Assembly: GCF_001861355.1 (NCBI RefSeq)
Contig: NZ_MASN01000018.1
Span: 1-64,000, forward strand
Length of the DNA: 64,000 bases
Source of the DNA: Natrialba sp. SSL1
GTDB lineage: Archaea > Halobacteriota > Halobacteria > Halobacteriales > Natrialbaceae
Reading direction: 5' to 3'
The notes beneath the pieces were generated by a model, which worked only from the letters and a program-made list of their open reading frames with translations, ran no database searches and had not been told where the DNA came from. Each line of letters starts with the position of its first letter. Position 1 is the stretch's first letter. Shown here one piece after another: positions 1-64,000 of the stretch. Position numbers and translations under genes: made by a program.

Positions 1-457
1 TGATGCAACCGATGACACCGCGGGGTTTCCGGCGCATGTAGGCGTCCTTGCTGCCTACTTCGCTTGGTACCACGTCTCCGTGCGGGTGACGTGCGTTGCC
101 CGCCGCCCACTCGACCATATGCCAGGCCTCGGCGACGTCCGCTTTCCCTTCGGAGATTTCCTTGCCACACTCCTTCGAGACGATTTCGCCGAGTTCGTCG
201 TGGCGCTCGCGCAGTTCGTGGTAGATGTCCCAGAGGTACTCCGCGCGGTCGATGTGGGACAGTTCTCGCCACTCTTCGAAGGCCTCGTCGGCAACCTCGA
301 GGGCGGCGTCGACGTCGTCTTCAGTGCCGCGCTGGAACGTCGCCAGCGTTTCGCCCGTCGCCGGATTCTCGCTTTCGAACGTTTCCGAGCCGGTTCCTTC
401 GACCCATTCACCGTCGATGTAGTGAAGATTGACTTCACTCGAGGTAGTGTCGCTCAC
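1..457 (-). CDS. Aldehyde dehydrogenase family protein, N-terminal part (runs off the window)
   Basis: This is the first ~152 residues of an NAD(P)-dependent aldehyde dehydrogenase; the rest lies beyond base 1. The start region reads HYIDGEWVEGTG, then ENPATGE, then the long helix around ISEGKADVAEAW, and the visible end has RRKPRGVIG leading into the Rossmann fold, all in the usual ALDH order. The catalytic Cys and Glu are outside the window. I chose the GTG at 457 (VSDTTSSEV), which gives a normal ALDH N-terminus; an in-frame ATG at 484 would add nine residues. The substrate cannot be told. A glycerate kinase lies divergently beside it, so a glyceraldehyde-to-glycerate link is conceivable but is only inference. 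Confidence 0.9.
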   Translation of the reverse strand, partial: MSDTTSSEVNLHYIDGEWVEGTGSETFESENPATGETLATFQRGTEDDVDAALEVADEAFEEWRELSHIDRAEYLWDIYHELRERHDELGEIVSKECGKEISEGKADVAEAWHMVEWAAGNARHPHGDVVPSEVGSKDAYMRRKPRGVIGCI

Positions 458-932
458 ACAGAGTGCAACTTGTGGTGTCGACATAGTCTTTCCCCTTCGA
501 CGGACCGTCATGGCGACCAACACAGTATCCCGATCCGAATTTGATAGCTACAAACGAAGTACCTGCCGTGACGGTTGTTGTCATTGCACCGTTATAACCG
601 ACTGGTTGTTACAGTATCGGTCCAGAAGACAACGACTGTCTACAATTCCCGGTCTGAACAGCCCCATAGAGCCAGTTCGATCGCGTGCCGAAGTGGCATT
701 TGAGAGTATGAAACAGAATTCGCGTCTGGTTGCTGGCCACCCTTTCGAGTAAGACGCCAGAAAACGACGAGGTGTCGATAAATTCCGTCCCATCCGAGAG
801 TGGGGATTGTTCACAACTCGCTTATTTCGGGCACTAATATTTGAAGCTATCAAACGAAGCCCACTCATCAGAACCGTGCCCACGTAGCGCTGCACGGTAA
901 ATACATACGCCGAGACGCCCAAAGCGGTACGC
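458..932. other. Intergenic region between divergent ALDH and glycerate kinase
   Basis: No convincing gene. An A/T-rich GTAAATACATAC stretch at about 896-907 sits some 30 bases before the glycerate kinase ATG and is a good TATA candidate, implying a nearly leaderless mRNA. A GTTATAACC element near 590-599 could serve the aldehyde dehydrogenase or neither gene. Reading frames crossing this stretch are continuations of antisense shadows. Confidence 0.5.
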
Positions 933-2417
933 ATGGACGGCGACTCCCCCGACCATCTATCCGCACCGCCCGACCGTGATGGACCGGTAGCACGCACACC
1001 GACGGCCGCACACGAGGTCGCACTCGAGTGCCTGCTCGCGGGGATCGAGGCGGCTCGGCCCGATGAGCGAATCGCGGAGACCTGTACAGTGGCAAACGAC
1101 GTGCTAACCGTGACGGACGTGACCGGGAGCGAAAGCGACACAACCTCGTACGATCTGTCACAGTACGAACGGATCACGGTCGTTGGCGGTGGGAAGGCGG
1201 CTGCACAGCTCGTATGCGCGCTTGAAACGGAGTTCGAGGGGAGCGCCGTTATCGAAGACCGACTTACGACGGGCGTCGTCGTGACCGACAACCCGGTCGA
1301 GAGCGACATCGTCGCTGTTCGTGAGGGAGCGCACCCGATTCCGAGTGAAACCGGTGTTCAACACACGAAGCAGGTGCTCGAGGCCGCAGCGGCTGCCGGT
1401 GAGAACGAGTTACTGCTCGTTGTCGTCACTGGCGGCGCGAGTGCGCTGCTCGCTGCGCCAGCCGCGTCACTCTCGGTGTCCGACCTGCAGCAGGTGACGA
1501 CGGCCCTGCTTGGTGCCGGTGCACCGATCGACGAGATCAACGCCGTCAGAAAGCACTGCTCGGCGATCAAGGGCGGTCAACTCGCCCGAACCGCGGCACC
1601 TGCAACCGTCGTCACGCTCGCGCTGAGCGATGTCGTCGGTGATGATCCCAGCGTGATCGGCAGCGGACCGACGGTACCGGACCCGACAACCTACGGCGAC
1701 GCACTCGCCGTCCTCGAGCGCTACGAGATCGACGCACCCGACGCCGTCGTCGCCCACCTCGAGCACGGCCACGCCGGAGCACTCCCGGAGACGCCAACGC
1801 TCGAGACGGACGCCAACTGCTTCGATCGGACGAGCACACACGTTATCGGAAACGGGCGCGTCGCACTCGAGGCAGCCCGTGACGCCGCACGCGATCGGGG
1901 GTACACACCACTCGTGCTCGCCTCACGTGTCCGCGGTGAAGCCCGCGAGGCGGCCCAGACACACGTCGCCATCGCCGAAGAGTGTCGCCGCACCGGCGAG
2001 CCGTGTTCCCCGCCTGCCGTTCTCCTCTCCGGTGGCGAGACGACCGTAACCCTCTGTGAGGAGCCCGGTCGCGGCGGGCCAAACCAGGAGTTCGCACTCA
2101 CGAGCGCGCTTGCACTCGAGTCCGACGGCATCGTCGTCGGCAGTGTCGACACCGATGGTATCGACGGCACAACCCATGTCGCGGGTGCGCTTGTGGACGC
2201 GACCACAGTGGGACCGAGTGCGCTCGAAGCAGACGGCGAGTCCGATCAAAATCGAGGGCGAACGCGGACGGACGCCCACGATGCACTCGCGCGAAACGAT
2301 GCGTGTGCCGTCCTCGAGGACGAAGAGGCACTTGTCCGAACTGGTCCAACCGGAACGAACGTCAACGATCTCCGGGTACTGGTCGTCGAGCCGTCCTCGC
2401 CGTCAGAAGAACTCTGA
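933..2417 (+). CDS. Glycerate 2-kinase, MOFRL/DUF4147 type
   Basis: A 494-residue homologue of the MOFRL-family glycerate kinases, which phosphorylate glycerate (to 2-phosphoglycerate in the archaeal enzymes) and feed it into lower glycolysis. Family marks are GGGKAA near residue 86, the GGASALL segment near 165, NAVRKHCSAIKGG near 200, SDVVGDDPSVIGSGP near 230, and the C-terminal MOFRL domain with LLSGGETTVT and GGPNQEF near 365-395. Two family-typical domains are present at full length. A short Asp/Arg-rich insert (SDQNRGRTRT) near residue 440 looks like a lineage-specific expansion. The ATG at 933 fits the upstream TATA element. Neighbouring genes face away or are far, so it is probably monocistronic. 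Confidence 0.88.
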   Translation: MDGDSPDHLSAPPDRDGPVARTPTAAHEVALECLLAGIEAARPDERIAETCTVANDVLTVTDVTGSESDTTSYDLSQYERITVVGGGKAAAQLVCALETEFEGSAVIEDRLTTGVVVTDNPVESDIVAVREGAHPIPSETGVQHTKQVLEAAAAAGENELLLVVVTGGASALLAAPAASLSVSDLQQVTTALLGAGAPIDEINAVRKHCSAIKGGQLARTAAPATVVTLALSDVVGDDPSVIGSGPTVPDPTTYGDALAVLERYEIDAPDAVVAHLEHGHAGALPETPTLETDANCFDRTSTHVIGNGRVALEAARDAARDRGYTPLVLASRVRGEAREAAQTHVAIAEECRRTGEPCSPPAVLLSGGETTVTLCEEPGRGGPNQEFALTSALALESDGIVVGSVDTDGIDGTTHVAGALVDATTVGPSALEADGESDQNRGRTRTDAHDALARNDACAVLEDEEALVRTGPTGTNVNDLRVLVVEPSSPSEEL

Positions 2418-2744
2418 GTCACTCTCAGTCTCGACTGGGCAGAGAGCACCGTTTGATACAGTCAATTTACAATCTTACGACTGTAAATGGTGGCGAAGAG
2501 CAGTCGAATCGATGCGACTCGTACTCTCTTATCTGTCCGTCTCGTTGGCAACAGAGGACTACAGATATGATTCACACCTGGGATGAAGAAGAAAGAGACA
2601 GGAACAAGATAAGTAGGAAAAGCGGATAGTCAGCGGCTCGAGAACGCAGCGACAGCTCCGTCGACAACCCTCGCATTACGGACGTATTGCTGTAAACACC
2701 GCGGTCGGAACGCTTTTCTCGCTCACTGGAGTACCGTTCGGACA
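2418..2744. other. Intergenic region with an inverted repeat
   Basis: No gene seen. An inverted repeat ATTTACA (2465-2471) / TGTAAAT (2482-2488) is nested with ACAGTC (2457-2462) / GACTGT (2479-2484). It lies just after the glycerate kinase stop, so it may be a transcript-end structure or an operator. The promoter of the downstream GTG-started gene is weak; the only T-rich stretch at the right distance is CGCTTTTCTC near 2711-2720. Confidence 0.35.
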
Positions 2745-3383
2745 GTGACCGAGCGAACTCTCGACGCAGCGGCGAGTTCAGCGTGTGGCTGCAAGGTCGG
2801 ACGGATCGCCGAGCAGTACGATCTGATCGGGCTGGACGAGGAACTCGTTAGCTACTGGACCGACAGAACCGACGACCGATACAGCACGCGAGACCTCGCA
2901 GAACACGTCAACCAACGTGTGCTCGAGGCCGCCCTCGACGACGCAGGGCTGCAGTACAAAGACGGCGAGGTCGAGAACACGTACCGGCTGCTCACCGGCG
3001 ACGACGTCAGCAGCGGGACACGCGTCCAGACACGCAAGGAACTCGAGCGCGACGCCGTCCCAGTCGAGGACGTCGAGAGCGATTTCGTCTCGCACCAGAC
3101 CGTCTACAACCACCTGACGGGCTGTCTCGAAGCCTCGCTCGAGTCGCCGAGCGACGAGGAGCGACTCGAACGTAGCCGAAATAAACTCGGCGCGCTCCGA
3201 AACCGGACCGCAGCGGTGACGGAGGATACGGTCGCCCAACTCGAGCGAAGTGACGTCCTCGATATTGGGGAGTTCAACGTCCTCGTGACGGTGACGGTGA
3301 CCTGCGAGGACTGCAAACAACAGTATACGATCCGCGATCTGCTGGACCAGGGTGGCTGCCGGTGTGCGGAGTCAGACGAGTAA
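2745..3383 (+). CDS. rdfA: RdfA-like rod-determining factor
   Basis: This 212-residue acidic soluble protein resembles haloarchaeal RdfA, a factor needed in Haloferax volcanii to form or keep rod-shaped cells. I recognise it from the N-terminal CGCKVGRI with YDLIGLDEELVSYWT, the ENTYRLLTGDDVSSG segment near residues 82-97, and the following DFVSHQTVYNHLT. The C-terminus carries four cysteines in CEDC and CRC form, a possible metal site. It starts with GTG; no better ATG lies upstream in frame. It is isolated from its neighbours. The assignment rests on remembered family motifs, and the biochemical activity of the family is not known to me. Confidence 0.65.
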   Translation: MTERTLDAAASSACGCKVGRIAEQYDLIGLDEELVSYWTDRTDDRYSTRDLAEHVNQRVLEAALDDAGLQYKDGEVENTYRLLTGDDVSSGTRVQTRKELERDAVPVEDVESDFVSHQTVYNHLTGCLEASLESPSDEERLERSRNKLGALRNRTAAVTEDTVAQLERSDVLDIGEFNVLVTVTVTCEDCKQQYTIRDLLDQGGCRCAESDE

Positions 3384-3870
3384 TCTGTCGTCCCCGTCCC
3401 CGTCCGCAGTCCGCTGTCCACTGTCTCCTTCCCTGCTTCCTGCCCCTGCTCACCGTTCCGCAAATCGGGTGGTAAAACCGTTCTACCATGTTCATCCACG
3501 GGTATCCACACGGAGACGTGTTCGTACCCACTCCTATTTACACTCACCCCACTCTCACACCCCATCCATCAGCACTCACTCTCATCCACACCATCGGTAC
3601 TCGAGTGTACTCCGCGAGTCCGATCGTCGTGTGAGTAGCGGTGTCGAATAGTGGACTGTTCTCCGGGGGCATACACCATCTGAGGACCGACTATCTCGCT
3701 GACAAATGTGACAAATACCATATATACATTCAAGTCAGACACGTTTCTGTGTGACCACCGATCACGTTCGGACGCTCGAACGGATTGCTCTGGTAAACCC
3801 AACCAGCAACGACCAGCAAAACCCACCGAACTGAATTATCTGATCTCGAGCGCCGGTCTCACTCCTCACC
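3384..3870. other. Intergenic region with TATA element and repeated TGACAAAT
   Basis: No solid gene. A direct repeat TGACAAAT-G-TGACAAAT is followed by CCATATATAC near 3717-3726, a good TATA box reading rightwards. About 28 bases later GTG (3751) opens a 27-codon frame ending at 3834 (MTTDHVRTLERIALV...), so either a leaderless small ORF or a short RNA could start here. The left half (3390-3600) is pyrimidine-rich, with CCCCGTCC and CACTC iterations and nothing else I can support. Confidence 0.3.
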
Positions 3871-4959
3871 TCACTCGATCGGGAACCGAAGCAACGCAGC
3901 AATTCCGTCGAACGCATCGACGAACCGGCTCCCATCGGCAAAGTCGTCCGGCACGATCACCGTCTCGCCACCCTGGTCGACCGCCCGGTCACCGACCGAT
4001 TGCATCGCCGTCCCCTCGAGTGCCGTCGACAGTAACACCGTCTCGACCGCGTCGTACTCGAGTGCCTCGTCGACCTCGTCCATCCCGTATGCGATCGTAT
4101 CGCCGTCGGTCTGTACGCGGTCAAAGAACTCCGAGAGTGTCTCACGAGCGTGTTCGTGATCCGTTTCGTCGATCGCTTGCTGGCCCGTTTCGGCGAGTTG
4201 GCGAAGTCCCTGCTCCGATGCGTACTCGACGCTGAACTCACCGATGACCTGGTCGTCGAAGCGGTGGTCGAGGTCAGCTTCCTCGCGGAACCGTTCGATC
4301 GTGCCGGTCGTGCCACCGAGGAGGATACCGTCGACCGCGTCGTCGTCCAGAAACGTTCGTGCTGCGCGGTCTGCGACCTCGTCGAAGAACTCGCGTTTCT
4401 GTCGTTCGCGGTCACGTTCGAACCGATCAGCAGACTGGCCGCCGGCGCTCGACTTTCCGGGAACGTCGCTATCGAACGAGTCGATCACCTCGACGGTTTC
4501 GCCCTCGTAGCGGCCGAAGGCTGCACCCCCGCGCTCGACGACGAGAAGGCCGTACGTTGATTCGTCCTCGGTGACAGCCGTTAGCGGCTCGAGATTGAAC
4601 TCGTTGTGGTGCTCGTAGAGTAGGTCATCGACTGCGAGCGGGAGATCATCGAAGACGACCGTGAGAAGGTCGGCGTCGACGACGCCGGTGTAGATGGCGA
4701 GGCCGTTTTCCGGCACTGCGTCGTAGTCGCCAAGCTCCTGACGGGCGGCCTCGAGCGCGTCAACTAACGGTGCGTCGAGTGCCTGTTCGTCGAGTTTTGT
4801 CGCCTCGGCGTAGTCGGTTTCGACGGGCTGGCGAGCCGCACCGATCGATTCGCTCGGCGGGACGACAATCGAGACGAGGACGTCTTCGTCTGCGCTCGCG
4901 TTCTTGAGTCGGTCGAGTTGGGCACGACGGTCGTACTCAGCATGGGTATCGACAGGCAT
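3871..4959 (-). CDS. eRF1/Vms1-family peptidyl-tRNA hydrolase-like protein
   Basis: A 362-residue member of the release-factor fold, related to archaeal aRF1 and to Vms1/ANKZF1 proteins that cut peptidyl-tRNA on stalled ribosomes. The PGKSSAGGQSADRFERDRE block places GGQ at residues 173-175, followed by the helical stretch and GGTTGT near 215-220, as in the middle and C-terminal eRF1 domains. The first ~120 residues do not match the stop-codon-reading NIKS domain of true aRF1, so it is probably a rescue factor rather than the general terminator. I start at ATG 4959; the 53 extra residues available upstream lack acidic composition and would overlap the next gene. It ends its own transcript; DUF2270 lies upstream on the same strand. 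Confidence 0.72.
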   Translation of the reverse strand: MPVDTHAEYDRRAQLDRLKNASADEDVLVSIVVPPSESIGAARQPVETDYAEATKLDEQALDAPLVDALEAARQELGDYDAVPENGLAIYTGVVDADLLTVVFDDLPLAVDDLLYEHHNEFNLEPLTAVTEDESTYGLLVVERGGAAFGRYEGETVEVIDSFDSDVPGKSSAGGQSADRFERDRERQKREFFDEVADRAARTFLDDDAVDGILLGGTTGTIERFREEADLDHRFDDQVIGEFSVEYASEQGLRQLAETGQQAIDETDHEHARETLSEFFDRVQTDGDTIAYGMDEVDEALEYDAVETVLLSTALEGTAMQSVGDRAVDQGGETVIVPDDFADGSRFVDAFDGIAALLRFPIE

Positions 4960-5099
4960 CCGTTGAACTGACTTCGCTACGCTGGCGTCTCGGTTGAGGG
5001 ATGTGCCGGCGTTCTCAAGTCGAGAGACCGTCGTCGCTCTAGTTTCGCACTTTGGCTCTGACTGCAACAAAGCCTCAATTTCGTATAGCAAATAGTGGT

Positions 5100-5804
5100 T
5101 TATCCCGTGTCTTTCCACGTCTGTTGGTCGTCATCCCGAAACTCACCCATCGCCTCGCGTTCGTGTGGCCACAGTGTGAGTACCAGTATCGCGGCATAGA
5201 ACACGCCCACAAGTACGGAGACTGCCCCGCCGGGTAGCTCCCCAATCGTTGCGACGGTTCGAAAGCTCTCGCCGGACGCAAACGCAGTGACGCGGAAGAT
5301 CCAGGCCAACAGGAGGACGAACAGTAACGCGAAATAGATCCGTCGAAGACGGTTGCTGATCGCCTCAAAGAACGAGATTTTTACCGTCGGCCGCTGGTAG
5401 TCCTCGCTCAGTTCACTCCGCCACTCCTCGTGTTCGAGTTCCTGCGATGGGTCAAGCGCATTTGCGAGTAAATTCTTCTGAAAGAGACGCACACGCGAGC
5501 GATAAACATCGTAGTCGCGATACCGGCGTGCTTCGATAACGAGGAACGTCGACACCGCCAGCACGGCAACCAGGATGATATAGTGTGGATTATCCGGACT
5601 CGAGAAGGCCCACGTGAGAATCGCAGCCATCACGGTAACGCTCCAGGTAGTCGTCTGATCGAGGCGGTCTCGCCAGGTTGTTTCCCGGTCGAGTTCTCCC
5701 CGATAGGCGTCCCCGAGGACGGAACTCATCGTCGAAATATCATCGTCAATCTCACTCCCGAGCTCATCGTCGTCAGGCGACTGTCGGTCGCGATTGGAGC
5801 CCAT
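5100..5804 (-). CDS. DUF2270 membrane protein
   Basis: A 234-residue protein of the DUF2270 family, function unknown. An acidic N-terminus (residues 1-45) is followed by the family block RDRLDQTTTWS, then two membrane helices at about 52-92, a charged cytosolic loop with RRYRDYDVYRSRVRLFQ (about 93-110), and two more helices near 160-180 and 190-212. The pattern suggests four membrane segments with both ends inside. It lies upstream of the Vms1-like gene on the same strand with about 140 bases between, so co-transcription is possible. Starts at ATG 5804. Confidence 0.8.
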   Translation of the reverse strand: MGSNRDRQSPDDDELGSEIDDDISTMSSVLGDAYRGELDRETTWRDRLDQTTTWSVTVMAAILTWAFSSPDNPHYIILVAVLAVSTFLVIEARRYRDYDVYRSRVRLFQKNLLANALDPSQELEHEEWRSELSEDYQRPTVKISFFEAISNRLRRIYFALLFVLLLAWIFRVTAFASGESFRTVATIGELPGGAVSVLVGVFYAAILVLTLWPHEREAMGEFRDDDQQTWKDTG

Positions 5805-5934
5805 GGGGGTAGTATGTTATCGACTACCAAGTATCGACTACCACCAACCGACCGCCCATCGAATCACCGGACTATCGAACCACCCAACCACCGCGACGCC
5901 GCAGAGCTATAGTCTCCTGGCCAGTACTAGTCTT

Positions 5935-6744
5935 ATGTTACCACACACCACAGATACGGCGCTCGACGACATCGAGTTCTTGGCTCGTTCGCCACATCGT
6001 GTCACCGTACTCGAGTCCCTGGCCGAGCGCCCACAGAGTCGGGCGGCACTGCGGACGGAGACCGGTGCGTCGATGTCGACAGTCGGGCGAACGCTCCGGG
6101 AGTTCGAAGCCCGTCACTGGATCGTTCGTGATGGGGACGAGTACAGAGCGACGCAGTTGGGTTCGTTCGTCGCTGCGGGGCTCAGTGACCTTCTCGAGCG
6201 GATCGAAACCGAACGGACGCTGCGGGACGTCTGGGAGTGGCTTCCGATTGAGGCGAACGAGTTTCCCATCGAAATCGGTGCTGATGCAGTCGTAACGGTT
6301 GCAGAGACGAGTGATCCGTACCGGCCTGTCAACCGCTTCGTCGAACTGCTCCGGGAGACGGAGACGTTTCGATTCCTCGGTTTCGATCTGGGGTTGCTCG
6401 ATCCCTGCCGGGAGGAGTTTTGCCAGCGCATTCTCGACGGCATGGAAACGGAGATTATCGATCCACCACACGTCGCAGCCGCCGTTCGACGCACACATCC
6501 GGATCTCTCGAGAGAGGCCCTCGAAAGCGGGAATCTCACGGTGTTGCTCCATAGGGAGGTGCCACCCTACGGCATCAGCCTCTTCGAACACCGCGTCGGT
6601 ATCAGCGGCTACAATCAGGACAGCGGGACTGTCAAGGTGTTCGTCGACACGGAGACGCCAGCGGCCCGTCGCTGGGCCGAGGACACCTACGAGCAGTTCC
6701 GCCGCGAGGCACGTCCGCTCGCGACTGGCCCGGAACTCGAGTAA
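5935..6744 (+). CDS. HTH transcriptional regulator with FilR1-type effector domain
   Basis: A 269-residue DNA-binding protein. Residues 8-70 form a winged helix (EFLARSPHRVTVLESLAERPQSR, then SMSTVGRTLREFE as recognition helix), and residues 130-260 match the domain of methanogen filament regulator FilR1, found in many haloarchaeal regulators. The ligand is unknown. The ATG at 5935 begins the characteristic LPHTTDTALDDIEFLARS; the upstream in-frame extension is low in acidic residues and rejected. The nearest genes downstream could be targets, but no operator is visible. Confidence 0.82.
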   Translation: MLPHTTDTALDDIEFLARSPHRVTVLESLAERPQSRAALRTETGASMSTVGRTLREFEARHWIVRDGDEYRATQLGSFVAAGLSDLLERIETERTLRDVWEWLPIEANEFPIEIGADAVVTVAETSDPYRPVNRFVELLRETETFRFLGFDLGLLDPCREEFCQRILDGMETEIIDPPHVAAAVRRTHPDLSREALESGNLTVLLHREVPPYGISLFEHRVGISGYNQDSGTVKVFVDTETPAARRWAEDTYEQFRREARPLATGPELE

Positions 6745-6838
6745 CGGTACGGTATACTGTGCATGCGGTTGGTGTGGTTTCAGCCTCTCCGGTTTGTTCC
6801 GGTCCTGTTTCTCCCTGTTCCGTGATTCTCACTCTCTC

Positions 6839-6937
6839 ATGTGTTGCAAGCCGATCATACCGTGCACGTCGTGCAGCACCTGCATCCGCGTCATCGCCTG
6901 CCCGTCATGCACTGCGTGCGGTTTGGGTGTCGGATGA
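6839..6937 (+). CDS. Possible Cys-rich microprotein
   Basis: A 32-codon frame with eight cysteines. Two CxxCxxC clusters (residues 9-15 and 21-27) follow an N-terminal MCC pair. The spacing would suit a zinc or other soft-metal site, as in the small zinc-finger proteins common in haloarchaea. GC3 is about 75-80 percent, consistent with coding. No clear TATA element or ribosome site stands in front, and the frame sits in a TGC-rich intergenic stretch, so chance is a real alternative. It lies between a FilR1-type regulator and a DUF1059/ArsM-like pair. Confidence 0.33.
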   Translation: MCCKPIIPCTSCSTCIRVIACPSCTACGLGVG

Positions 6938-6983
6938 CTACATGCGGCTCTTAACCGTACCGACACTCGGAGGACGAACACGC

Positions 6984-7235
6984 ATGACAGCAAACGTTCA
7001 CGACGAGGAGACGACGACAGCACTCGAGGTAGCCTGCGACACGGCTGTCTCGGGTTGTGTCTTCAAACTACGAACTGAGGAGGACGACAGAGGCCGGCTA
7101 CTCGAGATCACACGCGACCACGTCGCCGAACAGCACGGCAAGGAGTTCACACTCGAGGAGATCGAAGAACAGCACGTCGAGACGGTCAGTGTTCCGGTGG
7201 GCGAACAGGAACACGAGCACGAACACAAACAGTAG
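6984..7235 (+). CDS. DUF1059-like small protein
   Basis: An 83-residue protein whose core (CDTAVSGCVFKLRTEEDDRG, then ITRDHVAEQHGKEFTLEEI) follows the pattern of DUF1059: a Cys pair, a strand, and a helix with H..E.HG. The function of the family is unknown. The tail EQEHEHEHKQ is His/Glu-rich. ATG 6984 gives the standard length; longer frames upstream contain no family sequence. It is 91 bases upstream of the ArsM-like methyltransferase in the same direction, so the two may share a transcript. Confidence 0.68.
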   Translation: MTANVHDEETTTALEVACDTAVSGCVFKLRTEEDDRGRLLEITRDHVAEQHGKEFTLEEIEEQHVETVSVPVGEQEHEHEHKQ

Positions 7236-7326
7236 CGAGAGGGCAAGAACGGGGAGTCAGGAAAGCAAGAAAACAGAACCCGGAAACAGTCGAACAGGGC
7301 GGGAGACAACCCGCAAAACGGTCACT

Positions 7327-8103
7327 ATGGCATACAAACTCGACGAACAGGAACTCGAGGAGAAGGTAACGACACTGTATCGAGCGGTCGCGACGGAGCC
7401 GGACGCGGAGTACCACTTCGAGATGGGACGACCGCTGGCGGAGCAACTGGGGTATCCAACGGCAGATCTCGACCGGATTCCAGCGCGTGCGCTCGCGTCG
7501 TTCGCCGGCGTTGGCTACCACATAGATATGGCATCGTTGCGCCCCGGTGATTCGGTGCTCGATCTGGGGAGCGGGTCGGGGACCGACACCTTCGTCGCAG
7601 CCCTCCACGTCGGTAGCGAGGGGCGCGTCGTCGGCCTCGATATGACTGACGAACAACTCGAGAACGCACGTGCTGCTCGCGACGAGGCGGGGATGGATAC
7701 CGTCTCGTTCGAACGCGGCCACATCGAGGAAATTCCGTTCGGCGACGATACCTTCGATGTCGTCCTCTCGAACGGGGTGATCAATCTCTCGGCGCAGAAA
7801 GAGCAGGTGTTCGAGGAGGTCAAGCGCGTCCTCGCGCCGGACGGTCGGATCGCTCTTTCGGATATCGTCAGTCGAGAGCACATGCCGGAGCGGATCAAGA
7901 ACGACGTGGATCTCTGGGCGTCGTGTATCGGCGGGGCGATGCAGCTCGACGACTACACCGACGTGATCGAACGGCCCGGCATCGATGTACACGTAATGCG
8001 GGCGAACCCGCAGTACGAGTTTACCTCGGAGCGTGCACAGGGTGCGTGTCAGCGCTACGGCGTGCGAAGCATCTCGATCGGGGCTCGCGTCAGTGGTGAC
8101 TGA
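7327..8103 (+). CDS. ArsM-like SAM-dependent methyltransferase lacking an arsenic-binding Cys
   Basis: A 258-residue class I methyltransferase. The SAM site is VLDLGSGSGTD (78-87) with VVGLDMT (101-107). SNGVINLSAQKEQVFEEVKRVLAPDGR (148-174) and SDIV match the arsenite methyltransferase family closely. In ArsM the SNG position is SNC, a Cys that binds As(III); here it is Gly150. The usual SLGCG-like N-terminal Cys is also absent (FAGVGYHIDM). The Cys of the CIGGA segment is kept (Cys200), and Cys241 is an extra. The fold is therefore ArsM-type but the substrate is probably not arsenite. Starts at ATG 7327. Confidence 0.78.
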   Translation: MAYKLDEQELEEKVTTLYRAVATEPDAEYHFEMGRPLAEQLGYPTADLDRIPARALASFAGVGYHIDMASLRPGDSVLDLGSGSGTDTFVAALHVGSEGRVVGLDMTDEQLENARAARDEAGMDTVSFERGHIEEIPFGDDTFDVVLSNGVINLSAQKEQVFEEVKRVLAPDGRIALSDIVSREHMPERIKNDVDLWASCIGGAMQLDDYTDVIERPGIDVHVMRANPQYEFTSERAQGACQRYGVRSISIGARVSGD

Positions 8104-8117
8104 GGCGCGGCCCCGAA

Positions 8118-9794
8118 CTACGGCAGCCCACTCTCATTATCGTTATTCCACTCGGAGTCTACAATTTCGATCGGCTCGTTGTCACCGCAGCCGTGTCTGT
8201 GTAGCACCACCGCCGAGCGCTCGCGCTCGTCCGGTGTCCCGATCGTCTCGCGGGTTACCTCCTCCTGTACCTGATACATCGTGAGGTGCGTGAGTTCGTC
8301 GCCGCCGTCGTGGGCCTCGTTCCACTCGGTGCAGATGTGTTCGGCCAGCAGGGCGGTCGTCTCAGGCGGCTCCGTCGCTCCGACGCTGTTCATATAGAAG
8401 CGCTCGCGGTACGTCTCGTACTGCTGCTGGAGATTCTCGTAGGGACGGTCGAACGTCAGTTCACGATCGTTGTACACGTCGAGGCGCTCCCCAGAGGCGG
8501 TCACTGCCGGGAAGACGTAGTACCGGTCCGTCGTCCGTGGCTCCGGAGCAAAGATACTCCACTCAGTCTGGTGGTCGACGAACCCGGTCGCGCCTCGTTC
8601 GATCTCCGCGACCGGATCGACCTCGTCATGGTCACCGACCAGCCCACCCGCAGAGAGTACCGACACCAGCGCGATAACGACCCCAATCGCGATGATAGCA
8701 GCCATCGCCGTCCGTGCCGGATCGTGTCGAAGTCGGTGTCCGAGAGTTGCAGCGTACTCGAGTTCGAGCCGTGGCAGGCGGGCGGCGATTGCAGGTAGTG
8801 CTGGAAGACGGTCGGAGAGTCGGTGGTGGCGAGCGAGTGGGAGCCGAGTTCGGACCGCTCTGTTCGCGGTCGTGGGTTCGCCGCTCGTCGTCGAAAGCGA
8901 GAGCCGTTGTGCGACGGCCGAGAGGTCGTCCCAGAACGACGACTGGAGAAAGAGGATGAGTCCGGCGAGCGCGACGAACGCGAACGCACCGATGCGGACG
9001 GTGACGGCGAACGACAGGTGGGCGACCATGTAGATCGAGACGAGCCCCGTTCGGAGGCGACCGCGCGCGAGGACGAGCAGGCCGGAGAGACAGAGCATGT
9101 AGTACCACGCGAAACCGCCGGCTTGAAGCAACGACGGGACCGCGTGGAGGGAGTCCGCGAGGAGAAACGTCATATCGTCGAGGCCGAAGACGAGGACGGC
9201 CGCCTCGCCGCTCGGCCACAGGGTAGAGCCGGACTTGTGATAGCCGTTGACCGTGTACATCGTGATCATCTGGAGGAGTGCGAGCGCCGTGCCGATGCTC
9301 GCGACGCTCGCTCTCCGTTCCCGGTCAGCGTGGACGGCGTCGATCGACCACCGTTCCCCGAGCGGGAGGAAGATCGCCCAGAAGAGCAGCCAGACGAACA
9401 GCGTGTCGGCGTAGCTCAGCACCAGTGGGTTCCGCAGGTCGAGCGAGAGAACGAACACGAGCGACAGCGCGGTCGCGACTCGAGTGTAGTAGCCGACGAG
9501 CAACAGGACGGCGAGCACGCCGTGGACGACGAACAGCGCCGCCGTCCCAGTGGGATCGGTGGTGAGGAAGTACACCGACGGCGCGTCAGTCGACAGGGCG
9601 GCGGTTGCGAGCGACTGGGGGACCGGACCGGCCTCGGTGTAGAAGTACGAGAAATTCCGAGCGCGAAGGAAGAGATCGACGAGAATCAACAGTGCGAGGG
9701 CGATCCGAAAGAGCGCGAGTGTGCGGGTGTCGATGCGGACGCGCTCGCGCAGGGCTGCTCGTAGCGTCGCCGTCGCGGAGGCGGCCAGAACCAT
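8118..9794 (-). CDS. HTTM-domain membrane protein
   Basis: A 558-residue integral membrane protein with an N-terminal HTTM domain (four paired helices, horizontally transferred transmembrane, related to vitamin K-dependent gamma-carboxylase). Residues 20-320 hold about eight membrane segments, with family residues in RIALALLILVDLFLRARNF, YADTLFVW and YTVNGYHKSG. A further helix lies near 375-400. The C-terminal ~150 residues are soluble (WSIFAPEPRTTDRYYVFP), probably outside the cell. The reaction is unknown in archaea. It stands alone, converging with the ArsM-like gene. Confidence 0.8.
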   Translation of the reverse strand: MVLAASATATLRAALRERVRIDTRTLALFRIALALLILVDLFLRARNFSYFYTEAGPVPQSLATAALSTDAPSVYFLTTDPTGTAALFVVHGVLAVLLLVGYYTRVATALSLVFVLSLDLRNPLVLSYADTLFVWLLFWAIFLPLGERWSIDAVHADRERRASVASIGTALALLQMITMYTVNGYHKSGSTLWPSGEAAVLVFGLDDMTFLLADSLHAVPSLLQAGGFAWYYMLCLSGLLVLARGRLRTGLVSIYMVAHLSFAVTVRIGAFAFVALAGLILFLQSSFWDDLSAVAQRLSLSTTSGEPTTANRAVRTRLPLARHHRLSDRLPALPAIAARLPRLELEYAATLGHRLRHDPARTAMAAIIAIGVVIALVSVLSAGGLVGDHDEVDPVAEIERGATGFVDHQTEWSIFAPEPRTTDRYYVFPAVTASGERLDVYNDRELTFDRPYENLQQQYETYRERFYMNSVGATEPPETTALLAEHICTEWNEAHDGGDELTHLTMYQVQEEVTRETIGTPDERERSAVVLHRHGCGDNEPIEIVDSEWNNDNESGLP

Positions 9795-9943
9795 CGGAAG
9801 AGACTCTTTTTTCCAGAGGCGTCGGGCACAACATATGTTTTGTTATGTGGCCTCGAACGAGGCTGGACTCGAACGGTCGCGGTGCTCCGGTCTGAGCGAG
9901 AGCGAGCCAGGAACCGACACTGCCGAGAGCAGCCAATACGATG

Positions 9944-12820
9944 TTAGTCCGCCAGCGGCAGTGTAAACGAAATCGTCGTTCCGTCTCCGGGTTCGGACTC
10001 GACCCAGATGGTGCCACCGTGGCGCTCGACGATCCGCTGGCAGAGCGCGAGTCCGATTCCAGTCCCCTCGAACTCCTCGCGGCTGTGGAGGCGGTCGAAG
10101 ACCGAAAAGATCCGCTCCTGATCGTCCGCGTCGATCCCGATCCCGTCGTCCGCAATCGAGATCACACACTCGTCGTCCCACGTCCGCCGCTCTGCGCTCA
10201 CGTGCACGGCTGGTGCCCCCTCGTCGTTGTACACGAGTGCGTTGCTGAGAAGGTTCTGCACAACTTGGCGGAGCTGGGACTCGTCACCCTGCACGCGCGG
10301 CAGCGACTCGACCGTAATCTCCGCATCGCGCTCTGTCACCTGTACCTGGAGGTCCTTGCGAACCTCCTCGACGATGGTGTCGAGATCGATCGGCTCGAGT
10401 GGCTCCCCTCTGGTCTCGACTCTGGCGTACTCGAGTAATCCGTCGATCATCTCTCGCATCCGGTCGGCCCCGTTGACGGCGAACTCGAGGAACTCTGCGC
10501 CCTCGTCGTCGAGTTCGTCGCGGTAGCGGCTGTCGAGCAGTTGGAGGTAGCTCGAGACCATTCGAAGGGGCTCTTGCAGGTCGTGGGAAGCGGCGTAGGC
10601 GAACTGTTCGAGGCGTTCGTTCGAGGACTCGAGGTTAGAGACGAGCGTCTCGAGTTCGGTCTGGCGGCGCTGGCGTTCGTACTCGTAGCTGAGCCACTGG
10701 GTTGCGAGTTCGACGAAGCGCTGTTCTGCAGGCGAGAAGGGCGCGGGGCGTTCGTCCTCGCCGGCGAAACAGAGCGTGCCGTAGAGCGTGTCGTCGACCA
10801 TGACCTTGCCGCCGACGTAGGCGTCGAAGTCCCAGCGCTCGTAGGCGGCGTCGGAGACGGTCTCTGCCGGCGGGGAGTCGATGAGGACGAGCAGGTCGTC
10901 GGTGTCGATCGTCTCTCGGCAGTACGTCTCCGACAGTGGTGCGGTCGCACCCGGTTCGATCTCCCTGCCGCCGATAGACTGGGCGACTTCGAACCGGTTG
11001 CGATCGGCGTCGATGGCTGAGACGAAGCCGACGGGCAGGTCGAGGCGCTCGCGGCCGAGTTCGAGGAGATCGTCGACTTTCTCCTCGAACGAGCGCTCCC
11101 GATCGGCAGTAATTTCGTACAGTCGCTGAAGCGCGTGATTGCTCTTTCGTAGCTCCTGTTTGGTCTCCTTTCTGGCAGACACGTCACGGAGATAGACCGA
11201 CAGCCCGGTCTCCGACGGATAGGCGTTGATCTCGACCCATGCATCGAGTGCTGGCACGTTCGCTTCGAATGAAACAGGTTCTTGCGTGGTTGCTGCCTGC
11301 CGGAGTGTCGACTCGACATCGTCTGCATCGGGGAAGACCGACCAGAACGACTGCCCGACGAGCGCCTCGTCGGACGCGTCGAGGAGGTCGACCGCACTGT
11401 CGTTTACGTACGTGAACGTCCAGTCCGTGTCGATACCGATGAACGCGTCCGTGATCCGGGTGTGGACTTCGTCGAGTTCCTCCTCGAGTTGGCGTCGTTT
11501 CGTCACGTCGCGGACGACACAGACCATACCGCCGTCGTCGGTCGGCGCGAGGTAGTGATCCTCGATGAACTGACTACCGTCTCGTCGCAGCCCGACGGTT
11601 TCGCCCGACCAGGCCTCGCCCTCCTGTACCGTCGAGACCACGTCCTCGTAGATCTCGTCGGTCATCCCTTCGGGATACAGCCGCTCCCAATGCATACCGA
11701 TCATCGTCTCCGGTTCGTAGTCATAGAGCTCCGCGTACGCCGAGTTTACGTAGACGAAGGTGCCTTCCTCATCGAGCAGACTGATCCCCTCACTCGCTGT
11801 TTCGAGCGCTTGCACTACCCGTTCGTGCGTGCTGAAGCCCGCCCCGGTTGCTGTACACTCCGGTTCTGGACGTTGTTTGGCCTGGACGTTTCGGATGGCG
11901 GACTCGAGTACGGTGCCAATGCGCTGGAGGAAGGCGAGGTCGTCCTCGGTGAACTGGTGGGTGGTGTCGGTGGGAAGGGTGAGGGTGAGGAGCCCCCACG
12001 GCTGGCTGTGTTCGGACTCAAACGCAGACGTGAACTGGTCGTTGGTTTCAGACGCATCGTTGGGTCCGTCCTCACGATCATGGCTGCGACCACGGCCACG
12101 GTCGCGGTCACACTCAGCGGAACCAGCACCACCGAGACGAATCACACATCCTTGTGCTGAACCGGCGTCAGCATCGTCGTCTCTGCCCTCGACTCCATCT
12201 CTTTCTCCACCTTCGTCCCCATTTACATCTCTACCTCTACCTCTCCCTTCACCTTCGATTCCATCTCTATTTCTATCTCTATCTCTATTTTCGTCTCCGC
12301 CCCCACCTCCATCGCTACCTTCGACCCAATCTCCATCTTTCCCTTCGTCTCGATCCCCTCCGCTCATCGACCCAACGGCAACGAACCCGGGGTCGTCATC
12401 GGACACCGCACCCACGACCGGCGCAGCCGACTCGAGTGCCCGACCGGCGAGGCCGTGAGTAACGGACCGCGAACACCCAATTGCGGTTTCATCACTGCTC
12501 TCCGGTGGGGCCGCTTCTCCAGACGTTGCCACTGCGCGGACAGTCGCAGTCCGCGCGATTCGGGTCGCACGCTCGTCGTCAGCGTCAGACTCAGCCCCAG
12601 CACCGTCCGACTTCTCCACCGAGACGTCGTCGAACTCGAGTACCGACAGTGCTGTCACGTCGACTGCAGTTACAATACGGTCGCTCACGTCGTCCAGAAA
12701 CCGATCGAGGCATGCGTACTCGAGTGCACGCTGTCGGATCTCGCGGATGACGTGTTCACGGTGCCGTCGAGCGTCCGACACGGACGACTCGCCGGAATCC
12801 GTTCGCGGAGGAGCAGGCAT
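9944..12820 (-). CDS. PAS/GAF sensor histidine kinase with large low-complexity insert
   Basis: A 958-residue cytosolic two-component sensor. In order: an N-terminal GAF-like domain (about 25-335) split by a ~75-residue Asp/Gly/Arg tract near 155-230; PAS (about 345-460, with FVYVNSAYAELYDYEP); a second PAS (465-575); a second GAF (590-735); HisKA with SHDLQEPLRMV (His near 751); and HATPase with NLLSNAL, ADDGIGID and GTGIGLALCQRIVERHGG to the end. No membrane helices are seen, so it should sense an internal or diffusible signal. No response regulator lies nearby. The insert is encoded by imperfect hexanucleotide repeats at about 12165-12350. Confidence 0.9.
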   Translation of the reverse strand: MPAPPRTDSGESSVSDARRHREHVIREIRQRALEYACLDRFLDDVSDRIVTAVDVTALSVLEFDDVSVEKSDGAGAESDADDERATRIARTATVRAVATSGEAAPPESSDETAIGCSRSVTHGLAGRALESAAPVVGAVSDDDPGFVAVGSMSGGDRDEGKDGDWVEGSDGGGGGDENRDRDRNRDGIEGEGRGRGRDVNGDEGGERDGVEGRDDDADAGSAQGCVIRLGGAGSAECDRDRGRGRSHDREDGPNDASETNDQFTSAFESEHSQPWGLLTLTLPTDTTHQFTEDDLAFLQRIGTVLESAIRNVQAKQRPEPECTATGAGFSTHERVVQALETASEGISLLDEEGTFVYVNSAYAELYDYEPETMIGMHWERLYPEGMTDEIYEDVVSTVQEGEAWSGETVGLRRDGSQFIEDHYLAPTDDGGMVCVVRDVTKRRQLEEELDEVHTRITDAFIGIDTDWTFTYVNDSAVDLLDASDEALVGQSFWSVFPDADDVESTLRQAATTQEPVSFEANVPALDAWVEINAYPSETGLSVYLRDVSARKETKQELRKSNHALQRLYEITADRERSFEEKVDDLLELGRERLDLPVGFVSAIDADRNRFEVAQSIGGREIEPGATAPLSETYCRETIDTDDLLVLIDSPPAETVSDAAYERWDFDAYVGGKVMVDDTLYGTLCFAGEDERPAPFSPAEQRFVELATQWLSYEYERQRRQTELETLVSNLESSNERLEQFAYAASHDLQEPLRMVSSYLQLLDSRYRDELDDEGAEFLEFAVNGADRMREMIDGLLEYARVETRGEPLEPIDLDTIVEEVRKDLQVQVTERDAEITVESLPRVQGDESQLRQVVQNLLSNALVYNDEGAPAVHVSAERRTWDDECVISIADDGIGIDADDQERIFSVFDRLHSREEFEGTGIGLALCQRIVERHGGTIWVESEPGDGTTISFTLPLAD
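12165..12350. repeat. Imperfect hexanucleotide repeat tract inside the histidine kinase gene
   Basis: Pyrimidine-rich iterations on the plus strand (CTCTACCTC, TCTATTTC, TCTATCTC) encode alternating RDRDRN/GRGR/DGDE residues on the minus strand. The frame stays open throughout, so units were gained or lost in multiples of three. Confidence 0.7.
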
Positions 12821-12934
12821 TCACGGCCACTACCCGATACAACGATTTAAGCGATTTTCTAAAAACGAGTGAGAGTCGAGTCGGGGAGACGGTAGAAAAT
12901 CAACCGACGCTGTCCCAACACTTGCAACGCTCAC

Positions 12935-14140
12935 TCACTTCGTCGCCCCGGAAAGTGCCTCGCCGCGAACGAGACGCGGAAAAATAACGGTGAGAAACCG
13001 CCGAATGGCGACGACGATCAGCGGCGCGAGAAAGACGCCGTACCAGCCGACGGTCGCGCCGCCCACGAGGTATCCGACGAGCATCACACTCGAGGGCGTG
13101 CCGTGACTCGAGAGCGACGGTCGCACCCAGTAGCGGATGATGGGATCGATGACGACCCAACCGAGAACGGCCACTGCGGCGGGCACCCACAGGGTCTGGG
13201 GGTCGGTCTGGAGCGCACGGATCGCGAGGTAGGCAACCAGCGGGATGTAGACCAGCGAGCGACCGACGAGCGGAATAAACGAGGCTATCCCGATGACAAT
13301 CGCGAGCAGGATCGGCACTGGAACTGCGACCGCAGCCGGTGCGACGAGATTCAGCGCTCGAAAGAGTACCCAGGCGAGCACCACGACACCGACCACGGTC
13401 AGCATCTGGCCCGCGTAGACCTGACTCAGTTCCCGGTCGACACCGCGGAGGTACTGCAGTCCCGTCGCGTCGCGGCGGTCGCCGAGCGAGCGAAGCCAGC
13501 CCGCGATCACCCGATCGTAGCACAACAACAGGTAGACGAACGCAAACAGGAGCGTCACCGTGAACACAAGCGTCGCGAGTTGGGCGAGCACACCCGTCCC
13601 GTACTCGAGTAGCGCCGTGGCATCGGCCGGCCGGAGTCGGTCGACGAGCATCGACGCGAGCTCCGCCGGTGACTCCGGCGGTCGATCGAGGACGAGGCCG
13701 AGTCCGGGAGCCAGCGTCTCGAGTGCCTGGTCTACGTCGGCGTCGGTGAGTGTCAGTGCCTGCCCGATCGCGATGGCGACGATGGTGCCCAGAAACGCGA
13801 CGAGTGGGACGATACCAAGCAGAATCGTCAGGATGGCGGCGCGGGCGGTCGTACCGACGGTGGACTCGAGTCGCCGTGCCGCGGGGCGGCCGACGTAGTA
13901 GAGAAAGAGACCGAAGGCAACGATGCCGAGGTACGCGAGCAGGAGCCAGAGCAAGATGGCGGCCACGATAAGTGCAAGGAACCACCACACGAGTCGAGAG
14001 CGAGCAGGGAGGAGTCGATCGAAGGAGACACTGGGAGTGGTGTTGGTGGCGGTGGTCGGAGTGGTGGCAACGGTGTCCTCATCCTCGTCGTCGATGTCGC
14101 CGCTGTCGGTATCGTCATCACCGCCACTCCCCGTTGACAT
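12935..14140 (-). CDS. AI-2E family transporter
   Basis: A 401-residue membrane protein of the AI-2E/PerM family, whose members export small molecules or act as ion antiporters; the substrate is not predictable. An acidic N-terminus of ~45 residues (DDDTDSGDIDDEDED) precedes two helices near 52-85. The family core follows: GVDRELSQVYAGQML near 245, then helices, PLVGRSLVYIPL, and the C-terminal ATVGWYGVFLAPLIV segment; about eight membrane segments in all. The start ATG 14140 gives the normal length. A much longer open frame upstream is an antisense shadow of the phosphotransferase gene. Confidence 0.86.
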   Translation of the reverse strand: MSTGSGGDDDTDSGDIDDEDEDTVATTPTTATNTTPSVSFDRLLPARSRLVWWFLALIVAAILLWLLLAYLGIVAFGLFLYYVGRPAARRLESTVGTTARAAILTILLGIVPLVAFLGTIVAIAIGQALTLTDADVDQALETLAPGLGLVLDRPPESPAELASMLVDRLRPADATALLEYGTGVLAQLATLVFTVTLLFAFVYLLLCYDRVIAGWLRSLGDRRDATGLQYLRGVDRELSQVYAGQMLTVVGVVVLAWVLFRALNLVAPAAVAVPVPILLAIVIGIASFIPLVGRSLVYIPLVAYLAIRALQTDPQTLWVPAAVAVLGWVVIDPIIRYWVRPSLSSHGTPSSVMLVGYLVGGATVGWYGVFLAPLIVVAIRRFLTVIFPRLVRGEALSGATK

Positions 14141-14332
14141 AGCGGTTGGATGACGCGTGTAGCTATAATTCTTACACGCGGGTGTACCAGCCGCGTACCC
14201 GCGTTCGCACTTTGGCGCAGATGGTATACCGAAACACCCCACCAGTCCGTCGCCACAGGATACTACAGTCTCTCGTGACCGCCCCTCACACCACCAGAAC
14301 GCTTTTTCGAGCGCCGTGATTCTGTCAGTCCA

Positions 14333-15493
14333 ATGTCGCCGAGCCGAGACGAACTCGAGACGGAGGCACTCGAGTCCTCTCTCACTACGGAACTCGACCG
14401 TGAGGTGACCGACAGCACGGTCATCGACAACGGACTCAACCTCATCTGCTCGGTGTCGACGGCAACCGAGGCGGACGCCTACGTTGTGCGACGCCCCAAC
14501 AAGTTGCGACAGACGGGGCTCTTCGTCGACCTTCGACAAGAGTACCGTATTCTCGACCGGCTGCGAGAGACGCCGGTCGACGCGCCGGAGCCGGTACACT
14601 ACTGCGACGACCCGTCGATTATCGGCGGGCCGTTCGTCGTGATGACACACCTCGATGGCGAGTCGATCCCGCTTGGAACCGCACTCCCGGAACGGTTCCA
14701 ACGACCAGCGGCACGGGAGCGAGTGGCGACGGCCGTGGTCGATGCGCTCGCCGAGATTCACGCACTCGAGACGACCCGGTTCGAAGGCGTCTGCGAGTAC
14801 CAGTCCCCGCGCGAACAGGTGACCCGAGCGCTGGAGCGAGTGCGGGCCGCAGAAAGCGTGGTCGGCCACGAACTGCCGATGCTCCGGGGAACTGGGGAGC
14901 GGTTGCAGGAGAATGCGCCCGCCCCGTCCGAGACGGAGACGACGGTCGTCCACGGCGATTTCAGGCCGAGCAATCTCCTCTTCGCCGGCGAAACCAATCC
15001 CCGGATCACCGGTGTTCTCGACTGGGAAACGGCGATGCTCGGCGACCCGCACACCGAACTGGGCTACCTGCTCCTGCGCTGGCGTGACGAGGGCGATCCA
15101 ACACTCTCGCTTGCCGATCTCGAGACACGCGCGAGTGACGACGCGCTCGAGGAGATCAGCCAACTGAACGAGCACGGACTCGCACCCTACACGGCGAATC
15201 CGGGTAGTCCATCACGCGAGGAGCTGATCGACAGATACGAGCAACAGACCGGGAGAACGGTCGATCACGAGCGGTACTATCGCGCTCACGCGGCGTTTTT
15301 GCTGGCAACCGTCTGGGCAGATTTGTACCGTCACGAGGTCGAAACGCTTGCTGAGGTTGCAACTGAGGCTGAGACTGCTGGTGACCGCACTGCCAGTGCT
15401 ACTGACGCCGACGAACTCTCGGAGTGGCTGCCACGCATCGAGTACATGACACTGTTTGCACGCGCTATTCTAGATGGGACCTTCGATCACTGA
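14333..15493 (+). CDS. APH-family phosphotransferase
   Basis: A 386-residue kinase-fold enzyme of the aminoglycoside phosphotransferase/choline kinase type. The catalytic loop is VVHGDFRPSNLLF near residues 200-213 and the metal-binding motif is GVLDWETAMLGDP near 228-240; an N-lobe with YVVRRPN and DLRQEYRIL precedes them. Similar proteins resemble the kinase part of ACAD10 and may phosphorylate hydroxyacyl or sugar-like substrates. Nothing indicates antibiotic resistance. It is divergent from the AI-2E gene with about 190 bases between. Confidence 0.8.
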   Translation: MSPSRDELETEALESSLTTELDREVTDSTVIDNGLNLICSVSTATEADAYVVRRPNKLRQTGLFVDLRQEYRILDRLRETPVDAPEPVHYCDDPSIIGGPFVVMTHLDGESIPLGTALPERFQRPAARERVATAVVDALAEIHALETTRFEGVCEYQSPREQVTRALERVRAAESVVGHELPMLRGTGERLQENAPAPSETETTVVHGDFRPSNLLFAGETNPRITGVLDWETAMLGDPHTELGYLLLRWRDEGDPTLSLADLETRASDDALEEISQLNEHGLAPYTANPGSPSREELIDRYEQQTGRTVDHERYYRAHAAFLLATVWADLYRHEVETLAEVATEAETAGDRTASATDADELSEWLPRIEYMTLFARAILDGTFDH

Positions 15494-15678
15494 CTACGTC
15501 CGATCACTGACCGGCTGCTGACCAGCGTCAGCTCACCGTTCTTGTGGCCCCGACTCCGGTACCGACAGAGAGAACTACTGTAACCGTGGTCAAACAGCCA
15601 GTCGAACCGAACACCTTCGATAGTTTTAGGCCACCCAAAATAAAAACACATATATCGTTTTAGGCTTGCCGAAAAGTT
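15494..15678. other. Upstream region of the iron locus
   Basis: The first ~120 bases hold nothing recognisable. The last 60 carry the first dual iron operator and TATA box, described separately, followed by a short leaderless frame. Confidence 0.5.
15624..15675. promoter_or_regulatory. Dual DtxR/Idr-type iron operators flanking a TATA box (permease promoter)
   Basis: Two near-palindromes, TTAGG-CCAC-CCAAA (15626-15639) and TTAGG-CTTG-CCGAA (15660-15673), lie with centres 34 bases apart. The TATA box (CATATATCG, 15648-15656) is between them. They fit the TTAGG-N4-CCTAA consensus known for haloarchaeal DtxR-family iron repressors. Binding on both sides of TATA would block transcription when iron is plentiful. 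Confidence 0.8.
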
Positions 15679-15855
15679 ATGGAACGGAAATCGATTAGCT
15701 CTCTCTCGGTCGCAGTTGATCGACCGGAGTCCACAGTCACACGCTCGACCGACACTCGCCATCTGTACGGACGGCCGGTCTCGGGCGGTGACACGTCGAA
15801 CGAAGCGCACAGATGGGGACCGGACCAGGAACAGGGGCCCACCCGCAATGTCTGA
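15679..15855 (+). CDS. Possible 58-residue leaderless ORF overlapping the permease start
   Basis: ATG 15679 lies ~28 bases after the TATA box between the iron operators, exactly where a leaderless start is expected. The frame (MERKSISSLSVAVDRPE...) runs 58 codons and its TGA overlaps the permease ATG by eight bases, an arrangement that suggests translational coupling. I recognise no domain. It may be a small protein, a leader whose translation controls the permease, or fortuitous. Without it the permease mRNA would have a ~170-base leader, unusual here. Confidence 0.4.
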   Translation: MERKSISSLSVAVDRPESTVTRSTDTRHLYGRPVSGGDTSNEAHRWGPDQEQGPTRNV

Positions 15856-17002
15856 GACGCACTCGAGTGACGCGACAGACCACGGGCGGTCCCGCGGTTC
15901 GCGACGGCCGTTCTCGGACCCGAAGCTTTGGTCGCTCTGTCTCGGAGGAACCGCTATTATCGTTCTGAGCGGGCTCGTACAGCTGAGCTTCGGTGCGTAC
16001 TCGATGTCGATACCCCAGGCGTGGCGCGCGCTGTTCGATCCGACGGTCATCTTCGATTACCGGTGGCTGCTCAACTTCTTCCTCGGTGAGGGGATGCTAG
16101 AGACGCTCACCGGTTACGAGGTGTCCCAGTTACCAGAGTTGTCGACGGAGACGCACATCGTCTGGGATCTGCGCCTGCCGCGCGTGATCGTCGCGATTCT
16201 GGTCGGGATGAGCCTCGCCATCTCCGGCGCGATCTTCCAGGCCGTGACGCGCAATGAACTCGCGAGTCCCTTCATTCTCGGCGTCTCGTCGGGTGCCGGC
16301 CTAATGGTGCTCGTGGTGCTCACCGTCTTCTCCGGTCTGACCACGTTCCTGCCGCTGGTGGCCGCTGCAGGCGGTGCAGGTGCGTTCCTGCTGGTGTATC
16401 TCATCGCGTGGAACAACGGCACGAGCCCCGTTCGGCTGGTGCTGGCTGGCGTCATCGTTGGCACCGTCTGTGGTTCGTTCCAGACCGCACTGTTCGTCTT
16501 TACCGACGACATCGGCGTCGTCCAGCAGGCCATCTCGTGGCTCAACGGCTCGCTGTCCGGCGTCGGCTGGCAGGAGGTCCGGATGGCCCTGCCGTGGACG
16601 ACGGTCTCCGTCGGCCTGGCGTACCTCAGCTCGCGCCAGCTCGACGTCCTCTTGCTCGGTGAAGGGACGGCTTCCGCACTCGGAATGTCCGTCGAGCGCG
16701 TCCGGTTCGGCCTGTCTGGGCTCGCCGTCCTCGCCGCCGCCTCGAGCATCGCCGTCGCCGGCATCGTCAGCTTCGTGGGGCTGATCGTCCCGCACATCGT
16801 CCGCAACGTCGTCGGCAGCGACCACAAGAAGCTGATGATCGGCTGTCTCTTCGTCGGTCCGGCGCTGATGGTCTCGGCCGACGTCGGCGCGCGCCTCGCA
16901 CTCAACCCGGTACAGATTCCGGTCGGCATCGTCACCGGTCTCATCGGTGGCCCGTACTTCCTCTACCTGATGCGCAAGAAGCAGCAACTCGGCGAACTCT
17001 GA
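15848..17002 (+). CDS. FecCD-family iron-siderophore ABC transporter permease
   Basis: A 384-residue inner-membrane permease that would move ferric siderophore, heme or a related metal complex. After ~25 cytosolic residues come about nine to ten helices. Family landmarks are LRLPRVIVAILVGMSLAISGAIFQ near 112-135, NELASPFILGVSSGA near 138-152, the cytosolic ATPase-coupling region around LGMSVERVRFG (about 280), and GIVSFVGLIVPHIVRN near 305-320. It starts at ATG 15848 and is preceded by the dual iron operators. The matching ATPase gene is not in this window. Binding proteins follow, each with its own promoter. Confidence 0.92.
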   Translation: MSETHSSDATDHGRSRGSRRPFSDPKLWSLCLGGTAIIVLSGLVQLSFGAYSMSIPQAWRALFDPTVIFDYRWLLNFFLGEGMLETLTGYEVSQLPELSTETHIVWDLRLPRVIVAILVGMSLAISGAIFQAVTRNELASPFILGVSSGAGLMVLVVLTVFSGLTTFLPLVAAAGGAGAFLLVYLIAWNNGTSPVRLVLAGVIVGTVCGSFQTALFVFTDDIGVVQQAISWLNGSLSGVGWQEVRMALPWTTVSVGLAYLSSRQLDVLLLGEGTASALGMSVERVRFGLSGLAVLAAASSIAVAGIVSFVGLIVPHIVRNVVGSDHKKLMIGCLFVGPALMVSADVGARLALNPVQIPVGIVTGLIGGPYFLYLMRKKQQLGEL

Positions 17003-17070
17003 CGCCACTCTCTGCTGTTAGTCGCGCATTTTGTGGTCGGTCGTACTCGAGTGTCCCACCCCGCCACACT

Positions 17071-17121
17071 TTTTTGGTAGACCTAAAACGAAACATTCAT
17101 AACTATTTAGGTAAGCCTAAA
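17071..17121. promoter_or_regulatory. Dual iron operators before the first binding-protein gene
   Basis: TTTGG-TAGA-CCTAA (17073-17086) and TTAGG-TAAG-CCTAA (17107-17120) have centres 34 bases apart, with an A/T-rich TATA-like stretch (CATTCATAACTA, about 17096-17106) between. The second operator ends six bases before the ATG, so a bound repressor would also cover the transcription start. Confidence 0.85.
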
Positions 17122-17126
17122 ATTAT

Positions 17127-18266
17127 ATGGCAAGCAGACGGCGTGTACTCGCCTCGACCGCAACGGCAGTGACGATCGGTGTAGCCGGCTGTGCGACCGA
17201 TACGACCGAGCCGAACGGTGAATCTGATGGTAGCGACGGCGGCGTCGATCCATACGAGGTCTGTATCGAACCGAGCGGTTGTCACACGTTCGAGGAGGTC
17301 CCGGAGTCGTTTTTCGTGATTCCCGGGACGCAAGAGGATATGGCAATGTCTCTGGGGCTTCAGCCGGCCGCCCACGCCTACCCCGAACGGAAGCCGTACA
17401 AGTTCTACGACCAACTTCCCGGCGTCGACTACGATCCCGACGACGTATTCCAGTACGGCGAGGGCGAGTCCGCGCGAAATTACGACCGCGAAATTTTCTA
17501 CGAGATCGACCCCGACGTGATCCTGGCGGACCCGCGGATGCTGCAGAACTACTCGAACTGGAGCGACGCGGACATGGACGAGATCGAGACGGCCGTCGCG
17601 CCGTTTCTCGGCTCGTACATCCGCTTCGATTTCGAGGGCCAGGAACCCCACTATACCATGTACGAACTGTTCGAGAAGGTCGCCGATCTCTTCCAGCGTC
17701 AGGCGCAGTACGAGGCGTGGGTCGAACTCCACGATGAGTTCATGGAGAGGATCGAAGACCGGTTACCGCCCGAAGACGAACGGCCGACGGCAGCCGTCTT
17801 CTGGCGCGGTATCAACGCTGATGCCGGCGAGTTCCAGCCCGCACCGATCAGCGAGAAGCGAAACGACGTGCAGTGTTTTCGCGATCTCGGCATCAAAGAC
17901 GCCTTCCAGGGGATGGACATCGCCGGCGATATCGGCTACGAGACCCTGCTCGACGTCGATCCGGACTACATCGCCGCGCTCACCCTCTCGTCGATGACCG
18001 GCGACGAGTGGCAACGTGAGGTCGTCGACCCGCTCGAGGATCACTCGACCGCTCGTCGCCTCTCTGCCGTCGAAAGCGGCAACGTCGTTCGCTCATCGGG
18101 GCAGTTCATGGGACCTGTCACGCATCTATTCTCGACTGAAGCGCTCGCGAAGCAGGTCTACCCCGACCAGTTCGGCTCGTGGCCGGGGGACTCGGATGCG
18201 ATTCCGGAATCAGAGCAACTCTTCGACCGCGAGCGGGTTGCTGAAATCGTTACTGGCGACCACTAA
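17127..18266 (+). CDS. Iron-complex ABC transporter substrate-binding lipoprotein (first paralogue)
   Basis: A 379-residue extracellular binding protein. The N-terminus has a Tat signal (SRRRVLAS) ending in a lipobox (VAGC, Cys near 23), followed by an acidic linker (TEPNGESDGSDGG). The rest is a two-lobed TroA/FecB-like binding protein with DPDVILADPRML near 130, a long bridging helix with FEKVADLFQRQ near 185, and a second lobe ending FDRERVAEIVTGDH. It is paralogous to the next gene, sharing D/DV-L-DP, ETAVAPF-like and FEK-A--FQ segments. A leaderless start at ATG 17127 fits the TATA spacing. Confidence 0.88.
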   Translation: MASRRRVLASTATAVTIGVAGCATDTTEPNGESDGSDGGVDPYEVCIEPSGCHTFEEVPESFFVIPGTQEDMAMSLGLQPAAHAYPERKPYKFYDQLPGVDYDPDDVFQYGEGESARNYDREIFYEIDPDVILADPRMLQNYSNWSDADMDEIETAVAPFLGSYIRFDFEGQEPHYTMYELFEKVADLFQRQAQYEAWVELHDEFMERIEDRLPPEDERPTAAVFWRGINADAGEFQPAPISEKRNDVQCFRDLGIKDAFQGMDIAGDIGYETLLDVDPDYIAALTLSSMTGDEWQREVVDPLEDHSTARRLSAVESGNVVRSSGQFMGPVTHLFSTEALAKQVYPDQFGSWPGDSDAIPESEQLFDRERVAEIVTGDH

Positions 18267-18279
18267 GACTGTTCGGCTC

Positions 18280-18332
18280 TTTTAGGCTGGCCTAATACCG
18301 AAGCGACTATAATGTTTTAGGCAGACCTAAAA
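18280..18332. promoter_or_regulatory. Dual iron operators before the second binding-protein gene
   Basis: TTAGG-CTGG-CCTAA (18282-18295) and TTAGG-CAGA-CCTAA (18317-18330) are the cleanest copies of the operator in the window. Their centres are 35 bases apart, and CTATAATG (18307-18314) lies between as TATA box. The gene starts two bases after the second operator. Confidence 0.88.
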
Positions 18333-18334
18333 CC

Positions 18335-19492
18335 ATGGCGATTGTCGAGTCGAACGTCGCTGGTAACGAGGGGGTAACGAGACGCGAGTACGTGACATAC
18401 GGCTCCGCTATTGCGGGCACTGGACTGCTCGCTGGCTGCGCGGAGACGGACAGCGAAAATGGGGGCGCGAACGGGGCCGATGGAACTGGAACGACGGACG
18501 GCACCTACTCGGTAACGATGGAGCCAGTGGGGTCCGTCGAGTTCGAGACTGTTCCCGAACGATGGCTCCCCTACACCGCTGATTATGCGGATATGGGCGT
18601 CGCGTTGGGACAGGCAGACGGGTTGCTCGGCGTCGAACTCGTCGAACGGTTCGGGACGCACTACTACGAGGAACTCCCCGGCGTGTCCGTCGATGAGGAC
18701 GACCTGGTCGATCTCTGGCAGAGCGGCACGGACACCGAACTGTTCTACGAACTCGACGCGGATGTCCACCTCGTTGATCCGCCGTTCATGACGAACCAGG
18801 TGCAGTGGACCGAAGCGGACGTCGAGAGCATAGAGCACGGTGTCGCACCGTTCATCGGCAACACGATTTTCTCCCGAAGCTACGGCTGGCACGACTACGA
18901 GTACTACTCGTTGTACGAGGCGTTCGAGAAAATCGCCGAAGTGTTTCAGGAACGCGATCGATTCGAGGCGTTCGACCAACTCCACGACGAGGTGCTTGCC
19001 GATGTCCACTCTCGCTTGCCCGACGAGAACCCAGAAATCGCGATTCTCGCGCCCGAGTCCGTCGCTCCCGAGGAGTTCTACGGCTACACTCTTGACGGTG
19101 GCACGCAGTCCAAGCAGTGGGACGACCTCGGCGTCCGGGACGCACTCGAGCGCAGCGGTGTCGGCGGCTTTCACGAAACGGGTGGAACGATCGATTACGA
19201 GGCGCTACTCGAGGTCGACCCCGACGCGATCGTCATCTGGCAGGAGGCTGGCGTGACGGCCGAGAGCTTCGAGGCCGACGTACTCGAGCCGATGCGAGAT
19301 CACAGCGTCGCACAGAACCTGACGGCGGTCGAGAACGACCGCGTCATCTTCGGTGGGCTCTTCTACCAGGGGCCGATCATCAATCTCTTCCAACTCGAGA
19401 TGGCCGCCCAGGGACTGTTCCCCGACGAGTTCGGTGGCGAAGACCTGTTCGACCGCCAGCGGGTTGCAGACATCGTGGCTGGGGAGTTCTGA
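18335..19492 (+). CDS. Iron-complex ABC transporter substrate-binding lipoprotein (second paralogue)
   Basis: A 385-residue homologue of the preceding binding protein. It has a Tat-type signal (TRREYVTYGSAIAG) and lipobox (LAGC, Cys near 34), then an Asp/Gly/Asn linker. Conserved segments include DADVHLVDPPFMT near 150, IEHGVAPFIG near 165 and the helix FEKIAEVFQERDRFEAF. Only part of the sequence is shared with the first copy, so the duplication is old and the two may bind different complexes. It has its own iron promoter and is followed after two bases by the FAD protein, forming an operon. Confidence 0.88.
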   Translation: MAIVESNVAGNEGVTRREYVTYGSAIAGTGLLAGCAETDSENGGANGADGTGTTDGTYSVTMEPVGSVEFETVPERWLPYTADYADMGVALGQADGLLGVELVERFGTHYYEELPGVSVDEDDLVDLWQSGTDTELFYELDADVHLVDPPFMTNQVQWTEADVESIEHGVAPFIGNTIFSRSYGWHDYEYYSLYEAFEKIAEVFQERDRFEAFDQLHDEVLADVHSRLPDENPEIAILAPESVAPEEFYGYTLDGGTQSKQWDDLGVRDALERSGVGGFHETGGTIDYEALLEVDPDAIVIWQEAGVTAESFEADVLEPMRDHSVAQNLTAVENDRVIFGGLFYQGPIINLFQLEMAAQGLFPDEFGGEDLFDRQRVADIVAGEF

Positions 19493-19494
19493 AC

Positions 19495-20454
19495 ATGACG
19501 GACGCTGCAGATAGTGAACGCGACGCGGTCGATGAACCGGACCGAGATGTTGTTGTCGTCGGTGGCGGGCCAGCCGGGAGCGCCGCCGCACTCTTCACCG
19601 CCCGACACGGTCTCGACACCGTTGTCTTCGACCGCGGAAACGCCGCCCTCCGCCGGTGTGCATACCTCGAGAACTACCCTGGGTTCCCCGGTGGCATCGA
19701 CATCGAGGGCTTCTACGACCTGTTACACGCCCACGTGAAGACGGCCGGCGGTGACCTCGTTCCGGATCTGGTCGAGTCCGTCGATCGGGAGCACCCCGAC
19801 GGCCCGCTCGTCGTCGAAACGCAGGAAGGTCGCCGAGTTACGGCCGGTACGGTCGTCGCAGCCGCGTGGTACGACGGCTCGTATCTGCGCCCGCTGGGTG
19901 GCGACGAACTGTTCGAAACCCACGAGCACGACGGCGAGGAGGACGACCACTTCGACTCGTCCTATCCCGATGCGGACGGTCGTACGCCGATCGACGGCCT
20001 GTACGTCGCCTCGCCGAACGGGAGCCGGAACGCGCAGGCGGTCATCGCCGCCGGCCAGGGGGCACACGTCGCACGGACTCTCATCGCGGATCACCGAACC
20101 GCACAGGGCTTCCCTGACGGCGTCGCCGAGCGGTACGACTGGCTCCGCCGAGAGTCCGAGTTCACGGGTGAGTGGGCCACCCGCGAGCGGTGGCAAGAGT
20201 GGTACGACGAGAAGTCCGGTGACGATCACAACCTCGAAACGGAGCGCTACGAAGACCTTCGCGCCCGGTACATCGACCGCGCGTTCGAGACGCGACTCTC
20301 GGAGTCTGCCGCCGAATCGCGGACTGCGCAGGGACTCCGTGAACTGGTCGAAACGCTCGGCACTGACCGTGTACTGGACGCCGTCGACGACGAGCAGATT
20401 CGTTCGTATCTCGGGAAGACGACCGATGAGGCAGAGACTGAGACTGAGGTCTAG
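19495..20454 (+). CDS. Reduced thioredoxin-reductase-like FAD protein, iron-regulated
   Basis: A 319-residue flavoprotein. Residues 20-60 hold the FAD dinucleotide fold (DVVVVGGGPAGSAAALFTARHG), and NYPGFPGGIDIEGFYDLL matches the thioredoxin reductase group. After VTAGTVVAAAWYDGSYLR the sequence passes after only some 40 residues to the closing FAD motif (IDGLYVASPNGSRNAQAVIAAGQGAHVA). The NADPH-binding domain and its CxxC are therefore missing. A ~110-residue helical C-terminus follows. It overlaps the operon of the second binding protein, two bases downstream, suggesting a role with imported iron complex, perhaps as a reductase fed by another electron donor. That role is inference. Confidence 0.75.
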   Translation: MTDAADSERDAVDEPDRDVVVVGGGPAGSAAALFTARHGLDTVVFDRGNAALRRCAYLENYPGFPGGIDIEGFYDLLHAHVKTAGGDLVPDLVESVDREHPDGPLVVETQEGRRVTAGTVVAAAWYDGSYLRPLGGDELFETHEHDGEEDDHFDSSYPDADGRTPIDGLYVASPNGSRNAQAVIAAGQGAHVARTLIADHRTAQGFPDGVAERYDWLRRESEFTGEWATRERWQEWYDEKSGDDHNLETERYEDLRARYIDRAFETRLSESAAESRTAQGLRELVETLGTDRVLDAVDDEQIRSYLGKTTDEAETETEV

Positions 20455-20542
20455 CGGATACAGAAACTGTCTAACGGTCACCGAAGTACCTCGAGCGAAC
20501 AACCACAGCCGTACTACCTCAGCCACCACGCCGTACCACCGC

Positions 20543-20580
20543 AACCGAACTATCTCAGCCGAACTACCCCAGCCGAACTC
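20543..20580. repeat. Degenerate tandem 14-base repeat
   Basis: Nearly three copies of a unit like AGCCGAACTACCCC stand in tandem, with more decayed copies to the left back to about 20480. No function is visible; the stretch is intergenic. Confidence 0.55.
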
Positions 20581-20653
20581 CCAACCAAACAACCCCACTC
20601 CAATGAACGACCCCGGTGCAACCCATGAGTGAAACCACGAGTCAGCCGACGAG

Positions 20654-21508
20654 GTGGGTGCAGTGACAGTTGCCGTCCTCCAGACAGCACTGGATCGCGT
20701 CGCCGAGGAACAGGCAGCCGTCGCCACAGGCATACGAGCCTTCGAGCGGTTCGAAACCGGTGTCGAGGAAATCGAGCCCAGCACCGGTGTGTACATTTCT
20801 TCCTCACCCGCCGCTACCACCGCCCCCGCGACGGCCTCCACGACGACGTTCCCGGACGGAGGCGACAATGCCACGCCTGCCGCATCGATCGTCCAACACC
20901 GTCCGAACGAACCAGACGCCACAGCCCGCGTCCGAACGCTATTCGCCGAAACCGTCCACCCGTACAGTACCGAAACGATCGACGAATCCGAACCGCTCCT
21001 CGAGACGGTCGTCGAAGAACTCGGTCCCGACATCGCGACAGCACTGTCTCCGACGACGCCCGCCCAGTTCACGCCGGCGCTGAAGAAGGCGATCTGTACC
21101 AGCGCGGACCAGCGCCGCACCGAACTCGACACGATGGCCCGCGTCCTGGAGCGCGAAACAGCCTCGCTGAACGAGGCAGTAACTGTGGTCGACGGCGTAC
21201 TCGAGTGGCTCGAGTCAGTAGACGACACACCGCTGTCGTCGCTCGGGTTCGAAGCGCTTCGAGAGCGCCACAAGGGCCTCGCCGCTCGCCGGCTATGCTG
21301 TGGGCGGTTCCTCGAGGAGCGACAGGAGACGCTGGCGCGGACGATTGCGCAGGGAACGCCTGCCAAAACGGCTCATCGCGAGGTCGTCGAGTACTTGTAC
21401 CAGGAGCAGCGCCAATCGTATCCGGTTCTGGCCGCGATGGTGGCTCTCGATCGGCTCTGTGGGACGTGCCAGCGAGTCGTTCGTGAGCATCTCGTCCGGC
21501 GTGCGTGA
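20654..21508 (+). CDS. DUF7260-like haloarchaeal protein
   Basis: A ~284-residue soluble acidic protein. The C-terminal part (LCCGRFLEERQETLARTI near 228, then HREVVEYLYQEQRQSYPVLAAMVALDRLC, then C near 272) fits the haloarchaeal DUF7260 group as I remember it. The function is unknown. The start is uncertain: GTG 20654 and GTG 20663 are both possible, and no in-frame ATG precedes without a stop. Cysteines near 229-230 and 269-272 may form a metal or redox site. It lies 199 bases after the iron operon and carries no operator of its own. Confidence 0.6.
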   Translation: MGAVTVAVLQTALDRVAEEQAAVATGIRAFERFETGVEEIEPSTGVYISSSPAATTAPATASTTTFPDGGDNATPAASIVQHRPNEPDATARVRTLFAETVHPYSTETIDESEPLLETVVEELGPDIATALSPTTPAQFTPALKKAICTSADQRRTELDTMARVLERETASLNEAVTVVDGVLEWLESVDDTPLSSLGFEALRERHKGLAARRLCCGRFLEERQETLARTIAQGTPAKTAHREVVEYLYQEQRQSYPVLAAMVALDRLCGTCQRVVREHLVRRA

Positions 21509-21772
21509 GTCTCGTTCAGCTGCAGCTGCCGGCCTGCCGGCTGGTCGAGTTGGGCTCGAAGAACGCTATCGCCGGAACGCGGCGACAGCGGGCCTGGCAG
21601 TACTCATAGGGTTCGTCATCGCCAGGTGCCGAGTCTGGCTCGGGTCAGCACTTCGTCATCGGCCAGACGGACGTAGGGATGCGAGCGGAAAACGGTTGTC
21701 GGTTAGGACAGCCAGCTAGCTGGGATGGTCGGCTGCTGTGAGTGGGTGTACTCGAGTCCCACTGCGTTCTGA
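21509..21772. other. Intergenic stretch without recognisable content
   Basis: This continues the DUF7260 gene's downstream region. Frames here are shadows; GC skew and codon use give no support to any of them. One ACTCGAGT octamer lies near 21746. Confidence 0.4.
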
Positions 21773-22090
21773 CTACGATTGAGCGGAGTCATCCGGTGAC
21801 CGCGAATTTGCGAAGGCGGTGTTCCACTCGTCGATGAGGTTCTGGAGACGGTCAGTGTGACGGTGGGAGAACGTTGCCGGCGAGCGGGCGGTAGCAGATA
21901 TCACCGATGCGGTGTTGGTTCCGGTGGGTTCGGCGTCGGTCCCTGTGTCAGTTCCAGTAGCAGAACTGAGACGTGGAGCGGTGTCTGTGTCTGTGTCTGT
22001 CTCTGTCTCTGTCTCTGTTCGTGTTCGTGTCCGTGTCTGCGCCTGTGCGTGCGTTCGCGTCTGGGTCTGTGGCCGGTGTCGTGTGCTCAT
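21773..22090 (-). CDS. Possible low-complexity small protein
   Basis: A 105-residue frame. Residues 5-40 are alternating Thr with Gln/Arg/Glu/Asp (TRTRTETETETDTDT), and 45-65 have TGTDTGTDAEPTGTN. The end looks like ordinary protein, with a helix around HTDRLQNLIDEWNTAFANS. A TATA-like TTTTATAAT lies at about 22225-22233 reading leftwards, leaving a ~105-base leader. No family is recognised. It could be a real but fast-evolving protein or a repeat tract that happens to be open. Confidence 0.38.
   Translation of the reverse strand: MSTRHRPQTQTRTHAQAQTRTRTRTETETETDTDTDTAPRLSSATGTDTGTDAEPTGTNTASVISATARSPATFSHRHTDRLQNLIDEWNTAFANSRSPDDSAQS
21975..22075. repeat. GT-rich hexanucleotide simple repeat
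   Basis: Imperfect tandem units TGTCTG, TCTCTG and TTCGTG, then TCCGTG and CGCCTG, run for about 100 bases. It codes TETETD/TRTR in the minus-strand frame and belongs to the same class of expansions seen in other genes here. Confidence 0.75.
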
Positions 22091-22372
22091 GTCGGTCAGG
22101 TATGGTTGGACTGCAGGGTGTCACAAGAGGCGGTTCGAAGACGGGGTGGTGTGTGAGCGAGTTCACGCTCCAAGGCGTACGTGTACGACCGACATTGTCT
22201 GTACCATATCCATAATGGTCCATCATTATAAAAGTTCATGATAGATGCGGCATGTTGCCGTGAGTGTGTAAATCGACGGCTCTCAGGATGGGGTGGGGAA
22301 GTCTACTGGTACGTGAGGCATACACCACCCTCACTACTAAGCAACCCGCAGGTGAGCGAGTACGACGAGAGG
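22091..22372. other. Intergenic region before the glycosyltransferase
   Basis: It contains the A/T-rich, roughly palindromic segment CCATCATTATAAAAGTTCATGA near 22220-22240, able to act as TATA in either direction, and nothing else recognisable. Frames here are short and unsupported. Confidence 0.4.
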
Positions 22373-23092
22373 ATGTCCGCGAACACGACCCGGTCGGTTA
22401 CTGAGGGATCTCCGTCGACACCAACCACACTACCACCCGATGTGAGTATCGTCATCCCCGCACGAAACGAAGGGGCGTATCTGCGCGGCGCGCTCTCGAG
22501 TATCGCTGCGCTCGACACCGGCTACGAGTACGAGGTGATCGTCGTCGACGGCGCGTCGACTGACGGCACGCGAGCGATTGCTCGCGAGTACGACGCGACA
22601 GTCCTCGAGGAGGGCGGCTCAAGCATCGCCGCGGCTCGTAACCTTGGTGCCAGCCGCGCCGATGGCGAGTGGCTCGCATTCATCGACGCCGACACGCGGG
22701 TGCGGGCCGATTATCTCACCGAGATGCTGGGGCTCGTCGAGCGCGAGGGGCTCGCCGCCGCGAGTTCGCGCTGTCGGATGACCGGCCCGCTGCGCGCGAA
22801 GCTGATGGAGGCGACGATCAACCAACTCTTCCCACGGCTCGCATCCCCGGTGTTACCGGGGTTCAACTGCGTCGTACACCGTCGGGCGTTCGACGAGGTG
22901 GACGGCTTCCCTGACGTACCGAACGAGGATACGGCGTTCAGCCGCCGGCTCGGCCGCCAGTATCCGACGGCGTACCATCCAGACGTGCTCGTCGCGAGTT
23001 CTGGCCGTCGAATCGCCGACGATGGATTGACCGGAACGCTCTGGCACTACCTGCGGCTGGATGCGGGCCGCCTCCGATCCTCACGGTCGTGA
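22373..23092 (+). CDS. GT-A family glycosyltransferase (family 2 type)
   Basis: A 239-residue soluble glycosyltransferase that would transfer a sugar from a nucleotide or lipid-linked donor. It opens with VSIVIPARNEGAYLRGAL (about 24-41), then EVIVVDGASTDGT (about 55-67), ARNLGASRADGEWLAFIDADTR (about 87-108, with the metal-binding DAD), and PGFNCVVHRRAFDEVDGFPDVPNEDTAFSRRL near 160-190. No membrane anchor is seen. ATG 22373 gives the standard length; the in-frame upstream extension is Cys/Trp-rich and unlike protein of this organism. The acceptor is unknown. Confidence 0.85.
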   Translation: MSANTTRSVTEGSPSTPTTLPPDVSIVIPARNEGAYLRGALSSIAALDTGYEYEVIVVDGASTDGTRAIAREYDATVLEEGGSSIAAARNLGASRADGEWLAFIDADTRVRADYLTEMLGLVEREGLAAASSRCRMTGPLRAKLMEATINQLFPRLASPVLPGFNCVVHRRAFDEVDGFPDVPNEDTAFSRRLGRQYPTAYHPDVLVASSGRRIADDGLTGTLWHYLRLDAGRLRSSRS

Positions 23093-23203
23093 GCCTCTTG
23101 CAAGTCTCTCCTAAATCTCTCCTGAGTCTCAGTTCGGGTACGGACAGACGGGCATGGCTCCGCCGGGACACCACTTTTGTCCGTTCTCGTGGGGGAACGA
23201 GTC

Positions 23204-23596
23204 GTGTCTCCGATCTCAACCGAGGCCGCCGAGCTACTCGAGAGCGAGCCGCTCATGGCACACCTCGGAACCTGTGTCGACGAGCGGCCACACGTCGCGC
23301 CGGTCTGGTACTCCTACGACGAGTCGACCGAGACCGTCGAGATCGTGACGAGCGGCAAGAAACTGGCGAACATCAGGGAGAACCCGCGCGTTGCCCTTTC
23401 GATACAGGCCGACGAGGGGGGACAGACACAGTGGATGGTAACCCTGCTCGGCACGGCGACGGTCGTCGAGGACGAGGCAGCGAACGAAGACGCTCGCCAG
23501 CGGATCAATGCAAAGTACGACGCGCCTGCAGACGCCTACGCGGATAACACGCTGGTGCGGATCGACGTGGGGTCGGCGACGACACAGACCTACTAG
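23204..23596 (+). CDS. Pyridoxamine 5'-phosphate oxidase-like flavin-binding protein
   Basis: A 130-residue split-barrel protein. ELLESEPLMAHLGTCVDERPHVAPVWYSYD, then VTSGKKLANIRENPRVALSIQ and TLLGTATVVED, are characteristic of PNPOx-like proteins that bind FMN or F420. True vitamin B6 oxidases are longer, so the activity is probably a different flavin or deazaflavin reduction. I chose GTG 23204; TTG 23177 and GTG 23189 are in frame upstream. It may be co-transcribed with the glycosyltransferase 111 bases upstream. Confidence 0.75.
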   Translation: MSPISTEAAELLESEPLMAHLGTCVDERPHVAPVWYSYDESTETVEIVTSGKKLANIRENPRVALSIQADEGGQTQWMVTLLGTATVVEDEAANEDARQRINAKYDAPADAYADNTLVRIDVGSATTQTY

Positions 23597-23658
23597 AGTA
23601 TTGCGTGACCAACTGTGGCTGTCACGCGCCCGTTCTCGGCGCGCTCCCGTTTCGATGT

Positions 23659-24150
23659 TCAGCCGACGTAAATCGTGTAGTTGAGCACGGCGGCGAACGA
23701 GACCCAGGCGATGTAGGGGACCAGCAACGCCGCCGCCAGTCGATCGACGCGGGCAAACGCCCAGATGGTCGCGGCGACGGCAACCCAGAGCACGCCGATG
23801 ACGAGCAAACCGAGATCCGCCCGCTGTAGGCCGAAGAACGCGGGCGTCCACGAGACGTTCACGACGAGTTGCACCGCGAAGATCGCAACTGCGAGACGAA
23901 CATCGCGCCGGGAAAAGCCGTGTCGCCAGACGAGGTACAGCGCGAGTCCCATCAGCGTGAACAGCGTCGTCCACGCGACGCCGAAGACGATTCCCGGCGG
24001 AAAGAACCACGGCTCGGCAAACCAGCTCGTATCCGAGCCGATGAACAGCGACGGCGACGAGCCGATCAGGTTGACGCCGACGATCATACCGACCGCGACC
24101 GCAGCCTCGCGCGCAGACGGCCGCGGCGGGAGTTCGCGTGTAACCTCCAT
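23659..24150 (-). CDS. tspO: TspO/MBR family membrane protein
   Basis: A 163-residue protein with five predicted membrane helices, of the tryptophan-rich sensory protein/translocator family that binds porphyrins. Typical segments are WFAEPWFFPPGIVFGVAWTTLF near 43-64, VVNVSWTPAFFGLQRADLGLL near 95-116 and AALLVPYIAWVSFAAVLNYTI at the end. Porphyrin handling would suit a heme-making cell, but the heme genes are 18 kb away. ATG 24150 is the natural start. Confidence 0.9.
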   Translation of the reverse strand: MEVTRELPPRPSAREAAVAVGMIVGVNLIGSSPSLFIGSDTSWFAEPWFFPPGIVFGVAWTTLFTLMGLALYLVWRHGFSRRDVRLAVAIFAVQLVVNVSWTPAFFGLQRADLGLLVIGVLWVAVAATIWAFARVDRLAAALLVPYIAWVSFAAVLNYTIYVG

Positions 24151-24215
24151 ACGGGATGTCCACCGGCAAACAAAATAGTATTCAGGGGTGAGTTAGCCAG
24201 TCGGTCAGTTACAGG

Positions 24216-24995
24216 CTACAGTCCGGTCGGAACCTCGAAATAACTCGTCTTGAGGTCGTTGTCCCACGACTCGACGCGCTCCTGGACCGCTCGAACGCCG
24301 AACGTCTCCGTCGCGTAGTGGCCCGCCAGGACGACGTGAATACCCGCCTCCCGGGCCTCGTGGTAGGCTTTCTGTTTCCCTTCGCCCGTCACGAGCGCAT
24401 CCACGTCCGCCTCGACTGCCTCGTCGAGCCAATCTGTGCCGCTTCCCGTGATGATCCCAACCTCCTCGATCTCGTCCGGGCCGAACTCGAGTACCTGCAC
24501 TGGCTGGCCGCCCGTCTCGAGTTCGGACTCAAGTTGGTCGCGCAGCTCAGCAGGGGTATACGACTCAGTAGCACGGCCGCGCTGGCCGATGTGCTCGGGG
24601 CCGAGTTCGCCGAACGGCTGGCGGTTCTCGAGATCGAGTACGTCGGCGACACCGGCGGCGTTGCCGAGTTCCTGGTGGCCATCGAGTGGGAGGTGTGAAA
24701 CGTACAGCGCGAGGTCGTGTTCGATCAGCGGTTGAACGCGGTCGTAGGTGCGCCCTGTGACGCGGTCGAAGCCGCCCCAGGAAATGCCGTGGTGGGTGAC
24801 CAGTACGTCTGCGCCGGCCTCGATCGCCTGCTCGAACGTCTCCTGAACGCCGTCGACGGCGAACGCGACGTGTTCGACGGTTCCATCGTCTGGACCGACC
24901 TGCAAGCCATTTGCGCTGGCGTCGAGGTCGGCGTAGTCGGCGGTCCCGAGCGTCTCGTCGAGTCGGTCGACGAAGGCGGCGAGTTCCATGCTCAT
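24216..24995 (-). CDS. Nif3-like dinuclear metal centre protein
   Basis: A 259-residue member of the Nif3/YbgI (DUF34) family, hexameric proteins with two metals at the active site; some act as GTP cyclohydrolase-like or metal-insertion factors, and the role is unsettled. The metal ligands are visible as THHGISWGG near residues 67-75 and GEGKQKAYHEAREAGIHVVLAGHYATE near 205-230. The N-terminus starts directly with the family's ANGLQVG near 28-34. It lies just downstream of the methyltransferase on the same strand. Confidence 0.88.
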   Translation of the reverse strand: MSMELAAFVDRLDETLGTADYADLDASANGLQVGPDDGTVEHVAFAVDGVQETFEQAIEAGADVLVTHHGISWGGFDRVTGRTYDRVQPLIEHDLALYVSHLPLDGHQELGNAAGVADVLDLENRQPFGELGPEHIGQRGRATESYTPAELRDQLESELETGGQPVQVLEFGPDEIEEVGIITGSGTDWLDEAVEADVDALVTGEGKQKAYHEAREAGIHVVLAGHYATETFGVRAVQERVESWDNDLKTSYFEVPTGL

Positions 24996-25062
24996 ACGCG
25001 TCCGTTGTTCCGCGGCGGGCTTGTATCCTTGCGGTCTCTGACTGTCCCGTGACCGGAGCTAG

Positions 25063-25788
25063 CTACGACCGACAGTCGAACGCGCGTACGGTGTGGCGTT
25101 CGATATCGGTATCCGTGCAGTCGACCGGCTGGAGACCGCGGTCGGTGAAGACCTGCTCCCAATCTCGGATGTACAGCGGGAGTCCGTCGACTTCGCGGAC
25201 TTCGCGAAGCGGGGAACTCGAGTCGGAATATAGGTCAGAGGCTGAATCGGAACCCGAGCCCGATCCTGAACCTGAACCTGAACTTGGCGCTGATTTCGTG
25301 GCCGACTCAGACACAGACTCTCCGTTCGGAGTATCTCCTTCGTTCTCTGCTGTGAGAACCGCAGTGCTGGCGATGCGAGCGAGGTCGTCGAACACCCAGT
25401 CGTTGTCGGGGTGGACGTGCTGAATCGTCTCGACCGAGTAGACGACATCGAAGCGATTCGTCGGGAGGGTGTCGACGAGGTGCTCGATCGAGCAGCAGTA
25501 GAAGGTGCCCGTCTCGAACAGGTCGGGTGAGTTGTCTGCCATCACCTCGAAGGCGTCTTCGTTGATGTCGATGCCGGCGAGATTTTCGTAGCCGTGTTCG
25601 TGGAGGTGTGCAAGATGGCGACCCGAACTGCAGCCGAGTTCGAGGACGGACGCGTCCGGTTCGACGAGTTCGGACAGCGTCTGTCGAAGGGCCTTGCTCG
25701 TCGCGTTCGGGCCGTAGTAGGCGTAGTACTCGGGGGAGTACGCTCCCGAGCGCGATTCCCAGCGGTCGTGGACGTCGGTTACGTTCAT
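25063..25788 (-). CDS. Class I SAM-dependent methyltransferase with Gly/Ser insert
   Basis: A 241-residue methyltransferase. VLELGCSSGRHLAHLHEHGYENLAGIDINEDA (about 46-76) is the SAM site, and RFDVVYSVETIQHVHPDN (about 112-130) is the acceptor-side strand. Residues ~150-185 are a low-complexity tract (SGSGSGSGSGSDSASD) inserted before the last strand, coded by repeated TCxGGx hexamers. The C-terminus EVFTDRGLQPVDCTDTDI-like part restores the fold. The substrate is unknown. ATG 25788 is followed downstream by Nif3 after 67 bases, so a two-gene transcript is likely. Confidence 0.82.
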   Translation of the reverse strand: MNVTDVHDRWESRSGAYSPEYYAYYGPNATSKALRQTLSELVEPDASVLELGCSSGRHLAHLHEHGYENLAGIDINEDAFEVMADNSPDLFETGTFYCCSIEHLVDTLPTNRFDVVYSVETIQHVHPDNDWVFDDLARIASTAVLTAENEGDTPNGESVSESATKSAPSSGSGSGSGSGSDSASDLYSDSSSPLREVREVDGLPLYIRDWEQVFTDRGLQPVDCTDTDIERHTVRAFDCRS

Positions 25789-26101
25789 GGTGGATCGGGT
25801 GTCGTATCTCCGCGTTCACGGTCGCATCGTCGGTCGGACCGACACTCACACGTGAGCGTCTCAGTATCCGACGGACCGATTTCGCGATCGTGTCCGCAAC
25901 CGTATTGCAGTCACCGCCGCGACCGTACCGCACCTATCGCCGCAATCGCAGCGCAAACAGTCCGCGCATAGCCTCCACCCGCGTGACACATATACCTGTG
26001 GTCCTGCACTCGCACGCTAAGACCGCAACGGCATCCCTGTCCTCTGAACACGAATTTCCGCGAGAGGGCGATTTACAACCCGCCCATTCGTATCGACGGT
26101 C
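25789..26101. other. Divergent promoter region, methyltransferase/acetamidase
   Basis: No gene found. ATTTACAACC at 26071-26080 is a TATA candidate that would start the acetamidase mRNA at or just before its ATG. The middle is GC-rich and without repeats or clear signals. Confidence 0.45.
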
Positions 26102-27013
26102 ATGTCGCGACGAACGATCAGTCACGAGGAGGGCGCTATCTACGAGTTCACGCCGGAGCTGGAGCCGATCGCAACGGTGGAGTCGGGCGAGAAGCTGACG
26201 ATCGACACCAGAGACAGCCTCGACGGTGCAGTCCAGTCCGATTCGGACGTGATCGAAGCCGTTCCCGACGAGGTCAACGCCGCGACCGGACCCATCGAAG
26301 TCGCGGGTGCCAAACCGGGCGACGTCCTCCGCGTCGACATCGAGGACATCCGGCTCACGGAGGAGCACGGTCGCGTCATCTCCATCGAGGGCTTTGGCCT
26401 GCTCGCCGGCTACGAGGGGATCGAGGCACCGAAAACGCGAGTGACGCCGGTCGAAGACGGCTCGCTCTCGTTCGAGGGAATCGACGCCGACATCCCAGTC
26501 GACCCGCTCATCGGCACCATCGGGGTCGCGACCGAGTCGGAAACACACACGACGCTCGTCCCACACAACCACGGCGGCAACCTCGACACGACGGATCTCG
26601 CCGCCGGGAACACAGTCTATCTCCCCGTCTTTCAGGAGGGTGCCATGCTCGCGATGGGCGACTGCAAAGCCGCGATGGCCGACGGCGAGATGTGCGGCAC
26701 CGGCGCGGAAATCGGCACGGACATCGACATCACTGTCGAAGTGCTGAGCGAACCCGAGACGGAACTCGAGCGCCCGCTGATCGAAACGCCCGACGCCTGG
26801 AAGCCGCTGGCCAACGCGGAGACACTCGAGGAAGCCTGCGAACTGGCCAACCGAGATGCACTCGAGTTGCTGGCGGCAGAGCACGATATCAGTACGACGG
26901 ACGCCTACCTGTTTTCGAGTCTGGTCGGTGGGCTGGAGATCAGCCAGGTCGTGGACCCGCTGGTGACGGTGCGAAATTCGATCCCGAAGGAGTATCTGTC
27001 GTCGCCGTTCTGA
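26102..27013 (+). CDS. Acetamidase/formamidase family protein
   Basis: A 303-residue member of the FmdA/AmdA family, enzymes that hydrolyse short amides to ammonia and carboxylate. The all-beta fold is marked by NAATGPIEVAGAKPGDVLRVDI (about 60-81), a long central part with GTIGVATESETHTTLVPHNHGGNLDTTDLAAGNTVYLPV (about 139-177, including the HNHGGN metal site), and GALLAMGDCKAAMADGE-like residues near 183-198. It runs alone. Substrate specificity cannot be read from the sequence. Confidence 0.9.
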   Translation: MSRRTISHEEGAIYEFTPELEPIATVESGEKLTIDTRDSLDGAVQSDSDVIEAVPDEVNAATGPIEVAGAKPGDVLRVDIEDIRLTEEHGRVISIEGFGLLAGYEGIEAPKTRVTPVEDGSLSFEGIDADIPVDPLIGTIGVATESETHTTLVPHNHGGNLDTTDLAAGNTVYLPVFQEGAMLAMGDCKAAMADGEMCGTGAEIGTDIDITVEVLSEPETELERPLIETPDAWKPLANAETLEEACELANRDALELLAAEHDISTTDAYLFSSLVGGLEISQVVDPLVTVRNSIPKEYLSSPF

Positions 27014-27047
27014 CGGTCGGCGCGAGTTGAGAACTCGTTCTCCACTG

Positions 27048-27905
27048 CTACGACAGTCGCTCGGCTGCGTGCTCGTAGACGAACTCTCGCAGTAGTTTCG
27101 CGCCGAGCGAGGCCGCCTGGCCGTCGTCGCGGTCATTGACCTCGACGATATCGAAGCCGGTCGCCTGCGGCGCGACGGCACGAACCACGTCGCGCAACTC
27201 GCGCGGCTCGAGCCCGAACGGCTCCGTGGTTCCCGTTCCGGGCGCGTAGCCGGGATCTGCAGCGTCGATATCGACGCTGAGGTAGGTCTCGCGGCCGTCG
27301 ACCCACTCAGTTGTGTCCCAGTCAGCGATACTTTCGGGTGGAACGACGGTCACGTCGTCTTCCGCGGCCCGATCCCACTCGGCTTCGCTGCCGGCGCGAG
27401 CACCGAGGACGACCAGTTCCTCGACCGAGTCGACGTCCTCGAGAACCCGGCGCATCACGCTTGCGTGTGAGAGTGGGTTGCCATCGTAGTCCGCTCGCAG
27501 ATCCAGATGGGCGTCGAGCGAGACGACGACCTCGGGCTCGACGGCCCGAACGCCGGCCAGCGAGACCGTGTGCTCGCCGCCGAGCGTGAGCGGGACCGCG
27601 TCGTCCCAGACGATATCGCGCAGCGTCCCCTCGAGCCACTCGAGATACGCCGGCACGTCGTCCCACGCGCGAACGTCGCCGTGGTCGAGAACGCCGAGGT
27701 CCGAAAAGTACTGGTCCGTTCGATGGTCGTAATCGTCGAACGGCTCCGCAAACGTCCGAAGTTGCCGCGGGCCGAATCTGGTCCCCGGCTGAAAGGTCGT
27801 CGACACGTCCAGGGGCGCGCCGACGACCACGAAGTTCGCGTCCGCACGGGCGGATGTGTCCGCCGTGTCGGCTGCCTCGTGTTCGTCGGTCGCCCCGGGA
27901 AACAT
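27048..27905 (-). CDS. speB: Agmatinase (ureohydrolase family)
   Basis: A 285-residue Mn-dependent ureohydrolase, predicted to split agmatine into putrescine and urea. The metal ligands are in place: LTLGGEHTVSLAG near 105-117, VVSLDAHLDLRADYDGNPLSHASVMR near 125-150, and SVDIDAADPGYAPGTGTTEPFG near 207-228. I begin at ATG 27905; the longer frame upstream is a shadow of aIF-5A. It lies four bases after the aIF-5A stop in the same direction. In Haloferax, aIF-5A is deoxyhypusinated and agmatine metabolism is tied to that modification, so this pairing is functional as well as physical. Confidence 0.9.
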   Translation of the reverse strand: MFPGATDEHEAADTADTSARADANFVVVGAPLDVSTTFQPGTRFGPRQLRTFAEPFDDYDHRTDQYFSDLGVLDHGDVRAWDDVPAYLEWLEGTLRDIVWDDAVPLTLGGEHTVSLAGVRAVEPEVVVSLDAHLDLRADYDGNPLSHASVMRRVLEDVDSVEELVVLGARAGSEAEWDRAAEDDVTVVPPESIADWDTTEWVDGRETYLSVDIDAADPGYAPGTGTTEPFGLEPRELRDVVRAVAPQATGFDIVEVNDRDDGQAASLGAKLLREFVYEHAAERLS

Positions 27906-27909
27906 CAAC

Positions 27910-28284
27910 TTATATAATCTTCCGCTGGTCTTCCATCTCGAGGTACTCGATGTTCTCGTCGGGGGAGGCGTCGACGTCCTCGGGCATGCGCATCGTGATC
28001 GTCTCGTACGTTTCAAGGTCCATGACCTGCATGTCGCTGCCGTCGACGGAGACGACCTGCCCCTGTTTGCGCTCGATGATCGGGACCCAGATCTTCGCGT
28101 CGACTGGCTGGGAGAGCGAGCGCTTCTTGCCGTCGAAGACGCCAACGGCCTCGATTCGGGCCTTGGCGCTGCCGTGTTTCCCCGGCTTCGCCGTCGAGTA
28201 GGAGTTGATCTTACAGGCTGCGTCGTCGATAACTACGTAGCTACCTTCCTGGAGATCGCGAACTTCTTGCTGCTGTTTCGCCAT
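27910..28284 (-). CDS. eif5A: Translation initiation factor aIF-5A
   Basis: A 124-residue ribosome-bound factor that helps peptide-bond formation and stalled sequences. The modified lysine is Lys36 in [12 protein letters not shown], the target of (deoxy)hypusine formation. The SH3-like N-domain and OB-fold C-domain are full length, ending [17 protein letters not shown]-like GGTTTATGG lies about 25-30 bases before ATG 28284 (near 28308-28316 on the plus strand), giving a short leader. It is first of a two-gene unit with agmatinase. Confidence 0.97.
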
Positions 28285-28663
28285 GTCCCGGGGTAATCAA
28301 CCGATGGCCATAAACCGTTTGGAATGGCGGCTCCGACAGCCGACACCCCCATACGGCCCGGACATCGACTCTCCACCCAGATATCGGTGGTTTTGACGTG
28401 GTGAATCGGGCCGGAACACACCACCAAACCGGCTGTCGGAAGCGAAACTATCTCGGAGCGAACCCGCGAACAGCGACCCAATGACCGGGGCCACCGGCGG
28501 TGTTGTCTCTCGCTCGGGACACGTACTTGGATTCGTACTCGCACTCGAGTCCGTTGCCGAGTGGCAACACCACTCCCCGTTTTACCTCCAGTCTCAGCCC
28601 CAACCCCCGCTCTCGTGGCAGAACACCGTTCTCTCCGCTGGTACCCTCCCATTGGTGGAAGCC
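28285..28663. other. Intergenic region with an 11-base inverted repeat
   Basis: It holds the aIF-5A promoter at its left edge. TCCGACAGCCG (28332-28342) and CGGCTGTCGGA (28430-28440) are perfect inverted copies 87 bases apart. Their purpose is unclear. The in-frame extension of the next gene back to 28481 is unlike protein in composition and is not counted as coding. Confidence 0.4.
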
Positions 28664-29326
28664 ATGTCCTCGACCACGCTTGCGCCAGGGGCGTTTGTCA
28701 TCGTCAGTATCGCCATTGTCTCCGTCGTTGCTATCGTCGCCATGGTCGCCATCGTCTCCGGAATCACACGCTGGCTCTGGCAACGCTACCACCGGCCCCG
28801 CGAATCACCACCACTCTCGTCGCTGGCTGCCGACCTCGACGACCACGTCGCTGCAGCGCTCGGTCCCGGCACCGGCTCACACCTCGAGACGCCGCCGACC
28901 GTTCGCCGACTCGAGCGCGTCGACGACGACCCCGCTGGTCCTGCTGCAGGGACGGCCACCCCCATCGTTCCAGTCATCCGCATCGACCTCGGGACAGCCG
29001 ACACCCCTGGGCTGGGGCTAGTACTCGAGTACGTCGCGGCTGCACTCGAGACAGTGCATCCGGTACTCGAGGGGGATGAGTGTGAGTGTAAGTGTGCGTT
29101 CGACGAGGGCGAGCGCGACGTCCGCCCACGCTATTACGAATTCGAGGTGACGTTCGGACCGGACGGCCTGCTCGTGTCGGGTGAGTGTCGCCGCATTGTG
29201 GTGCCGCCGACGTGTGCCGAGCAGTTGTGTTCGGAGTCGCGATACGGCGTTCACGAGTTGCAACGGGAACTCGAAGATGGCGCCGGCGGTGAGGATGTGC
29301 CGTCGGTTCTGTGGGAATCGTGTTAA
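28664..29326 (+). CDS. Hypothetical protein with one N-terminal membrane segment
   Basis: A 220-residue protein that I do not recognise. Residues 8-32 form one hydrophobic helix (AFVIVSIAIVSVVAIVAMVAIV), followed by a basic RWLWQRYHRPR, placing the rest in the cytosol. The soluble part is acidic and contains EYVAAALETVHPVL near 122, a Cys-rich strand ECECKC near 141, and YYEFEVTFGPDGLLVSGECRRIVVPPTC near 160-187. The start at ATG 28664 gives a clean membrane anchor. No neighbours suggest a role. Confidence 0.6.
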   Translation: MSSTTLAPGAFVIVSIAIVSVVAIVAMVAIVSGITRWLWQRYHRPRESPPLSSLAADLDDHVAAALGPGTGSHLETPPTVRRLERVDDDPAGPAAGTATPIVPVIRIDLGTADTPGLGLVLEYVAAALETVHPVLEGDECECKCAFDEGERDVRPRYYEFEVTFGPDGLLVSGECRRIVVPPTCAEQLCSESRYGVHELQRELEDGAGGEDVPSVLWESC

Positions 29327-29466
29327 GTGGAGTCTCGTGAGTAGAATTGTGTGAGGAGAATCGCCAGTGTGTAGCCGACTGTTGCTTGCGTAGAACGTGG
29401 TGACTGCGTTGGTGACTGTGTAACCCTTTGAGGGAGCGACAGACAGTCTTGGAACCGTCCACAAAC

Positions 29467-29479
29467 ACAAATTATTTGT
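29467..29479 (+). promoter_or_regulatory. Palindromic TATA region of the PQQ-propeller gene
   Basis: ACAAAT-T-ATTTGT is a perfect inverted repeat that includes the A/T-rich core expected for TATA, centred about 35 bases before ATG 29508. It could be a TATA box overlapping an operator. Confidence 0.4.
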
Positions 29480-29507
29480 CGTGTACCGAGAGAACGAAAC
29501 CACAGAT

Positions 29508-30845
29508 ATGCCCTCCAGACGTGCGGTACTCGCAGCCTGCGGGAGCATTGTTCTCGCCGGCTGTAGCGCCGTTCGACGAGAGCCGTCGGTGACCGGGTCG
29601 TGGCCCCAGCGCGGGTACGACCGTACACGATCCGGTGTTCATCCCGGCGATATCGACGGTCCTGAGTCACCGCTAACAGCTCAGTGGACGCGCTCACTGC
29701 CGTCGTATGGCGGACGGAGTACGTCGCCGCTGCTCGCGGACGGTTCGCTCTACGTGGGCTACACCGACGGCCCACCGTCGCTCATGGAGGGAGAGCGAAC
29801 CATCGTGATCGACGCAATCAACCCCGCGACCGGCGACAGCCAGTGGACCACGACTGCAACGACGACGCGAGAGAGCCAGCAGACGAACCATCACGCCGAT
29901 TCGCTTACTCTTGCCGACAACGGATCGCTAATCCTGCTACAGACGTCCAACGGCCTCTGTGCGGTCGGAACGGACGAGGACGAGGGGACACAGTGGTGTT
30001 TCGACAACGTCAGCGACGGACAGCTCAGTTACCAACCGATCTCGCCTGCAATCGACGACGACACAGTTTACGTCGGTCACTATCGCCAGCTCGCTGGCGG
30101 CGAGTCGGTGCCGGTGTTCTACGCCGTCGATCTCGAGGAGGGCTCCGAGCGCTGGCGCCACGAGTTCACGTCGTGGGACGGACGGGGCGTCTACTCGGCC
30201 GTCGCTGTCGATGACGTCGTCTATCTCACGGAGTTCGGGGAGGGCGTCAAAGCGCTCGACGCAGCCGACGGCACCGAGCTGTGGAGCGAGTCGCTCCCGA
30301 CCGACAGCGCGCCGACCGTCGTCGACGGAACCGTCTTCGTTACCTGCGCAAGCGCCACGGACGAGGAGAGCTACGGCGCAACAGCACTCGATACAACGAC
30401 CGGCGAGGTCCTGTGGGAAGCTGCTGACAACGACGATGGCGGCGGGTGGATCCCCCGGCAGCTAGCGGCAACTGCCGACACGGTGTACTACGCCGCCGGC
30501 TTTCGACTCCTTGCTCGAGACGCGACGACAGGGGAGCGACGCTGGCCGGACGCGGCCCGACAGCTGGTTCCATCGGCTGTCGACCCAGCAGAACTCAGAG
30601 ACGCCGAACCTGTCTCGTCCAGAACGGGTATCCCAGCAATCGTCGGCGATCGCATCTACGTCGGCAATCGCGATCTCGTCGTCGTCGACCGCGAGACCGG
30701 CTCGGTCCACACGCGCTACGACACCGAGGACTCACTCGAGAACTCGGTCGCCGTCGCGGACGACTGGCTCTACGCGAACACCAGCAGCACCCTGTACGGG
30801 CTTACGACGTGCGAGACCGAACTGTTCGGGCGCTGTCTCCGGTAG
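29508..30845 (+). CDS. PQQ-type beta-propeller lipoprotein
   Basis: A 445-residue exported protein. The signal is PSRRAVLAACGSIVLAGC (Arg-Arg Tat-like start, lipobox Cys near 19), giving a lipid-anchored surface protein. The rest is a repeated blade structure of the PQQ-like/BamB kind, with blades visible as DGSLYVGYTD, DDTVYVGHYR, DDVVYLTEF, DGTVFVTCA, ADTVYYAAG and GDRIYVGNRD, each followed by a GxxxW-type segment (e.g. EEGSERWRHEF, ADGTELWSES). Binding of a quinone cofactor is not assured; many such propellers are scaffolds. ATG 29508 is preferred over the in-frame start at 29481. Confidence 0.82.
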   Translation: MPSRRAVLAACGSIVLAGCSAVRREPSVTGSWPQRGYDRTRSGVHPGDIDGPESPLTAQWTRSLPSYGGRSTSPLLADGSLYVGYTDGPPSLMEGERTIVIDAINPATGDSQWTTTATTTRESQQTNHHADSLTLADNGSLILLQTSNGLCAVGTDEDEGTQWCFDNVSDGQLSYQPISPAIDDDTVYVGHYRQLAGGESVPVFYAVDLEEGSERWRHEFTSWDGRGVYSAVAVDDVVYLTEFGEGVKALDAADGTELWSESLPTDSAPTVVDGTVFVTCASATDEESYGATALDTTTGEVLWEAADNDDGGGWIPRQLAATADTVYYAAGFRLLARDATTGERRWPDAARQLVPSAVDPAELRDAEPVSSRTGIPAIVGDRIYVGNRDLVVVDRETGSVHTRYDTEDSLENSVAVADDWLYANTSSTLYGLTTCETELFGRCLR

Positions 30846-30937
30846 TTCTCCCTCCTCCGTGAACTCCCCCTATCCTACCCTCCTCACCACGGCCACTCCC
30901 GGTATCGGACACCGCAATGCACGCCAGTCGTCATCGC

Positions 30938-32068
30938 TCACCACCGGAACCCTGCCGATGCCGCCGACGGCTCGAGCGGACTCGGCGGCAGCCCCTCGCC
31001 AACGTCGGGATCGTTGTACGCCCCCGGCGCAACGTCGTTCGGCGTGTCGGGATAGAACAGCGACGCCAGCAACTGAATGTGGCCGCGGCCGACACCGAGT
31101 TCGAACTGCCCGCCGCCGTACATCCGAATGCCTCTGTCCTCGCAGTAGGCAATCGTCTCGAGTACCGATGCGATCGAGCCGAACCGAGACGGTTTGATGT
31201 TCAGCCAGTCGGGCTCCCAGGGAAGCGCCTCAACGTCCGCCAGGCTCTCGATCGGCGCATCCCAGGAGACGCGCTCGCGGACGGCCTCGTCCTCGAACAG
31301 CGGTTCCGTCTCGTCGGTCAGGCCCGGGTCTTCGATGAGTGCGTCGGGGAAGGACTCGAGTACCAACTCGTACAGGTCAGGGTCGGCAGGCGCGTCGACG
31401 TCGGTGCCTTCGTACTGGCCCTTGAGGTCGAGAATTCGGACCGTCTCGGTTCCGACCGTTGCGGAGTCCTCGAAGCGCGCGATGAGCGACTCGTCCCAGT
31501 CAGTCGTCGGATCGAGTTTGAACTCGATTTCTGGCACCTGTTCGCGAAGGGACTCGAGTCGGTCCGTCGTCGGTGGCTCGCCGAGGCGCGTGCTGGTGAC
31601 GAAACGGACGGGGTCGCGCTCGCGGCCGAGTTCGGCGGCCAGCGTCGTCTCGGACTGGCGCAGCGCGAGGTCGAGCGCAGCGCTCTCGAGGCCCCAGCGG
31701 CGGTAGTTTCGGAAGACCTCGCGATCCGGAGCGGTCGGGAAGAGGTCCAGATCGGCGAGGCGATTCGAGAAGGACTCGAGTGTGAGCTCACCGGTGAGGT
31801 CGGGGAGGCCGTAGGCCGCGAGTTCGTCGTGCTCGTCGGTTTCGTAGGTGACGTCCTCGCCGATTCCCTCGACGCCCTCGCCGGCGAGCGTGATCTCGGT
31901 GGTGACACGGGTGAACCCGCTCGAGGTGTCACGGGAGAGTCGAGATGTCGAGACGCGCTCGATCGTGAGCGGGAGGGCCGCAAGGGAGTCGAACGAGAGT
32001 GGGGGTTGTTCCGCGTCTGTGGCCGTATTCGTTTCTGCCCCTGCATCCGCGTTTCTCTCCGGTTCCAT
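30938..32068 (-). CDS. Enolase-superfamily protein of unknown specificity
   Basis: A 376-residue homologue of the muconate cycloisomerase/mandelate racemase branch of the enolase superfamily. An N-terminal capping domain (about 30-150) is followed by the barrel. Candidate metal and acid-base residues are in EFKLDP near 200, RILDLKGQYEG near 230, DALIEDPG near 262, WDAPIES near 286 and the C-terminal WLNIKPSRFGSI and MYGGGQFELGVGRGHIQLLAS near 305-345. The exact reaction is not evident; an o-succinylbenzoate synthase role is possible but there are no menaquinone genes here. The first ~25 residues are low-complexity. Confidence 0.72.
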   Translation of the reverse strand: MEPERNADAGAETNTATDAEQPPLSFDSLAALPLTIERVSTSRLSRDTSSGFTRVTTEITLAGEGVEGIGEDVTYETDEHDELAAYGLPDLTGELTLESFSNRLADLDLFPTAPDREVFRNYRRWGLESAALDLALRQSETTLAAELGRERDPVRFVTSTRLGEPPTTDRLESLREQVPEIEFKLDPTTDWDESLIARFEDSATVGTETVRILDLKGQYEGTDVDAPADPDLYELVLESFPDALIEDPGLTDETEPLFEDEAVRERVSWDAPIESLADVEALPWEPDWLNIKPSRFGSIASVLETIAYCEDRGIRMYGGGQFELGVGRGHIQLLASLFYPDTPNDVAPGAYNDPDVGEGLPPSPLEPSAASAGFRW

Positions 32069-32181
32069 ACCACGTCATAGACGGCCAGGGAAAAGAACGT
32101 TGCAGGGGTTCTCGCTCGGTGGTGTCGGCGTTGGCGTCTGTGTCAGCATTGCTGCCAGTGCCAGCGTTGGCGTAACTCGAG

Positions 32182-33819
32182 TTACTCGTCGCGCCGACGC
32201 TGTCGCATGCTCTGTCTCGTAAACTGTGGTCGCGCCCGAATCGACCGCGGTTCGCGGAACGTTCGATAGAGTTGGATCCCGACGAAGAACGAGAAGACGG
32301 CCGCGACGATTGCGGCCCAGGGCGCGTTGAGCGCGTAGAGAACGCCCATCGAGAACAACGACATCGTGAGCAACATACCGTAGATAAGCCGCTTTGCGAG
32401 TTTGGCGAACACGTCGTCGGAGTCTTCGACGCCGATACGGACGTAGAGGTCGTCCCGGTCGAGTCGGTCGAGCGTCCGCTCTGCTTTCGGCGTAATTCGG
32501 GTGAGCGATTCCCCGGTTCGACGCAGTTGCTGGGCCGTCTCCGCAGCGTACTGCCGTGCCGTCTCCTCGCGGTAGCCCTGTTCGGTCAGGTAGGCCGTCG
32601 CGGTCTCGATGAAGTCGAAGTTCTCGTCGAGCGTGACGCAGACACCTTCCACGACCGTCGCGACCCGCAAGACGAGCGCGAGGTTCTTCGGCAGTCGGAA
32701 CGGGAAGACGTAGATCGAGTCCTCGATCTGTCCGACGATCTGGTTGATCCGGTACTGTTCGACGTCCTCCCCGCGGGCGTCCTGGATGGCGATCTCCATC
32801 ACCTCGGCCATCACGCCGCGGTCCGCGTCGGGCGAGAGCGTCCCGATTTCGATCAGCGCATCGAGGATGCCGTCGATGTCCTGGTTGGCGACGGCGATGT
32901 AGAAGTCGATGATCTTCTCCTGGACGAAGTCGTCGACCCGGCCGGACATGCCGAAGTCGTAGAAGACGATTTTCCCCGCGTCGGTCACCGCGAGGTTCCC
33001 CGGGTGCGGATCGGCGTGAAAGACGCCATCGTCCATGATCATCTGCATGTACGCCCACTGGAGGTTCTCCGCGACCTCGCTGCGGTCGATGCCGCGTTCT
33101 TCGAGTTCCGCTACGTCGTTGATCTTCGTCCCCGGGATGTACTCCATCGTGAGGATGCGCGCCCCGGAGTGGCTCTCGACGACGGTCGGAATGCGATAGC
33201 GGTCGTCGCCCGTGAAGTTCGAGCGGATGGTCTCGAGCATCTCCGCTTCGCGCTCGTAGTCCATCTCCTCACGGATGGTTTTCGCGAACTCGTCGGCGAG
33301 GTTCTCGAGTGAGAACGCGCGTGAGTCATCGACGAAAAAGAGCAGCAATGGGAGCGACCAGCGGATAACGCGCAGATCGGCCTCGACCAGTGACTCGATG
33401 TCCGGCCGGCGGACCTTGACGGCGACTTCGCGGACGCCGTTTTCGCGGTCGTCGACCGATGTGGGGTGGAGCCGCGCCCGGTAAACCTGACCCAGACTCG
33501 CACCGCTGATCGCGTCGGTATCGAACGACTCGAACTGCTCGTCGACCGGACCGAGGTCCGCTTCGATGATCGCCTGTGCCTCCTCCCACTCGGCTGGCGG
33601 CACCTCGTCTTGCAACGCGGCGAGTACGTCGATATACGCCGGCGGGAGCACGTCCGGTCGCGTCGAGAGCAGTTGGCCGAGTTTGATGAACGTCGGCCCA
33701 AGTGTGAGCAGCGACTCGAGTAGCACCGATGCGCGATGCCGACGGGTTTCGGGGTCGACGGATCGGGAGCGGCCGAACAGCAGGAAGCGACGGCGGTCTC
33801 GTGCATACGCGAGTAGCAA
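32182..33819 (-). CDS. ABC1/UbiB (AarF) family atypical kinase
   Basis: A protein of at least 545 residues, of the UbiB/Coq8 group that supports quinone or isoprenoid lipid metabolism through ATPase activity. The KLGQ motif (46-49), Gly/Ala loop SGASLGQVYRARL near 105, EMDYEREAEM near 186, FHADPHPGN near 270 and DFGMSGR near 292 are all present. Two helices close the C-terminus (about 480-520). The first usable start is TTG 33819, yet similarity to the family seems to begin further up (SLRAYKRFVLVAWQF), where only CTG codons occur after the Hsp20 stop. The true start is therefore open. Confidence 0.85.
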   Translation of the reverse strand: MLLAYARDRRRFLLFGRSRSVDPETRRHRASVLLESLLTLGPTFIKLGQLLSTRPDVLPPAYIDVLAALQDEVPPAEWEEAQAIIEADLGPVDEQFESFDTDAISGASLGQVYRARLHPTSVDDRENGVREVAVKVRRPDIESLVEADLRVIRWSLPLLLFFVDDSRAFSLENLADEFAKTIREEMDYEREAEMLETIRSNFTGDDRYRIPTVVESHSGARILTMEYIPGTKINDVAELEERGIDRSEVAENLQWAYMQMIMDDGVFHADPHPGNLAVTDAGKIVFYDFGMSGRVDDFVQEKIIDFYIAVANQDIDGILDALIEIGTLSPDADRGVMAEVMEIAIQDARGEDVEQYRINQIVGQIEDSIYVFPFRLPKNLALVLRVATVVEGVCVTLDENFDFIETATAYLTEQGYREETARQYAAETAQQLRRTGESLTRITPKAERTLDRLDRDDLYVRIGVEDSDDVFAKLAKRLIYGMLLTMSLFSMGVLYALNAPWAAIVAAVFSFFVGIQLYRTFREPRSIRARPQFTRQSMRQRRRDE

Positions 33820-33882
33820 GGGGAGGAACTGCCAGGCGACGAGGACGAATCGTTTGTACGCACGCAGAGAGCCCAGCCTCGG

Positions 33883-34443
33883 TCACCTCGGTTCGTCGGT
33901 GTCAGTGTCGCTGTCGGTGGTCGTGTTGCTGTCGGTGTTGGCGTTAGTGTCGCGATCGGTATCAGGAGCGGCATCAGTGCCAGTGCCAGTACCAGTATTG
34001 GCGTCGGCGTCGGTATTAACATCGATATCGGCGTCCGCGTCGGTGTCAGCGCCGACACCTCCAGTCTCGTCATCGTCGGCACCGGTCTCCTCAACGATGT
34101 CGATCGTCGTCTCCTCGGTCGTCGCCTTCGGCAGCGTGATCTCGAGTACCCCGCGCTCGACGACGGCGTCCGTCTCGATCGCTGTCGTCTGCACATCGTT
34201 CGGCAGCGGCAGTTCGACGTCGACGAGTAGCGACCGGTTCTCCTCGAGATACTGGTAGCCATCGGGTGTGTCTTTCTCGCGCTGGGCTGTGATCGCGAGC
34301 TGGCCGTCCTCGACGACGCAGTCGAGCGAGTCGGCGGTGATTCCCGGCACGTCGAGAACGAGCAGGTACGACTCGTCGCTCTCGAGAAGATCGAAGAAGA
34401 CGTCCTCGGTAAGATCCCGCAGGGCGTCGCGGAGCGCTGGCAT
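33883..34443 (-). CDS. Hsp20/alpha-crystallin family small heat-shock protein
   Basis: A 186-residue ATP-independent chaperone. The alpha-crystallin domain runs from about 20 to 110: ESYLLVLDVPGITADSLDCVVEDGQLAITAQ, then LPNDVQTTAIETDAVVERGVLEITLPK with the GVLEI beta-strand. The last ~65 residues are Asp/Thr alternation (DTDADADIDVNTDADAN) coded by hexamer repeats. It lies immediately upstream of the ABC1 kinase in the same frame, with only its TGA between. ATG 34443 gives the standard short N-arm (MPALRDALRDL); a 25-residue extension upstream is possible. Confidence 0.85.
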   Translation of the reverse strand: MPALRDALRDLTEDVFFDLLESDESYLLVLDVPGITADSLDCVVEDGQLAITAQREKDTPDGYQYLEENRSLLVDVELPLPNDVQTTAIETDAVVERGVLEITLPKATTEETTIDIVEETGADDDETGGVGADTDADADIDVNTDADANTGTGTGTDAAPDTDRDTNANTDSNTTTDSDTDTDEPR

Positions 34444-34591
34444 AGATACAGGTTCGAACGCCGATACGAAAAAGCCCGCGGTCGCGGTCATCCCGTCCGC
34501 GGCCAGCGTAGCCCGCATCTCCGCTTACAGAAGGGGCAGCCGACGGCAGTCGTCCCCTACGCTTTTGACGCCCCGCGACCCGCTACAGGAT

Positions 34592-35923
34592 ATGAAAGGA
34601 GCCGACCGCGAGCGCACCGAAGCCGGGTTCAAGGTCCGAACCCCGGTCGAGGAGGCGCGCCAGCTACTCAGGGAGGCGATCGACGACCGCCACGGAAGGG
34701 TGGCCGAGGACACGGAGCCACCAATCGGCACGGACTCCGTGCCACTCGAGTCCGCCGACGGTCGCGTGCTCGCAGCGCCGGTCGAGGCCGGCCGGAACGT
34801 GCCACACTACGAGCGGGCGGCGATGGACGGTTACGCCGTTCGCGCTGCGGATACGTTCGGTGCGAGCGAGCGCTCGCCGGCGGTGCTGCGGTCGAACGAG
34901 GGCCGTGGCGACGAGACAGTAACCGACGCACCCGTTACGCCCGAAACCGCGACGCGGGTCCACACGGGCAGTGCGCTCCCCGAGGGGGCAGACGCGGTCG
35001 TGATGATCGAGCACGTCGAGACGGTCGCGTCGACGGGGGAACTCGAGATCACCGACGCCGTCGCGGAGGGGGAGAACGTCGCACCAGTGGGCGAGGACGT
35101 CGAAGCGGGACAGCACCTCTACGATGCAGGCCACCGACTCCGACCATCGGATCTCGGCTTGCTGCGCTCAGTTGGTCGCACCGAGGTCGAGGTCGCGGCG
35201 CAGCCGACGGTGGGCGTCATCCCGACCGGCGAGGAACTCGTCGAACACGATCCGGAGCCGGGCGAGGTCATCGAAACCAACGGCCTCACCGTCTCGCGGC
35301 TGGTTGAGCGCTGGGGCGGGCGCGCGACCTACCGCGATGTCGTCACGGACGACCGAGAGTCCCTCCGCGTCGCGATTCAGCGCGACCTGACGAAAGACGT
35401 CGTGGTGACGACCGGCGGCTCCTCGGTCGGCGAGCGCGACCTGCTGCCCGAGGTAATCGACGACCTCGGCGAGGTGCTCGTCCACGGCGTCGGCCTCAAG
35501 CCCGGCCATCCCGTCTGCCTTGGAATCGTTGAAGACACCCCTGTCCTCGCGCTGCCGGGCTATCCGGTCGCCTGTATCATCAACGCCGTGCAGTTCCTCC
35601 GACCGGTGCTTCACTGGCTCGCCGGGACCGAGCCGGAGCCGCATCCGACGACGCGGGCTCGACTCGAGCGCAAGATTCCCAGCGAACCCGGGACGCGAAC
35701 GTTCGCCCGCGTGCAGTTGACGCACAGCGGTGACAACGGTGACGCACCGGACGGACCCGCGCACACCGCAACACCAACTCGAGCCAGCGGCTCGGGCGTC
35801 CTCTCGAGTGTCGCGCTCGCGGACGGCTGGGTCGTCGTCGACGACGATCGGGAGGGGATACCCGAGGGAGAGACGGTTCTGGTGGAGAACTGGGAGCCCG
35901 CTGGCGGCTGTGGCCGCCGGTAA
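34592..35923 (+). CDS. moeA: Molybdopterin molybdotransferase MoeA
   Basis: A 443-residue enzyme that inserts molybdate into adenylated molybdopterin. N-terminal GFKVRTPVEEARQLL is followed by NVPHYERAAMDGYAVRAADTF near 68-88, TGSALPEGADAVVMIEHV near 128-145, the DLGLLRSVGRTEVEV strand, and PTGEELVE with TTGGSSVGERDLLPEVI near 271-287 and GHPVCLGIVEDTPVLALPGYPV near 305-326. Domain IV closes the protein. A second MoeA follows 47 bases downstream, so the pair is probably one transcript. Two such genes are usual in haloarchaea. Confidence 0.93.
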   Translation: MKGADRERTEAGFKVRTPVEEARQLLREAIDDRHGRVAEDTEPPIGTDSVPLESADGRVLAAPVEAGRNVPHYERAAMDGYAVRAADTFGASERSPAVLRSNEGRGDETVTDAPVTPETATRVHTGSALPEGADAVVMIEHVETVASTGELEITDAVAEGENVAPVGEDVEAGQHLYDAGHRLRPSDLGLLRSVGRTEVEVAAQPTVGVIPTGEELVEHDPEPGEVIETNGLTVSRLVERWGGRATYRDVVTDDRESLRVAIQRDLTKDVVVTTGGSSVGERDLLPEVIDDLGEVLVHGVGLKPGHPVCLGIVEDTPVLALPGYPVACIINAVQFLRPVLHWLAGTEPEPHPTTRARLERKIPSEPGTRTFARVQLTHSGDNGDAPDGPAHTATPTRASGSGVLSSVALADGWVVVDDDREGIPEGETVLVENWEPAGGCGRR

Positions 35924-35970
35924 GCCAGTAAGCAACTGACGTTTTTACCGTCCGCCTGCGAAGGGCCCGT

Positions 35971-38010
35971 ATGAACCGCAAGGAGTTTCGCGACCTCGCC
36001 TCCCCGACGGAGGCCCGCGAGGCGATCAACTCGCTGTCGATCGAGGGCGGCGTCGAACGCGTGCCACTCGAGGACGCACGCGGCCGCGTCCTGATTGCAC
36101 GGCTCGACGCAGAACTCGACGTGCCCGGCTTCGATCGGGCCAGTCTGGACGGCTACGCGCTCAACGCACGGGATACGTTCGGCTCGGACGAGGCCGACCC
36201 GGCCGAACTCGACGTGGTCGGTACGGTCCACGCCGGCGAGGAGCCAGGAGTTGTACTCGAGTCCGGCCAGGCGGCCGAGATTTCGACGGGAGCGGTGATG
36301 CCGGATGGGGCGGATGCGATGGTGCCGGTGGAGCGGACGGACGTTGGGAGCGGGACCGGCGAGGCCGGCACGACCGGTAGGCACGACGAGAACGATGAGA
36401 GCGGCGAGGACCACGAGAGCAACGGGACAGTACTGGTCCGTACCTCCGTCGCTCCTGGCGACAACGTCATGTTCGCCGGCGCGGACGTCGCTGCCGGCGA
36501 GCGCGCACTCGGCCCCGGAACCCGCATCACGCCGCGAGACATCGGCCTCCTCTCCGCGCTCGGGATCGACGAGGTGCCCGTCCGGCGCAAACCGCGCGTC
36601 GGCATCGTCTCGACGGGCGACGAACTGGTGCGACCCGGCGGAGACCTCGAGAGCGCCCGCGGCGAGATCTACGACGTGAACAGCTACACGATCGCAGCCG
36701 GCGTCGAGGACGCGGGCGGCGAAGCGGTCCTCTACCCCCACGCGGGCGACGAACAGGACGAGATGGAACGAATTCTCCGCGAGGCCGCCGCGGAGTGTGA
36801 CCTCGTGCTCTCCTCGGGATCGACCAGCGCGAGCGCGGTCGACGTGATCTATCGCGTCATCGAAGAGCAGGGGGAACTGCTGCTCCACGGCGTGAGCGTC
36901 AAGCCGGGGAAACCGATGCTCGTCGGCCGACTGGATTCCTCCGCGTACGTCGGGCTGCCGGGCTACCCCGTCTCGGCGATGATGGTCTTCCGAACGTTCG
37001 TCGCGCCGTCGATCCGGGAGGCGGCCGGGCTTCCCGAGCCCGAATCGGCGACCGTCACCGGCCGAATGGCCCGCGACGAGCGCTACGGCGAGGGCCGACT
37101 CCGGCTGATGCCGGTGGGGCTCGTCACCGATGGGGACGGTAACAGTAACAGCGACAGTAACGGCGGCGGTGCTGATTCTGGTGTCGATGCCGGTGTCGGT
37201 GTCAGTGCCGGTGACACCCTCGTCTACCCCGTCGACAAGGGCAGCGGCGCGACGACCAGCCTCGCCGAAGCCGACGGCGTCGTCGAGGTCGGCCCAGAGA
37301 CGGACTACCTCGAACGCGGCGAGTCCGTCGACGTACAGCTCTTCTCGCCCGACGTTCGTCCGCCCACGCTGCTCGGCGTCGGCGAGGACGATCCCACGCT
37401 CAACCGTGTACTCGACAGGCTCGACAACCCCCGATATCTCTCGGTGGGCTCCCGACCCGGTCTCCGGCGGCTCCGAGAGGGTATTCCGGACGTAGCCGTC
37501 GTCGCTGGTCCGAGCGGGCGCGAACAGGAGCTCGAGGCGACCGAACTCAGCAGCTGGGAGCGTGACTGGGGGCTCATCGTCCGCGCGGGCAACCCCGACG
37601 AGATCGACGGCCTCGACGATCTGGTCGACCGAGACCTGCAGTTCGTCAACCGAACGTCGGACTCCGGCCTCCGCACGAGCCTCGAGCGAGCACTCGCTGA
37701 CCTCGTGGAAGAACGGGGTGCAGAGACGGAAACGGGAGCGAAAACCGACCACCACGACCTCGCCACCCACATCAACGGCTTCGACGTCGGCCTGCGTGCC
37801 CACGAGAGTCCCGCCAGACGGGTTATTGCGGGTGAGGCTGACGCCGCACTCGGCCTGCGCGACACTGCGGAGCGACTCTCACTCGAGTACGTTCCACTCG
37901 GCACCCAGACGATGCGCGTGCTCGCGAACCCGGACCGCGTGGAGAAAGCGAGCGTGCGGGAACTCGAGTCCGTGCTTGCGGAGGGTGTTGTGGACGACGG
38001 AAGGCTGTAG
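35971..38010 (+). CDS. MoeA fused to a periplasmic-binding-protein-like domain
   Basis: A 679-residue fusion. Residues 1-420 are a complete MoeA (PGFDRASLDGYALNARDTF, TGAVMPDGADAMVPVERT, SSGSTSASAVDVIYRV, GLPGYPVSAMMVF). Residues 450-679 match the PBP/LysR-substrate domain attached to MoeA in many archaea (DNPRYLSVGSRPGLRRL, RDLQFVNRTSDSGLRTSLERAL, AALGLRDTAERLSLEYVPLGTQ), probably a sensor for molybdate, tungstate or a precursor. Two low-complexity stretches (about 130-155 and 385-410, with GNSNSDSNGGG) are inserted without breaking the frame. It is the second of the moeA pair. Confidence 0.9.
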   Translation: MNRKEFRDLASPTEAREAINSLSIEGGVERVPLEDARGRVLIARLDAELDVPGFDRASLDGYALNARDTFGSDEADPAELDVVGTVHAGEEPGVVLESGQAAEISTGAVMPDGADAMVPVERTDVGSGTGEAGTTGRHDENDESGEDHESNGTVLVRTSVAPGDNVMFAGADVAAGERALGPGTRITPRDIGLLSALGIDEVPVRRKPRVGIVSTGDELVRPGGDLESARGEIYDVNSYTIAAGVEDAGGEAVLYPHAGDEQDEMERILREAAAECDLVLSSGSTSASAVDVIYRVIEEQGELLLHGVSVKPGKPMLVGRLDSSAYVGLPGYPVSAMMVFRTFVAPSIREAAGLPEPESATVTGRMARDERYGEGRLRLMPVGLVTDGDGNSNSDSNGGGADSGVDAGVGVSAGDTLVYPVDKGSGATTSLAEADGVVEVGPETDYLERGESVDVQLFSPDVRPPTLLGVGEDDPTLNRVLDRLDNPRYLSVGSRPGLRRLREGIPDVAVVAGPSGREQELEATELSSWERDWGLIVRAGNPDEIDGLDDLVDRDLQFVNRTSDSGLRTSLERALADLVEERGAETETGAKTDHHDLATHINGFDVGLRAHESPARRVIAGEADAALGLRDTAERLSLEYVPLGTQTMRVLANPDRVEKASVRELESVLAEGVVDDGRL

Positions 38011-38210
38011 CCATGTGTGACGCGGGAGCTGTCGCTATAGCCGACAAGAGTTAGTGAGCGCTACGGAGCCAGCGTGTCACTGACTGCGACGAACACGGGT
38101 CCAAGCGAACACGATCCAGAACGAACCAACCGCGTAGTGTATATCCTAACAGAAGACAGTCAGCACGCCGTGAACAGCTATTTTTAGGGGATGCCGGTGT
38201 ACGTAGCGTG

Positions 38211-38858
38211 ATGTCGACGATAGCCGAGCTTCGGCTTCCGGCCACCGAAAATACCCTCGTGACCGCGTTCGAACACACCCCCGAGATCACCTTCGAACTC
38301 GAGTCGTCGGTCTCGAAAACCAGGCCCTGTCTCTGGGTCGCAAACGTCGACCGCGAGCAGGCCACGGACGCGTTCGACACCGATCCCGTCGTACTCGAGT
38401 ACGACCTGCTCGTGGAGTCGGATTCGAGACTGCTGTTCGACGTCGAGTTCGTCGACGGTGCGGGCACCGACGAGCTCTGTGAGACGCTCCTGGTCGACGG
38501 CGGCTCACTGCTCGAGATGTGGGGGAACGACGGCTGGTGGCAAGCCAGAGTCAGATACCGTGACCGCGAAACGTTAACCGACGCCTACGACCGCCTGACG
38601 GAGTCGGGGACCAACGTCGACCTGCGGCGGATCACCGATATCGCCCAGTCGAGCGGCGGCGAGACTCGGCTCACCCCCGAACAGCAAGAAGCGCTCGAGG
38701 CCGCACTCGAGTACGGCTACTTCGAAATTCCACGGAGTATCTCGATGGAGGAGCTAGCGGCCGAGCTGGGGATCTCCCACCAGGCGCTGTCCGAGCGTTT
38801 CCGGCGGGCGTACGAGACGCTGGTCAACGAAGAGCTACAGCACGTCGAGCAGTCCTGA
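38211..38858 (+). CDS. Bat/bacterio-opsin-activator type HTH regulator
   Basis: A 215-residue haloarchaeal transcription factor. The last ~60 residues are the HTH_10 domain (LTPEQQEALEAALEYGYFEIPRSISMEELAAELGISHQALSERFRRAYETLV), preceded by the bat-type N-domain with a Trp-rich strand (EMWGNDGWWQARVRY). There is no PAS or GAF sensor, so it responds to an unknown cue or to another protein. A CTATTTTTAG TATA lies about 28 bases before ATG 38211, indicating a leaderless mRNA. Confidence 0.88.
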   Translation: MSTIAELRLPATENTLVTAFEHTPEITFELESSVSKTRPCLWVANVDREQATDAFDTDPVVLEYDLLVESDSRLLFDVEFVDGAGTDELCETLLVDGGSLLEMWGNDGWWQARVRYRDRETLTDAYDRLTESGTNVDLRRITDIAQSSGGETRLTPEQQEALEAALEYGYFEIPRSISMEELAAELGISHQALSERFRRAYETLVNEELQHVEQS

Positions 38859-38922
38859 CTGGGCGCTACTGCACGACTCGTCGTGGCAAGCGCCAGGGAG
38901 CACCGAGCAGGCCGCAGCTAGT

Positions 38923-39573
38923 TCAAAAGAGGTCGTCGAACGTCTCGACGCGGTGATCACCGAGGACACACTGTCCGCGGCGGTCGTGGCCGACGCGCTC
39001 GACGTGGATCGCATCGAGGCCTGCGTTCCAGGCCGCACCCACGTCGTTCGCGCCGTCGCCCGCGAGCACGCCGCGGTGGCCGTTTCCTGACACGCCAAGG
39101 TCGTCCATCACCCGCTGGACCGGCTGCGGATCCGGCTTCCAGCCCGTCTGCTCAGTACAGCACAGCCGCGCGTCGAACCAGTCGCGGATACCGACGTGGT
39201 CGAGCACCGGTTCGCAGAGGAACTCCTGGCAGTGCGTAACCAGCCCGACCGGTGTGTCGAGTTCGGCAACGAACGCCGCGTCCTCGTGCAGATACGTCTG
39301 CTCGGCCCGCACCTGCGGATCCTCCTCGGCGTGAAACGCGTCCCAGAACTCCCGCGGATCGATTCCCCACTCGAGTAGCTGTCGGTCGCGCGAGCCGGTC
39401 AGGCCGTTCCAGAGGATGTCGGCTTCCTGGTCCGTGAACTCGCGGCCGAGGCGGTCGCCGACGCGGTCGAAGACGCCACGGGTGTAGGACCACTCGACGT
39501 CGACGAGTGTGCCGTCGAGGTCGAGCAGCCAGAAGTCGTACTCGTCGCCATCGTGCACGGTCTGGGTGGCCAT
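38923..39573 (-). CDS. HAD-superfamily hydrolase (phosphoglycolate-phosphatase-like)
   Basis: A 216-residue phosphatase. The nucleophile motif is DFWLLDLDGTLVDVEW (Asp near 18), the helical cap follows (residues 30-95), motif II is VGLVTHCQEF near 110, motif III is TGWKPDPQPVQRVM near 143 (Lys) and motif IV GVLAGDGANDVGAAWNAG near 168. Phosphoglycolate, nucleotide or sugar phosphates are possible substrates. ATG 39573 is the natural start; the longer frame upstream is a shadow. Confidence 0.85.
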   Translation of the reverse strand: MATQTVHDGDEYDFWLLDLDGTLVDVEWSYTRGVFDRVGDRLGREFTDQEADILWNGLTGSRDRQLLEWGIDPREFWDAFHAEEDPQVRAEQTYLHEDAAFVAELDTPVGLVTHCQEFLCEPVLDHVGIRDWFDARLCCTEQTGWKPDPQPVQRVMDDLGVSGNGHRGVLAGDGANDVGAAWNAGLDAIHVERVGHDRRGQCVLGDHRVETFDDLF

Positions 39574-39659
39574 CGGGACACAGACGTACGGTTTTCGTGA
39601 GTAAATGTGTACCGATTTGCTGACCAATTTGCGGGTGGTGTTCGCGGCCGGGACAGCGC

Positions 39660-40046
39660 TCAGTCCGTGCCACTCTCGACGCGGATACTCGAGCCGAGGT
39701 ACTTCGAGAGCACTTCGGAGACGGTGTCGGCCTTGAACGCCGGCAGGTCGGCCGCGATTTCTTCCTTTAGCGCATCGATGTACGCCTCGTCGGCCTGCAG
39801 TTCGCTGAACGAGACGTCTTCGACGGGCAAACCGAGCCAGTCCTCGGCGAGTCGGCGCGCGTGAGCTTCGTCCGCAACTTCGCCGCGCCAGAGCGTATCC
39901 CGGAAGAATCGCCAGCCACCGGTTCCCGGCTCCGGTGCCTCGCGAGTGACGGTAACGGTGGTCGTCTCCGTCCCAGGCTCGAGTGAAATGCCGGGCTGTG
40001 CGGGCTGGAGCCGAACGCGAACCCTGAAGACGTACTGTCCGTGCAT
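39660..40046 (-). CDS. LWR-salt protein
   Basis: A 128-residue haloarchaeal protein that I recognise by its RFFRDTLWRGEVADE motif near 46-60, which gave the family its name. The core has a beta-strand N-terminus (GQYVFRVRVRLQP) and an alpha-rich C-half (EDWLGLPVEDVSFSELQADEAYIDALKEEIAADL). No enzyme motif is seen and the role is unknown. It is upstream of the HAD gene in the same direction by 86 bases, so the two may be co-transcribed. Confidence 0.75.
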   Translation of the reverse strand: MHGQYVFRVRVRLQPAQPGISLEPGTETTTVTVTREAPEPGTGGWRFFRDTLWRGEVADEAHARRLAEDWLGLPVEDVSFSELQADEAYIDALKEEIAADLPAFKADTVSEVLSKYLGSSIRVESGTD

Positions 40047-40255
40047 CGTCCGTTCCTGATGCGTTCCAGCTACTCAATGATGGAGGTGGCAACTCACGGG
40101 TGCTGGTGCCAGTGGCGGTCGCGACTGACGACTTGACGGGTGAACTGACGAACAGTGAGGCCGCTCAGCGGGCAGGGTCGAAGAACTGCGGAGCGGTGAC
40201 GCGGTGCGCGATGCGTGCTTGGTGCGTAATTTTCCTTCGCAGTACGCGGGCTGTA

Positions 40256-40537
40256 CTACGCGTTGTGCTCGGACTCGATCAACTCTGCCATCTCCGTATC
40301 TGCATCCGTAATGCCGCCTTCCTCGTGGGAGGTCAGCCGGATCTCGACTTCCGAGTACCGAATCGTGATCTCGGGATGGTGGAACTGCGATTCGGCGATC
40401 TCGCCGACCATCTGCGCGAAGTTGACGCCACGGAGGTAGTCGTCGAACTCGTAGACGCGAACGATCTCGTCGCCGTCCCGGTCCCACTCGTCCGGAAGCT
40501 GTGCCTCGATTTCGTCGTCTGCCAAGAGATCAGCCAT
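40256..40537 (-). CDS. Pterin-4a-carbinolamine dehydratase
   Basis: A 93-residue homologue of PCD/DCoH, which dehydrates 4a-hydroxy-tetrahydropterin and can assist molybdopterin-type enzymes. The active-site block SQFHHPEITIRYSEVEIRLTSHEEGGIT (residues about 52-79, His-His-Pro) is intact, with the amphipathic start EWDRDGDEIVRVYEF. ATG 40537 gives the usual size. A pterin role would suit the nearby moeA genes, though haloarchaea often carry this gene alone. Confidence 0.92.
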   Translation of the reverse strand: MADLLADDEIEAQLPDEWDRDGDEIVRVYEFDDYLRGVNFAQMVGEIAESQFHHPEITIRYSEVEIRLTSHEEGGITDADTEMAELIESEHNA

Positions 40538-40647
40538 ACTCCTCCGAACGAAGGCCACTCAAATAATGATTGTGCCATGTCGGGTTACGTGATACGTTCG
40601 GAACTCACTGTATGCCTTCGGCCCACTCACCCGTGAGAGAGTCCTGG

Positions 40648-40790
40648 TGACATCCTCCGCGCCCTCAAGGGCGGCGGCTTCCCGTCCCGCAGGGTGGGAT
40701 ATTTGCCGGTCTACGACACGACCTGTTCTCTCGTACGAAACATCCCGCTCTCGCGGTCGAACAAGTATGTCGATGGCTGAGCCACGCAGC
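40648..40790 (-). ncRNA. Probable omegaRNA (reRNA) at the tnpB right end
   Basis: The strand downstream of and overlapping the tnpB 3' end folds into the stem GCCGCC-CTTGAG-GGCG (40658-40676) preceded by CCCACCCTGCGGG (about 40685-40698). This is the layout of TnpB guide RNAs, whose last bases lie at the element boundary, so the guide would be read from the DNA just past about 40647. Sense-overlapping transcripts of this kind are known from Halobacterium IS1341 elements. The 5' limit is my estimate. Confidence 0.55.
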
Positions 40791-41961
40791 CGTTACTCCT
40801 ATCCTCGCCGTGAGGACTCGGAGTTATCTTCTGGCGCATATTCTCCGCTCCGTTGCAATCCGCGTTGGCTACCAAGGCACACGACGAGCAGACGTACAGG
40901 CCACGCTCTACGCGGTTCGATCTCGTATCGTCGCCACACCGTGAGCACGTTTTCGAGGTGTCCCACTCGTTTTCCTTCAGCACTTCAACACCGCGTCTCT
41001 CACCCTTGTACGCGAGGTACTGATAGATGCGGTCGAACGCCCACGAGTGCAACTTCTTGTTGGCGGTCTTCCCCCAGTCGGACTCACGCACGTCTTCAGG
41101 CCAACTCACTGCCAGCGTTCCAACACCGCGTTCAACACACTCGGAGATAATGGTGTCTGTGAGGACGTGGTAGAAGTGTGTCTCCCGCTCTGTGAGCTTT
41201 CGACGCGCCCACATCGATTTCTCAGACGGGCCGTTATCTCCCTCGGTGTCATACTCTGCTCGCGTGAAGTAGTGCTTGTCCTGTTTAAGGGAGTTGCCGG
41301 GGAACAGGACGTACTCGTCAGGGAATGCAACCGTGGAGATGTTCGTAATACCAAGATCGATACCTGCTACGCCGTCGCCTGCGGAATCGTTGGTTTCGAG
41401 TTCGACTTTGCAGACGAAGTGCAGTTCCCACTCGTCGCCGTTCCAAACGGCACGAACGTTCTGTACCGTGTTGACTTCGGTGAGGTCAACGTCGGGACGA
41501 GTCTGATACTCGCAGAGCAGGAAGTCCGCCCAGGTCTCTTTCAGATTCGACCCTTTCGACAGTCGGACGCGATTGTTCTCGGGGTCGTGTTTGAAGCCAT
41601 CTGCTTTGAACGTGACCGTACTCTTGGGTCGTTTGTCGCCGTGTTTGCGGTAGCCGGGCGGATTCGCCTTGGCGTCGTTCTGTCGCAGGTCGAACCACGA
41701 CTGGAAAGCGTCAGAAAGTTCTTCGATGACTTTCTGACTGGATTGTGCGTTCAGGTCTTTCCAGCACGGTTGGTTCTTCATGTACGCTTTCAACGTTCCT
41801 TCATCAGGGATCTCGCCGATTACATCCCAGATGCGATCGATTGTCCAGCGTGCGACGTTCCAGATTTTCGAGGCGGCGTCTCCGAGCGAATCGAGGCCAT
41901 CGCAGACCTGTCGCTGGTTCTGGATGGAACCAACATAGGTTCGAGTGACCTCGATCGCCAT
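40711..41961 (-). CDS. tnpB: TnpB RNA-guided nuclease
   Basis: A 416-residue TnpB, the ancestor-type of Cas12. It shows an N-terminal helical domain, RuvC-I GIDLGITNIS near 218-227 (catalytic Asp), RuvC-II in the segment TLAVSWPEDVRES near 285-297 (candidate Glu), the zinc ribbon CSRCG...CSSC near 348-366, and RuvC-III NADCNGAEN near 371-379 (Asp). All expected acidic residues appear kept, so the nuclease may be active. The 3' codons extend close to the right end. I start at ATG 41961, the Met eight residues into the longest frame. Confidence 0.9.
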   Translation of the reverse strand: MAIEVTRTYVGSIQNQRQVCDGLDSLGDAASKIWNVARWTIDRIWDVIGEIPDEGTLKAYMKNQPCWKDLNAQSSQKVIEELSDAFQSWFDLRQNDAKANPPGYRKHGDKRPKSTVTFKADGFKHDPENNRVRLSKGSNLKETWADFLLCEYQTRPDVDLTEVNTVQNVRAVWNGDEWELHFVCKVELETNDSAGDGVAGIDLGITNISTVAFPDEYVLFPGNSLKQDKHYFTRAEYDTEGDNGPSEKSMWARRKLTERETHFYHVLTDTIISECVERGVGTLAVSWPEDVRESDWGKTANKKLHSWAFDRIYQYLAYKGERRGVEVLKENEWDTSKTCSRCGDDTRSNRVERGLYVCSSCALVANADCNGAENMRQKITPSPHGEDRSNGCVAQPSTYLFDRESGMFRTREQVVS

Positions 41962-42062
41962 GTATAGCCTATGTAGATAATCCAACTTAATGGTGTGGAT
42001 TATCGTGGAATATCCAGCCTGCCACCGACAGTAGATTGTGTCGTCCAGCGACGTGATTCACG

Positions 42063-42080
42063 CCCACCGTAAACGGTGGG
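42063..42080. repeat. Perfect hairpin CCCACCGT-aa-ACGGTGGG
   Basis: An 8-base stem with a two-base loop lies 60 bases beyond the left end of the tnpB element. On the minus strand it reads GAATCCCACCGTTTACGG, resembling right-end hairpins of haloarchaeal IS605-type elements, so it may be debris of an older insertion. Confidence 0.5.
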
Positions 42081-42248
42081 ATTCTCTCGCTGTTCAAAGA
42101 TAGCAGTAGATTTCGGCCTCGCCGTTGTGAGTGACCGGTTCCAGCACCAGCGGGTACTCGAGTGTCCAATCGCTACCAGCCGGTTTCTAATCAATCAGTA
42201 GAAATCAGTCCGCAGCCCGCAGCCCGCATTTCGCAGTCCGCAGTCCGA

Positions 42249-43607
42249 TCAGTCGTCGTCAGTCGCCTCGAACGCCGCCTCCGTGCGCTGTGCAGCCTGC
42301 GTTCGTTCCAGCAGCGACGGCCCATCCTCGTCGCCGAAATCGGGATCGAACAGCTGCAAGGCAGTGTTGATCGTACTCCAGTCGTCCTCGGCTGCGGCCT
42401 CCCGCAGACTCCGCGTCGGCGGCGCGAGCAACTGATTCACCAGCGCGTCGGCCATCGCCTCGACAACCTCGCGCTGGGCCGGCGTGAACGACTCGCCCTC
42501 GAGTTGGGAGAGCGCCGTCTCGAGCTCCCGCTGTTTGATCCGGGCCGCGGATTCGTACATCGCGCCGATGACCTCGTCGGCGCGGGCGCGCTTGTACTGC
42601 TCACAAAGCAGGTCGAACTCGTGGTCGATCATCGCCTCGACCTCTCGTGCAGCGTCGGCGCGCTGCTCGCGCGTCTCCTCGGTAATCGTCTCGAGGTCGT
42701 CTAAGTCGTAGACCGTAACGTCGTCGAGTGCGTCGATCGCCGGATCGACGTCTCGCGGTTGGCCGAGGTCGACGACGACGCGTTCGTCTTCGGGCGTTGA
42801 TGCAGCGTCCTCGCCGTCCGTCCCGACGAAGTGCTGCCGGCCGACCACCGGCTCGTCGCTGCCGGTCGCTGCCACGATCACGTCCGCGCTCGTCGCGAGC
42901 GTGTCGAGGGACTCGAGTGGAACCGCACGAACATCGTCGTGCTCGATGTCCGAGAGGAGGTGTTCGGCGCGCGAGACGGTCCGGTTCGAGACGACGAGTT
43001 CGTCGACGCTGGCGTCGGCGAGGCTGCGTGCGGCCAGTTGCCCCATCTCGCCTGCACCGACGACGAGTGCGTTCGCGCCCTCGAGCGGGAGCGTCTGGCC
43101 GGCAAGTCGGGTCGCGGCCGAGCCGAGCGAGACGACGCCCTCGTTGATCTCGGTCTCGGTTCGGGCGCGTTCGCCGACGTGAATCGCCTTCGTGACGGCC
43201 GGTTCCAGCATGGTGCCGATACCACCGGCGGCGCGGGCGTCCTCGTAAGCTGTGCGAACCTGGCCGATGATCTGGTCCTCGCCGAGGACGACGGACTCGA
43301 GTCCGGCTGCGACGCGAAGCAGATGTGTGAGGCTGTCGTCGTGGTCGGTGATAACGAGTGGGTCATCGTCATCGACACCAGCGAAGAATTCAGAGAGCGC
43401 TGTGCGGCCGATGACGGGGTCGGCGGAAACGACGTATGCTTCGACGCGGTTGCACGTCGAGAGCACGTACGCCTCGTCGATCTCGGGCACCGAGCAGAGA
43501 TCCGCGACGGCAGCCTGCTGGCTGTCCGGACTTGCGGCCGCGAGATCGTCGACGGTCCCGCTCTCGTGTGTGACGCGACCCGCGGTGACGACACCCGCCG
43601 GAATCAC
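42249..43607 (-). CDS. hemA: Glutamyl-tRNA reductase
   Basis: A 452-residue enzyme that reduces glutamyl-tRNA to glutamate-1-semialdehyde, the first committed step of tetrapyrrole synthesis. The catalytic Cys is Cys52 in LSTCNRVEAYV. GLESVVLGEDQIIGQVR near 102-118, the NADPH site ALVVGAGEMGQLAARSL near 183-199, VSNRT, and the C-terminal dimerisation helices (EFDLLCEQYKRARADEVI) complete it. It is the last gene of a three-gene operon; its ATG overlaps the stop of the precorrin-2 dehydrogenase by four bases. Confidence 0.96.
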   Translation of the reverse strand: MIPAGVVTAGRVTHESGTVDDLAAASPDSQQAAVADLCSVPEIDEAYVLSTCNRVEAYVVSADPVIGRTALSEFFAGVDDDDPLVITDHDDSLTHLLRVAAGLESVVLGEDQIIGQVRTAYEDARAAGGIGTMLEPAVTKAIHVGERARTETEINEGVVSLGSAATRLAGQTLPLEGANALVVGAGEMGQLAARSLADASVDELVVSNRTVSRAEHLLSDIEHDDVRAVPLESLDTLATSADVIVAATGSDEPVVGRQHFVGTDGEDAASTPEDERVVVDLGQPRDVDPAIDALDDVTVYDLDDLETITEETREQRADAAREVEAMIDHEFDLLCEQYKRARADEVIGAMYESAARIKQRELETALSQLEGESFTPAQREVVEAMADALVNQLLAPPTRSLREAAAEDDWSTINTALQLFDPDFGDEDGPSLLERTQAAQRTEAAFEATDDD

Positions 43608-44260
43608 GGCTGCTCACCCTTCGATAGATAGTCCTCGCCCAGCACGTCCTCAATCACTTGTCGTGCATTCGGATCTCCAGCACGTAAAGCTGTCCAAACC
43701 GCCGGAGAATTGACGACATCGGTGACGAGCTCGCGCCGGCGGGCCGATGGCACCTCCTGTGCCTTGAGTTCCGCGCGCAACTCGCCACAGAGCGTCGCCA
43801 TTTCGCCCGCGCCCTCGAGTGTCTCCTCGAGTTCCTGTCGCAGGTACTTGCTCAGCGCGGGAGCGGTGCCGCCGGTCGCGATGGAGACGACGACGGGATC
43901 CTCGCGGACCGTCGCGGGGACGACGACGCTGCCCGGGTCGCGGTCGCCGGCCCGATCAGCGCGGTTGACGAGGACGCCACGCTCGCGGGCCGCGGTGACG
44001 ATTGCGTCGTTGACCGCTTCGTCGTCGGTTGCGGCGACGACCAGCGCCGGCGTCGTGCGCTCGAGCCAGCCCGGAATTTCGTCGGGGGCGGGGGTAGCAC
44101 GACAGCGTTCAGCGCCGCCGAACTCACTAGCTGCGAAGTCGGGACTGACGACGATCACCTCGGCCTCTCGAGCGAATCGGCGGGCCTTCCGCGCGCCGAC
44201 GGGACCGCCGCCGAAGATCAACACCGTCGCGTCGGCAAAGTCGTGGAGGAGTGGAATCAT
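43604..44260 (-). CDS. Precorrin-2 dehydrogenase / sirohydrochlorin ferrochelatase-like
   Basis: A 218-residue NAD-dependent enzyme oxidising precorrin-2 to sirohydrochlorin. The N-terminus MIPLLHDFADATVLIFGGGPVGARKARRF is a Rossmann site, followed by EVIVVSPDF and VAATDDEAVNDAIVTAARERGVLVN near 75-100, then FASIATGG-like VSIATGGTAPALSKYLRQELEE near 135-157, the CysG N-domain core. It is translationally coupled to hemA. With AhbA/B upstream, it supplies siroheme for the alternative heme route. Confidence 0.92.
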   Translation of the reverse strand: MIPLLHDFADATVLIFGGGPVGARKARRFAREAEVIVVSPDFAASEFGGAERCRATPAPDEIPGWLERTTPALVVAATDDEAVNDAIVTAARERGVLVNRADRAGDRDPGSVVVPATVREDPVVVSIATGGTAPALSKYLRQELEETLEGAGEMATLCGELRAELKAQEVPSARRRELVTDVVNSPAVWTALRAGDPNARQVIEDVLGEDYLSKGEQP

Positions 44261-44291
44261 CGGTAGTGCTGTGAGATGGGGAGAGCGTCAG

Positions 44292-45377
44292 TTACTCGGT
44301 CCGCGTATTCGCGGCCGCGCGCTCGTCGAGCCTGATTCCGGTCTTCTTCAAAATCTGCGTCGAGAACAGCGAGTCCCAGTCTTCGTCCGTGACGTCCCAA
44401 TACTCCGTCATCGTATCGCGAACCTGCTCGATCCGGCGCTCGCTCTCTGCCTCGCTGCGGCCGTGCGTCATCGCGAAGAAGTTGTACGGCCAAACACCCT
44501 CGTGGCGCGGGCGCTCGTAACAGTGTGTGACGAACGGCAGCGAGGCGATTTCGGGACCGACCTCGCCCACAAGGTCGTCCGGGACGTTCCAGACCGTCAT
44601 CCCGTTCTCCGTGTAGCCGAGTGCGTAGTGGTTCGGCACGACGCCAATGCGTCGGATCTTCCCCTCCTGCTCGAATCGCTTGGCGGTTTGGAGGACCCAC
44701 TCGAGTTCCTGTCCGATGGCGTCAGCCACGTCGGCGTACGGCGTCTCGGTGAGCGGCAGGCCGTCTTGGATCTCGAGGACGAGGTCACGTTCGGCGGGCG
44801 ACAGCGTGGACTCGTCGCGTAGCTGGACGTCAGGCCCCAGTTTCGTGAGATCGATGCCGGCGTCCGTCTCGTTCTCACTGGATCCATCGAGTGGGCCGTC
44901 CACGTAGAACTTCGCCTCGACGCGGAACTCCTGTTGCTTGGGCAGGTTGTACGTCTCCTGGCCGGTTTCGTCCTCGATTGCAGCGAGCACCTCGGAGACC
45001 CGCTGCTCGTCTGCGACACTCACGACGAACCAGACGTTCAGATGCGGGTGCTCGCGCTCGTAGTTGTGCGCGACCTCGCGGTGGGCGTTGACCTGCTCGA
45101 CGACCTCGTCGAACCGGTCTTCGGGGGCGTGCATCGCGACGAGCGTCGCCGCACCGCCGATTTCCTGGGCGTTGACCAGCGGGCCGAACCGGGAGAGGAC
45201 ACCGCGCTCGTCCAGATCCTGGACCGTCTCGAGTAGCTCCGTCTCATCAATATCGACCCCGCGGTCGCGCATGGCGCTTGCAGCAGGTTCGAAGGGGCGT
45301 TCCACGACGGGGAAGCCGCCCTGATAGGCGTTGACGACGGCCCGCTCGCGATCCGTGAGGTCGACGTCGGCGTTCAT
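44292..45377 (-). CDS. Siroheme decarboxylase, AhbA-AhbB fusion
   Basis: A 361-residue protein made of two Lrp/AsnC-like halves, which in bacteria and archaea are AhbA and AhbB or NirD/L/G/H. It removes the acetate carboxyls of siroheme to give 12,18-didecarboxysiroheme on the alternative heme pathway. Half one spans about 1-150 (ERAVVNAYQGGFPVVERPFE, RFGPLVNAQEIGGAATLVAM), half two about 190-330 (LVLEIQDGLPLTETPYADVA, RRIGVVPNHYALGYTENGMTVWNVPDD, CYERPRHEGVWPYNFFAMTHG). The linker is low-complexity. It begins the operon; the radical-SAM genes that finish heme are not in the window. Confidence 0.88.
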   Translation of the reverse strand: MNADVDLTDRERAVVNAYQGGFPVVERPFEPAASAMRDRGVDIDETELLETVQDLDERGVLSRFGPLVNAQEIGGAATLVAMHAPEDRFDEVVEQVNAHREVAHNYEREHPHLNVWFVVSVADEQRVSEVLAAIEDETGQETYNLPKQQEFRVEAKFYVDGPLDGSSENETDAGIDLTKLGPDVQLRDESTLSPAERDLVLEIQDGLPLTETPYADVADAIGQELEWVLQTAKRFEQEGKIRRIGVVPNHYALGYTENGMTVWNVPDDLVGEVGPEIASLPFVTHCYERPRHEGVWPYNFFAMTHGRSEAESERRIEQVRDTMTEYWDVTDEDWDSLFSTQILKKTGIRLDERAAANTRTE

Positions 45378-45488
45378 ACTGGTGAGTCACGACTGGCGGA
45401 GCATAAGCGACTCGGGGTTGGGTGACCGCCCACGAAGAGTGACGGGAGTAACGGAGTATAGACTCGGCGCAACTGCGACAGCGATCGG

Positions 45489-45902
45489 CTACTCGAGTAC
45501 AACAGTCGACTCGAGGTACGGCAGTATGTGTTCGAACGTGTCGGTTGGTGTGACCAGCCCGCGCGCGCTGTCGTAGTCGATGAGACCCGCGTCGGCGAGT
45601 TTCGGAAGGTGCGTGTGCTGGAGCGAGATGAAGACGGACGTGATGGTCCGACTCGGAACGTCGAGGATCGACGCTTCGTAACCGCGGTCGATACTGGCTT
45701 TCGCCAGGTCGTTGACGGTCAGTCGGCGTTCGTGATCGGCGAGATGGGCGAGCACCAGTCGACGGTGTGGATCACGGAGGAGGGTGACAGCCTGATCGAC
45801 GGAGAGTGGCTGTGGGGTCGATTCTGATCCCGACTTCGATTGTGGACTCGAACTGGAACCTGAACCCGCATTCGCCGGCCGATCGGAACGAGGGTCTCCC
45901 AT
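45489..45902 (-). CDS. DUF7344 winged-helix protein
   Basis: A 137-residue haloarchaeal regulator. The winged helix is seen in VDQAVTLLRDPHRRLVLAHLADHERRLTVNDLAKA near 38-72 and SVFISLQHTHLPKLADAGLIDYD near 90-113, the DUF7344 signature. Residues 8-35 are Ser/Gly-rich low complexity (SGSSSSPQSKSGSES). No ligand domain is present. Position upstream of the heme operon on the same strand gives no firm link. Either ATG at 45902 or 45905 may start it. Confidence 0.75.
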   Translation of the reverse strand: MGDPRSDRPANAGSGSSSSPQSKSGSESTPQPLSVDQAVTLLRDPHRRLVLAHLADHERRLTVNDLAKASIDRGYEASILDVPSRTITSVFISLQHTHLPKLADAGLIDYDSARGLVTPTDTFEHILPYLESTVVLE

Positions 45903-46010
45903 CACTGTGTGAAATGGATTCCAGCGGGGAGTCGCCGTTGTAGTGAACTCGAAGTCAGTTATACCGGGATCGCAATTCGAAGCGAGTGGTGAGAAACGGG
46001 GTCGATGTCG

Positions 46011-46565
46011 CTACGTCACCGATCCTGTTTGCACTGCTTCGTCACCACGATTGTCGTCACCACGGTTGGCGACCGTCGCGAGCGCCGCGCCAGCGCAGCC
46101 GACCAGCGCAGACTGGATCCCGAACCCGAGTGGGCGGCCTATAGCCAGCAACGTCGACGGGAAATCGACCGTGAACAGCTGCCCGACCGTCGCAAAAATG
46201 GACGAGCCGCCGGCGAAGACCGCGGCACCAAAGACGACAACGACTGGCACCAGCGCACCGGCGAGCGCCCCGAGGCCGACAGCTACTGCAAAGCACCCGA
46301 ACTGCGTGCTGGACTCGAGTGGGACACCGAATCGGTAGCCGAGGCCGAAGAGACCGCCAATGCCGAGGAGAAAGGCCGTCGCGTCGATGATGCCGTGATA
46401 GAGCACCATCGTTTCAGCCGTCGATCCGAGGCGGGGAAGCCACTGCCAGTGTCCGTCACTGAGTTGCATGGCTGCATAGCCGGGCGACAGCTGGAGGAGC
46501 GAGACAACGAGGCCGATGAGTGCGGCACCGATCGCTGCGATGAGTGTGTTCGTCCGGAGGGACAT
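46011..46565 (-). CDS. Hypothetical integral membrane protein
   Basis: A 184-residue protein with about five hydrophobic helices (near 7-28, 50-75, 80-100, 105-125, 140-165), rich in Gly and Ala. I do not recognise a family. SPGYAAMQLSDGHWQWLPRLGSTAETMVLYHGIIDATAFLLGIGGLFGLGYRFG has an interior His-Gly turn that might bind a ligand. The polar C-tail ends in GDDNRGDEAVQTGS. ATG 46565 is chosen over a Met eleven codons upstream because it opens directly on the first helix. Confidence 0.55.
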   Translation of the reverse strand: MSLRTNTLIAAIGAALIGLVVSLLQLSPGYAAMQLSDGHWQWLPRLGSTAETMVLYHGIIDATAFLLGIGGLFGLGYRFGVPLESSTQFGCFAVAVGLGALAGALVPVVVVFGAAVFAGGSSIFATVGQLFTVDFPSTLLAIGRPLGFGIQSALVGCAGAALATVANRGDDNRGDEAVQTGSVT

Positions 46566-46665
46566 GGATCCCTCATCGAATAGTAGGGATAAAAACATAT
46601 GGGTGCAGCCAAGAGCCAGTGGTCCGATTCGGAGACTGTACGGGACGAACGCGAAAACGAACGAC

Positions 46666-47070
46666 TCAGTCGCCTTCGACGCCGGTTACGTCGAAGCCGA
46701 GCGCTTCGATATCCGCGAGAATAGCGTCGTGGTCGGCGCTTCCCTTGTAGTAGATGACGATGGCGAAACTGCCGTTTCGCAGCAGTTGCTGGCACTCCCA
46801 GACGAACTCCTCGTCGTCTAGCGTGAGCCCCTGGTGCTGATTCGAGGAGAAGTCCGTATCGTCGTTGCCCGAGTAAACGTAGCAGTCCTGTGGATCATGT
46901 CCTGAGTGTTCGGCGATAATGTCTCCGATGTCGATCGTCGCTTGCATCATCTGGACGTCCTCGCTCCCCTCGTACTCGGTGTGAACAATCGCGCCGTTGA
47001 GTTGGATCTCGCCCGGTTCAAGGAGCGCCTTGGTCCGCTGGTACAGATCGTTGTCGATCGCGTTACTCAT
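46666..47070 (-). CDS. DUF5778 family protein
   Basis: A 134-residue acidic haloarchaeal protein of unknown function. The family segments as I recall them are DLYQRTKALLEPGEIQLNGAIVHTEY (8-33), MMQATIDIGDIIAEHSG near 41-57, YVYSGNDDTDFSSNQHQGLTLDDEEFVWECQQLLR near 64-98 and the C-terminal alpha-beta VIYYKGSADHDAILADIEALGFDVTGVE. Cytosolic, no motif of an enzyme class. It is divergent from the prenyltransferase gene. Confidence 0.8.
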   Translation of the reverse strand: MSNAIDNDLYQRTKALLEPGEIQLNGAIVHTEYEGSEDVQMMQATIDIGDIIAEHSGHDPQDCYVYSGNDDTDFSSNQHQGLTLDDEEFVWECQQLLRNGSFAIVIYYKGSADHDAILADIEALGFDVTGVEGD

Positions 47071-47263
47071 TGGTCGAAGCGAGAACGTGCGGACTGATAG
47101 CCGTCACGGTTCGACGGAGCGATGGCCTCACAGCAGCCGGAACAACGCCGGAGCAGTCGCCCACTCACCGGCAGTGGAGACATGTGTGTTACCCTTGCGC
47201 ATACTTTCACTGTCGGAGAATACCACACAAGACACATAGTCCCCGACGCCGTCTCATTGACTG

Positions 47264-48241
47264 ATGAAGCGGTGGTTTCGTCGACGCGTCGATGCAGCGT
47301 ACGAGCGGTTGCTCTCCCGTGAGATTTCCGGTGCACCAACCCACGTCGCCGTGATTCAGGACGGGAACCGACGGTACGCCCGCCAGCACGGCGGCGACGC
47401 CCACGAGGGCCACCGCGCCGGTGCCGATACGACCGAGCGGGTACTCGAGTGGTGCCAGGATATCGGCGTCGAGGAGTTGACGCTGTACACCTTTTCCACG
47501 GAGAACTTCAATCGCCCTGAAGACGAGCGTGAGGCGCTGTACGAACTGCTCTGTGAGAAGTTGACCGAGTTCGCAGACGCCGAACGGGTGCACGACAACG
47601 AGGTCTGTATCCAGGCGATCGGTGAAATCGACCTGCTCCCTGAACACGTCCGGGACGCCGTTGCATATGCCGAGCGCCGCACACAGGAGTACGATCAGTT
47701 CGTACTCAACATTGCACTCGCCTATGGCGGTCGGTCACGACTGCTCGAAGCCGCTCGCGGCGTCGCAAGAGATGTCAACGCGGACGAAATCGACCCCGAC
47801 GAAATCGATGTCGAGACGATCGAACAACGGCTGTACGATCAGCCAGTTCGAGACGTCGATCTGATTATTCGTCCCGGTGGCGAGGAACGAACATCGAACT
47901 TCCTCCCCTGGCACGCGAACGGCAACGAGGCAGCCGTGTTCTTCTGTACGCCCTACTGGCCCGAGTTCTCGAAAGCCGACTTCCTGCGCGGAATTCGAAC
48001 CTACGAACACCGCAAGGAATCCTGGCGGCGCACGCGCGCTCGGCGCGCGATTGCCCTGCTCGGGGCGGTCAGCGAACCGGAGCTAACCGACGCACAGGCG
48101 GTCGTCAATCGATTCCGTGATTCACTCCCAGTTGGTGAACGTCCTGCGGGTGTCGACCGGGAGACGACGGCCGTTGCTGACTCCGGTGAGACCACAACGA
48201 GCGACGACGGGCTGGACTCGAGTAGCCGAGCAGCAGACTGA
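47264..48241 (+). CDS. uppS: cis-Prenyltransferase (UppS family), catalytic subunit
   Basis: A 325-residue enzyme of the undecaprenyl/dehydrodolichyl diphosphate synthase family, making the polyprenyl carrier used for archaeal glycosylation. The diphosphate loop HVAVIQDGNRRYARQHG (Asp33-Gly-Asn-Arg-Arg37), ELTLYTFSTENFNRP near 72-86 and DLIIRPGGEERTSNFLPWHANGNEAAVFFCTPYWPEF near 202-238 are all intact. The C-terminal RXG found in homodimeric enzymes is absent; instead the chain continues with EHRKESWRRTRARRAI and an acidic tail. A second, degenerate homologue lies 0.8 kb downstream on the opposite strand. ATG 47264 is the natural start. Confidence 0.92.
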   Translation: MKRWFRRRVDAAYERLLSREISGAPTHVAVIQDGNRRYARQHGGDAHEGHRAGADTTERVLEWCQDIGVEELTLYTFSTENFNRPEDEREALYELLCEKLTEFADAERVHDNEVCIQAIGEIDLLPEHVRDAVAYAERRTQEYDQFVLNIALAYGGRSRLLEAARGVARDVNADEIDPDEIDVETIEQRLYDQPVRDVDLIIRPGGEERTSNFLPWHANGNEAAVFFCTPYWPEFSKADFLRGIRTYEHRKESWRRTRARRAIALLGAVSEPELTDAQAVVNRFRDSLPVGERPAGVDRETTAVADSGETTTSDDGLDSSSRAAD

Positions 48242-48279
48242 CCTGAAGCCGGGTTCTTTCAAGACGAGCTATAGTAGCC

Positions 48280-48343
48280 ACTGCAAGTCACTGCACACCT
48301 GATCGCCAGCCTGCTCGGCGATCAGTGTGTGAATCGTTGCAGT
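48280..48343. repeat. 64-base inverted repeat downstream of uppS
   Basis: Nested arms: ACTGCAA (48280-48286) / TTGCAGT (48337-48343), CACAC / GTGTG, and TGATCGCC (48300-48307) / GGCGATCA (48317-48324) with a nine-base loop. There is no T-run after it. It could be a transcript-end structure or a protein-binding site. A ten-base direct repeat ACTGCACACC occurs at 48290 and 48353. Confidence 0.65.
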
Positions 48344-48443
48344 TGTTCCTATACTGCACACCGCTGCACTGCCTGTTTGCGGCCAAACGTGTTGTCCAGA
48401 TAACCAGAAGTATTTTATTAATTAGTATGACAATAGTAGCTGA

Positions 48444-48830
48444 ATGTCGTCTGCCACCGCTCCCGTCGACGTCGAACGGTTCGTACGGTTGACGGACGTT
48501 GCACTCGACGACGCGTATGCGCTTCTGGCAAACAGCCGGCTGCGCGTCGTCCTCCACGTCCTCTCCGCGTGTGACGCACCCGTTTCAGTCGACTGGCTCG
48601 CCGAACGCACCAGCCAGTGGGATGACGATCCACAGGAGACGGTCACGGCCGAACTCGTCCACAACATCCTGCCGAAACTCGACGACCACCGGATACTCGA
48701 GTACGATGCGCGATCGGAGATCGTTCGAATGGACGATCCAGTGGTCGCGTTCGAGCACCCGCAGTCGGAGTCGCTACTGGTGTCCGTCACTGAGGGGTGT
48801 GAGTCAGCAGCCCGAACGCGGTCGGGGTAG
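48444..48830 (+). CDS. DUF7344-like winged-helix protein
   Basis: A 128-residue haloarchaeal helix-turn-helix protein: LDDAYALLANSRLRVVLHVLSACDAPVSVDWLAERTSQ near 21-58 and ELVHNILPKLDDHRILEYDARSEIVRM near 70-96, the same layout as the DUF7344 gene at 45.5-45.9 kb. It is too divergent to be a recent duplicate. No sensor domain. It lies between the two prenyltransferase genes and could regulate them, which is only inference from position. Confidence 0.7.
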   Translation: MSSATAPVDVERFVRLTDVALDDAYALLANSRLRVVLHVLSACDAPVSVDWLAERTSQWDDDPQETVTAELVHNILPKLDDHRILEYDARSEIVRMDDPVVAFEHPQSESLLVSVTEGCESAARTRSG

Positions 48831-49014
48831 CGAGAAGCCACGGTCGAGAGTGAGATGGCGGTTGGGATCAAGACAGAGGTGAGACTGTGACGGACACGAA
48901 GACGAGGACGAACACGAGGACCAACAATGGGAGCGACGCGCGAACATGAGGATTGGCTGAATTGCTGAAGAACGCGAAAGCGGCGAGAGACGTACAGTGC
49001 ACGCGAAGGTGACG
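48831..49014. other. Short intergenic stretch between convergent genes
   Basis: A purine-rich GAGGAC/GAACACGAGGACC stretch (about 48895-48930) and nothing further recognisable. Confidence 0.3.
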
Positions 49015-49620
49015 TTACCGACCGAATCGCCGTGAGCGATTGCAGTACTCCCTGACAGCGCGCAGGAAGTCTCGTTTGCGGAAATCGCGCCAGTTAACGT
49101 CAGTAAAGTACAGTTCAGAGTAGACGGACTGCCAGATCATGAAGTCAGAGAGCCGCTCTGCGCCGGTTTTGATGACCAGATCGGGCTCCGAGGGAAAGAC
49201 CAGATGGTCCTCGACACGGTCGTCGTCGATGGCGTCCGGTTCGAGCGTTCCCTCCTCGACGCGTTCTGCGAGCGTTTGGACTGCACTCGTGAACTCGTGT
49301 TTCCCACCGAGGCCGATTCCGATCTGGATCGGCGCGTCCGCTGGGTCCCGGTCGTCCGGTCCGCGGACCGCAACGTCACGGGGTGCTTCGATCGTCTCGA
49401 GTTCGCGTCGCAGCGCGGGGACCGCCGCGGCGTCGAGGACGCTGACGTAAACGGTGACGCGGTCGGCGTACTCGAACGCCCAGTCGAAGAACTCGACGAG
49501 CGTCTCGTAGGCACCGCGTTCAAGCAGGTCGCGTTCGGTGATGACGAGTGCGATGTGCTCAGGGAGGGCGGCGTCGTCCCGGCTGATGCGGCGAGCCAGG
49601 TAGCGTTCGTACAGTCCCAC
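49015..49620 (-). CDS. Degenerate UppS-family protein, probable non-catalytic cis-prenyltransferase subunit
   Basis: A 201-residue homologue of UppS without its active site. At the diphosphate loop, DGNRR is replaced by ITERDL in HIALVITERDLLER near 20-33. The C-terminal half is close to bacterial UppS: DLVIKTGAERLSDFMIWQSVYSELYFTDVNWRDF, and it ends RRFGR with the RXG motif at residues 198-200. In eukaryotes NgBR/Nus1 has just this combination. GTG 49620 is supported by a TATA-like CTGTATAGTATC about 28 bases upstream; the longer frame to 49716 has no family sequence. Confidence 0.8.
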   Translation of the reverse strand: MGLYERYLARRISRDDAALPEHIALVITERDLLERGAYETLVEFFDWAFEYADRVTVYVSVLDAAAVPALRRELETIEAPRDVAVRGPDDRDPADAPIQIGIGLGGKHEFTSAVQTLAERVEEGTLEPDAIDDDRVEDHLVFPSEPDLVIKTGAERLSDFMIWQSVYSELYFTDVNWRDFRKRDFLRAVREYCNRSRRFGR

Positions 49621-49782
49621 AGGTCGGCTTCCGCGTCCGATACTATACAGGTTACGGGTCACTCTCACTGGCTGTACAGTCCCAGTCTGGGGATCGGCGC
49701 GGACAGGACCTGTCACCCGTGAAACGAGGCGGCGGCGTGTTCGGGAACCTTCAAGTAACCGCCACAGAAAGACACCGGTATC

Positions 49783-51141
49783 GTGACATCACCCGTTCGG
49801 CGAGCCGGCGTCTTCGCGGCGCTGAGTACGCTGGTACTCGCCGTGCCGCTCGCTGGGATCGAGGTCGCGACCGCCGTCGCAGCGGTGGTCTTACTCGGCG
49901 CGTTCCTCGTCACGGACGGCCCGCTCTTCGAGCTGGTGGCCTATCCCGGAGACTACGAGGACCGCCGTCTGTACGGCCTCATCACGTTCGTTCTCGCAGC
50001 CGTTGCACTCGGCCTCGTCGCGTTCAACACCTCGATGTCGACTGCGGTTCTCGTCGGCACTGTCCTCCTCGTTGGCTACGGCAACCTCGCAGAACGGCTC
50101 GTTCGTTCCCGCTCCGAGAACGACGTGCTCGCGGTCACTGCGTTCTGTCTCGTCGCGACCGTGGCCGCAGTCCTCGGCCAGGTCGTGACGCTGCTCGCAC
50201 TGTCTGGCGGACCTGGGACCGCCGCGGCTACCGCGACCATCGAATCCGCCCTGCCGAGCGTGCTCTTTCTCGCAGCCAGCGGGGCGCTTCTCGCGGCACT
50301 CTTGCGCGATGTCTTCCTGATCTACGACGATCCCGTCGTCATGCTCTCTGCCGGCTTTCTGCTCTGGCTGCTCGCCGAACTCGATCCTGGCCTCGGAACC
50401 GTCGACATCGTCCTCGCACTCGCGATCACCGCCCTGCTGGGATACGTCTCGTACGCACTCGAGACGGCCTCCATCGCAGGCATGATCACCGGCGTCCTCC
50501 TCGGCCTGCTCACCATCGTCCTCGGCGGCTACGCCTGGTTCGCCGTTCTCATCGCCTTCTTCGGCATCGGCGGCCTCTCGACGAAGTTCCGCTACGGCCG
50601 TAAGGAGGAACTCGGCGTCGCCGAGGACAACAACGGTGCTCGCGGCAGCGGCAACGTTCTCGGCAACGCCGCCGTCGCCATCGCCGCCGTTCTCGGCTAC
50701 GCCGCGAGTCTGGCCGGGCTGTTACCGGTCACCGCCGACCTCTTTCTGTTCGCCTTCGCCGGCTCCGTCGCGACCGCGATGAGCGACACCCTCTCGAGTG
50801 AAGTCGGGAGCGTCTTCGAGACGCCACGACTGATCACCACGCTGGAGCCGGTCGAACCCGGCACCGACGGCGGCGTGACCTGGCAGGGTGAGGTCGCCGG
50901 CCTCGCCGGTGCGACCATCGTCGGCGGACTGAGCTACCTGCTCTTTCCCGCCGTCGGCGGCCTCGGCGCGGCGATCATCGTCGCGGCCGGCTTCGTCGGG
51001 ATGACCGTCGACAGTCTACTCGGGGCGACACTCGAGGGCTCACTGCTCGGCAATCAGGGGGTCAACTTCCTCGCGACGCTCTCCGGTGCGGTCGTCTGTG
51101 CGCTGTTGCTGGTGGTGTTTTCTGGCGCGCTCCTCGGCTGA
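49783..51141 (+). CDS. DUF92 membrane protein
   Basis: A 452-residue membrane protein with about twelve helices. The C-terminal half (about 210-452) is the DUF92 domain (GMITGVLLGLLTIVLGGYAWFAVLIAFFGIGGLSTKF, then GRKEELGVAEDNNGARGSGNVLGNA and FVGMTVDSLLGATLEGSLLGNQGVNFLATLSGA). DUF92 includes plant VTE6, a phytyl-phosphate kinase. The N-terminal half is polytopic like dolichol-kinase relatives. A role in phosphorylating polyprenol is a reasonable guess, given the adjacent cis-prenyltransferase subunit with a shared intergenic of 162 bases. GTG 49783 is leaderless by TATA spacing. Confidence 0.8.
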   Translation: MTSPVRRAGVFAALSTLVLAVPLAGIEVATAVAAVVLLGAFLVTDGPLFELVAYPGDYEDRRLYGLITFVLAAVALGLVAFNTSMSTAVLVGTVLLVGYGNLAERLVRSRSENDVLAVTAFCLVATVAAVLGQVVTLLALSGGPGTAAATATIESALPSVLFLAASGALLAALLRDVFLIYDDPVVMLSAGFLLWLLAELDPGLGTVDIVLALAITALLGYVSYALETASIAGMITGVLLGLLTIVLGGYAWFAVLIAFFGIGGLSTKFRYGRKEELGVAEDNNGARGSGNVLGNAAVAIAAVLGYAASLAGLLPVTADLFLFAFAGSVATAMSDTLSSEVGSVFETPRLITTLEPVEPGTDGGVTWQGEVAGLAGATIVGGLSYLLFPAVGGLGAAIIVAAGFVGMTVDSLLGATLEGSLLGNQGVNFLATLSGAVVCALLLVVFSGALLG

Positions 51142-51233
51142 TCAGTGATTGGGCAGCGTCCGACAGAGAAATCCGATACGACGCACCGACGTACCGCAGC
51201 GCAACCCCTTGGTCCACTCTTTTGGTCCGTTCC

Positions 51234-52679
51234 TTAGCTCGGCGGCTCACTCGCTACGTCCTCAATCGCGTGAATCTGCACGCCCGAGGGCCGCTTCGTA
51301 AACTGCCCGAGCGATTTGGCGATGATCCGCTCGACACCGCGGTCAGCCGCTAGATCGAGGAGCTGCTGACTGAGGATGCCATCGAGCACGACCGTCGTCG
51401 GAACCGACTCGAGATCCTCGAGATCGTCGAACACGTCACTCGCCTCGATTTCGTCGATGACGTCGTTCTCGTCGTCCAGGTATCGGACGCGGTCCGTGTC
51501 CGAGCGGATGATCGCGGTTGCGTGTTCGTAGACCGTTTCGAGGTCGTTCGGATCCGACTCAGCGTCGGCCGCTGGTTCGGGGTGTTGTTGGCCGTCTCCC
51601 TCGGAGTGGGCTGCGTCCCCGACACCCGGTGCCGTTTCCGTTGCCGTTGCCGTTGCATCCGCGGTGTCCGCTGGAGCCGTCGCAGAGTCGGTCGAACTCA
51701 CGTTTGCACGAGCACGCTCGGTCTGGTCGGTCGTCCCAGCAGTCCGTGTAGACTCCGGTTCGGTCGACCCAACCTGCGTTCCACTGCGGGCAAGGCCCGT
51801 TTTGGCGTTTGTTCGTGCCGGCGCTGGACTCGAGCTGCCGTCCGTCGCAGCCACCGCCTCGCGGGGCTCGTTCAACCCGGAGACGGTGTCGTAGGGGACC
51901 TTGTTCCGAAGTGAGGTGAACAGCTGATGGTGGTCGAGTTCTTCGACAGAGGTTCCGGATGGGGCGAACGCGACGTAGTCGATATCGCCGACCTGCGAGA
52001 GCTCTTCGAGAATGAGGTCACCACCCCGGTCACCGTCGAGAAAGGCTGTGACGGTGCGGTGGTTCGTCAGTTCGGCAACGGCATCTGGGATGTTCGTCCC
52101 CTCGACCGCGATGGCGTTTTTCACGCCGTACTTGAGCAGCGTGAGCACGTCCGAACGTCCCTCGACGACGATGATCGCGTCGCTGTCTGTGACGCGCGGG
52201 CCGGCGGGCAGCCCTTCGTACTCTGTAATATCCTCGACGCGGACGTGCTGGCGCACCTCCGCAAGAATCTCCTCGGAGGACATGACGGAGTCGTCGAAGC
52301 CGGTCCGCAGGAGTTCCTTCGCACGGTCGACGACCTCCTTTCGTTTGGCCGCTCGGACATCCTCGATCTCGCGGACCTCGAGTGTCGCGCGGCAGGGGCC
52401 GACTCGAGTGATGGTCTCGAGGGAGGCGGCGAGGGTCGCGGTTTCGACCTTGTCCAGGCTGGTCGCGATGGTGACGCTGCCGTGAGATTGGCCCTGTGTG
52501 CTTGCGATTTCGACGTCGATGCGTCCGACTTTCTGTGACTGACGGAGGTCGCGCAGATCGAGTTCGTCGCCGAGGAGGCCTTCGGTCTGGCCGAAGATTG
52601 CGCCGACGACGTCGCTGCGCTCGACGACCCCGTCAGCCGTGACGTCCGCGTGAATGAGGTATTTCGAGGTGTCTTCCAT
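51234..52679 (-). CDS. dnaG: DNA primase DnaG, archaeal type
   Basis: A 481-residue archaeal DnaG. The Toprim core is VVEGRSDVLTLLKYG near 171-185 (catalytic Glu173) and TAFLDGDRGGDLILEEL near 211-227 (Asp215 and Asp217), with ITEYEGLPAGPRVTDSDAII ahead. The N-terminal domain (EDTSKYLIHADVTADGVVERSDVVGAIFGQTEGLLG) starts the family normally. Residues ~275-400 are a Thr/Ala/Asp-rich linker (TADATATATETA) not found in short homologues, and the C-terminal globular end DDLEDLESVPTTVVLDGILSQQLLDLAADRGVERIIAKS follows. In archaea this protein has been linked to the exosome. ATG 52679. Confidence 0.95.
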   Translation of the reverse strand: MEDTSKYLIHADVTADGVVERSDVVGAIFGQTEGLLGDELDLRDLRQSQKVGRIDVEIASTQGQSHGSVTIATSLDKVETATLAASLETITRVGPCRATLEVREIEDVRAAKRKEVVDRAKELLRTGFDDSVMSSEEILAEVRQHVRVEDITEYEGLPAGPRVTDSDAIIVVEGRSDVLTLLKYGVKNAIAVEGTNIPDAVAELTNHRTVTAFLDGDRGGDLILEELSQVGDIDYVAFAPSGTSVEELDHHQLFTSLRNKVPYDTVSGLNEPREAVAATDGSSSPAPARTNAKTGLARSGTQVGSTEPESTRTAGTTDQTERARANVSSTDSATAPADTADATATATETAPGVGDAAHSEGDGQQHPEPAADAESDPNDLETVYEHATAIIRSDTDRVRYLDDENDVIDEIEASDVFDDLEDLESVPTTVVLDGILSQQLLDLAADRGVERIIAKSLGQFTKRPSGVQIHAIEDVASEPPS

Positions 52680-52878
52680 GGGAGATCTGCCCCAGACGGG
52701 GCGCGGTGACGCGAGAGTCGCGTGCAGAGACCGGGTTACTGAAGATTTGGGTCGTGAACGGCAAATAGCTGTTGACATTCGGGACCGCTGTGGGGTTCGG
52801 AGACTGGACGGGGAGTCACGGTGCTGTCTGTCACTGTCAGTGGAGCCGGGAGCAGGCAACCCCGTTCGTTGCCGAGCG

Positions 52879-53838
52879 TTACTGCATCGGCTGATACGCT
52901 CGCCAGTACCAGTAGGCCGAGACACCCAGGAGAACGACGAGACCGCCGAGGAAGAAGAGCAGTCCCGGTGGAACCGTCGCGAGGATGGGGTCTGCTGCCT
53001 CTGCAACGCCGTCCGTTACGTTTTCGAACCCGCCGTCGCCGCCGTCTGTCTGGTATTCCGTATCAAACGAGTCAGCCGTGGTGTCGACATCGTCGCCAGC
53101 GGTCGAGTCATCGGCTGCTTCGTCATCTGCATCGTCTGCAGCGCTTGCGTCGTCTGTATCCTCTTCCTCGTCTGCTTCGGCAGTTCCGAACCCGTCTTCG
53201 TCGCCGTTACCATCTCCATCGTCCGCTGTATCGTCGCTCTCGTCATCTGCAGCCGTTTCGTCTCCTTCGCCGCCGTCATCTCCGTCGGCTGCTGTGCCAT
53301 CCTGCTGTGTCCCGTCGTCCGTCTCCGAATCGCCGTCAGCTGCCGGCGCTGCCTCGTCGCCTGGCGCTCCTGCACCCCAGGTCTCCGCACCATCCGGACC
53401 GAGCCACTGCGTAAGTCCGTACTGCACGAGCAGGCTCCCGCCGGCGAGCGCGCCGATACCGCCGATGAGCCGGGAGAGTGCGGTTTTGAGCTGCGAGCCC
53501 GCAGACTCGTCACTCGTCACGATCAACGGGCCGTCGGTCGTCGCGTAGACACTCATCTCGTTGCCACGCGAGGAGTACCAGGTGTCGACCACCTCGACCA
53601 GGCCGGCCTCTTCGAGGTTCTCCAGGTGGTATCGGACGTTTTGAATCGAGGAGTCGATGGCGTCCGCGATGTCGCTTGGGGTACCGGGATCGTCGTCGAG
53701 ACAGGAGTAGATCTGACGGGCCGTCGTCGAGGAGAGCGCGCTGAAAACGGCGTCGGCATCTTCACCTTCGAGGTCGACGACACGCGGTTGCCCGTCCTGG
53801 GCGGTGGTCTCGGACCGGCGTGGGAACAGACGGGCCAT
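52879..53838 (-). CDS. Membrane-anchored ArsR-like HTH protein with acidic linker
   Basis: A 319-residue regulator. Residues 20-105 are a winged helix (VFSALSSTTARQIYSCLDDDPGTPSDIADAIDSSIQNVRYHLENLEEAGLVEVV). A hydrophobic segment near 125-142 (RLIGGIGALAGGSLLVQYGL) is followed by ~140 residues of almost only Asp/Glu/Ala/Gly/Thr, and a second membrane helix near 290-312 (PGLLFFLGGLVVLLGVSAYWYW). The DNA-binding part would stay in the cytosol next to the membrane. It lies near dnaG and divergent to a symporter pair, with a palindrome between. Confidence 0.85.
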   Translation of the reverse strand: MARLFPRRSETTAQDGQPRVVDLEGEDADAVFSALSSTTARQIYSCLDDDPGTPSDIADAIDSSIQNVRYHLENLEEAGLVEVVDTWYSSRGNEMSVYATTDGPLIVTSDESAGSQLKTALSRLIGGIGALAGGSLLVQYGLTQWLGPDGAETWGAGAPGDEAAPAADGDSETDDGTQQDGTAADGDDGGEGDETAADDESDDTADDGDGNGDEDGFGTAEADEEEDTDDASAADDADDEAADDSTAGDDVDTTADSFDTEYQTDGGDGGFENVTDGVAEAADPILATVPPGLLFFLGGLVVLLGVSAYWYWRAYQPMQ

Positions 53839-53898
53839 ATCGGTCTACTTCCCATTCTCTTGCCGACACATATACTCCTTTTCCTACGTGAAAGAGCC

Positions 53899-53916
53899 GT
53901 TTTAGCTAGCGAAAAC
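53899..53916. promoter_or_regulatory. Palindrome GTTTTAGCTAGCGAAAAC in a divergent promoter region
   Basis: An 18-base near-perfect palindrome (one mismatched pair) around GCTAGC. It is ~25-30 bases upstream of the TATA candidate (CACATATACTCC, 53867-53878) of the HTH protein and ~65-90 bases upstream of the symporter promoter (AAGTTATTACTC near 53979-53990). Operator of the adjacent regulator is the simplest guess. Confidence 0.5.
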
Positions 53917-54013
53917 CGCACGACTGCACCGCCGTTACCCGTTGAAGAACGACAGTCTTCGATACCGCGTGTCGAAGGAAAGTTATTACTCACGGGCGTG
54001 TCGACCACAGCGT

Positions 54014-54295
54014 ATGCGCCATCTGCAACTCGTCGGCTGGCTCGCGGTCGCGGTCGTGCTCTGTGCGCTCGCGATTCCGTGGTTCCTCTGGGACGACGCG
54101 AGGACGGTCGCCGGCATCCCGCTGTGGCTCTGGTGGCACATCGGCTGGATGGGACTCGCCTCGGTCGTCTTCTGGCTCTTCAGCCGACGTGCCTGGGGGC
54201 TCGGTATCGAACCCAACGGAACGACGCAGACCGGTAATGTGACCTCGGGAACCGGAACCGGAACCGACACCGACACCGGAGGTGACCAGCCGTGA
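54014..54295 (+). CDS. DUF3311 small membrane protein
   Basis: A 93-residue protein of two helices (LQLVGWLAVAVVLCALAIPWFLW, residues 4-26, and IPLWLWWHIGWMGLASVVFWLF, residues 36-58), typical of DUF3311, which occurs next to solute:sodium symporters and is thought to be their small subunit. The tail TGTGTDTDTG is a repeat expansion. The stop overlaps the symporter GTG by four bases, so the pair is translationally coupled. ATG 54014 fits the TATA at ~53982. Confidence 0.85.
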   Translation: MRHLQLVGWLAVAVVLCALAIPWFLWDDARTVAGIPLWLWWHIGWMGLASVVFWLFSRRAWGLGIEPNGTTQTGNVTSGTGTGTDTDTGGDQP

Positions 54296-55776
54296 CGCTG
54301 GCGCTCCAACTCGCCATCATCGTCGGCTACCTCGTTCTCGCACTCGCGATCGGACTCGTCGCCTACCGGGTAGCCGATCGGACGGCAGAGGACTTCTATC
54401 TCGCGAGTCGAACCTTTGGCACGATCGTTCTCCTGTTTACTACCTTCGCGACGCTTCTGTCGGCGTTTACCTTCTTCGCCGGACCAAACATCGCCTACCA
54501 GCAAGGCCCCGAGTGGGTGCTCGTCATGGGGCTGATGGACGGCATCATCTTCGCGATTCTCTGGTACGTAATCGGCTACAAACAGTGGCTGCTGGGCCAG
54601 AACCACGGCTACGTCACACTCGGTGAGATGCTCGGCGACCGGTTCGGTGCGACGTGGTTCCGCGGACTCGTGGCTGGAATCAGCCTCGTCTGGCTCTTTC
54701 CCTACGTGATGCTCCAGCAGGTCGGCGCTGGCACCGCGCTCACAGCGTTGACGGGGGGTGCAATCCCCTACTGGGCTGGTGCCGGGCTGATTACGGTATT
54801 CATGATCCTGTACGTCGTCCTCGCCGGCATGCGCGGTATCGCCTGGACCGACACCCTCCAGGGCGCGTTCATGCTCGTCATAACCTGGGTGGCCCTGCTC
54901 TGGCTGCTCGCTGTCGTCGGCGGACCAACGAGCGCGACTGCAGCACTCGAGGCGGAGGCAGCACAGCATCTCGCACTCGGCAGTGACTACTACACGCCCC
55001 AGTGGATGCTCTCGACCGCGATCACGATCGGCTTCGGCGTCGCGATGTTTCCGCAGGTGAACCAGCGCTTCTTCGCCGCCGGCTCTCGAACCGTCCTCAA
55101 ACGGTCGTTCGCCCTCTGGCCCATCCTCTGTGTCCTCCTCTTCGTCCCCTCGTTCATGATCGGCGCGTGGGCACGCGGCCTCGATGTGACGATTCCGGAG
55201 GGCGGGAACGTCCTCCCAATCGTCCTCGCCGAGTACACCCCCGTCTGGTTCGCCGCGCTCGTCATCGCCGGCGCGATGGCCGCGATGATGTCTTCCTCGG
55301 ACTCAATGTTGCTCTCCGGCTCGTCGTACTTCACGCGGGACCTCTACCGGCCGGTACTCGAGTACCGGTCCGATATCCAGTCGATTTCAGCACAGCGTGA
55401 GGACTTCGTCGCGCGGGTTGGCGTGGTCGTCTTCGCGACGGCGTCGTTCCTGGTGAGTCTGGTGAATCCGGCGACGCTGTTCGAACTGGGTGATGCGGCC
55501 TTCAGCGAGTTCGCACAGCTTGCGCTGCCGGTGCTAGTGGCGCTCTACTGGCGACGGACGACACGCGCGGGGATGACGGCGGGTATTCTGGCGAGTCAGC
55601 TGTTCTACCTCGCGAGCCTGTTCACAGCGATTGTGCCGAGCTCCTACGCGGGGTGGACGGCAGGGATCGTCGGGATGGGGCTCGGACTCGTCGGTACGGT
55701 CGGCGTGTCGCTGGTGACGACCCCGGCAGCGGACGAGGAGCGGGCGCTGTACTTCGATGGGTTGCGCGCCGACTAG
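54292..55776 (+). CDS. Sodium:solute symporter (SSS family)
   Basis: A 494-residue transporter with about thirteen helices. LEDFYLASRTFG-like DFYLASRTFGTIVLLFTTFATLLSAFTFFAGP near 35-66, GMRGIAWTDTLQGAFMLVITW near 178-198 and the strongly conserved AGAMAAMMSSSDSMLLSGSSYFTRDLYRPVL near 322-352 (Ser residues of the sodium site) are characteristic. Substrate may be an organic acid or amino acid; it cannot be read. It begins with GTG 54292 overlapping the DUF3311 gene. Confidence 0.93.
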   Translation: MTLALQLAIIVGYLVLALAIGLVAYRVADRTAEDFYLASRTFGTIVLLFTTFATLLSAFTFFAGPNIAYQQGPEWVLVMGLMDGIIFAILWYVIGYKQWLLGQNHGYVTLGEMLGDRFGATWFRGLVAGISLVWLFPYVMLQQVGAGTALTALTGGAIPYWAGAGLITVFMILYVVLAGMRGIAWTDTLQGAFMLVITWVALLWLLAVVGGPTSATAALEAEAAQHLALGSDYYTPQWMLSTAITIGFGVAMFPQVNQRFFAAGSRTVLKRSFALWPILCVLLFVPSFMIGAWARGLDVTIPEGGNVLPIVLAEYTPVWFAALVIAGAMAAMMSSSDSMLLSGSSYFTRDLYRPVLEYRSDIQSISAQREDFVARVGVVVFATASFLVSLVNPATLFELGDAAFSEFAQLALPVLVALYWRRTTRAGMTAGILASQLFYLASLFTAIVPSSYAGWTAGIVGMGLGLVGTVGVSLVTTPAADEERALYFDGLRAD

Positions 55777-55899
55777 CGGCGATTGAATACGGTTCGAGCT
55801 GTTACTCGGGACGCTTGGCGACCATCATCTCGCAGGTCCGTACGGGCAGTAGCCCGCAGAGCGACACACCGAAAGGCCTCCTCGTTCTATCACGCTCCA

Positions 55900-56619
55900 A
55901 TGCCAACCGATCTCCCCTCCTCGCTCGCCGACGAGTGGCAGCTACTCGGTACTCGCTCCGGAAAGACGAGCGTGCTCGTCGCCTCGATCACCGCCGAGAC
56001 GACGCTCTACGAACCCCTCGACGAACCGGCGACCGCTGCGATCGGCGCGGGCGACCTCCCCGTCAGGTCGCTCTTTGCCGTCGATCTCTCAATCTCGCCA
56101 GCACTGTCGACGATCGGCATCGCCCCCGACGCCGCCCTCTCGAAGGCCGCACCCAAAGCCAAGTCCCAGTTCGTCGACACCGTCGCCGACGACGGCCTCA
56201 CCGTCGAGGAAACGCGAGACATACTCGAGTTCGAAGGGCCGAACGGCGCTGCCGGAAAGTGGTACGTGCTCGACGCGAGCTACGCGGTCGATCCGGACCG
56301 AACGCCCGATAGCGTCGACCGAATCGCCGCCGAAGCGAACGTCGCCGTCTGGCCGACCGCGGAGAGCTACGGGGTCGCAGGCGGCGTGTTGCCACTCGAG
56401 TCCGTCGCGGATCGAGCGGACGGTTCTGTCGGCGGACCCGGATCCGGACTCGGACTGGATCTCGACGTGAACCCGGAGCGCGACCGTGAGACGATCGCAG
56501 CGCTGGTTCAAACGATCGATCTCGGCAGTGCGGATGCAGCCGAGACGGATGGCGTCCTCGAGGACGACGTTCCCGACGAAGCAGCAGGAGCGGACGAGCC
56601 GAGCGACGCGGACGCCTGA
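55900..56619 (+). CDS. Hypothetical acidic protein upstream of HFX_2341-type regulator
   Basis: A 239-residue soluble protein that I do not recognise. The N-terminal two-thirds look folded: MPTDLPSSLADEWQLLGTRSGKTSVLVASITAETTLYEP, TVEETRDILEFEGPNGAAGKWYVLDASYAVDPDRTPDSVDRI, and WPTAESYGVAGGVLPL. The last ~70 residues are acidic and partly low-complexity (GGPGSGLGLDLD). No enzyme motif or membrane segment. It ends 48 bases before the regulator and may be co-transcribed with it. ATG 55900 starts the acidic, protein-like composition; upstream codons look random. Confidence 0.62.
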   Translation: MPTDLPSSLADEWQLLGTRSGKTSVLVASITAETTLYEPLDEPATAAIGAGDLPVRSLFAVDLSISPALSTIGIAPDAALSKAAPKAKSQFVDTVADDGLTVEETRDILEFEGPNGAAGKWYVLDASYAVDPDRTPDSVDRIAAEANVAVWPTAESYGVAGGVLPLESVADRADGSVGGPGSGLGLDLDVNPERDRETIAALVQTIDLGSADAAETDGVLEDDVPDEAAGADEPSDADA

Positions 56620-56667
56620 CCACCAAAATCCAATACTGTTAGGGGCTGACCGGTCCAAGTCGGGACT

Positions 56668-57567
56668 ATGCAAACACACATCGTCCCGGTCGGCTTCGAC
56701 TACGACCGGCTGATCGCCCCGCTCGTACGCGATCAGATCGACGTCGACAGCGTCATCCTACTGGAGGGCGCGGTCGGCAGCGAGGCCAACGTCGAGTACT
56801 CTCGGCACCTCTCTGAGAAACTCGAAACCGACTTCCGGAGCCTGCTCGGGGCCGAAACCGAGCGCTTCGTTCTCGAAGATGTCTACGACTACGACGAGGC
56901 GTTCGAGCAGGCCTACGACCTGATCACCGCCGAACTCGACGCCGGCAACGAGGTCTGGGTCAACGTCGCCGCGATGCCCCGCACTGTGAGTTTCGCGTTC
57001 GCGACGGCCGCGAACTCCTTGATGGTCGAACGCGAGGACGAACGCGAGCAGATTCACACCTACTACACGGCTCCCGAAAAGTACCTGGAGACGGAACTGG
57101 CGGAGGAACTCCGTGAGCAGAGTCGGCTCCTCGAGGAACTCAAGAACGGTGCCGTCGAAGACGACCAAATCGACGACCGTCTCGAGAGCGCCCGCGACCT
57201 CCTCTCGGAGTTCGACGAGCGCGGCACCACGATTGGCGCGAAGGAGATCGACGGCGCGCACATCGTCGAACTTCCCGTCACCTCGTTCTCGAACGTCAAG
57301 CCGTTCGAAGAGTTGATCCTCTACAAACTGGGCGAGGACGGCGAGTTCGATTCGGTCTCGGAACTCGCGGAGTCACTTGCCCGCGAACTGAACGAAGAGT
57401 ACACCGACAGTTTCCGCTCGAAGGTCATCTACAACGTCGACCGGCTGGGGCCGGGCGGCAAGGGATACATCGAGCGCGAGGAACACGGCAAGTCCTACAG
57501 AACGCGGCTCTCCAGAATTGGCGAACTGTGGGTCCGTGCGCACTCGGGCGACTCCGATTCGGTGTAG
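56668..57567 (+). CDS. HFX_2341 (DUF6293) family regulator, CARF-like plus winged helix
   Basis: A 299-residue protein. Residues 1-150 form a Rossmann-like CARF-type fold (TQTHIVPVGFDYDRLIAPLV-like start, VILLEGAVGSEANVEYSRHLSEKL, then VWVNVAAMPRTVSFAFATAANSLM near 93-115). Residues 195-290 are a winged helix (PFEELILYKLGEDGEFDSVSELAESLARELNE, RSKVIYNVDRLGPGGKGYIERE). CARF domains bind cyclic or linear oligonucleotides in CRISPR regulators such as Csa3. No CRISPR or cas gene is nearby, so the ligand and targets are open. ATG 56668. Confidence 0.8.
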   Translation: MQTHIVPVGFDYDRLIAPLVRDQIDVDSVILLEGAVGSEANVEYSRHLSEKLETDFRSLLGAETERFVLEDVYDYDEAFEQAYDLITAELDAGNEVWVNVAAMPRTVSFAFATAANSLMVEREDEREQIHTYYTAPEKYLETELAEELREQSRLLEELKNGAVEDDQIDDRLESARDLLSEFDERGTTIGAKEIDGAHIVELPVTSFSNVKPFEELILYKLGEDGEFDSVSELAESLARELNEEYTDSFRSKVIYNVDRLGPGGKGYIEREEHGKSYRTRLSRIGELWVRAHSGDSDSV

Positions 57568-57623
57568 GTCGTATCGCATCGTCGGCGGCCGTGCCACGAC
57601 GTTTAGACGGACAGCGAACCGGC

Positions 57624-60236
57624 TCAGGCCCGATCCAACACCCGTTCTCGCAACACCAGCAGACACGGCAACACCGTCAGGCACGCGACGAACGCGAAGA
57701 TGATGCTCACACCCGTTACGAGCCCGAACCGCTGCAGTGGCGGTGCCAGCGCCAGCGCGAGCACACCGAAGCCAGCCGCCGTCGTCAGCGCACTTCCAAG
57801 CAGCGCGCCACCCGTTCCCGTCACCGTCGCAGCGAGGGCGGACTCGAGTGTCGGTTGCTGTTCGCGTTCGGCGACGAAGCGTTCGCCGACGTGGATGCTG
57901 TAGTCGACGCCGAGTCCGATCGCGAGACTGGTGATGACGGCTGTCTCGCTGTTGAACGGAATATCGAGGACGGCCATTGCTCCCAGAAGCCACGCGAGTG
58001 CGGCGACGACCGGTGCGAGCGTGATCGCGCCGAGTGAGAGTGCCCGATGGCGGACCCAGTAGAGGACCGTCAGGAAGACGAGGATAACCACCAGCGTGAC
58101 GGCGAACGCCTGGACGAGCGTCTCGAGGAGCGCGTCCTGGACGACGGCGGTCGTCACCGGGCCGCCGGTCGCGATTGCGGTGCTCGGAGACTGGGATTCG
58201 ATCACGCTGGCGAGTTCGCGCGTGTCCTCGGCGATATCCTGTGCGGCGGCGTCACCGCGGACACTTGCGAGTAGCCTGGCAGATTCGTACTCGCCGTCGC
58301 CGTCGCTGGTCCGGGAGAGCACTGCGGAGGCGGCGTCTTCGTCGGCCTCGTACAGCACGTCGTAGAAGCCAGCGACATCCTCGTCTGGAAGCCCGTTCCC
58401 GTTCGTATCTCGCTCGTCGAGTTCGGCGGCGACGGTGTCGTTCTCTGCCGCGAGGTCGTCGATGACCGAGACGGGACTGTCGATTGCGGCGTTACCGTCC
58501 GCCTGGATGGTGATCGTGCTGTTTTCCTCGATTTCACTGGTCGCGTTCTGGATGGCGGTCAGGGTGGCTGGATCGGCTGGCGCGTCACGTATCAGAATCT
58601 GACTCTGACTGCCCGGACCTTGCTCCTGGAAGTTCTCACCGAGGTACTCGGCCTCGGCGCTGATCGTGTACGTATCAGGTGCGAGCGGTCCGGGGAGCGA
58701 CTTGGCCCACTCCGGCGCGTCCTCCGGCAGGAAGTCGGCCTCGTTGAACTCGGTGTCGATCCCTGTGGCCCCGTACGCGCCGCCGATGGCCAGCACGAGG
58801 GCGAGCAGCACGACGACGACCGGTGCCCGCTGGACGAGTTGGACGACGCCCGAGAGCAGCCGATTGACGAGTCCGGTTCCGCGACCGAACGGCTGCTTGC
58901 GACGGTCGCGATCGAGACGGTTCTCGAGAAGACCATCTACCTCGACCTTCAGCGCAGGCACGAAGACGGCGAAGGCGACGAACGTCGCGAGGATCCCGCC
59001 AGCGCTCAGAATCGCGAAGTCCTGAATCGCCGGTAGCGGACTGACGACGTTCGAGAGGAAGCCGACCCCGGTCGAGAACGTGGTCGCGGCGAGTGCGAGG
59101 ACGACGCTCGCGAGGCCGAACTGCATCCCCGATCTGACGCCTGCTGCAGGGTTCGAGCCGCCGTCAGTATCCGCCGGCACCGTCTCAGTCTCCTCAGCCT
59201 GTCCCGGCCCCGTCTCGAGTTGCCCCGTTCTCGCCTCCCGCGAGCGCATCACGACGTGTAACGAGTAGTCGATCGAGAGTCCGATCAGCAGAAACGGAAC
59301 GGCGATCAACAGCTGGCTCATCGGAATCTCGAGCCAGCCCATGAGGCCGCCGACCCAGGCCATGACGACGGCGATGCCGGCGATACCGAGCAGCACGTCG
59401 ACAACGTCTCTGTAGGCCGTTCCGAGCGCGAACAGTACGAGAACGAGCGCAACGGGCGTGATAATCGCGAAACTGTCACCGACCGCGTTCGACGACGCCT
59501 CGTCGGTGACGCCCTGTCCGAAGAGGAACGCGTCGTCGAACCGATCGTCGACGAGGTCGGCGATCTCGACCTGCGCGTCGTAGGCTGCCTGTGGTTCGTC
59601 GTCGGGACCACTGTCGTCAGCCTGGAAGACGAATCCGATTCGAGACTCGGCGTCGGTCGTGCCCGGTTCGTACTCCGTCGGCAGGAACTCGTACGGGTCC
59701 TCTCCCTGCTCCTGGTCGCTATCCGGATCGAGCACGTCCGCGAGCAACGCCTCGACCTCGTCGTCCGACCGGGACTCGAGTGCATCGAGTTGTTCCTCGA
59801 GTGTGGGCTCGCTCGTATCCGGTGGCCCGTTCGCCTCGGCGGCGCGGTCCTCGAAGACGGCACCAGTCGCAACGATGTTCTCGAGGGTGAGGAAGCCCTG
59901 GTCGTCGAGGGTTTCGTTGAGCGATTCGTTCTCCCGCACATCCTGCTGGAGTCGTAATCCCTCCAGGAGAGAGTCGCGGGTGAGGACGTCACTACCCTCA
60001 TCGCGAATCACGAGCTGGGCGACGACGCCGTCGTCGGTATCGTACGTGTCGTCGATCTCCTCGAGTGCGGCCGTCTCTGGGGAATCGGTTTCGAACTGGC
60101 CGATACCCTCGTCCTCGACGTCGCCGATTGCTGCTCCGGCCGCGATGACGGCTGTGAGAACCAGCACGAGGACGACGACGAGTCGGCTGTTGGCAACGAT
60201 TGCCTCGGCGTATCTGGACGCGATCCCGCCGTTCAT
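57624..60236 (-). CDS. MMPL/RND family exporter
   Basis: An 870-residue membrane protein of the RND superfamily in the MMPL/HpnN branch, which moves lipids or hydrophobic compounds. The plan is doubled: helix 1 near 15-35, a soluble domain with acidic low-complexity parts (about 40-235), five or six helices (240-435), helix 7 near 468, a second soluble domain (500-700), and five helices to the end. Conserved segments include GLSIDYSLHVVMRSREAR near 318-335 and GLGVDYSIHVGERF near 775-788, the paired DY residues of the proton path. It stands alone. Confidence 0.87.
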   Translation of the reverse strand: MNGGIASRYAEAIVANSRLVVVLVLVLTAVIAAGAAIGDVEDEGIGQFETDSPETAALEEIDDTYDTDDGVVAQLVIRDEGSDVLTRDSLLEGLRLQQDVRENESLNETLDDQGFLTLENIVATGAVFEDRAAEANGPPDTSEPTLEEQLDALESRSDDEVEALLADVLDPDSDQEQGEDPYEFLPTEYEPGTTDAESRIGFVFQADDSGPDDEPQAAYDAQVEIADLVDDRFDDAFLFGQGVTDEASSNAVGDSFAIITPVALVLVLFALGTAYRDVVDVLLGIAGIAVVMAWVGGLMGWLEIPMSQLLIAVPFLLIGLSIDYSLHVVMRSREARTGQLETGPGQAEETETVPADTDGGSNPAAGVRSGMQFGLASVVLALAATTFSTGVGFLSNVVSPLPAIQDFAILSAGGILATFVAFAVFVPALKVEVDGLLENRLDRDRRKQPFGRGTGLVNRLLSGVVQLVQRAPVVVVLLALVLAIGGAYGATGIDTEFNEADFLPEDAPEWAKSLPGPLAPDTYTISAEAEYLGENFQEQGPGSQSQILIRDAPADPATLTAIQNATSEIEENSTITIQADGNAAIDSPVSVIDDLAAENDTVAAELDERDTNGNGLPDEDVAGFYDVLYEADEDAASAVLSRTSDGDGEYESARLLASVRGDAAAQDIAEDTRELASVIESQSPSTAIATGGPVTTAVVQDALLETLVQAFAVTLVVILVFLTVLYWVRHRALSLGAITLAPVVAALAWLLGAMAVLDIPFNSETAVITSLAIGLGVDYSIHVGERFVAEREQQPTLESALAATVTGTGGALLGSALTTAAGFGVLALALAPPLQRFGLVTGVSIIFAFVACLTVLPCLLVLRERVLDRA

Positions 60237-60735
60237 GCGTCGTCACGCGGTCGCGTCCGGTCTACTGTCCAGCGATCGAACCCGGCGGTTCGAAGACACG
60301 TCACACACATACAGGCTCTAGCAGGATGGATGGGCATACCAGTTCGGCCGTACTAGTTGGATGTGCGACGCGTTGGCTCTTCACGCGAGCGACACGGTGA
60401 GCGATGCGTAGCGATGACCGGAGATCACCTGTTGAAGACCTCGTTCGACAGACGAGACGCGAAACACCTAACAGTACTGCCGTCAAAACGGATTGTATAT
60501 GACCGATTCCGTCGCGGTCGCAATCGCAGACGTGGTCCGTCAGTCCGTGTTCAACGGCCCGCGCGAGACGGTGTTCGTAGGGGCCCCGTAGCCCCCCATC
60601 ACCCACCCTGTTTCGACGGATGTATTGTCGGCGACCAGCATTCACCGAGCAACGACCGGTATCACCGATGGATTACAGTCACTGCCGTACCACCCTGACG
60701 ACGTATCGACGACGCCCGATTCGGGCGGTGAGAGC
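60237..60735. other. Leader region of valS
   Basis: About 500 bases with no supported gene. TTGTATATG (60493-60501) is the best TATA element, placing transcription start near 60525 and leaving a leader of ~210 bases. It contains GGGGCCCC and several short GC-rich stems near 60580-60600 but no riboswitch or T-box that I recognise. A Val-rich 30-codon frame inside is discussed under rejected items. Confidence 0.35.
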
Positions 60736-63477
60736 ATGAGCATGGACGACCCAGCACAGGCCGACGAGACGGCTCATCACGAGCCCACACTCGAGAGCGG
60801 CTACGATCCCGAAACCGTCGAGTCCCACTGGCAGGACCAGTGGGTCGACGAGGAAATTTACGCCTACGAGAGCGACCCGAAGCGAGACCCGAACACGGTC
60901 TACGCCATCGACACGCCGCCGCCGACGGTGTCGGGCAGTCTGCACATGGGCCACCTCTACGGCTCGACGCTGCAGGATTTCGCCGCCCGATTCCAGCGGA
61001 TGGCAGACGGCGAGGTGTTGTACCCGTTCGGCTACGACGACAACGGCATCGCCTCCGAGCGACTGACCGAAACGGAGCTCGACATCCGCCACCAGGACTA
61101 CGAGCGCCGCGAGTTCCAGGAACTCTGCCGCGAGGTCTGTGCGGAGTACGAGGCCGAGTTCACGGACAAGATGCAGGATCTCGGCACCTCGATCGACTGG
61201 AATAACACCTACAAGACGATCGAGCCCCGCGTCCAGCGCATCTCGCAGCTCTCCTTCCTCGACCTCTACGAGAAGGGCCGCGAGTACCGCAAGAAGGCAC
61301 CCGCGATCTGGTGTCCGGAGTGTGAGACCGCAATTTCGCAGGTCGAGATGGAGGACGACGAGCGCGGCTCGCACTTCAACGACATCGCGTTCGAGTTGGC
61401 CTCCGACGGCACGGACCGCGAGGAGTTCGTCATCTCGACCACTCGACCCGAACTTATCCCGGCCTGTGTCTCCGTCTTCGTCCACCCTGACGACGACGAG
61501 AATCAGGATCTGGTCGGCGAGACAGCCACGATCCCGATCTTCGGCCACGAGGTGCCGATCATCGCCGACGAGCGCGTCGACATGGAGAAAGGTAGCGGCG
61601 TCGTCATGTGCTGTACCTTCGGCGACCAGAACGACATCGAGTGGTACCAGGCCCACGACCTGCCGCTTCGCGTCGCCATCGACGAGTCCGCGACGATGAC
61701 CGATCTCGCCGGCGACTACGAGGGGCTCTCGACGGAAGAAGCCCGTGAGGCCATCGTCGAGGATCTGGACGACGAGGGCCATCTACGCGACCGCTGGGAG
61801 ATCACCCACGCCGTCGGCGTCCACGAGCGCTGTGACACCCCCGTCGAGTACCGCGTCTCCAAGCAGTGGTACGTCGAAATCCTCGATCACAAGGAGGAGT
61901 ACCTCGAGGCCGGCCAGGAGATGGACTGGTACCCCGAGAAGATGTTCACCCGCTACAAGCACTGGATCGAGGGCTTAGAGTGGGACTGGCTCATCTCGCG
62001 CCAGCGCGACTCGGGGATTCCGTTCCCGGTCTGGTACTGTGATGAGTGTGACCACCCGATCATGGCCGAGAAAGAGGACCTGCCAGTCGATCCCCTCTCG
62101 GACGAGCCGCCGGTCGACGCTTGTCCCGAGTGTGGCCACGACGAGTTCGACCCCGAAGAGGACGTCTTCGACACGTGGGCGACCTCCTCGCTGACCCCGC
62201 TCATCAACGCCGGCTGGGACTGGGACGACGAGACCGAGGAGTTCCGGATGGACAAGCCGGAACTGTACCCGTTCGACCTGCGCCCCCAGGGCCACGACAT
62301 CATCTCGTTCTGGCTGTTCCACACCGTCGTCAAGTGCTACGAGCATACCGGCGAGGTGCCGTTCGACGCGACGATGATCAACGGCCACGTGCTGGACGAG
62401 AACCGCGAGAAGATGTCCAAGTCCAAGGGCAACGTCGTCGAACCCGACGAGGTGCTCGCCGACTACCCCGTCGACGCCGTTCGCTTCTGGGCGGCGAGCG
62501 CCGCCGTCGGCGACGACTTCCCGTACCAGGAGAAGGATCTGCGCGCCGGCGAGAAGCTCCTGCGCAAGCTCTGGAACGCCTCGAAGCTCGTCGACACCCT
62601 CGCTCCCGCAGACCCCGAGGAGCCGGACGAACTCGAGCCCATCGACCGCTGGCTGCTCGCCGAACTCGACGACGCCGTCGCAGAACTCACCACGCAGTTC
62701 GAGGAGTACGAGTTCGCCAAGGCCCGCGACCGCCTGCGAACGTTCTTCTGGAACACCTTCTGTGACGACTACTTAGAGATCGCGAAGGGCCGCGAAGACA
62801 ACCCCTCGACGCAGTACGCACTGCGGACGGCACACCGGACCTTCCTCGAGTTGTGGGCACCGTTCCTCCCGCACGTCACGGAGGAGATCTGGCAGGCTGT
62901 GTACGCAGGCGAGGCGCCACGCGCCTCGGATACGTCGAGCGGTGAGCAAAGCGAGCCGCGAGACAGCAGCGACCTCGAGGCAACGAGCATCCACACCCGC
63001 TCCTGGCCCACCCCACAGGGCTACGACGCCGACCTCGCAGCCGGCGAAACCGCACTCGAGGTCATCGGCGCGCTCCGGCGCTACAAGAGCGAGAATCAGC
63101 TCCCGCTCAACGCCGACCTCGAATCGGTCGCCGTCTACGGCCCGATCGAAGGTTTCGAGGACGCCATCCAGGACGTGATGCACGTTCAGGACCTCACTGT
63201 GCTCGAGTCGGAGCCAGAGGTTACCACGGAAATCGCCTCGATCGACCTCGACTACTCGACGCTCGGGCCGAAGTTCGGCTCCAAGGTCGGCGAGATCGAC
63301 GCCGGCATCGAAAGCGGCGAGTACGAGATCGAGGCGGACGACGACGGCACCGCCACCGCGCTCCACGTCGCCGACGAGGAGCTCGAGTCCGACCTGTTCG
63401 AGATCGAACGCGAGCGCACCTACTCCGGCGAGGGTGAGATGATCGAGACGGAGTCGGCTGTGGTCGTACTCGAGTAA
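60736..63477 (+). CDS. valS: Valyl-tRNA synthetase
   Basis: A 913-residue class I synthetase charging tRNA-Val. The HIGH-type signature is PPPTVSGSLHMGHLYGST near 67-84, the KMSKS loop is NREKMSKSKGNVVEPDEV near 555-572, and the editing domain has ISTTRPELIPACVSVFVHPDD near 235-255 and a zinc-binding pair WCPECETAIS. Two Cys-rich zinc patches (YCDECDHP and CPECGHDEF near 435-475) match archaeal ValRS. The anticodon-binding domain ends in LELWAPFLPHVTEEIWQAVY. An acidic insert (residues 728-755) is low-complexity. ATG 60736 or 60742 is the start; an in-frame ATTG upstream lacks protein character. Confidence 0.95.
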   Translation: MSMDDPAQADETAHHEPTLESGYDPETVESHWQDQWVDEEIYAYESDPKRDPNTVYAIDTPPPTVSGSLHMGHLYGSTLQDFAARFQRMADGEVLYPFGYDDNGIASERLTETELDIRHQDYERREFQELCREVCAEYEAEFTDKMQDLGTSIDWNNTYKTIEPRVQRISQLSFLDLYEKGREYRKKAPAIWCPECETAISQVEMEDDERGSHFNDIAFELASDGTDREEFVISTTRPELIPACVSVFVHPDDDENQDLVGETATIPIFGHEVPIIADERVDMEKGSGVVMCCTFGDQNDIEWYQAHDLPLRVAIDESATMTDLAGDYEGLSTEEAREAIVEDLDDEGHLRDRWEITHAVGVHERCDTPVEYRVSKQWYVEILDHKEEYLEAGQEMDWYPEKMFTRYKHWIEGLEWDWLISRQRDSGIPFPVWYCDECDHPIMAEKEDLPVDPLSDEPPVDACPECGHDEFDPEEDVFDTWATSSLTPLINAGWDWDDETEEFRMDKPELYPFDLRPQGHDIISFWLFHTVVKCYEHTGEVPFDATMINGHVLDENREKMSKSKGNVVEPDEVLADYPVDAVRFWAASAAVGDDFPYQEKDLRAGEKLLRKLWNASKLVDTLAPADPEEPDELEPIDRWLLAELDDAVAELTTQFEEYEFAKARDRLRTFFWNTFCDDYLEIAKGREDNPSTQYALRTAHRTFLELWAPFLPHVTEEIWQAVYAGEAPRASDTSSGEQSEPRDSSDLEATSIHTRSWPTPQGYDADLAAGETALEVIGALRRYKSENQLPLNADLESVAVYGPIEGFEDAIQDVMHVQDLTVLESEPEVTTEIASIDLDYSTLGPKFGSKVGEIDAGIESGEYEIEADDDGTATALHVADEELESDLFEIERERTYSGEGEMIETESAVVVLE

Positions 63478-63563
63478 CTCGACCAACCGACTCGAACGAG
63501 AGCAACCCGGCTCGACTCGAGTCGTGTTTCGCCTGTCCTGAGCGGTCTCTTGATTTCTCGCAC

Positions 63564-64000
63564 CTATGGCTCGCGTGCAACAGCGACATCCTCCTCGTGC
63601 CACGTTGCCGTCGCGGTCACTCGATTCTCGTCGACGTCGACCGACTGGTCCGTCCCGGAGGCACCGAGCACGCCCGCGAGCTCGGTCTCGTCTGGATCGT
63701 CGATGACCGCCGCGAAGCTGCCCGTGGATGTCTCCTCGTCCTCGATGGTAAGTGACGAGACGATCGTCTCGGCACCCTCGAGTGCCGGGTACGCGAAGTC
63801 GACGAGCGGATCTGCGTCGTCTGCAGCGGCCGCCGACTCCGCGGGGGCACCCAACTGGCCGACGACGACATCGCCCCCGCCGGCAGTCTCGAGCGCCCAC
63901 GCGAACGACTCGGAGCCGTCGACTGCCCGATCAGCGGTCCCTCCTGCAGCGCCGATCGTCGACTCGAGTACGGCCAGCGCATCGACCGCCTCGTCGTCGA
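63564..64000 (-). CDS. Hypothetical acidic protein, C-terminal part (runs off the window)
   Basis: The frame is open from the right edge to TAG at 63564-63566, giving at least 145 residues. The composition is strongly acidic with Ala/Gly/Thr, and the visible part contains ESTIGAAGGTADRAVDGSESFAWALETAGGGDVVVGQL and a beta-rich tail (GTDQSVDVDENRVTATATWHEEDVAVAREP). This looks like the end of an exported or surface protein with beta strands. The start, signal and domain type are outside the window and cannot be judged. Confidence 0.6.
   Translation of the reverse strand, partial: DDEAVDALAVLESTIGAAGGTADRAVDGSESFAWALETAGGGDVVVGQLGAPAESAAAADDADPLVDFAYPALEGAETIVSSLTIEDEETSTGSFAAVIDDPDETELAGVLGASGTDQSVDVDENRVTATATWHEEDVAVAREP

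Follow-up and report, generated by a model that had tools for sequence, protein, structure and literature searches.

Two cis-prenyltransferase homologues with complementary motif losses in Natrialba and other archaea of its phylum point to a heteromeric enzyme

Each protomer of the homodimeric cis-prenyltransferase (cPT) UppS of Escherichia coli carries together two motifs, DGNRR and RXG, that in the human enzyme belong to different chains. DHDDS (Rer2 in yeast) has DGNRR, is missing RXG and carries a C-terminal helical extension; its partner NgBR, encoded by NUS1 (Nus1 in yeast), has an N-terminal membrane part, is much diverged, lacks the substrate site and ends in R-x-G-x, which in the human protein reads RLGK. 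The patient mutation R290H of NgBR falls within the RXG motif, and yeast Nus1 is devoid of the canonical RXG Arg. In the human complex, the phosphate is held by the backbone of NgBR L291/G292, the terminal carboxylate of NgBR K293 contacts Arg37 and Arg85 of DHDDS, and DHDDS possesses a C-terminal helix-turn-helix not seen in other cPTs (PMC7573591). Closest to the locus described here is Methanosarcina mazei, of the same phylum, where a heteromeric cPT composed of MM_0618 and MM_1083 yields C45-50 products, as stated in PMC8131916 with reference to Emi et al. 2019. The third M. mazei cPT, MM_0014, which is of one type with MA1831, is homodimeric, likewise lacks RXG, has a short tail ending in TLGG, and takes DMAPP as well as alcohols.

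The window analyzed here, the first 64,000 nucleotides of a contig of the haloarchaeon Natrialba sp. SSL1, encodes two cPT homologues 0.8 kb apart, tail to tail, together with a DUF92 membrane protein (Table 1). The first-pass annotation had described the 325-residue protein as having DGNRR but no C-terminal RXG, and the 201-residue one as having ITERDL in place of DGNRR while keeping the ELYFTDVNW block and ending in RFGR; its coordinates and motifs are all correct, and its identification of the third gene as DUF92 is upheld by the Pfam match. Below, we refer to the two cPT homologues as the catalytic (325 residues) and accessory (201 residues) subunits. The two are paralogues by profile comparison (99.9%), and it is very probable that, jointly, they encode one obligate heteromeric cPT supplying the polyprenyl diphosphate from which a dolichol-type glycosyl carrier, the lipid that delivers sugars to proteins, is derived.

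Table 1. Positions of the two cPT genes, their motifs and the adjacent DUF92 gene in the window
Feature	Positions	Strand	Basis
Catalytic cPT subunit, 325 aa, ATG start	47264..48241	+	PF01255, model, fold matches
DGNRR diphosphate/Mg site, residues 33-37	47360..47374	+	Present in 146/146 unique catalytic homologues
RXG slot of homodimeric UppS, here RKESWRR	48011..48031	+	In-register RXG in 0/146 catalytic homologues
Accessory (NgBR/Nus1-like) cPT subunit, 201 aa, GTG start	49015..49620	-	PF01255, model, NUS1 profile match
C-terminal RXG, R198-F199-G200, then R201 and stop	49021..49029	-	185/186 accessory homologues end R-X-G-X
ELYFTDVNW block, residues 169-177	49090..49116	-	Glu169 = E. coli Glu213; Glu in 186/186 accessory homologues
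ITERDL in place of DGNRR, residues 27-32	49525..49542	-	Alignment with E. coli UppS, DHDDS and NUS1
Short gap separating the divergently oriented accessory and DUF92 genes	49621..49782	.	ORF coordinates
DUF92/COG1836 membrane protein, candidate isoprenoid kinase	49783..51141	+	PF01940, E 3e-58

The partition of the motifs was assessed across homologues of both genes taken from haloarchaeal genomes of all 58 genera, from a further 45 genomes elsewhere in the phylum and from 80 named loci, which gave 146 catalytic and 186 accessory sequences, all unique, for alignment. Positions are numbered according to an E. coli UppS sequence of which the middle and C-terminal parts agree with PDB alignments; the human DHDDS and NUS1 sequences matched PDB entries letter for letter. 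Six substrate-site residues, D26, N28, R30, S71, N74 and R77 of UppS, are invariant in the catalytic set (n=146) and lost in the accessory set (n=186), where 19 proteins have a lone Asp at position 26 without the remainder of the DGNRR motif. Conversely, R242 and G244, the RXG residues, are invariant in the accessory set save for one Lys, in the sole deviating C-terminus, K-F-G-K, and never occur in register in the catalytic set, so that the pattern noted in the 325-residue protein holds in 146/146 homologues; in three catalytic tails (loci L146, L147 and L149), an R-x-G is found shifted by one residue from the register. Because this pattern is invariant over 146 and 186 unique homologues, the partition is far beyond chance. 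Neither protein unites DGNRR and RXG in one chain; they share the fold and family of UppS, and the portions of a single UppS active site that the two subunits retain complement each other. The complementary losses that, in the first-pass annotation, suggested a heteromeric enzyme are a constant of the whole phylum, which lends that reading support. A candidate loss of the Glu213 equivalent from the catalytic subunit was dropped, a two-residue insertion (GNEAAV) leaving the alignment ambiguous at this point.

The catalytic protein covers positions 1-216 of the 219 of PF01255 (Pfam, E 4e-68) and, in the alignment, has a complete substrate site, consisting of DGNRR and S-x-E-N-x-x-R, with RXG absent. 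Its structural model (pLDDT 81.0) consists of the cPT fold followed by two C-terminal helices (residues 237-268 and 271-283), and in fold it best matches, over about 300 columns, the DHDDS chains of the human heteromer; the rmsd is near 8 A, so that the placement of the helices is not reproduced. Thus, DGNRR, the missing RXG and a C-terminal helical extension are all shared with DHDDS. The accessory protein, by comparison, matches PF01255 over positions 117-219 only (Pfam, E 7e-26): the N-terminal half of the domain is missing, whereas the C-terminus is retained. Its start is one that dozens of relatives share, all with the initial residues M-G-L-Y-[ED]-x-Y-L, and a W-Q motif is as invariant in the accessory set as Glu169. 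The accessory model (pLDDT 84.7, from a 58-row alignment) has the cPT fold, its tunnel helices being shortened and its tail disordered in the monomer, with a pLDDT of 34 at the final residue. Such low order of the lone tail is as expected of a tail that would become ordered on a partner.

The resemblance of the accessory protein to NgBR extends to the lack of a substrate site and the R-x-G-x chain end, but not to the N-terminal membrane part of NgBR, of which the 201-residue protein has no counterpart. The accessory profile gives a full-length match to human NUS1 (E 1e-11; hhalign 96.5%), and where the Natrialba protein has ITERDL, NUS1 reads LVITEVEQ. A PDB search with the N-terminal half alone returned no cPT or NUS1 match, so that, for this half, the resemblance to NUS1 is that of the profile and full-length comparisons only.

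In the proposed enzyme, the catalytic subunit would bind the allylic primer and IPP through the S-T-E-N-F-x-R block together with Asp33, Asn35 and Arg37, and would hold the growing chain. The accessory subunit, devoid of the substrate site and with helices too short for a tunnel, would stand in for the second UppS protomer, with its R-F-G-R tail crossing the dimer interface into the active site of the partner, where binding of IPP and the Mg-diphosphate would be completed by the Arg of the tail, the Gly backbone and the chain terminus. We infer this complex, its trans-acting tail and its product by analogy with the human enzyme and that of M. mazei.

The distribution of the two genes is that of an obligate pair. 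The Natrialba genome (99.5% complete) contains two PF01255 genes, both at this locus; with no other gene of the family, no self-sufficient UppS was found there. An AglB-type oligosaccharyltransferase is encoded in this genome, well above the cut-off, and the genome therefore needs a glycosyl carrier lipid. Among the 145 genomes of the class, representing 58 genera, 144 have the pair, with at least two PF01255 genes each and nearly all with exactly two, which bears out the co-occurrence across haloarchaea that had been proposed as a check. Accessory orthologues were detected in 63/63 genomes searched with the accessory protein (58/58 genera). Wide occurrence of the accessory gene without a catalytic partner, which would speak against a heteromer, is not seen: this is the case in one class genome, G072, an assembly in 120 contigs where the accessory gene is present and no catalytic match was found, most simply because of an assembly gap. 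Across the phylum, PF01255 was matched in 117/119 genomes, nearly always in the pair pattern; the other two come from one family, in which PF01255 was found in 0/5 genomes (75-91% complete). Exactly one gene of each kind is present, for instance, in Methanosarcina spelaei, Methanohalophilus euhalobius, Halobacterium salinarum, Haloarcula vallismortis and Natrinema altunense.

The heteromer that the first-pass annotation mentioned from Methanosarcina is on record in the literature, being the MM_0618 and MM_1083 enzyme of PMC8131916, and it provides the nearest parallel, from the same phylum, with the same two-gene partition in the genomes of its family and the same glycosyl carrier lipid role. 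Methanosarcina-family genomes encode catalytic and accessory genes that belong to the same two clades as the haloarchaeal ones, and some also have an MM_0014-type gene (E 5e-80 against the MM_0014 structure 7caq), which falls in a third, separate clade of the tree. Given that M. mazei has three cPT paralogues, MM_0014 being the third, MM_0618 and MM_1083 are assigned, by elimination, as its catalytic and accessory genes, in one order or the other. Two differences from the Natrialba locus are that M. mazei has the additional homodimeric cPT, which this genome lacks, and that the two genes are unlinked in the Methanosarcina-family genomes retrieved. MM_0014 is an orthologue of neither subunit, and neither protein described here ends in TLGG or belongs to the MM_0014 clade.

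MM_0014 nevertheless supplies a precedent for another interpretation, namely, that the 325-residue protein is a homodimer without RXG and the 201-residue protein a separate regulator or pseudoenzyme. With TLGG instead of RXG, MM_0014 is an active homodimer (PMC8131916), and human DHDDS is weakly active by itself (PMC7573591), so that RXG is not strictly required for any cPT activity. Still, the catalytic tail includes no TLGG-like substitute and continues, as that of DHDDS does, into an extension made of helices, and a homodimer gives no reason why RXG should be placed at the exact chain end of 185/186 accessory proteins or why the pair should co-occur so strictly. Considering also that the equivalent M. 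mazei pair is heteromeric, according to PMC8131916, we regard a self-sufficient 325-residue homodimer as very unlikely. Even less can be said for the accessory protein being a paralogue in decay that plays no part in the enzyme: its N-terminal half has diverged and its substrate site is gone, but it forms one clade represented in every sampled genus of the phylum and conserves an invariant C-terminus, Glu169 and the W-Q motif. This conservation already contradicts decay, which we deem next to impossible, and marks strong purifying selection on the accessory protein. The obligate heteromer accordingly remains our preferred reading.

Each subunit forms one clade (accessory 100/100, catalytic 99/94, bootstrap/SH-aLRT), and the same families recur in the catalytic and accessory subtrees, which implies that the archaeal split arose once, the simplest reading being a single duplication and split no later than the base of the phylum. 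We lean toward the view that this event and the eukaryotic DHDDS/NgBR split were independent, that is, convergent. In a single-sequence search, the C-terminal half of the accessory protein scores better against bacterial UppS (E 1e-24) than against NUS1 (E 0.02); the branch leading to human NUS1 is very long in a 117-row tree, and with a thinned tree a forced DHDDS+NUS1 grouping is not rejected (p-AU 0.57). On the other side, the thinned tree unites the accessory subunits with NUS1 (support 75) and the catalytic subunits with DHDDS (support 85); DHDDS also groups with the archaeal catalytic subunits, apart from the accessory ones (90/81), and the replacement of the substrate site is alike in the accessory subunits and NUS1 (LVITE), both chains ending in R-X-G-X. 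It is conceivable, albeit doubtful, that the archaeal pair and DHDDS/NgBR descend from one ancient heteromer, in which case the split active site of dolichol synthase would be an archaeal inheritance of eukaryotes and would not have been invented by them in connection with very long chains. The archaeal pair makes it possible to test where the eukaryotic heteromer came from and offers small relatives of DHDDS and NgBR for study.

These observations suggest that in the whole archaeal phylum, the laboratory model Halobacterium salinarum included, the glycosyl carrier lipid is the product of a split enzyme akin to the human one. The annotation "undecaprenyl diphosphate synthase" implies a bacterial-type homodimer, whereas the pair suggests otherwise. 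The pair also runs counter to the rule that ties heteromeric cPTs to long-chain products: those of the eukaryotic enzymes are longer, at C70 and over, and the M. mazei heteromer, on the account given in PMC8131916, makes C45-50. Literature searches, with subscription journals barely covered, found no prior description of haloarchaeal cPT subunits; what is new here is how universal and how strictly partitioned the pair is.

The association of DUF92 with uppS is not new. In the passage concerned, Makarova et al. 2015 (PMC5898192) notes the link between DUF92 (arCOG02245) and uppS within the same conserved gene neighborhood as the one described here and suggests a kinase step, treating uppS as one gene with no description there of two complementary subunits. 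The N-terminal part of the DUF92 protein shows no Sec59-like domain in Pfam, and a role as an isoprenoid or polyprenol kinase is a prediction from the linkage and that published suggestion (PMC5898192). The two cPT genes are convergent and form no operon, so gene order does not imply co-expression. The catalytic and accessory genes lie tail to tail in 52/63 haloarchaeal loci, with a median of 520 bases between the stop codons, and in 56/63 the accessory and DUF92 genes are placed head to head; for comparison, other neighbors are retained in 0 to 47 of 62 loci. Outside the haloarchaea, the linkage is partial, being observed in 16/45 and 20/45 genomes.

The divergent arrangement of the accessory gene and the DUF92 gene recurs in 56 of 63 haloarchaeal loci, and a gene for a Toprim-domain, DnaG-like primase lies close to the accessory gene in 47/62. 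The DUF7344 gene has relatives close to the subunit pair in just 6 of 62 haloarchaeal loci, every one of them from the family of the window. Residues 1-214 of the DUF92 protein yielded no recognised domain in a Pfam search; for a Methanosarcina relative, a Sec59-like N-terminal domain has been described (PMC5898192). Also in the window, a siroheme decarboxylase NirDL-like/AsnC protein adjoins a siroheme synthase-like gene.

Genes around the subunit pair in the window
Gene	Position	Strand	Placement
DUF7344 gene	48444-48830		between the catalytic and accessory subunit genes
DUF92 gene	49783-51141	+	divergent from the accessory gene
Toprim-domain gene (DnaG-like primase)	51234-52757		after the DUF92 gene
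NirDL-like/AsnC and siroheme synthase-like genes	44292-45377 and 43604-44260		adjoining each other

The two subunits can also be missing jointly: in family f17, a search for PF01255 genes found none in any of the five genomes (G151, G159 and G257-G259; 75-91% complete), so that the catalytic and the accessory subunits are both absent from these genomes.

Some haloarchaea carry additional cis-prenyltransferase genes. Those of L131 and L133-L136 (genomes G068, G105, G061 and G098) have three PF01255 genes, two of which are catalytic copies, and a single haloarchaeon (G002, locus L132; minus strand, about 1911-3010) has a divergent third gene with the motif DGHRR and the tail SLRRNEGR, which matches neither the catalytic nor the accessory type. 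K-F-G replaces R-X-G in a single accessory protein, that of L184, in a genome (G162) that also carries two catalytic copies and one gene of the MM_0014 type. The catalytic proteins of L146, L147 and L149 have short tails with R-x-G shifted one residue from register. Genes of the MM_0014 type, ending in TLGG, are found, too, in families other than that of Methanosarcina (L155 in G145 and L157 in G235).
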